A stretch of 22,574 bases of DNA from IMG/VR virus record IMGVR_UViG_3300027801_000180, positions 1 through 22,574 of that record; one strand, written 5' to 3'. The DNA is from a virus. The position numbers were made by a program, and so were the translations under genes. The notes under the pieces are model-generated. The model was not told where the DNA came from. It did no database searches and saw nothing but the letters and a program-made list of their open reading frames with translations. Positions 1-22,574 of the stretch are shown here, piece by piece; the stretch's first letter is position 1; the number at the start of each line of letters is the position of its first letter.

Positions 1-27
1 TATATCATAATTTAATTCAAAAGTCAA
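1..27 (-). promoter_or_regulatory. sigma70-type early promoter, cut by window edge
   Basis: Read on the minus strand, TTGACT (22-27) is followed after 17 nt by TATA at the very edge, preceded by TG as in an extended -10. The last two bases of the -10 lie outside the window. It would drive a gene to the left of the window. It matches the other five early promoters here in the -35, the TG dinucleotide and the spacing. Confidence 0.7.
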
Positions 28-104
28 GTCTAGGTCGACCGGTATAACTGTAAGTGGTCTTCTATCTTTTCAGGCGAGTTTCTTAACTCTTCCCTATCCT
101 CTTT

Positions 105-575
105 TCAGTTAGGATTGTAAGACTCGTATTTGGTTTTACCAGCGTCATCACGGTAAGCACGTAAAATTTGTTTACGATTTTCACCATCATTTCTGTAAGA
201 ACAATGGATCCACCCACTGTTTGGTTCTCCAATATTATGGTATTCCAGGATCAGTTGGTCAAAATCTAGGTTCTCTGCTATATACTTACATAGTTCAGCA
301 TTAGACATTCCAAACACCTCGAAATCGGCAGCCTGGCCTTTAGCGTGTTGTGAATTTACACTTGATCCAATCGATACACATAACTCTGGACTACGATACC
401 CACTAGATACTGATACCACTTTACCATAATGATCTCGGACTTTTTGTAAAACATTTACACAAAGTTCTTTTAGATTATTCATGTGGTCTTCGCTAGGGTT
501 ATTACTAATACCTTTACGTTCAGCCGTTTGGCTCTTAGTCATTTCGTTTAGACTAAAATTATTGCTTAGTTTCAT
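105..575 (-). CDS. M15-type zinc D,D-/L,D-carboxypeptidase-like peptidase (endolysin-like)
   Basis: A 156-residue protein with the features of the peptidase M15_3 family, zinc enzymes that cut peptide cross-links of peptidoglycan. The motif SSGYRSPEL (57-65) is followed by S-x-H77-x-x-G-x-A-x-D84, which supplies two zinc ligands. The third is H124 in W-I-H-C-S. E111 or E117 could be the catalytic acid. No signal peptide or membrane segment is visible, so if it acts in lysis it needs a holin or release by another route. The start follows AAAGGA with good spacing and lies within the 3' end of the 52-residue gene upstream. It is the last gene of the leftward operon starting at 2776. Family assignment is firm; a lysis role rather than a tail or other role is inference. 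Confidence 0.82.
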   Translation of the reverse strand: MKLSNNFSLNEMTKSQTAERKGISNNPSEDHMNNLKELCVNVLQKVRDHYGKVVSVSSGYRSPELCVSIGSSVNSQHAKGQAADFEVFGMSNAELCKYIAENLDFDQLILEYHNIGEPNSGWIHCSYRNDGENRKQILRAYRDDAGKTKYESYNPN

Positions 576-717
576 TTAATTTATCCTTTGCTTGTAATTT
601 TTTTTTCTTTAGAGAGTGAACATCTTTCCAAGTGTCATATGATCTATCATTATATCTAACTGTTTCAGCTATTGTAACTTTCTTCTTTAAGTATTTATGA
701 TATTCTTTATAGTTCAT
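559..717 (-). CDS. small basic protein, 52 aa, unknown
   Basis: An open frame of 52 codons beginning MNYKEYHKYLKKK and ending KLNETKQ. It is rich in Lys and Tyr, probably helical, and has no membrane segment. Three things support it as a gene: an AGGA ribosome site 8 nt before the ATG, a start that overlaps the stop of the upstream gene as TAATG (715-719), and a 3' end that overlaps the next gene by 17 nt. This is the same packing as the rest of the operon, and without it the operon would have an unusual 140-nt hole. I do not recognise the family. Confidence 0.75.
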   Translation of the reverse strand: MNYKEYHKYLKKKVTIAETVRYNDRSYDTWKDVHSLKKKKLQAKDKLNETKQ

Positions 718-1109
718 TATTGATTCCTCGTTAGTTTCATTATTTTTTCTATTTGTGACTTAATAATTGGGCCACGATTTGGCCAATGTATATAAGGTTC
801 TTCACTCTTTTGTAGGTTATATAGAAAAGGCAATATTATTTTCTCTATTTCTTTAAATCTCTTTTCAGTTGCCTCACTATTTACTTCTTTGGTAATTGTT
901 TCTTTCTCACTTACAATTTGCATAATTTCGTTCATCATAGACTTAACATCTGAAACATCTGATTTGACTTTAGATAGTTCTAAATTTTGATCGTCTATTG
1001 CTTTAGGGTCTATGGTTGGTTGATTGTTCTCTGCTGGTTTTTCAACAGGTGTAATACCCCAATCTTCATCAAGGTCGAAACCTCTCATATAGTCTGGTAT
1101 ATCTGCCAT
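717..1109 (-). CDS. conserved marine-phage protein, acidic coiled-coil, unknown function
   Basis: A 130-residue acidic protein. It starts MADIPDYMRGFDLDEDWG, has a long heptad-rich helix at about residues 40-90, and ends with a compact segment containing W-P-N-R-G-P. From memory this N-terminus and the WPNR segment resemble a protein common in T4-like marine phages with no assigned role; I could not confirm that by search. The ATG follows AAGGA at 8 nt. It is separated from the upstream gene by 2 nt and coupled to the downstream one through TAATG. A scaffold-like or oligomeric role would fit the coiled coil but is a guess. Confidence 0.72.
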   Translation of the reverse strand: MADIPDYMRGFDLDEDWGITPVEKPAENNQPTIDPKAIDDQNLELSKVKSDVSDVKSMMNEIMQIVSEKETITKEVNSEATEKRFKEIEKIILPFLYNLQKSEEPYIHWPNRGPIIKSQIEKIMKLTRNQ

Positions 1110-1111
1110 TG

Positions 1112-1420
1112 TTATTTTCCTTTTTGCCGTTTTTGATGTTTTGTTACAACCTGTTCGGTCTTAATCTGTTTAATAGTTTTCTTTGTAACTTGGTTAGCAA
1201 GTTCGCTTTGTGGGTGTGCCTCGCCTATTTTAGATAGAGTTTCGTTCCAACCACTATCATTCTTCATATGGCGATTACCTGTACTTGATACAATATTTAT
1301 ACCTTTAGGAACCTGTTTAATATGTTTCTTCTTCTTTAACAACTCTTCCATTTCAGCAATAGTCATCATATCGTCATATTCTTTTTTGGTCTTTGAATTG
1401 TAAAATGTATATGATGGCAT
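1112..1420 (-). CDS. small basic protein with FmdB-like N-terminus lacking cysteines
   Basis: A 102-residue protein starting MPSYTFYNSKTKKEYDDMM. This is the beta-hairpin opening seen in FmdB-type zinc-ribbon proteins, but there is no cysteine anywhere, so it cannot bind zinc in that way. The middle (about 60-85) has a patterned NETLSKIGEAHPQSELA segment and the C-terminus is very basic (KHQKRQKGK). Similar proteins are, from memory, common in cyanophage genomes without an assigned role. Its start is coupled to no SD that I can see; its stop codon is 2 nt before the next gene's ATG and its ATG overlaps the preceding stop as TAATG (1418-1422). Nucleic-acid binding is possible from the charge only. 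Confidence 0.72.
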   Translation of the reverse strand: MPSYTFYNSKTKKEYDDMMTIAEMEELLKKKKHIKQVPKGINIVSSTGNRHMKNDSGWNETLSKIGEAHPQSELANQVTKKTIKQIKTEQVVTKHQKRQKGK

Positions 1421-1605
1421 TATAGGTTTGTAATTGCCTCTAGTTTATCTTTAGCATGTGCTAGTATTTCTACTTTTTTCTCTGCTGTTATTACATAATC
1501 AATATGTTCAGCAACACCAATTGGTGACGCTAAGAAAGTTTTTAAATCTGCTTCAGCAACAGCAATATCACCTTCTAGTTTTTTTATTAATGCTTCTTTA
1601 ATCAT
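1420..1605 (-). CDS. small helical protein, 61 aa, unknown
   Basis: A 61-residue protein made almost entirely of predicted helix (MIKEALIKKLEGDIAVAEAD, then a short break at SPIG, then another helix), consistent with a helical hairpin. It has no cysteine, no membrane segment and no recognised motif. Its ATG overlaps the preceding stop as TAATG (1603-1607), so translation is probably coupled to the gene before it. I do not recognise the family. Confidence 0.65.
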   Translation of the reverse strand: MIKEALIKKLEGDIAVAEADLKTFLASPIGVAEHIDYVITAEKKVEILAHAKDKLEAITNL

Positions 1606-1856
1606 TAGAATCCGTTCCTTTCTTCTATTAAACTTAATTCTTGTTTTTCTTCTATTCTTCTTAATGTTTGTTCTTCATTAAAACCTTCCATTGCTAATTC
1701 ATGTAAGGTCTTTTTGTCTTCTCTTAATCCATCCCATAATAATTTCTTTTCATCATATGTAAATGGTCTTATCATATTTAGTCCAATTTCTTTTCGTTCT
1801 TTTGTTTGTCTTTTAGATTCCTCTAGTGACATCTTTTCCATTTCTTCATAGTCCAT
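1605..1856 (-). CDS. small charged protein, 83 aa, unknown
   Basis: An 83-residue, Glu/Lys-rich, helical protein beginning MDYEEMEKMSLEES. The central F-T-Y-D-E-K-K-L-L-W-D-G-L segment is amphipathic and the C-terminal half is another long helix. No known motif is visible. It lies 2 nt after the stop-overlapping start region of the upstream gene and shares the TAATG coupling with the gene downstream. The SD is weak (AGAAAG), so coupling to upstream translation is likely. Function unknown. Confidence 0.65.
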   Translation of the reverse strand: MDYEEMEKMSLEESKRQTKERKEIGLNMIRPFTYDEKKLLWDGLREDKKTLHELAMEGFNEEQTLRRIEEKQELSLIEERNGF

Positions 1857-1858
1857 AA

Positions 1859-2029
1859 TTATTTCTTTCTAGTAAAACTGCCTTTGCCTTTTTTAGGTTT
1901 GACAACTTTGGGTTTATATTTTGGTGTTCTTACTTCTTTTGCTATAGGATTAGTTTTAAATATTCTATCCCATGACTCTCTATAAGTGTCATTAGATATT
2001 CTACTCTTACCGTCCCACTTAACCGACAT
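1859..2029 (-). CDS. small basic protein, 56 aa, conserved in marine T4-like phages (start corrected)
   Basis: The frame is open further upstream, but the start chosen is the ATG at 2029-2027. It is preceded by a perfect AAGGAG six nt before it, and it begins MSVKWDGKSRISNDTYRESW. The longer version would run 68 nt into the upstream gene and has a His-rich N-terminus that is just that gene's other frame. The chosen start overlaps the upstream stop by 11 nt. The protein is strongly basic, with a Lys/Pro-rich tail (KPKKGKGSFTRKK). From memory the KWxGKSRxSxxxYxxxW pattern recurs in cyanophage small proteins. Role unknown. Confidence 0.72.
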   Translation of the reverse strand: MSVKWDGKSRISNDTYRESWDRIFKTNPIAKEVRTPKYKPKVVKPKKGKGSFTRKK

Positions 2030-2594
2030 TGGCAACTCCTTCAACCCACCATTGTGGTGGTGTAGATGGTGATTTCCAACTAGCAAAACTTTGTTTCTTC
2101 TCTATGTAATATTTTCTATAAGAACCAACCACATCACCTGGTATTTTACATTCGTCAGGCATTGCTGGTGTAGGGTCTGTAGCAATCATATTTACAGGTA
2201 TATTTTTAGGTGGGTGTCTCAATACATCTTTTAATTTCTGAATAGTCATGTGGTCTTTCGTATGATTATATCTCAATTTAAATTCATCATTAAGAGCAAT
2301 CATGTGGTTGTATAACCAATTATAATGAAATACATTTGCCATAACCCACACTGTACTAGGGTGACCTGTATGGCATGCTTTGTATAGAGTAGTTTCAAAT
2401 AAGTTATCTTTCAACAACCATCTTTTAATATTTCTATTACCATTTTTATTTCTTTGTAGATATTCTTCGCCGTCTAGCATTCTGTGTGCTGTGGATAACA
2501 TTTGAGCAGACTCAATAATCATCTTACAAACATGTTTATCTATTAACATCTTTGCTGACACAATAGGGTCTTTATGAACATAAAATATATTCAT
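2019..2594 (-). CDS. conserved phage protein, His/Trp-rich, unknown function
   Basis: A 191-residue soluble protein starting MNIFYVHKDPIVSAKMLIDK. Conserved-looking polar positions follow: D-K-H-V-C-K-M-I-I-E-S-A-Q at about 19-31, then S-T-A-H-R, a central W-V-M-A-N helix, and a C-terminal M-P-D-E-C-K segment and W-W-V-E-G. The clustering of His, Lys, Glu and Asp near the N-terminus looks like an active site, but I cannot assign a reaction. From memory, similar proteins occur in cyanophages and some large DNA viruses without a defined role. The ATG overlaps the previous stop (TAATG, 2592-2596). Confidence 0.72.
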   Translation of the reverse strand: MNIFYVHKDPIVSAKMLIDKHVCKMIIESAQMLSTAHRMLDGEEYLQRNKNGNRNIKRWLLKDNLFETTLYKACHTGHPSTVWVMANVFHYNWLYNHMIALNDEFKLRYNHTKDHMTIQKLKDVLRHPPKNIPVNMIATDPTPAMPDECKIPGDVVGSYRKYYIEKKQSFASWKSPSTPPQWWVEGVANVG

Positions 2595-2776
2595 TAGTTT
2601 GATACCTTTTTAAAGTAGTCTGTACAATTGTATTTTGTACATAACTTTCTAAACACATTAAACCAAAGTTCTTTCCACTCATTGGTTCTAGCATTCTTAC
2701 AAGCTTTTTCAGCGTTTGATATTCTTTTTATTTGTCTTGCTGTTAGATGTTTCACCATCATAAGTTCATTTATCAT
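2594..2776 (-). CDS. small basic protein, 60 aa, first gene of the leftward operon
   Basis: A 60-residue basic protein (MINELMMVKHLTARQIKRIS) with three cysteines and a Trp/Phe-rich helical middle (EWKELWFNVFRKL). It is the promoter-proximal gene of a nine-gene leftward operon: a perfect-consensus promoter lies at 2799-2827 and a GGAG ribosome site lies about 8 nt before the ATG. Such short basic proteins at the head of early phage operons are often host-takeover factors, but nothing in the sequence shows this. I do not recognise it. Confidence 0.68.
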   Translation of the reverse strand: MINELMMVKHLTARQIKRISNAEKACKNARTNEWKELWFNVFRKLCTKYNCTDYFKKVSN

Positions 2777-2798
2777 AATATATCTCCGTAGTTGTCTT

Positions 2799-2827
2799 AT
2801 TATAACACATTATAAGACACTTGTCAA
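2799..2827 (-). promoter_or_regulatory. perfect-consensus sigma70 promoter (TTGACA-N17-TATAAT)
   Basis: On the minus strand both hexamers are exact consensus: TTGACA at 2827-2822 and TATAAT at 2804-2799, with the ideal 17-nt spacer and an extended -10 TG just upstream. A second TATAAT lies within the spacer. Transcription would start near 2792 and serve the nine-gene block 105-2776. It sits between the stop of the lipoprotein gene and the start of the 60-residue gene. Confidence 0.88.
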
Positions 2828-2831
2828 GCCT

Positions 2832-2996
2832 CTATTTTCCAAGATTTGTGCCATTTGTTATTATAGTTCTAAAAACTGTGAAACCAGGATTATTCCAATC
2901 GACCTTTTTGACACACTCGGTATCGGTCACACAGGTGGTTTTCATACAACCTGATAAAATCACAGCAGTGAGTAATATAATACTAACCTTTATCAT
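2832..2996 (-). CDS. small outer-membrane-type lipoprotein, 54 aa
   Basis: A 54-codon frame (MIKVSIILLTAVILSGC...). The N-terminus is a lipoprotein signal peptide: K3, a hydrophobic stretch at 5-13, and lipobox L-S-G-C with the lipid-modified cysteine at 17. The mature part is about 38 residues with two further cysteines (C22, C28) and ends TNGTNLGK. The residue after Cys is Met, not Asp, so outer-membrane sorting would be expected in a Gram-negative host. It overlaps the 3' end of the membrane coiled-coil gene by 14 nt in another frame and lies downstream of the glucosaminidase. That setting recalls Rz1-type outer-membrane spanin subunits, although it is not proline-rich; a spanin role is inference. 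Confidence 0.78.
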   Translation of the reverse strand: MIKVSIILLTAVILSGCMKTTCVTDTECVKKVDWNNPGFTVFRTIITNGTNLGK

Positions 2997-3927
2997 TCCA
3001 GTCATATATTTGGTCTATTTTAACTTTAATCTCGTCAGGAGACATGTCCTTAAACTCTCCCATGGTCGCCACCATCTTTTTATAATCTCTTTGTTTCTTA
3101 CCTAACTTATCTAGTTTTCTCTTTTGTCTATTCAGTGTATCTTGTAGATTAATTTCTTTCTGTAGTTTAACAGCTTGTTTTGCCATTCGCCACTGTCTCA
3201 ATGATATGTTGGCCGCTATCAATAACAATACTGCCAATGGATCAAATACAAATATGAGTATCAATATCACTATACGAACAGCACTATCAAAATTGTTTTC
3301 AGCGTTCTCGCCATAGATCAACTCTGCTACATATTTGATAGGTCCTACTTCAGCCTCTATCTTGTTTTGTTCTAAACTTAATATACCCTTTTCTTCGGAT
3401 AGTTTGCCAATCTCATTACTTGCTTCTTTGATTGCCGTGTTTAGTTCTAATCTTTCTGGTTCTTGTTTCTTTCTTTCTTTTAGACCTCTGGTTACAAATT
3501 CTTTATCGATATAAACTTCTAGTGCCTTGTCTAATAGTGTTAATGTCTTTTGTGATCTATCAATAATAAGTTGTTGTGACTTAATTTGATTATTCAATAA
3601 TTCTATTTTGATGTTATTACTTGATGATGGTTTAACTTGATCTAGGTGTGCCTTTGATAGAAAACCAAAGATACCCATAGAGGTAATGAATATTAATATT
3701 ATGATGGCACCAAACAGATACCCTTTTAATAACCTTGGTACATCACTGTTCCAATTATGATACAACCAACTGGCCGCTACTAACTTACCAACTTCTAGTG
3801 CTGAACCCATAGCGATAATAGGTATCACAGCGCCAGCAAATAATGTTGCTAGTCCAATGATTGAATACCCAGCCGCTATAACTGATATAGATATGGCTGA
3901 TAAAAATGTTAGTATTGTTAAAAACAT
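2983..3927 (-). CDS. integral membrane protein with long coiled coils
   Basis: A 314-residue protein. Hydrophobic segments lie at about 2-24, 28-50, 68-91 and 218-242. Between the third and fourth is a heptad-rich region (about 104-195, Lys/Glu/Leu-rich), and a second basic helix (245-290) follows the last segment. The C-terminus ends in a short acidic tail (SPDEIKVKIDQIYDW). The loop would be a roughly 125-residue domain on one side of the inner membrane. From memory, proteins of this shape are present in T4-like marine phages with no known role. Its position between a membrane-anchored glucosaminidase and a small overlapping lipoprotein suggests envelope disruption or remodelling at lysis. 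Holin, inner-membrane spanin and superinfection-exclusion roles are all possible. Confidence 0.75.
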   Translation of the reverse strand: MFLTILTFLSAISISVIAAGYSIIGLATLFAGAVIPIIAMGSALEVGKLVAASWLYHNWNSDVPRLLKGYLFGAIIILIFITSMGIFGFLSKAHLDQVKPSSSNNIKIELLNNQIKSQQLIIDRSQKTLTLLDKALEVYIDKEFVTRGLKERKKQEPERLELNTAIKEASNEIGKLSEEKGILSLEQNKIEAEVGPIKYVAELIYGENAENNFDSAVRIVILILIFVFDPLAVLLLIAANISLRQWRMAKQAVKLQKEINLQDTLNRQKRKLDKLGKKQRDYKKMVATMGEFKDMSPDEIKVKIDQIYDWNDKG

Positions 3928-3930
3928 GTC

Positions 3931-4494
3931 TTAATAATTTTTTCTAATTTTGATTAATATGGATTTTATTTTAGCGAAATAGTCTTTGTCTGTGGCATAA
4001 GCGTCAAGTGTTTCTGTAAATCTAAAAGGGTCTGTAATACCTTTTTCTCTTAACTTTCTATATTCAGAAAATCCTTTACCATTGTTCAGTATATTTATAT
4101 AGTTTAATACACTATCACATTCATGTTTATAAACTTTTACTCCCCACTTCTTTGGTTTATTTGATGGTAACATATGTGGTTCTCTTAAATCATATGTTCT
4201 AATACCAAATAGATTTTTACCTTCTCTGGCAAATCTACTGTTTCCCCAACCAGACTCTAAAGCGGCCTGTGCTAGTAATACTTCTAAATTAACTTTCTCT
4301 ATATCGTTATGATAATAGACATGATGAACACACTGCTTCACATTATGTAAAAATTGTTTATTGTTAGTATGTTCGAATTTTGGTAATGATATGCCTTCTT
4401 CAGCAAGTGTATGGTAGTGTGACCATGTAAACCCACAAAAGGTTACAATGGTCGCCACCATTACAGTTCTAATTATTGCTTTTAGATTGCTCAA
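3931..4494 (-). CDS. membrane-anchored peptidoglycan glucosaminidase (Bax/FlgJ-like)
   Basis: A 187-residue protein. The N-terminus has positive residues, then a hydrophobic anchor at about 10-24, which would place the rest in the periplasm as a signal-anchor enzyme. Residues 68-187 fit the glucosaminidase family (PF01832): L-A-Q-A-A-L-E80-S-G-W-G with the catalytic Glu, N-L-F-G-I (94-98), and Y-A-T-D-x-x-Y (166-172). It would cut the glycan strand of peptidoglycan. The frame begins at TTG (4494-4492), directly after the upstream TAA and 9 nt after AAGGG. The first ATG (residue 12) would remove the positive residues before the anchor, so TTG is preferred. A SAR-type endolysin is a plausible role. 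Confidence 0.82.
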   Translation of the reverse strand: MSNLKAIIRTVMVATIVTFCGFTWSHYHTLAEEGISLPKFEHTNNKQFLHNVKQCVHHVYYHNDIEKVNLEVLLAQAALESGWGNSRFAREGKNLFGIRTYDLREPHMLPSNKPKKWGVKVYKHECDSVLNYINILNNGKGFSEYRKLREKGITDPFRFTETLDAYATDKDYFAKIKSILIKIRKNY

Positions 4495-4803
4495 TTATTT
4501 TACCCTTGCTATATACTCGTATGATTGTACTGGTTGTTCATCAATACCCTCAAAGTAAATATAATTAACTTTCTTTTGAAAGAAGTCTAATTTATTTTTG
4601 AAACCATTAACAGTATCAAATATTACTTGTGCTTGTTTTTCTGTATAGTTATTATAAACATCTTTTATCCAGTTTCCTTCATAATATACTGTTTGTTTTC
4701 CTGCTAGATTACTAGGTTTTGCTAGTTCTCTAATTTGTATTACTGCCTCACCGATTTTACTTTTCAAATAAGGGTCTAGTTCTTTTGTTACTCTTGTCAT
4801 CAT
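4495..4803 (-). CDS. small protein of unknown function, 102 aa
   Basis: A 102-residue soluble protein with an N-terminal helix rich in charge (KELDPYLKSKIGEAVIQIRE) and a Tyr-rich second half (YYEGNWIKDVYNNYTEKQ, YIYFEGIDEQPVQSYEYIA). No signal peptide, cysteine or membrane segment is present. Two adjacent ATGs begin the frame; GGAG lies 4 nt before the first and 7 nt before the second, so the second ATG (4800) may be the true start. It sits between a SprT-like protease and a peptidoglycan hydrolase. Function unknown. Confidence 0.68.
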   Translation of the reverse strand: MMTRVTKELDPYLKSKIGEAVIQIRELAKPSNLAGKQTVYYEGNWIKDVYNNYTEKQAQVIFDTVNGFKNKLDFFQKKVNYIYFEGIDEQPVQSYEYIARVK

Positions 4804-4815
4804 GTCTCTCCATTT

Positions 4816-5241
4816 TTATAAATCAAGGCCAATTCTATTTAACTTTGGTCTAAAACTGTAGAAAATCTTATTATGATTTCCCGAGTCACCTATATTAGCC
4901 ATTTGATATAGATGGACCATTTCGTGTCCTAAAGTTTCCACAAAATCTCTTTTATCTCTGTATTCAGGTAGCATTTCTAAATGAAATTGTCGTGTGCCTT
5001 TTCTTTTCCACTCCCAACAAATTACCTGACCAAAACAATATTTCTTACTTGAATCTCTATAAATTTTTTTAATTTGAATTTCGTTAAAAGGTGATAGTAT
5101 GTTATTAAACACTGACTTGTTAATAACAACAAAATATTTTTTAATGTCTTTATAGGTTGTCTTATATTTCTTACGAATAGACAAATCCCTTTTGATCATT
5201 CTTTTGGTTCTCATGTTATTGTTTATTACTCTCTTTGGCAT
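4816..5241 (-). CDS. SprT-like zinc metallopeptidase
   Basis: A 141-residue protein with the zincin motif H106-E-M-V-H110 and a third likely ligand H123 in G-N-H-N-K-x-F, as in the SprT-like family. The N-terminal 30 residues are very basic (MRTKRMIKRDLSIRKKYK), which suggests DNA binding. The family includes the DNA-protein crosslink protease SPRTN, and small SprT-like proteins are common in marine T4-like phages, but the phage substrate is unknown. The listed ATG overlaps the upstream secreted-protein gene by 26 nt and has AGAGGA 11 nt before it. An alternative ATG at 5214, 1 nt past that gene's stop, would give 132 residues and keep all motifs. Confidence 0.8.
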   Translation of the reverse strand: MPKRVINNNMRTKRMIKRDLSIRKKYKTTYKDIKKYFVVINKSVFNNILSPFNEIQIKKIYRDSSKKYCFGQVICWEWKRKGTRQFHLEMLPEYRDKRDFVETLGHEMVHLYQMANIGDSGNHNKIFYSFRPKLNRIGLDL

Positions 5242-5557
5242 TACATTCTTTATCCTCTATTTGACTACCTTTTAATAATGAACATTTATATTCACTATCT
5301 GCTTTTAATCTCATTTCAGCTAATATACCATCAAGTATGGCAGGTAAATAAGCTTGAATAACTTGTATCGACTCTAGAGCAAATTGGTGTCCTAATTTTG
5401 ATAGTTCAGACTCTAATATCTTTTGAGTATCAACATCAATACCATTTACTTTAGATTGTATAACAGAACCAATAACTGCCTTGTTATACTCATTAGCGGT
5501 TGCCGAGTTTATGAAACTCATCAAACCAAAAACCATTATTATCAAAATCTTCTTCAT
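5216..5557 (-). CDS. small secreted (periplasmic) protein with signal peptide
   Basis: A 113-residue protein with a classical signal peptide: KK at 2-3, hydrophobic core 4-16, and A-x-A at 19-21 predicting cleavage before N22. The mature 92 residues are helical with two cysteines near the C-terminus (C92 and C104 region) that could form a disulphide in the periplasm. No catalytic motif is visible. AGGAGA lies 8 nt upstream of the ATG, and a T4-type late octamer overlaps the same spot (5570-5577). As the first gene after that octamer it may head a late-expressed envelope operon. Function unknown; a role in lysis control or periplasmic modification would fit the location only. Confidence 0.75.
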   Translation of the reverse strand: MKKILIIMVFGLMSFINSATANEYNKAVIGSVIQSKVNGIDVDTQKILESELSKLGHQFALESIQVIQAYLPAILDGILAEMRLKADSEYKCSLLKGSQIEDKECNAKESNKQ

Positions 5558-5569
5558 TATATATTCTCC

Positions 5570-5577
5570 TATTTATA
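5570..5577 (-). promoter_or_regulatory. candidate T4-type late promoter on the minus strand
   Basis: Exact TATAAATA on the minus strand in the short gap between the 55-residue gene and the secreted-protein gene. The last A is 12 nt from the ATG. With the usual T4 late start distance, RNA would begin about 7 nt before the ATG, downstream of the AGGAGA ribosome site. An octamer can occur by chance in AT-rich DNA; its intergenic position just before an ATG is what makes it credible. Confidence 0.5.
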
Positions 5578-5745
5578 TTAATTATACATGTGGTATTTGT
5601 TACCAACATATAGTAAAAATTCGTCATAAATCGTGTCCAATATGACTTCTTTACTAGCAACGTCTTTATATTCTGGTTTAGACGCTATTTTTTTTAGTTC
5701 TTTTCTTGCTTCCTTCATCATCTTTTTAGTATTACTGGTTACCAT
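5578..5745 (-). CDS. small Lys-rich protein, 55 aa (start corrected)
   Basis: The start chosen is the ATG at 5745-5743 (MVTSNTKKMMKEARKELKK), with AAAGGAG 8 nt before it. The frame remains open to 5802, but that extension lies on top of the promoter hexamers at 5771-5798, upstream of the expected RNA start, so it cannot be translated from this promoter. The protein is a basic helix followed by a Tyr/Leu-rich second half ending HMYN. No motif is recognised. It is the promoter-proximal gene of the leftward block running to 2832. Confidence 0.7.
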   Translation of the reverse strand: MVTSNTKKMMKEARKELKKIASKPEYKDVASKEVILDTIYDEFLLYVGNKYHMYN

Positions 5746-5770
5746 ATAAGTGTCTCCTTTTGTTACTTGT

Positions 5771-5798
5771 ATTATATCAGATTTGGAGTGAAAGTCAA
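5771..5798 (-). promoter_or_regulatory. sigma70-type early promoter (TTGACT-N16-TATAAT)
   Basis: Minus strand: TTGACT at 5798-5793, spacer 16 nt, TATAAT at 5776-5771 with TG one base upstream (extended -10). RNA would start near 5764, about 19 nt before the ATG of the 55-residue gene. It also fixes that gene's start codon, because the longer frame begins upstream of the promoter. Confidence 0.82.
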
Positions 5799-5801
5799 GC
5801 A

Positions 5802-6092
5802 TTATTTTTTAGTTTCTCTAGGAATATCTGTGCCATCAAATGGTATTAATTTGTAGTCGTGAATGATTTTATTAATGGCATTCTTCATATTGATATCAAT
5901 CATTTTTGTAAATTCACTATCAACTTGAATATTCTCTTTTATTTCTTTATTCATTTTTGCTATTTGTTTATAAGCAATATTTCTGACCATAGTAAGTGCC
6001 ATGGTATTCACTCTATCCACTGAATAGATTGGTTTCCTTACTGGTTTTGGATCTGCCACTGGTGGATGTTTATATTCTGTGCCTTTTTTCAT
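5802..6092 (-). CDS. small protein of unknown function, 96 aa (start corrected)
   Basis: The start chosen is ATG 6092-6090 (MKKGTEYKHPPVADPKPVRK), preceded by AAGGACACT. The open frame reaches 6143, but its first codons overlap the -10 at 6134-6139, so that part is not in the mRNA. The protein has a Pro/Lys-rich N-terminal 25 residues and a helical remainder with several Met and Ile, ending PRETKK. No cysteine, signal peptide or known motif. It is a single-gene unit between two early promoters. Its leader (6093-6143) is nearly identical to the leader of the next gene to the right (see the repeat entry). Confidence 0.7.
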   Translation of the reverse strand: MKKGTEYKHPPVADPKPVRKPIYSVDRVNTMALTMVRNIAYKQIAKMNKEIKENIQVDSEFTKMIDINMKNAINKIIHDYKLIPFDGTDIPRETKK

Positions 6093-6143
6093 AGTGTCCT
6101 TTTTGTTAGTATTTTTTGTCATATTATCTGTATATTGTATCAT
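6090..6143 (-). repeat. promoter/leader cassette, copy A
   Basis: 54 bp covering the start codon, ribosome site AAAAAGGACACT, leader and -10 region. It matches 6767-6820 at 50 of 54 positions with no gaps. Homology stops just upstream of the -10: the -35 and spacer differ, and the coding regions that follow are unrelated. Confidence 0.9.
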
Positions 6144-6162
6144 AGATTCGGTCTTTTGTCAA
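6134..6162 (-). promoter_or_regulatory. sigma70-type early promoter A (TTGACA-N17-TACAAT)
   Basis: Minus strand: TTGACA at 6162-6157, a 17-nt spacer, and TACAAT at 6139-6134 preceded by TGA (extended -10). RNA would start near 6127, giving a leader of about 35 nt with AAGGACACT before the ATG at 6092. Confidence 0.82.
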
Positions 6163-6169
6163 CCGGTTA

Positions 6170-6769
6170 TTATGCTGCCTTTTTAAGTTTAACTTCTTTA
6201 TATTCATAATGACTTAATACATCTTTTACTTCTTCATCATTTAATCTTCTCCATTCAGTACCACCGTTCATTTGAACAGATGAAGATGTTTTAATAAGCT
6301 TACCATTAATTTCTCTGTAAACACTTATTTTTTGTATCTCTTGGTTCTTCTTATATTTTTTCTTTAATAAGTTTTCTAATCTCATAATTTCAACTTTTGT
6401 ATGCCATTTAGTTGTAACTAATTCTAATTGTGTACCATAATGATACATTTTACCTCTTAGCGCTTTAAATCTTCTTCTCATATGATACTGAGAACTTGAT
6501 CTACCTATTTTATAGATTCCTTCGTTTAAAGGGTCTTTTATAAAATATAAAATCCATAACTTTTGATTATTAAAATCAACATGCTATAAAATCCATAACT
6601 TTTGATTATTAAAATCAACATGCTTTTTTTGATCTTCTAAACTTAACTTATGATACTCAACTGATTTGTTTTTCATAGTATTTTCCATAGTGTTCACTTC
6701 TAATTCTTGTTCTCTCAACTCGTTATATTTGTAAATGTCACTCATTACGTTTTTAGATAGTGTAGTCAT
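6170..6769 (-). pseudogene. GIY-YIG-superfamily-like protein (T5orf172/MUG113-like), interrupted by an in-frame amber codon
   Basis: The gene starts at ATG 6769 (MTTLSKNVMSDIYKY, SD AAGGACACT) and reads 61 codons to TAG at 6586-6584. The same frame then stays open for 137 codons to TAA at 6172-6170. The TAG lies at the junction of a perfect 39-bp (13-codon) tandem duplication; removing one copy gives a 186-residue protein with no stop. The region after the junction holds L-W-I-L-Y-F-I, then G-I-Y-K-I-G-R-S, an Arg-rich helix, M-R-L-E-N-L-L, and G-T-E-W-R-R-L. This spacing resembles GIY-YIG-type nuclease domains of the T5orf172/MUG113 kind. The duplicated HVDFNNQKLWIL lies just before and within the first strand. 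Possible states: true pseudogene, split gene restarted at ATG 6481 (no SD seen), amber read-through, or a reversible off state. Confidence 0.68.
6546..6624. repeat. 39-bp perfect tandem duplication (two copies)
   Basis: Positions 6546-6585 and 6585-6624 are identical over 40 bases with a period of 39. Each copy contains a small inverted repeat (TTGATT, 5-nt loop, AATCAA). The flanks diverge at once on both sides. The length is a multiple of three, so the frame of the GIY-YIG-like gene is kept, but the junction reads TAG. Confidence 0.95.
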
Positions 6770-6820
6770 AGTGTCCTTTTTGTTAGTGTTGTTTATCATA
6801 ATATCTGTATATTGTATCAT
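6767..6820 (-). repeat. promoter/leader cassette, copy B
   Basis: Second copy of the 54-bp leader/-10/ribosome-site cassette, 677 bp from copy A, with four substitutions. It serves the GIY-YIG-like gene, whose coding sequence is unrelated to that behind copy A. Confidence 0.9.
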
Positions 6821-6838
6821 ATCCACAGCAGGAGTCAA
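6811..6838 (-). promoter_or_regulatory. sigma70-type early promoter B (TTGACT-N16-TACAAT)
   Basis: Minus strand: TTGACT at 6838-6833, a 16-nt spacer, and TACAAT at 6816-6811 with TGA just before it. Its -10 and leader match promoter A; its spacer and -35 match promoter C (24-nt block 6817-6840 against 6911-6934, one mismatch). RNA would start near 6804 and give a leader of about 35 nt to the ATG at 6769. Confidence 0.82.
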
Positions 6839-6904
6839 GCCCTTATTTTCTGACTTTTTTGTGTTTTTATTGTTTATTAGTGTTTTTTTGTTTAACATAG
6901 GTAT

Positions 6905-6932
6905 ATAATATCATATCCACGGCAGGAGTCAA
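6905..6932 (-). promoter_or_regulatory. sigma70-type early promoter C (TTGACT-N16-TATTAT)
   Basis: Minus strand: TTGACT at 6932-6927, a 16-nt spacer, and TATTAT at 6910-6905 with TGA before it. It lies in tandem 94 bp upstream of promoter B. The expected RNA start falls at about 6898, which is also the first base of an ATG in frame with the downstream GIY-YIG-like gene. Upstream, A-tracts at 6936-6940, 6943-6949 and 6954-6960 could act as an UP element. Confidence 0.72.
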
Positions 6933-7028
6933 GCGAAAAATGAAAAAAAGCGTAAAAAAAGTGTTATTTTTAGTGTATGTTCTTGTTTTGTTCTCAAACC
7001 GAAGCTATTTTTAGTTCTAATTTTTGAT
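6933..7028. other. divergent intergenic region between early (left) and late (right) modules
   Basis: No open frame worth calling. It holds three A-tracts next to promoter C and two copies of TATTTTTAGT (6965-6974 and 7007-7016). I see no strong hairpin or terminator. Early genes run left from here and late virion genes run right. Confidence 0.6.
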
Positions 7029-7036
7029 TATAAATA
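7029..7036 (+). promoter_or_regulatory. T4-type late promoter (TATAAATA)
   Basis: An exact late octamer at the head of the rightward virion module. Only 7 nt separate its last A from the ATG at 7044, so RNA would start about 2 nt before the start codon and carry no SD. No better plus-strand promoter is visible upstream. Confidence 0.75.
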
Positions 7037-7043
7037 TAATATA

Positions 7044-7202
7044 ATGAAAAACTGTCAAAATTGCGGTCATTCTTGTCATTGTGGCATGACTTGTTATCAG
7101 GATCTTAAAGACGGCGACGGAAAAGACGTTGTTGTTGATTGTTGTAAGAGTTGCCGACATGATTCGTATATTGACGAAGAAAAATATAACATAGAAAGTT
7201 AA
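7044..7202 (+). CDS. small cysteine-rich, probably metal-binding protein, 52 aa
   Basis: A 52-residue acidic protein with eight cysteines in its first 37 positions: C4-x-x-C7, C11-x-C13, C17, then C33-C34-x-x-C37, plus His at 9, 12 and 39. The spacing suggests one or two zinc sites, or a metallothionein-like cluster. A CxxC/CCxxC split by a 15-residue loop resembles a zinc ribbon. It ends DEEKYNIES. It is the first gene of the late block, directly behind a late octamer. It has no SD, so initiation may be leaderless. The next gene follows after 3 nt. The function is unknown. Confidence 0.75.
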   Translation: MKNCQNCGHSCHCGMTCYQDLKDGDGKDVVVDCCKSCRHDSYIDEEKYNIES

Positions 7203-7205
7203 AAA

Positions 7206-7460
7206 ATGAAAAAAATGAGACTATTTAAGTTTTGGAATGAGACCGGAACTGAAAAAGAGAAAGAATCAATGAGTTTAAAGAAAGCAGTCATATCCGTTCA
7301 AGGCGATTTCAAAGAAAATGTCATAGGTGTTGAATATATGAGCAAAAAAGGCAAACAAATTATCGATTCTGTAAAAATACCTATGGGTAGAAAAATTAGA
7401 CAGTCAATAATAATAGAAAAAAAGAAAGCGGCGGCAAAACTCGCTCAAAGTAGTAGATAA
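7206..7460 (+). CDS. small basic protein, 84 aa, unknown
   Basis: An 84-residue basic protein (MKKMRLFKFWNETG) with a beta-rich middle (KKAVISVQGDFKENVIGVEY) and a Lys/Ala helical tail (KKKAAAKLAQSSR). No cysteine and no known motif. Upstream bases AGAAAG are at best a weak SD. Its stop overlaps the next ATG as TAATG (7458-7462), so translation is probably coupled. An alternative start at the second Met (residue 4) would change little. Role unknown; its location among late genes suggests a virion or assembly function. Confidence 0.68.
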   Translation: MKKMRLFKFWNETGTEKEKESMSLKKAVISVQGDFKENVIGVEYMSKKGKQIIDSVKIPMGRKIRQSIIIEKKKAAAKLAQSSR

Positions 7461-7603
7461 TGGCGAAAATATCAAAAGGTTACGAACCACACGAAAGAAT
7501 GCCTAAAAAGACATCACAAGGTAATAGAAATAACGTAAAAAAGAGTTCAATGAACAAAAGTAAAAAAAGATCGTTCAAAGTTTACAACTCACAAGGTAAA
7601 TAA
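7460..7603 (+). CDS. very basic small protein, 47 aa
   Basis: A 47-codon frame (MAKISKGYEPHERMPKKTSQ ... KSKKRSFKVYNSQGK) with at least a dozen Lys/Arg and almost no acidic residues. It fills the gap between the 84-residue gene and the PAAR gene exactly, with TAATG overlaps at both ends (7458-7462 and 7601-7605), which is strong evidence that it is translated. From memory, comparable short Lys/Arg/Ser-rich proteins sit in the same place in cyanophage genomes. It could bind DNA or be a minor virion component; neither is shown. Confidence 0.75.
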   Translation: MAKISKGYEPHERMPKKTSQGNRNNVKKSSMNKSKKRSFKVYNSQGK

Positions 7604-7896
7604 TGCCAGCATGTGTTAGATCAGGTTTAGATGTTCACGTAGGACACGCTAGTCCGACACCTAGTCCTTTTCATCAAACACCATACGCTGGTGGATCGCC
7701 AAATGTTACTATTAACAGCGCTGCCTCAATAAGAGTAGGCGACACTACTAGTTGTGGTGATCCTGCTACTGCTGGTAGTTCAACAGTTAGTGTAAATAGT
7801 ATCCCAATTCATAGAGTTGGTGATTCTACTGGTGGTCATGGTAGTTGGGTAGCAAATGCTGCTTCCACAGGAAGTTCTAACGTTTTTTCTGGATAA
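7603..7896 (+). CDS. PAAR-motif tail spike tip protein (T4 gp5.4-like)
   Basis: A 97-residue protein of the PAAR family, small cone proteins that cap the central baseplate spike and sharpen it for membrane puncture. The layout fits: P-A-C-V near the start, a Gly/Ser/Pro-rich linker with His (VHVGHASPTPSPFHQTPY), then repeated beta units including S-I-R-V-G-D-T and I-H-R-V-G-D-S. Spread His/Cys residues (C4, H13, H15, C51, H69, H78) can supply the buried metal site. AAGG lies 6 nt before the ATG, which overlaps the previous stop. It directly precedes gp25, as in other T4-like marine phages. Confidence 0.85.
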   Translation: MPACVRSGLDVHVGHASPTPSPFHQTPYAGGSPNVTINSAASIRVGDTTSCGDPATAGSSTVSVNSIPIHRVGDSTGGHGSWVANAASTGSSNVFSG

Positions 7897-7900
7897 CGTT

Positions 7901-7908
7901 TATAAATA
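7901..7908 (+). promoter_or_regulatory. T4-type late promoter (TATAAATA) before gp25
   Basis: Exact octamer in the 20-nt gap between the PAAR and gp25 genes. Its last A is 8 nt from the ATG at 7917, so the RNA would start about 3 nt before it. No SD is visible in between. Confidence 0.7.
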
Positions 7909-7916
7909 TTGTTACC

Positions 7917-8342
7917 ATGGCAAATTACGACGCATCGTCTATAAACAAGAGTAAAAGAAGTAATAAAATCTATAAAGATTTGGATTTAGATTTTACTAGA
8001 AATCCAGTCACACATGATATATCAACAATTGAAGATGTGGATGCCGTAAAGAGAAGTGTTAGAAATTTAGTTCAAACTAATTTCTACGAGAGACCTTTTC
8101 AACCAGAATTAGGTTGTGGTATTAGAGGATTGCTTTTTGAAAATTATTCACCAATTATTGGTATATTTTTGAAAAGAAAAATAGCGGAAGTTATTACTAG
8201 ATACGAACCAAGAGTTTCTTTACAAGATATCTCTTTAGATGATGAACCGGATAAAAATAGATTAAAACTTTCTCTCTATTTTTATGTTCAGAATATATCT
8301 GATCCGGTAACAGTAGAAACATTTTTACAAAGGTTAAGATAA
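7917..8342 (+). CDS. 25: baseplate wedge protein gp25 (GPW/gp25 family)
   Basis: A 141-residue protein of the gp25 family, a lysozyme-like-fold subunit at the inner end of each baseplate wedge that helps start sheath assembly. The family signature is clear: a short unstructured start, D-x-D-x-x-F-T-R-N-P-V-T, a helix D-A-V-K-R-S-V-R-N-L-V, then E-R-P-F-Q-P-E-L-G-C-G-I-R-G-L-L-F-E (58-75). The length is typical. It starts 20 nt after the PAAR gene, directly behind a late octamer, and gp6 follows 1 nt after its stop codon. Confidence 0.92.
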   Translation: MANYDASSINKSKRSNKIYKDLDLDFTRNPVTHDISTIEDVDAVKRSVRNLVQTNFYERPFQPELGCGIRGLLFENYSPIIGIFLKRKIAEVITRYEPRVSLQDISLDDEPDKNRLKLSLYFYVQNISDPVTVETFLQRLR

Positions 8343-8343
8343 A

Positions 8344-10197
8344 ATGGCAAGTAACAAATTAACAGTATCAGATTTAGATTTTGATTCAATAAAAACAAAT
8401 CTAAAAACGTTTTTACAATCACAATCAGAATTTCAAGATTATAATTTTGAAGGATCAGGTTTTGCTGTTCTTTTAGATGTTCTTGCTTACAATACACACT
8501 ATCTAGGTTTCAATGCTAATATGTTAGCAAATGAAATGTATCTTGACAGTGCTGACATTAGAAAAAATGTAGTGTCACTTGCTAAGATGTTAGGTCATAC
8601 TCCTACATCATCAAAGTCGCCAGTAGCAACTTTAAATATTTTAATTAATGGCGGTTCAGGTCCGTCAGTTACAATGAACAAAGGAACAGTTTTCTCATCT
8701 AGTATAGATGGCAACTCTTATCAGTTCGTAGCAAATGAAGATCATACTATAACACCATCAAATGGCATTTATGAATTTCAAAACATTCCTGTTTATGAAG
8801 GAACATTATCAACTTTTAAATATACAGTTAATAGTTCAGATCCTGACCAAAGATTTTTTATCCCTAGTAATAGAACAGATACAACAACTTTAAAAGTTCA
8901 AGTTCAAAATTCTTCAAGTGATACAACTACAGCAACATATTCAATTGCTTCAGGATTTATTGGTTTAAGTGAAACATCAAATGTTTATTTTTTACAAGAA
9001 GTTGAAGATGGTAAATATGAAATTTATTTTGGTGATGGTATTGTTGGTAAATCTTTATCAGATGGCAATATCGTATCAATGGAATATATTGTTACAAACA
9101 AAACTGAATCAAACGGTGCTGGTAATTTTACTTTAGATGGTTCAATTGGAAATTTTTCAGATGTTTCAATTACAACTGCTTCAATTGCTCAAGGTGGTTC
9201 AGAACCAGAAACAAAAGAGTCAATTAGATTTAATGCTCCATTACAATACGCTAGACAAGACAGAGCAGTCACAACCTCTGATTACGAAACTTTAGTAAGA
9301 CAAGTATATCCAAATGCTCAATCAGTTTCAGCATGGGGTGGCGAAGATGATGAAACACCTAGATATGGTGTTGTGAAGATTGCTATTAAACCAACTTCAG
9401 GTTCTACTTTAACAGAAACAACTAAAGCAAATATTGTTGCTAAATTAAAACAATATAATGTTGCTTCAGTTAGACCAATCATTGTTGATCCAGAAATCAC
9501 TTCTATTATTATAACATCAACTGTAAAATATGATAAAAAGAAAACAACAAAAACTGCTGATACTTTAAAAACAGAAATTACAACATCAATTTCAGATTAC
9601 GATACAAACCAACTATCACAATTTGATGGTGTGTTTAGACATTCAAAACTTACAGGTTTAATTGATGACGTTGATAAGAGTATTTTATCAAACATAACAA
9701 ATATTCAAATTAGAAAATCATTTACTCCAAAATTAAGTGAGTCAACAAGATATGACATCTATTTTAGAAATGGTATTAACAATCCACATATAGGTCACAA
9801 CGCTGCCGCTGGTGGTGTAATTGCTTCAACAGGATTTAAAGCACCTAATGACGCTAATGTATATTTCCTAGATGATGATGGTAGTGGAAATATAAGAAGA
9901 TATTATTTTGTAGGTTCAGTTAGAACATATGTAAATAATACCCAAGGAACTGTAAATTACGATACAGGTCAAATTATAATTAATTCATTAACAGTTGCTT
10001 CTATTGAAAACATACGAAGTGTATCATCTACAGTTATCGAGATAACAGTTAAACCAGCGTCTAGTGATATTGTTCCAGTAAGAGATCAAATTTTAGAAAT
10101 AGATACAGCAAACTCAAAAATTACAGTAGAAGAAGATACTTTCGTTGGTGGTTCTTCGGATGCTGGTGTAGGTTACACAACAACATCTAATTACTAA
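8344..10197 (+). CDS. 6: baseplate wedge protein gp6 (baseplate_J-like)
   Basis: A 617-residue homologue of T4 gp6, which dimerises to join neighbouring wedges into the baseplate ring. The N-terminal helical part has L-L-D-V-L-A-Y-N-T-H-Y-L-G-F-N-A-N-M (43-60) and N-E-M-Y-L-D-S-A, characteristic of gp6/gpJ proteins. The middle contains the baseplate_J region (VYFLQEVEDGKYEIYFGDGI, then R-F-N-A-P-L-Q-Y-A-R-Q-D-R-A-V-T-T-x-D-Y). The C-terminal third is beta-rich and includes a segment with a GHNAAAGG turn. The length is close to the T4 protein (660). The ATG lies 1 nt after gp25, and its stop overlaps the next start as TAATG (10195-10199). Confidence 0.92.
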   Translation: MASNKLTVSDLDFDSIKTNLKTFLQSQSEFQDYNFEGSGFAVLLDVLAYNTHYLGFNANMLANEMYLDSADIRKNVVSLAKMLGHTPTSSKSPVATLNILINGGSGPSVTMNKGTVFSSSIDGNSYQFVANEDHTITPSNGIYEFQNIPVYEGTLSTFKYTVNSSDPDQRFFIPSNRTDTTTLKVQVQNSSSDTTTATYSIASGFIGLSETSNVYFLQEVEDGKYEIYFGDGIVGKSLSDGNIVSMEYIVTNKTESNGAGNFTLDGSIGNFSDVSITTASIAQGGSEPETKESIRFNAPLQYARQDRAVTTSDYETLVRQVYPNAQSVSAWGGEDDETPRYGVVKIAIKPTSGSTLTETTKANIVAKLKQYNVASVRPIIVDPEITSIIITSTVKYDKKKTTKTADTLKTEITTSISDYDTNQLSQFDGVFRHSKLTGLIDDVDKSILSNITNIQIRKSFTPKLSESTRYDIYFRNGINNPHIGHNAAAGGVIASTGFKAPNDANVYFLDDDGSGNIRRYYFVGSVRTYVNNTQGTVNYDTGQIIINSLTVASIENIRSVSSTVIEITVKPASSDIVPVRDQILEIDTANSKITVEEDTFVGGSSDAGVGYTTTSNY

Positions 10198-12845
10198 TGG
10201 CAAAATTCACTGACAAAATATCGAACCTGATAAATCAACAGGTTCCCGAGTTCGTAGTAGAACAACACCCAAAGTTTTTAGAATTCTTAAAAACTTACTA
10301 CACTTTTATGGAGTCAGCGGAGTTAGTAGTTACTTCCGTTCAAAGCACAGATGGTCTTAATTTAGAAACAGAAACTCCAAATTCAAGCAATATAGTTTTA
10401 GACTCTTCTCGTTTAGATACAGATAGAACACAATTAGACGCCGGTGATAAAATACTTTTAGAAAGTTCTTCATTTGGTAAATTCACAAGAGGTGAAACAA
10501 TAAGAGGACTAACATCAAACGCTATTTCAACAGTTCTTGCTGAAGATTTAAATAACAACAGACTGTTTATTTCAGCACAAGATAAATTTATACAAGGCGA
10601 AATAGTAGTAGGTGATAATTCAGGTGCCGAAGCAATCATTAACAATTATAAACCAAACCCGGTTAATAGCATACAAGACTTAATAAACTTTAGAGATCCG
10701 GATAAAGTTATATCTAACTTCTTAACTAATTTTAGAAACGAGTTTTTAACTACGTTACCAGAAAAATTAGCAAATGGTTTAGATAGAAGAAAATTAATTA
10801 AAAATGTTAATTCACTTTACAGATCAAAAGGTACAAGTAAAGGACATGAATTATTTTTTAGATTGTTATTTGGACAAAAATCTCAAACATTATATCCTAG
10901 AGAAAACATGTTACGTGTGTCTGATGGTAAATGGGACACTCAAAAGATTTTAAGAATAATTGGTAATGTAGGAGAAACATCAAATTTAATTGGAAGAACA
11001 ATTGAGGGTGAAACCTCTGGAGCAACTGCTATTGTAGAAGATGTTTTCAAATTTCAAATTGGTGCTAATGAAGTAACCGAGTGTATATTAAATGAAGACA
11101 CAAGATCAGGCACTTTTACTGTAGGTGAAACAGTTAGAGGAACCCAAACAGATGAAGATTTTGTTTATATCAAAGGAATTGTTACAGGTATTCCAAGTCT
11201 GCCCACATTAACAAATGATGGTAGTTTATACACACAAGGCGATGTTACAACTGTTAATGGCGGTGGTCAAGGTGCTGTTATTCAAGTTGATGGTATTGGT
11301 CGTGGAGGTATTTCAGAATTTATTATTGCTAATCCAGGTATTGATTATAAAGTTGGTGACGATATAACTTTTAATAATTTAAATACAGGTGGTGGATCAG
11401 CAAGGGCAAAAGTTTCAGTTATCAATGGTGCTATTACACCTGAAGATAGCACATCTACTACAGACGACCATATAGTATTAGAAGAAGGAACAACACGAAG
11501 TGACTCTTACACAGGAGATAAAATCATGTTAGAGGGTGGTGTTGGTGATATTACAGACATAAGAATTATTAATAGAGGAAATAATTACCATTCATTACCG
11601 GTTGTAGATGTTGATTCAACAGACGGAGTAGGTGCTATTGTATATGCTTATGGTTCAGAAATAGGTCGTGTATTAGGATTAAAAATTATTGACTTAGGTG
11701 CTGAATATCAACAGTCACCAAGTCCAACTATAGGATTACCAGGTTATTTAATAATTTCATCATTGTCTTCATCTAATATTGTGAAAGATGAAACAATCAC
11801 AGGAGTTGATGTAAATAATACGGCACTCACAGCGAATGCTTTATCTTATAACTCAACATTAGGATTATTAAAAGTTTCTAATCCGTCTGGACAATTTGCT
11901 GAAGGATCAACTATAACTTTTGCTAGTGGTGCGACTGCCACTGTTGAAAGAATGGAATTAAGTACGGCAACAACCTCTGTAAGTTCTATTGTAGATACTA
12001 CTGGTAACTTTGTAAATCAAGATGGTTTTATATCTGAAAATACAATGAGAATACAAGACAGTTTATACTACCAAGATTTCTCTTATGTAATTAAAGTTGG
12101 AAGAACAATTAATGATTGGAGAGACAGTTTCAAAAAGACTATTCATACATCAGGTTTCTATTTTGCTGGACAAGTAGAGATTGTTAATAAGATTGATTTA
12201 AAAACTAGACCAAGAGAACAAGGTGGTGTAATATCTCCACTATCTACAATTCTTAATACTTTATTTGCCGCTATTATCGGTAGAAGATTAGGAACAAATA
12301 CAGATGGCACAACTTTAAGACCTAATCCACACGAATGTTTATCTGATAATTTACAAGGTCAAACATTAGCGCCTTACGATCCGGCAACAAGAGACTTGAC
12401 TATAACAAGATTGCCTATTAACATACGTATGATGAGTAGGGTTACAAGATTTATTAAACCAACTAAAAACGGTGAAGTTCATGCTAAATTCGGATTCGCT
12501 TCCACAGGTCCTTATTTTCACTCACTAAATAGATATGCTAACACGAGATATGGAACAACTACATTTACAGGAAACACTAGTAGTAATGGTAATAGTAGTG
12601 GTATTACATTTCGTAGGTTAAGTGAGATTTTAGTAACAGGAACAAGAACAAGTTTAGATGGAACACCAGGTATATTCGTATTAACATCACACGAAGAAGG
12701 AAGTAAAATTAAAACAAACTTTACTTACCCTGCTGAGGTATTTCAGTTTAAACCAACAAGATTTAGTAACACAAAAGGTAATAAGAAATTTAGTAATACA
12801 ACAATCAAATGGAGTCAGACAAATCAAGCGTCTATTGGACCATAA
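10197..12845 (+). CDS. large baseplate wedge-associated structural protein (gp7 position)
   Basis: An 882-residue protein between gp6 and the gp8-type gene, where T4 has gp7. The first 45 residues (KISNLINQQVPEFVVEQHPK) and L-Y-P-R-E-N-M-L-R-V-S-D-G-K-W (about 236-250) are, from memory, hallmarks of a protein present in most T4-like marine phages. It is probably the functional wedge counterpart of gp7, although sequence similarity to T4 gp7 is not evident to me. Several short beta motifs F-x-x-G-E-x-I-x-G-x-x-S-x-A-x-A-x-V (near residues 95, 131, 265, 304, 564) and three G-x-x-Y units (near 378, 458, 498) make up the middle. A Ser/Asn/Thr-rich stretch precedes the C-terminal domain. Confidence 0.75.
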   Translation: MAKFTDKISNLINQQVPEFVVEQHPKFLEFLKTYYTFMESAELVVTSVQSTDGLNLETETPNSSNIVLDSSRLDTDRTQLDAGDKILLESSSFGKFTRGETIRGLTSNAISTVLAEDLNNNRLFISAQDKFIQGEIVVGDNSGAEAIINNYKPNPVNSIQDLINFRDPDKVISNFLTNFRNEFLTTLPEKLANGLDRRKLIKNVNSLYRSKGTSKGHELFFRLLFGQKSQTLYPRENMLRVSDGKWDTQKILRIIGNVGETSNLIGRTIEGETSGATAIVEDVFKFQIGANEVTECILNEDTRSGTFTVGETVRGTQTDEDFVYIKGIVTGIPSLPTLTNDGSLYTQGDVTTVNGGGQGAVIQVDGIGRGGISEFIIANPGIDYKVGDDITFNNLNTGGGSARAKVSVINGAITPEDSTSTTDDHIVLEEGTTRSDSYTGDKIMLEGGVGDITDIRIINRGNNYHSLPVVDVDSTDGVGAIVYAYGSEIGRVLGLKIIDLGAEYQQSPSPTIGLPGYLIISSLSSSNIVKDETITGVDVNNTALTANALSYNSTLGLLKVSNPSGQFAEGSTITFASGATATVERMELSTATTSVSSIVDTTGNFVNQDGFISENTMRIQDSLYYQDFSYVIKVGRTINDWRDSFKKTIHTSGFYFAGQVEIVNKIDLKTRPREQGGVISPLSTILNTLFAAIIGRRLGTNTDGTTLRPNPHECLSDNLQGQTLAPYDPATRDLTITRLPINIRMMSRVTRFIKPTKNGEVHAKFGFASTGPYFHSLNRYANTRYGTTTFTGNTSSNGNSSGITFRRLSEILVTGTRTSLDGTPGIFVLTSHEEGSKIKTNFTYPAEVFQFKPTRFSNTKGNKKFSNTTIKWSQTNQASIGP

Positions 12846-12875
12846 TTTTTTTGTATATATAATGTTAATTAATAG

Positions 12876-12883
12876 TATAAATA
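12876..12883 (+). promoter_or_regulatory. T4-type late promoter, upstream copy
   Basis: Exact TATAAATA in the 75-nt gap before the gp8-type gene. RNA would start near 12889, leaving a leader of about 32 nt. That leader begins with AAGAAGGAT, too far from the ATG at 12921 to be a normal SD. Confidence 0.65.
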
Positions 12884-12907
12884 TAGTAAAGAAGGATTAT
12901 AAAACAG

Positions 12908-12915
12908 TATAAATA
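12908..12915 (+). promoter_or_regulatory. T4-type late promoter, downstream copy abutting the start codon
   Basis: A second exact TATAAATA 32 bp after the first, only 5 nt before the ATG at 12921. With the usual start distance the first transcribed base would be the A of the ATG itself. It occupies the place where an SD would be. Confidence 0.65.
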
Positions 12916-12920
12916 GATAT

Positions 12921-14408
12921 ATGCCAGCGATAATTACAAACAAATTTAGAATACATAACTCAGAACAATTTAGAGAATCTTTCTCTGAAACAGCCCCTAA
13001 CGTTTACTATCTAGGAATAGGTAGATCACAAGCATGGGCAACTCTTTTAAGAGGAGATGGTCGAACAGACTATGAGGGTTCTGATACACAACCAATATTA
13101 CCATCAGATACAGTAGCAACAGAATACAATACATTTGATGACCTATTAGCAGTAAAAAGAATTACGACTGCTAGTGTTGCTTTTGTTATTCCAAGAAGAA
13201 ACTGGACAAACGGTGCTACATACGATATTTACAGACACGACTATGGTGAATTTCAAACTGGTTCAACAACACTAAAAGTTGTTTCAACTGGAAACAAAAC
13301 TACTTTATTTGATTCTCATTTTTATGTATTAAATTCTAACTTCAATATTTACAAATGTTTAGATAATAATGGTGGTGGTGTTTCTACAATCGAACCAACA
13401 GGAACATCAATTGCTACATTGACTACTGGAGATGGATATAAATGGAAATATATGTACACTCTAACGGCAGCTGAACAAACAAATTTCTTATCTACAGACT
13501 TTATGGCAGTTACACCAAACGCTAGTGCTGGAACAGGACAATCAAATGTAATATCAGCAGCTGTTAATGGTAAAATAGATGTAATCAAAATTAAATCACA
13601 AGGTTTTGGTGGAACAGATGGCACTCACACAAATATAGATATTCGAGGAGATGGAACAGGTGGTAAATGTTCAGTAGTAGTGACAGGTGGTTTAGTAACT
13701 GCTGTGACTGTAACAACTGCTGGAACAGGATACACTTTTGGAACAGTTAGTAATGCTCAACTAATTAGTGCTGGGGCAACAAGTTTATCTGGAGCAGAAT
13801 TAGATGTTATCATAAGTCCTCCAGGCGGGCATGGATCAAATGCTAAAAATGAATTAGGTGCTTTCTTTATAATGATGAACTCAAATTTAGAAGGAACTGA
13901 AGCAGCCAATTCTGGTGACTTTGTTGCTACTAATGACTTTAGAGAAATAGTTTTAATAAGAGATCCAAAATCAGGTGGATCAACAGCAACTGGTGCTACA
14001 TTAAGAGCAACACGTGCTATAAAAATTACAAATCCATCAGGAACATTTACTGCTGATGAAGAAATAACACAAACAAACACAGGCGCTGGCGGAAAAGTAA
14101 TTCAGTGGGATAGTGTGAATGGTATTCTTTACTATATTCAAGCAAGACACCAAGACGCTGGTATTGATAGTAACGGTAATCAAGTTGCTTTCTCGGGAGC
14201 AAACGTAATTACAGGAGCACTTTCTGGTGTTACTGGAACTGCTGACATTTCACAAAATGCCGCTTTAAATAATGTAGAATTTACAAATGGTTATTCTGTT
14301 CCAGAAATAGATCACGACACAGGTGATGTTATCTATGTAGAGAATAGAGCACCTATTGTAAGAGCTGCTGACCAAACAGAGAATATTAAATTAATAATTG
14401 AGTTTTAA
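12921..14408 (+). CDS. 8: baseplate wedge protein gp8-type
   Basis: A 495-residue structural protein beginning MPAIITNKFRIHNSEQFRES and then Y-Y-L-G-I-G-R-S-Q-A-W. From memory this opening is the one annotated as gp8 in T4-like marine phages; gp8 is a dimeric wedge component in the T4 baseplate. Further support comes from a W-K-Y-M-Y-T-L segment (about 175-181), an S-P-P-G-G-H-G turn (about 297-303), and an F-I-M-M-N-S-N-L-E-G motif. It is longer than T4 gp8 (334 residues), with Gly/Thr-rich beta insertions that include two G-x-G-Y-like units and one GE-type repeat near residue 370. It is preceded by two late octamers and followed after 11 nt by the giant structural gene. Confidence 0.78.
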   Translation: MPAIITNKFRIHNSEQFRESFSETAPNVYYLGIGRSQAWATLLRGDGRTDYEGSDTQPILPSDTVATEYNTFDDLLAVKRITTASVAFVIPRRNWTNGATYDIYRHDYGEFQTGSTTLKVVSTGNKTTLFDSHFYVLNSNFNIYKCLDNNGGGVSTIEPTGTSIATLTTGDGYKWKYMYTLTAAEQTNFLSTDFMAVTPNASAGTGQSNVISAAVNGKIDVIKIKSQGFGGTDGTHTNIDIRGDGTGGKCSVVVTGGLVTAVTVTTAGTGYTFGTVSNAQLISAGATSLSGAELDVIISPPGGHGSNAKNELGAFFIMMNSNLEGTEAANSGDFVATNDFREIVLIRDPKSGGSTATGATLRATRAIKITNPSGTFTADEEITQTNTGAGGKVIQWDSVNGILYYIQARHQDAGIDSNGNQVAFSGANVITGALSGVTGTADISQNAALNNVEFTNGYSVPEIDHDTGDVIYVENRAPIVRAADQTENIKLIIEF

Positions 14409-14419
14409 AGAGGAAACAA

Positions 14420-17400
14420 ATGGCAAGCCCAACTGACTTTAACCTCTCTCCTTATTTTGATGACTTTGATGAGTCGAAGAAGTTTCATAGAATACTTTTT
14501 AGACCTTCATTTGCCGTTCAAGCGAGAGAATTAACACAATCACAAACTATACTACAAAATCAAATAGAACGATCTGGTGATCACTTCTTTAAAAAAGGAG
14601 CTATGGTTATTCCAGGTGAGATTGCTTTTGATACAAACTATTATGCTGTAAAATTAACAAGCATAACAGGTAGTCATACAGTAGCAGATTTTAAAGGTGC
14701 TACTCTTACAGGTGGTAGTTCAGGTGTTAAAGCATTAGTTGTAGGTTCAGACGTTACAGACGGAACTGATCCAGACACTCTTTATGTAAAATACCTAGAT
14801 TCAGGAACTTCAAAAATAGAAACATCTTTCACAGATGGAGAAACATTACAAGGAACATCTACAATAAATGGTACAGCAACTACAGTTATCTGTGTAGCTA
14901 ACACAACAGCAACTGGTTCAGCTGCTTCTATTGTTGCTGGTGTTTATTATATAAATGGTTTTTATGTATCTGTAGATGATCAAACTATTATATTAGACAA
15001 ATATACAAATACACCAAGTTATAGAGTTGGTGTTACAATTACAGAGTCTTATGTTACTTCAAATGATGACGCTGCCTTAAATGATAATGCTACTGGTTCA
15101 TCAAACGAAAATGCTCCAGGTGCTCACAGATTTAAAATACAACTAACACTAGCTAAGAAAACTTTAACTACAACCGAAGATAATGGATTTATTGAGTTGT
15201 TAAGATTAGAAAATGGTATCAGACAAAACCATGTTAGAAGTACAGATTATAATATATTAGAAGATAACTTAGCAAGAAGAACGTTTGATGAGTCAGGCGA
15301 CTATTCTATTAAACAGTATGAGTTAGATGTTAGAGAACATTTACTATCAGGAACAAATAGAGGTATCTATGCTACTGGTGACGCTACAAAATTAGCGGCT
15401 GGTATCAGTCCAGGTAAATCATACGTAAAAGGTTATGAGTTAGAAAATATTGGTACAGCTTATGTTAATATTGATAAGGCAAGAGAGTTTAGTACACAAA
15501 ACAATTTCAATACAAGATTTGATGTAGGTAACTTTGTTAATGTAACAAATATCTATAACTCACCAGATGTTGGATTTGTATCAGGTAACGTAGAGGCATT
15601 TAAAAATATTAATTTATTTAAGACTGCTACAACTACACGTGGTACTCAACAATCATCTTCAGGTGTAAATATTCCTCAAATTGGTCGTGCTAAGTCAAAA
15701 GGTTTTGAATATGTAACTGGTTCATCTTCAGCAAATACTTTTGCTAGTAGTTCTTTAACATCAGCAGTTTACAGACATTACATGTTTGATATTAACATGT
15801 TTACACACATTAACATTACTACAAACCAAGCTTTCACAACAGGTGAAGTTATAACTGGTGGCACTTCAGGAGCTACTGCTAGTGTTCAATCGATATCAGC
15901 AGTTGAAGTTCAAACTGTAGCTAGTATGACTTCAGCAAGTCCTGGTGTAGCAACAATTACAGCCGGTCATAATTTTATAGAAGGACAACAAGTTACTTTA
16001 GCAGGTGTTTATGAAATAGATTCAGGCGCCGTGACTTCAGCTGTATATACAGTTAGAAATCCAGAAGCAAATACTTTCGAGTTATACGATACAGACGGAA
16101 TAACTCCTGTTAATGTTACAGGATTCACTTCAGCAACTGCCTCTCATGGTGTTGTTGTAGTTTCAAATATTCAAGGAACTTTTGTAACTGGAGAAACAAT
16201 TACAGGTGGCACTTCAAGTAATACTGCCGTTATTCAATCAGACGCCGTTGGTGTTAATGGTATAACTAGTTTTGATTTTCCACAAGTTAAACAAATTGGT
16301 ATGGCAGGTGGAACTTTAGCACCTTACACAGCAGATACAAAAATAGATAGCACATATGGTGAAAACTTCCAACTAATCGGTTCAGTTTCAGTAGCAAACA
16401 GTGGAACAACAGTAACCGGTTTCGGAACATTATTCACTACAGGATTAAAAATTGGTGATAGTATTACATTTACTACAGACGCAGGTAGTTCAGTAACTAG
16501 AATTGTTGAATCTATAACTTCAAATACAAGTTTAGAATTATTAACTGCCGTTGGTAGTAGTGATGTTTCAACTAAATCAATTATTACAAGAAAAAGAGGT
16601 AAGTTACAAGATTCAAATAAAAATGTTTCTATTTTTCAATTACCTAATGAAAGAATTAAAACTCTAAAGACAACATCAAACTCTGGTTTAACTGATACTA
16701 ATTTTGAAGTTAGAAGAAACTTTACAGGTAATTTATCATCCGATGGTGATATTTCAATTACTGCTGGTTCAAATGAAACCTTTAGTGCTTTAGCAGAAAA
16801 AGACTTTGTTGTTTCAATAGTTGCTACAGGCGCTGGTGGAACAGGTGCTATTGGAGATGTATTAAGTTTATCTGGTAATAACCACGAAGGATCATCAATA
16901 TTTACTCCAAGTGGGTCACCAACTGGTAAAACATTAACACTAGATTTTGGTGCTAACTATGCCAGTCATACTGTAAAAATATTAGCAACAATTAATATTT
17001 CAATCGCTGATTCAAAAACAAAAGTATTAAACTCTAATTCAACAGTTGCTATTTCAACACAATCTATTATAGAGAGTGGTGTTATTGGTTTAGCAAAAGC
17101 AGATGTATTCAAAATTAATAATGTTTACATGTCAAGTGGTTTTGGTGCTACTGCCTCTGCTTCAGATACAAATATTACAAGTAGATTTACTTTAGACACA
17201 GGTCAAAGAGATAACTTCTATGACATTGGTAGATTAGTTTTAAACACAGGTGAATTAACACCAACTGGACAATTGTTAGTTGATTTCGATTACTTCTCAC
17301 ATACTGGTGCTGGTGATTACTTTGATGTAGATTCATATTCAGGTGTTGTTAACTATGAAGAAATTCCAAGTTATACTTCCGACACAACAGGTGATGTATT

Positions 17401-20400
17401 TGATTTAAGAGACTCATTAGACTTTAGACCAAGAGTTGATGACGCTTCAACAATTAATTCAGGAACACAAGATCGTTCATATGATGGTCTAGGTGGTTCA
17501 GTTGTTAGTGTAGTAAAATTCAATTCAAATATTTCAAGTGATTTTGAATTCTACTTACCTAGAATTGATAAAATATTTTTAACTAAAGAAGGAGTCTTTA
17601 AAGTTGTAAAAGGTTCTAGTGATTTAAAACCTCAGATACCAAAAGGTTTAGATGGTGCTATGCACTTATTCACTGTGTTTTTAAATCCATATACTTTAGA
17701 TGAAAAAGATGTAAGTGTAGATAGACAGGATAATAAACGATATACAATGAGAGATATTGGTCGTTTAGAAAAAAGAATTGAAACTGTAGAATACTATACT
17801 CAACTTTCACTATTAGAAGCAAATGCTCAATCTTTACAGATACAAGACGCTGAAGGATTTGATAGATTTAAAAATGGATTTATCGTAGATAACTTTACAG
17901 GTCACGGAATAGGTGACGCTGGTAATTTAGATTACAAAGTTTCAATGGATATGGCAAGAGGTAATATGAGACCTATATTCAGTGAGGAATCAATTCAGTT
18001 AGTCGAAAAAGATAATGACGGAACTGATATAATTCAAGCAGATAGAGAAGTTGCTAACTATCAAAAAACTGGTGATCTAATTACATTACCATACACAGAA
18101 ACTACAATCATTGACCAACCTTATGCTAGTAAGTTTGTTAATGTAAACCCATATAATATATTTACTTGGACAGGTTCAATTGAACTTAATCCTCCAGGAG
18201 ATGAATGGAAAGAAACAGAAAGAGTGCCAGATTTATTAGTAAATGAAGAAGGTAGTTTCGATACAATGGTTGCCGGTTTAGGTAATCCTAACTTAACTAG
18301 TATCGAAGTAAACACTGTCTGGAACGAATGGCAAGACCACTGGATTGGTGCTCCTGTCGAAACAGTTACAAGAGGCAACATTCATAGAACTCACAACAGA
18401 GTTGCTGGGAGAGGTCGAGGTGCTAATGGTTGGTTGGTAAATGCTAGAGATAATGTTGTTACAACAACTCAACAAGTCCAACAAACAAGAGCAGGTATTA
18501 GAACGGCGATTGTTCCTCAAGTTGTAAGAACAGCATTAGGTGATAAAGTTTTAAGTATCGCCTTTATACCTTTCATTAGAAGTAGAACAATTAATTTTAC
18601 TGCTACAAGATTAAAACCAAATACTAGAGTTTATCCTTATTTTGATGAGATTGATGTATTAAGTCATGTAACTCCTACTGGAGGTTCATTGGGTGGTAAT
18701 CTAATAACAGACGCTAATGGTTCAGTATCAGGAACGTTTGCTATTCCTGATCCTACAAATAATTCAAATCCTAGATGGAGAACAGGTCAAAGAGTATTCA
18801 GATTAACAAGTTCAGTAACTAACTCAACTACAGATGTTCAAACTGCTGGAGAAGCAGATTACACTGCTAGAGGTTCTATTGAAACTGTACAAAATACAAT
18901 TGTTTCAACAAGAGAAGCAATAACAGTTAGACAAACTGTAAACGATACAAGAAATCAAACAAGATCATCTACAAGAACAACACAAGAAGTTATTGATTGG
19001 ATTGATCCTATTGCTCAAACATTTATGGTTGATGATAACGGTGGTGCCTTTATTACTTCAATGGATTTATTTGCTCAATCAAAAGATGAGAATATTCCTA
19101 TTACACTTCAAATTAGAGAAGTAGTAAATGGTTATCCATCTCGAACAATTGTTCCTTTTGGAGAAGTTGTATTAAATCCTAGTCAAGTAAGTATTAGTGC
19201 TGACGCTAGCGTAGCAACCAAATTTACATTTAATAGTCCAGTTTATTTACAAGAAAAAACAGAATACTGTTTATGTCTATTAGCAAATACCAATAATTAT
19301 AACATGTGGGTTGCTAGAGTAGGTGACACACAAGTAGGTTCAGATAGAACAATATCCGAACAACCATATGCTGGTGTAATGTTTAAATCACAAAATGGTT
19401 CTACTTGGACTGCTGAACAATTAGAAGATATTAAAATGAAAATTAATCGTGCTGAATTTAAAAATGTTACAGGTGAAGTTACGTTATGTAATGATTCTAA
19501 TCCAGTTAAAAAATTAAAAACTAATCCTATTAGAACAACAAATAGTTCAAGTGTAGTTAGAGTGTTCCATAAAAACCATGGAATGCACGGAACTGATAAC
19601 AATGTTATCATATCAGGTATTGTTTCAGGTTCATATAATGGTATAGCACATGACGCTATTAACGGAACACATACAAGTATTTCAAATATAACTTTAGATA
19701 GTTATGATATTACAACAACTGGAACAGCAAATGCTACAGGCGATGTTGGTGGCGACAGTGTAACATCAACTCAAAATAATATATTTGATGTAGCAAACAT
19801 TAACTTGGCAACATTAACAGTTCCAGGAACTGGTATCAATTACAGTATCAGAAGCACAACAGGTAAATCAGTTCATGGTTCAGAATCAGAATTTACTTTG
19901 ACAGGCGCTTCAGACGCTTTGGCGATTAACCCTAGTGATAACATTTACTTTACATCACCTCAAATGGTGGCAAGTGATATTAACCAAACAAATGAAATGG
20001 CAGGAAATAAATCTTTATTTGTAAATTTATCGTTATCAACAAATGCTACAAACTTATCTCCTTACCTAGACACTGCTAGAATGAGTATGGTTGCTGTTCA
20101 AAACAGATTAAACAATCCTACTTCAACAAACACTCCTAATTTTGTTGATGATACTGCTTCATCAGGAACATCATCAGCGGCAGTTTATGTAACTAAACCA
20201 GTGACACTAGAAAATGATTCAACATCATTAGATGTTAGACTGACACAAAATGTTAGAGCAACTTCAAGTGTTGAGGTATATTTCAGATTAACAGGTGCTG
20301 AAGAAGATAGAAAAATCGATAACTTAGGTTGGATTGCTTTTAACGGTGACGGATCCGAAGATATTACAGTCACACCTGCTGAAAGTGACAACACATTTAA

Positions 20401-20530
20401 AGAGTATAAGTATTCAGCAAGTAACTTAAACACATTCACATCTTTTCAAATTAAAATTGTAATGAAAGGAACTATTTCATCATATCCTCCTATCATTAGA
20501 GATTTGAGAGGTATTGCTCTGGCAATATAA
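14420..20530 (+). CDS. giant virion structural protein, 2036 aa (DUF4815-type N-terminus; baseplate/fibre-connecting)
   Basis: The largest gene here, with a proper SD (AGAGGAAACAA before ATG). The first 450 residues carry the pattern N-L-S-P-Y-F-D-D-F, R-I-L-F-R-P-S-F-A-V-Q-A-R-E-L and S-Q-T-I-L-Q-N-Q-I, seen in large marine-phage baseplate proteins with a DUF4815-like domain. Two nearly identical GE-type beta repeats (about 471-491 and 585-606) flank an H-N-F-x-E-G-Q-Q-V domain (about 504-557), and a related H-K-N-H-G-M-H domain lies near 1710-1767. A conserved-looking I-D-P-I-A-Q-T-F motif lies near 1530. The C-terminal 500 residues are Ser/Thr/Asn-rich beta structure. It probably fills the role of T4 gp10 or another peripheral baseplate protein that holds fibres. 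Family recognition is good; the precise role is inference. Confidence 0.75.
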   Translation: MASPTDFNLSPYFDDFDESKKFHRILFRPSFAVQARELTQSQTILQNQIERSGDHFFKKGAMVIPGEIAFDTNYYAVKLTSITGSHTVADFKGATLTGGSSGVKALVVGSDVTDGTDPDTLYVKYLDSGTSKIETSFTDGETLQGTSTINGTATTVICVANTTATGSAASIVAGVYYINGFYVSVDDQTIILDKYTNTPSYRVGVTITESYVTSNDDAALNDNATGSSNENAPGAHRFKIQLTLAKKTLTTTEDNGFIELLRLENGIRQNHVRSTDYNILEDNLARRTFDESGDYSIKQYELDVREHLLSGTNRGIYATGDATKLAAGISPGKSYVKGYELENIGTAYVNIDKAREFSTQNNFNTRFDVGNFVNVTNIYNSPDVGFVSGNVEAFKNINLFKTATTTRGTQQSSSGVNIPQIGRAKSKGFEYVTGSSSANTFASSSLTSAVYRHYMFDINMFTHINITTNQAFTTGEVITGGTSGATASVQSISAVEVQTVASMTSASPGVATITAGHNFIEGQQVTLAGVYEIDSGAVTSAVYTVRNPEANTFELYDTDGITPVNVTGFTSATASHGVVVVSNIQGTFVTGETITGGTSSNTAVIQSDAVGVNGITSFDFPQVKQIGMAGGTLAPYTADTKIDSTYGENFQLIGSVSVANSGTTVTGFGTLFTTGLKIGDSITFTTDAGSSVTRIVESITSNTSLELLTAVGSSDVSTKSIITRKRGKLQDSNKNVSIFQLPNERIKTLKTTSNSGLTDTNFEVRRNFTGNLSSDGDISITAGSNETFSALAEKDFVVSIVATGAGGTGAIGDVLSLSGNNHEGSSIFTPSGSPTGKTLTLDFGANYASHTVKILATINISIADSKTKVLNSNSTVAISTQSIIESGVIGLAKADVFKINNVYMSSGFGATASASDTNITSRFTLDTGQRDNFYDIGRLVLNTGELTPTGQLLVDFDYFSHTGAGDYFDVDSYSGVVNYEEIPSYTSDTTGDVFDLRDSLDFRPRVDDASTINSGTQDRSYDGLGGSVVSVVKFNSNISSDFEFYLPRIDKIFLTKEGVFKVVKGSSDLKPQIPKGLDGAMHLFTVFLNPYTLDEKDVSVDRQDNKRYTMRDIGRLEKRIETVEYYTQLSLLEANAQSLQIQDAEGFDRFKNGFIVDNFTGHGIGDAGNLDYKVSMDMARGNMRPIFSEESIQLVEKDNDGTDIIQADREVANYQKTGDLITLPYTETTIIDQPYASKFVNVNPYNIFTWTGSIELNPPGDEWKETERVPDLLVNEEGSFDTMVAGLGNPNLTSIEVNTVWNEWQDHWIGAPVETVTRGNIHRTHNRVAGRGRGANGWLVNARDNVVTTTQQVQQTRAGIRTAIVPQVVRTALGDKVLSIAFIPFIRSRTINFTATRLKPNTRVYPYFDEIDVLSHVTPTGGSLGGNLITDANGSVSGTFAIPDPTNNSNPRWRTGQRVFRLTSSVTNSTTDVQTAGEADYTARGSIETVQNTIVSTREAITVRQTVNDTRNQTRSSTRTTQEVIDWIDPIAQTFMVDDNGGAFITSMDLFAQSKDENIPITLQIREVVNGYPSRTIVPFGEVVLNPSQVSISADASVATKFTFNSPVYLQEKTEYCLCLLANTNNYNMWVARVGDTQVGSDRTISEQPYAGVMFKSQNGSTWTAEQLEDIKMKINRAEFKNVTGEVTLCNDSNPVKKLKTNPIRTTNSSSVVRVFHKNHGMHGTDNNVIISGIVSGSYNGIAHDAINGTHTSISNITLDSYDITTTGTANATGDVGGDSVTSTQNNIFDVANINLATLTVPGTGINYSIRSTTGKSVHGSESEFTLTGASDALAINPSDNIYFTSPQMVASDINQTNEMAGNKSLFVNLSLSTNATNLSPYLDTARMSMVAVQNRLNNPTSTNTPNFVDDTASSGTSSAAVYVTKPVTLENDSTSLDVRLTQNVRATSSVEVYFRLTGAEEDRKIDNLGWIAFNGDGSEDITVTPAESDNTFKEYKYSASNLNTFTSFQIKIVMKGTISSYPPIIRDLRGIALAI

Positions 20531-20531
20531 T

Positions 20532-20753
20532 ATGTCAAAAGTAAAAGTTGAAGGATTTGAAAATTTAGTAAGAGATACCAAATCAAATGGTATCATAAAT
20601 ACAAATAGTAGTGAGTATTCAATTTACATGAATAGAATACGGACTAGAGAAAAACAAGGTGATGAAATAAGAGGTGCCGTAAAAGAGATAAATACTCTAA
20701 AGGCAGAATTAAGAGAAATTAAAGAATTATTAAAAGAGGTTGTAAAAAAATAA
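20532..20753 (+). CDS. small coiled-coil protein, 73 aa, conserved in marine T4-like phages (start corrected)
   Basis: The start used is the ATG at 20532, just after the stop of the giant gene, giving MSKVKVEGFENLVRDTKSNG. An in-frame ATG 18 nt upstream lies inside the previous gene and adds only MLWQYN. The N-terminal half has the pattern V-K-V-x-G-x-x-x-L-V-R-D-x-K-S-x-x-I-x-N that I remember from cyanophage genomes. The C-terminal half is a clean heptad coiled coil (EINTLKAELREIKELLKEV). It is probably a virion or assembly component linked to its neighbours; the exact role is unknown. The next gene begins 1 nt after its stop. Confidence 0.8.
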   Translation: MSKVKVEGFENLVRDTKSNGIINTNSSEYSIYMNRIRTREKQGDEIRGAVKEINTLKAELREIKELLKEVVKK

Positions 20754-20754
20754 T

Positions 20755-21627
20755 ATGGCAGTAAAATTTATAGCAAAAGACGATACACTAGAAGACTTTA
20801 GACTGGCGTTTAACGATCAGTCGGCAAACAGTTTTGGTGATATCGCTAACCTAAGTGGTTCGATTAGTTCAACTAATTTAGTTGACGCTATGAACGAAAC
20901 TATTAATATTGCAACAAATACTGCTGGTTTCATATTGAGAGATAGTACATCTACCACACAACAAATTGGTGGTGGTAATACATTAAACGTTGTAGGTGTA
21001 ACAAGCGAAATAACAGCAGTAGTAAGTGCTACCGATACATTAACAATTGGATTGCCTGATGATGTAACAATCACTGGTAATTTAACTGCCTCTGGAACTG
21101 GAACACACAGTTTAGGAACAATTCAAGTAAGTGGAAACACTTTATCATCTTCAAACGCAACAACAATTACTGTCAATGATATATTAAGAGCAAATACAAT
21201 TGAATCTCAAACAGGTTTGGTATCAATATTCGAAACCAATGGTTTCCCAGAGATACAATCAAATAGAGGTGATAAAGTTTTATTGTTTGACGCTTTTCCA
21301 GTCTTCAATAATGGTATTGCATTTGAAGGAACAACTCCTGATGATTTTGAAACAACAGTTTTAGTAACCGACCCAACTGCTGATAGAACAATTACACTTG
21401 GAGATGAATCAGGAACAGTAATAACGACAGGTAGTGTTGGCGCTATAACAGGCACAATGATTACTACCGGTTCATTAGTTACAGGTAATTATGCTAACGA
21501 TTCAATTACACTCGACAAGATGGCAGATGACTCTGTAGGACAAGCACAACTGAAAGATGTTGTTGATTTACAAATACAAAACTCATCTGGTGGTATTCTT
21601 AAACAGATATTTGGTGCTGGTTCGTAG
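20755..21627 (+). CDS. tail-fibre-like structural protein
   Basis: A 290-residue protein. The N-terminus (MAVKFIAKDDTLEDFRLAFN, then F-G-D-I-A-N-L-S) resembles the attachment domain of fibre-like proteins in marine T4-like phages. The remainder is low-complexity beta sequence rich in Thr, Ser, Gly, Ile and Val (DDVTITGNLTASGTGTHSLG), which suits a trimeric beta-helical shaft. The end, Y-A-N-D-S-I-T-L-D-K-M-A-D-D-S-V-G-Q, is a recurring fibre motif. At 290 residues it is short for a receptor-binding fibre, so it may be a fibre base or a short fibre with the tip encoded elsewhere. No chaperone is recognised next to it. Confidence 0.78.
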   Translation: MAVKFIAKDDTLEDFRLAFNDQSANSFGDIANLSGSISSTNLVDAMNETINIATNTAGFILRDSTSTTQQIGGGNTLNVVGVTSEITAVVSATDTLTIGLPDDVTITGNLTASGTGTHSLGTIQVSGNTLSSSNATTITVNDILRANTIESQTGLVSIFETNGFPEIQSNRGDKVLLFDAFPVFNNGIAFEGTTPDDFETTVLVTDPTADRTITLGDESGTVITTGSVGAITGTMITTGSLVTGNYANDSITLDKMADDSVGQAQLKDVVDLQIQNSSGGILKQIFGAGS

Positions 21628-21630
21628 TCA

Positions 21631-21638
21631 CATAAATA
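21631..21638 (+). promoter_or_regulatory. weak T4-type late promoter candidate (CATAAATA)
   Basis: A one-mismatch late octamer in the 38-nt gap between the fibre-like gene and the epimerase gene. RNA would start near 21644, 22 nt before the ATG at 21666. No SD is clear in that leader. Confidence 0.4.
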
Positions 21639-21665
21639 ATAAAGTAAAACATATAATGAAACACA

Positions 21666-22394
21666 ATGAAAATATTATTAACCGGCCATAAAGGCTTTAT
21701 AGGTCAACATCTATATAACTTTCTAAAAGACAATCATACAATAATCGGTATAGACGATCAATCAGGTGATAACTTATTAACCTGTGATCTAAAACATAAC
21801 GTAGATTTAGTAATACATCTTGCTGGTCTTTCTGGCGTTAGAGATAGTTTAGATAGACCAACAGAATATTGGGAACAAAATGTAATCGCAGGTCAAAGAC
21901 TTTTCGATTATTTTAAAGACACAAGAATCCTATACGCAAGTTCTTCAACAGCACATGAACCATGGAAGAATCCATATGCTATGAGTAAATATGGTTTAGA
22001 ACAAATTGCCCATAAGAACAGTGTAGGTATGAGATTTACAACAGTATATGGTCCTAATGCTAGAGAACATATGTTGATACCAAGAATATTAAGAAATGAT
22101 GTTCCTTATATCAATACAAACCATAGTAGAGATTTTTTACATGTTGATGATTTAGTGAGAGCGATAAATAGTTTGATAAATTCAAACGTAAGGGGTATTA
22201 CAGATATAGGTTCCGGGAGAACAAACAATCTTGTAGAATTAATTGAATACTTTGGTATTGATTGTGAACGTGTTGTGGGAGAACAAAACGAAAGATTGGA
22301 TAACCTTGCTGATAATACCCTACTAAATAACTTAGGTTGGTCACCTCAAATTAATTTATATGACTACATAAAGGAGAACAAAAATGATAACTGA
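21666..22394 (+). CDS. compact NAD-dependent nucleotide-sugar epimerase/dehydratase (extended SDR)
   Basis: A 242-residue extended short-chain dehydrogenase/reductase. The Rossmann motif T-G7-x-x-G10-x-x-G13 opens the protein and D30/D31 end the second strand, which suits NAD. H-L-A-G at 51-54 follows. The catalytic set is S92-S-S-T95 with Y104-x-x-x-K108, and V-Y-G-P lies at 128-131. Such enzymes interconvert or modify UDP-, GDP- or dTDP-sugars; the substrate cannot be read from the sequence. It is about 70-100 residues shorter than typical cellular epimerases, mainly because of tight loops after the NAD-binding strand and in the C-terminal substrate domain. It lies just downstream of the fibre gene and overlaps the next gene by 11 nt. 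Confidence 0.88.
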   Translation: MKILLTGHKGFIGQHLYNFLKDNHTIIGIDDQSGDNLLTCDLKHNVDLVIHLAGLSGVRDSLDRPTEYWEQNVIAGQRLFDYFKDTRILYASSSTAHEPWKNPYAMSKYGLEQIAHKNSVGMRFTTVYGPNAREHMLIPRILRNDVPYINTNHSRDFLHVDDLVRAINSLINSNVRGITDIGSGRTNNLVELIEYFGIDCERVVGEQNERLDNLADNTLLNNLGWSPQINLYDYIKENKNDN

Positions 22395-22574
22395 AGAATA
22401 TCTAAAAGATAATTTTCTAACGGCATACTTTGTCGATAATGAAAGAATGAATATAGAAATACAAACAACAACGGAAGATAAGAAGTCTGTATTTACTACT
22501 ATCATACCATTCAAAGAAGAAAACCCTCAATATCAAGCGCTTAATAAATTTATGTCACTTGATCAATTACATGA
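22384..22574 (+). CDS. small protein of unknown function, 3' end beyond window
   Basis: A frame open from ATG 22384 to the window edge (63 codons visible), beginning MITEEYLKDNFLTAYFVDNE. AAGGAG lies 7 nt before the ATG inside the epimerase gene, the best ribosome site in the right half of the window. The visible part has a beta-like segment (NIEIQTTTEDKKSVFTTIIP) followed by E-E-N-P-Q-Y-Q-A-L. From memory, similar small proteins occur in cyanophage structural regions. The C-terminus is missing, so family and role cannot be given. Confidence 0.72.
   Translation, partial: MITEEYLKDNFLTAYFVDNERMNIEIQTTTEDKKSVFTTIIPFKEENPQYQALNKFMSLDQLH

Follow-up and report, generated by a model that had tools for sequence, protein, structure and literature searches.

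A perfect 39-bp tandem duplication interrupting a probable GIY-YIG nuclease gene in a T4-like pelagimyophage

A small phage gene that is cut in two by a stop codon, where the stop itself is made by a perfect duplication, raises the question of whether the gene is broken, can be switched on and off, or only appears interrupted. The window, by which we mean the whole stretch of 22,574 nucleotides that was analysed (IMG/VR record IMGVR_UViG_3300027801_000180), carries such a gene on the minus strand, with a perfect 39-bp tandem duplication at 6546-6624 (Table 1). The two copies are identical, and 40 consecutive bases match at period 39, the run ending at 6624. The frame starting from the ATG at 6769 reaches the TAG of the copy junction after 61 codons; apart from this stop it continues to a TAA at 6170, and removal of one copy gives a frame of 186 codons. 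The initial annotation of this DNA had described the coordinates, the 40-base match, the in-frame TAG and the 186 codons, and all were right when checked against the sequence. We consider it likely that a dispensable nuclease-like accessory gene is present in the window as a recent loss-of-function allele, produced by an illegitimate 39-bp tandem duplication.

Table 1. Positions of the features of the interrupted gene and its surroundings in the window.
Feature	Positions	Strand	Basis or remark
Copy 1 in gene direction	6585-6623	-	codes for the end of the 61-codon fragment
Copy 2 in gene direction	6546-6584	-	codes again for HVDFNNQKLWIL, the lead-in to the GIY-YIG core
In-frame TAG from the copy junction (TA of copy 1 + G of copy 2)	6584-6586	-	
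5' fragment, the part translated: ATG to TAG, 61 codons, without catalytic motif	6584-6769	-	
3' fragment without usable start, contains the entire MUG113/GIY-YIG domain	6170-6583	-	
ORF from the sole in-frame ATG after the stop, 103 codons	6170-6481	-	
MUG113 (PF13455) match, profile positions 1-72 of 73	6209-6514	-	profile search
AGGA ribosome-site-like sequence before ATG 6769	6774-6777	-	sequence reading
Sigma-70-like extended -10 promoter, TTGACT-16-TACAAT	6811-6838	-	consensus match only
Substitution against L003 adjoining the repeat, silent (TAT/TAC)	6545		twin comparison
Adjacent double substitution against L003, Tyr in window, Phe in twin	6317-6318		twin comparison
Next gene downstream, marker of the accessory hot spot	5802-6143	-	found in 34 relatives without the nuclease gene

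In the rest of the window the longest period-matched run is 13 bases (periods 20-120), and Markov-1 random sequences of similar dinucleotide make-up gave longest runs of 10-12, so a run of 40 is far beyond chance. Each copy contains a small inverted repeat (TTGATT-TTAAT-AATCAA), as had been pointed out before, and the RNA fold across the copy junction is unremarkable (z = -1.6). When the single-copy allele is read, the ends of the duplicated unit have only one base, an A, in common, which implies that the duplication was illegitimate and did not arise through slippage between pre-existing repeats.

The single-copy allele is present in another contig, IMGVR_UViG_3300027687_000190 (L003, the twin), with an uninterrupted gene of 186 codons, which is the kind of relative that the initial annotation had predicted. 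Along the 6,889 bases that twin and window have in common there are one 39-base gap and four substitutions (over 6.85 kb), and the two are most simply seen as haplotypes of one virus population in which the duplication is one allele. At this divergence, 0.06%, a stretch of 40 bp should contain about 0.02 differences; the perfect match of the copies is therefore uninformative on maintenance, and youth is a sufficient explanation. The earlier proposal of a very recent event thus agrees with the twin, and the proposal that the repeat is kept identical loses its ground. Three of the four substituted positions, or two of the three substitution events, fall in the nuclease-like gene, in 600 of about 6,890 bp, a clustering that hints weakly at relaxed constraint or at a mutation made together with the duplication. 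The gene is carried by these two contigs only, one for each state, and the direction of change is given by parsimony between them, not by an outgroup.

The frame of the window encodes what is probably a GIY-YIG nuclease, judged from a domain score barely above the cut-off. The 137-aa part gave 22.6 bits with MUG113 (curated cut-off 22.3, E 1.7e-4 over the whole library), and a six-frame search gave 22-23 bits in both haplotypes, in keeping with the GIY-YIG-like gene first proposed. A Pfam search of the joined protein had been suggested as a check; MUG113 was recovered, with the full 186-aa protein at 20.1 bits and just under the cut-off, and T5orf172 (PF10544) gave no match in window or twin at E up to 1. 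The motifs follow in the order LWILYF-IKDPLNEG-IYKIGRS, an Arg-rich helix, an E..LKKK helix and NGGTEW. This layout resembles a MUG113-like protein of a T4-like marine phage contig (L152), which is 27% identical over 113 residues and has the KIG core, E..LK.K and NGGTE motifs in common with the window protein; two distant phage relatives can be aligned to it at LYF-x9-YKIG, R86/R87 and E119, the catalytic residues being assigned by eye. In L152 the gene for the distant MUG113-like protein (1450-1857) adjoins an RNase H / 5'-exonuclease-like gene.

Other searches added little to this picture. Protein searches of phage records and GTDB genomes gave no relative, PHROGs and NCBIfam gave no assignment, a PDB sequence search gave two matches only, both insignificant, and a profile-guided scan with a two-sequence alignment (A3) recovered only the twin. 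The single-sequence AlphaFold2 model of the protein had a pLDDT of 45 and was unusable. A degenerate DNA pattern for GIYKIGRS was rejected, since its hits were chance matches in unrelated frames, nearly all of them one 13-aa stretch between stops.

The stop truncates the protein immediately ahead of the LYF of the GIY-YIG core. The ATG at 6481 comes only after the YF...IYKIG motif and lacks a Shine-Dalgarno-like sequence; initiation there would leave the core out, and no plausible restart restores it. The sequence of events was probably as follows. This pelagimyophage lineage gained a small gene of early type, equipped with a sigma-70-like promoter and coding for a GIY-YIG nuclease similar to MUG113/T5orf172, which may be a free-standing homing endonuclease. 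The site of entry was a hot spot that has the divergent promoter region on one side and a conserved small gene on the other. A single illegitimate event of replication or recombination, for which the ends offered 1 bp of homology, then duplicated 39 bp in tandem. The frame was kept, but the TAG created at the junction ends translation after 61 codons, ahead of the catalytic core. We infer the loss of activity, the homing character and the dispensability of the gene. The fresh knock-out that was among the first suggestions is thereby favoured, with the stop before the core and the frame of the twin open. If so, an accessory phage nuclease gene has been caught at its inactivation within one wild population, where a near-clonal twin keeps the intact allele.

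An alternative, which we regard as unlikely, is an artefact of assembly or library preparation, where the duplication would be absent from the real phage or confined to a chimeric molecule. The window is a short metagenomic fragment, and the sole other contig with the gene has one copy. The 1.07 Mb of related phage contigs that were scanned yielded no other perfect tandem duplication (unit 20-300 bp), an absence that is to be read as a lower bound because assemblers may collapse such repeats. However, the 79-bp tract fits one short read, and an assembler would need some read holding the junction string. There is also a substitution against the twin at the base adjoining the repeat, so a distinct haplotype was probably the source of this part of the assembly.

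It is a good deal less probable that the repeat is a reversible on/off switch, selected for phase variation, in which slippage of the copies toggles the nuclease. Single and double alleles do exist in near-identical phages, a perfect tandem duplication that keeps the frame is able to revert with precision, and the listed mechanisms of phase variation include recombination between tandem duplications (PMC4235727). Against this, one event was seen once, and the junction string GTTATGGATTTTATAGCATGTTGAT is absent from all other IMG/VR contigs, in a search where records very near the window were possibly omitted. With 1 bp shared between its ends, the single-copy state has no built-in repeat for re-creating the duplication. 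The gene is absent from relatives, youth accounts for the identity of the copies, and the substitutions cluster in the gene as they would under weak constraint, although this last point is weak. The selected switch that the initial annotation had considered is therefore not favoured by a gene found in two contigs, one per state. The more specific idea, that the duplication with its junction stop toggles an anti-competitor GIY-YIG nuclease within one phage population, is about as improbable. Exact reversion of the knock-out allele by slippage or recombination between the copies would be expected in principle and needs no regulated switch. That a repeat of this kind is reversible does not in itself speak for a selected switch. 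A high-rate interconversion of the two alleles, if true, would make this a phage phase-variation system, but the present data do not demand that.

Read-through of the amber codon, which would give a protein of 199 residues with the linker 13 residues longer and the core intact, appears very improbable. Copy 2 restores the full lead-in after the stop, so that the domain would be complete, but TAG is an ordinary stop for other genes in the window. It had already been noted that the genes ending at 2983 and 2832 stop at TAG, and that amber is hence not globally reassigned; the gene ending at 21627 does so as well. No tRNA was found in the window or the twin, and the scan of the relatives yielded no tRNA with a CTA anticodon, so the suppressor that the read-through proposal needs was not seen, and the gene of the twin has no stop to read through. 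Two separate functional genes are the least probable reading, for although a 103-codon ORF starts at ATG 6481, this start has no Shine-Dalgarno-like site, the ORF lacks the Tyr/Gly core motifs, and the twin has one continuous gene and not two halves that are always separate.

The closest known systems are the T5orf172/MUG113 putative homing endonuclease genes of vibriophage ICP1. T5orf172 is a subfamily of GIY-YIG nucleases (PMC10448857), and MUG113 and T5orf172 are closely related profiles. The T5orf172 genes of ICP1 are variably present between close phages and often broken: they show frameshifts and variable stops, and recombination between internal repeats has altered them, also by in-frame deletion (PMC10448857). 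Like the gene in the window, they are small GIY-YIG-superfamily genes with variable presence and inactivation (PMC10448857). The inactivation in the window is by gain, a tandem duplication, and not by a loss between repeats. The window gene showed no identifiable zinc-finger DNA-binding repeats, and homing is only putative here. The most economical account is a recent knock-out of a dispensable nuclease gene by the illegitimate duplication, an event of the class described for the T5orf172 genes of ICP1 (PMC10448857).

A search of the literature on phage tandem duplications with reversible stops gave nothing direct. In fission yeast ssp1, microhomology-mediated reversible tandem duplications with premature stops are described (Dan et al. 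2021, cited in PMC13207564). There, as is probable in the window, a gene is knocked out by a short tandem duplication within it, and an exact return to the single copy is possible; the difference is that the window phage has only 1 bp of microhomology and a single occurrence. Among pelagimyophages, Pelagibacter phage HTVC008M also has a GIY-YIG-superfamily protein, a T5orf172-like frame directly after a clamp-loader-like gene (NC_020484.1, 95150-95404). By alignment this protein is about 25% identical to that of the window, and it matches T5orf172 better than MUG113.

The window itself is from a T4-like pelagimyophage, its gp6-like baseplate protein being 67% identical to that of Pelagibacter phage Mosig. 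The interrupted gene is in a variable stretch upstream of gp25; in Mosig and HTVC008M the corresponding place, flanked by the gp5-like hub and gp25, has variable small genes. The downstream neighbour occurs together with upstream divergent genes (some of 7044-7460, PAAR and gp25) in 34 related contigs, and the nuclease gene is absent from them. In several of these relatives (L041, L042, L062, L065, L067) the neighbour comes directly after one promoter with nothing inserted, and others (L036, L037, L038, L039, L066, L070) have one or two different small genes inserted. This implies that the nuclease gene is optional cargo of a promoter-proximal hot spot, and the locus marks where pelagimyophages exchange small early genes. 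A site that is filled in some relatives and empty in others, as is typical of a homing gene, is thus found here, but other small genes also turn over, so the pattern is not specific to homing. Taken over the whole hot spot (window 5802-7044, L036-L071), from the divergent promoter to the conserved small gene, there are 0, 1 or 2 inserts.

A promoter-leader module, made up of an extended -10 sigma-70-like promoter and its leader region, is present three times in the window, at 6102-6163, 6779-6840 and 6873-6934, with copies 69-81% identical. Two of the three stand immediately before small genes that share one Shine-Dalgarno context, and the start at ATG 6769 has AAAAAGGACACT just ahead of it. 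It therefore seems that the accessory gene moves with its own promoter module. The ATG at 6143 of the 5802-6143 ORF is inside a promoter-leader, and its true start is likely the ATG after AAAAAGGACACT, so that the protein begins MKKGTEYK.

Elsewhere in the window, an imperfect 27-bp tandem repeat (80%) at 1619-1676 is inside a small ORF (1605-1856), and the twin has this repeat too. Accessory genes at 2019-2594, 3931-4494, 4816-5241 and 105-575 resemble pyrimidine dimer DNA glycosylase, glucosaminidase, SprT-like and M15 peptidase genes.
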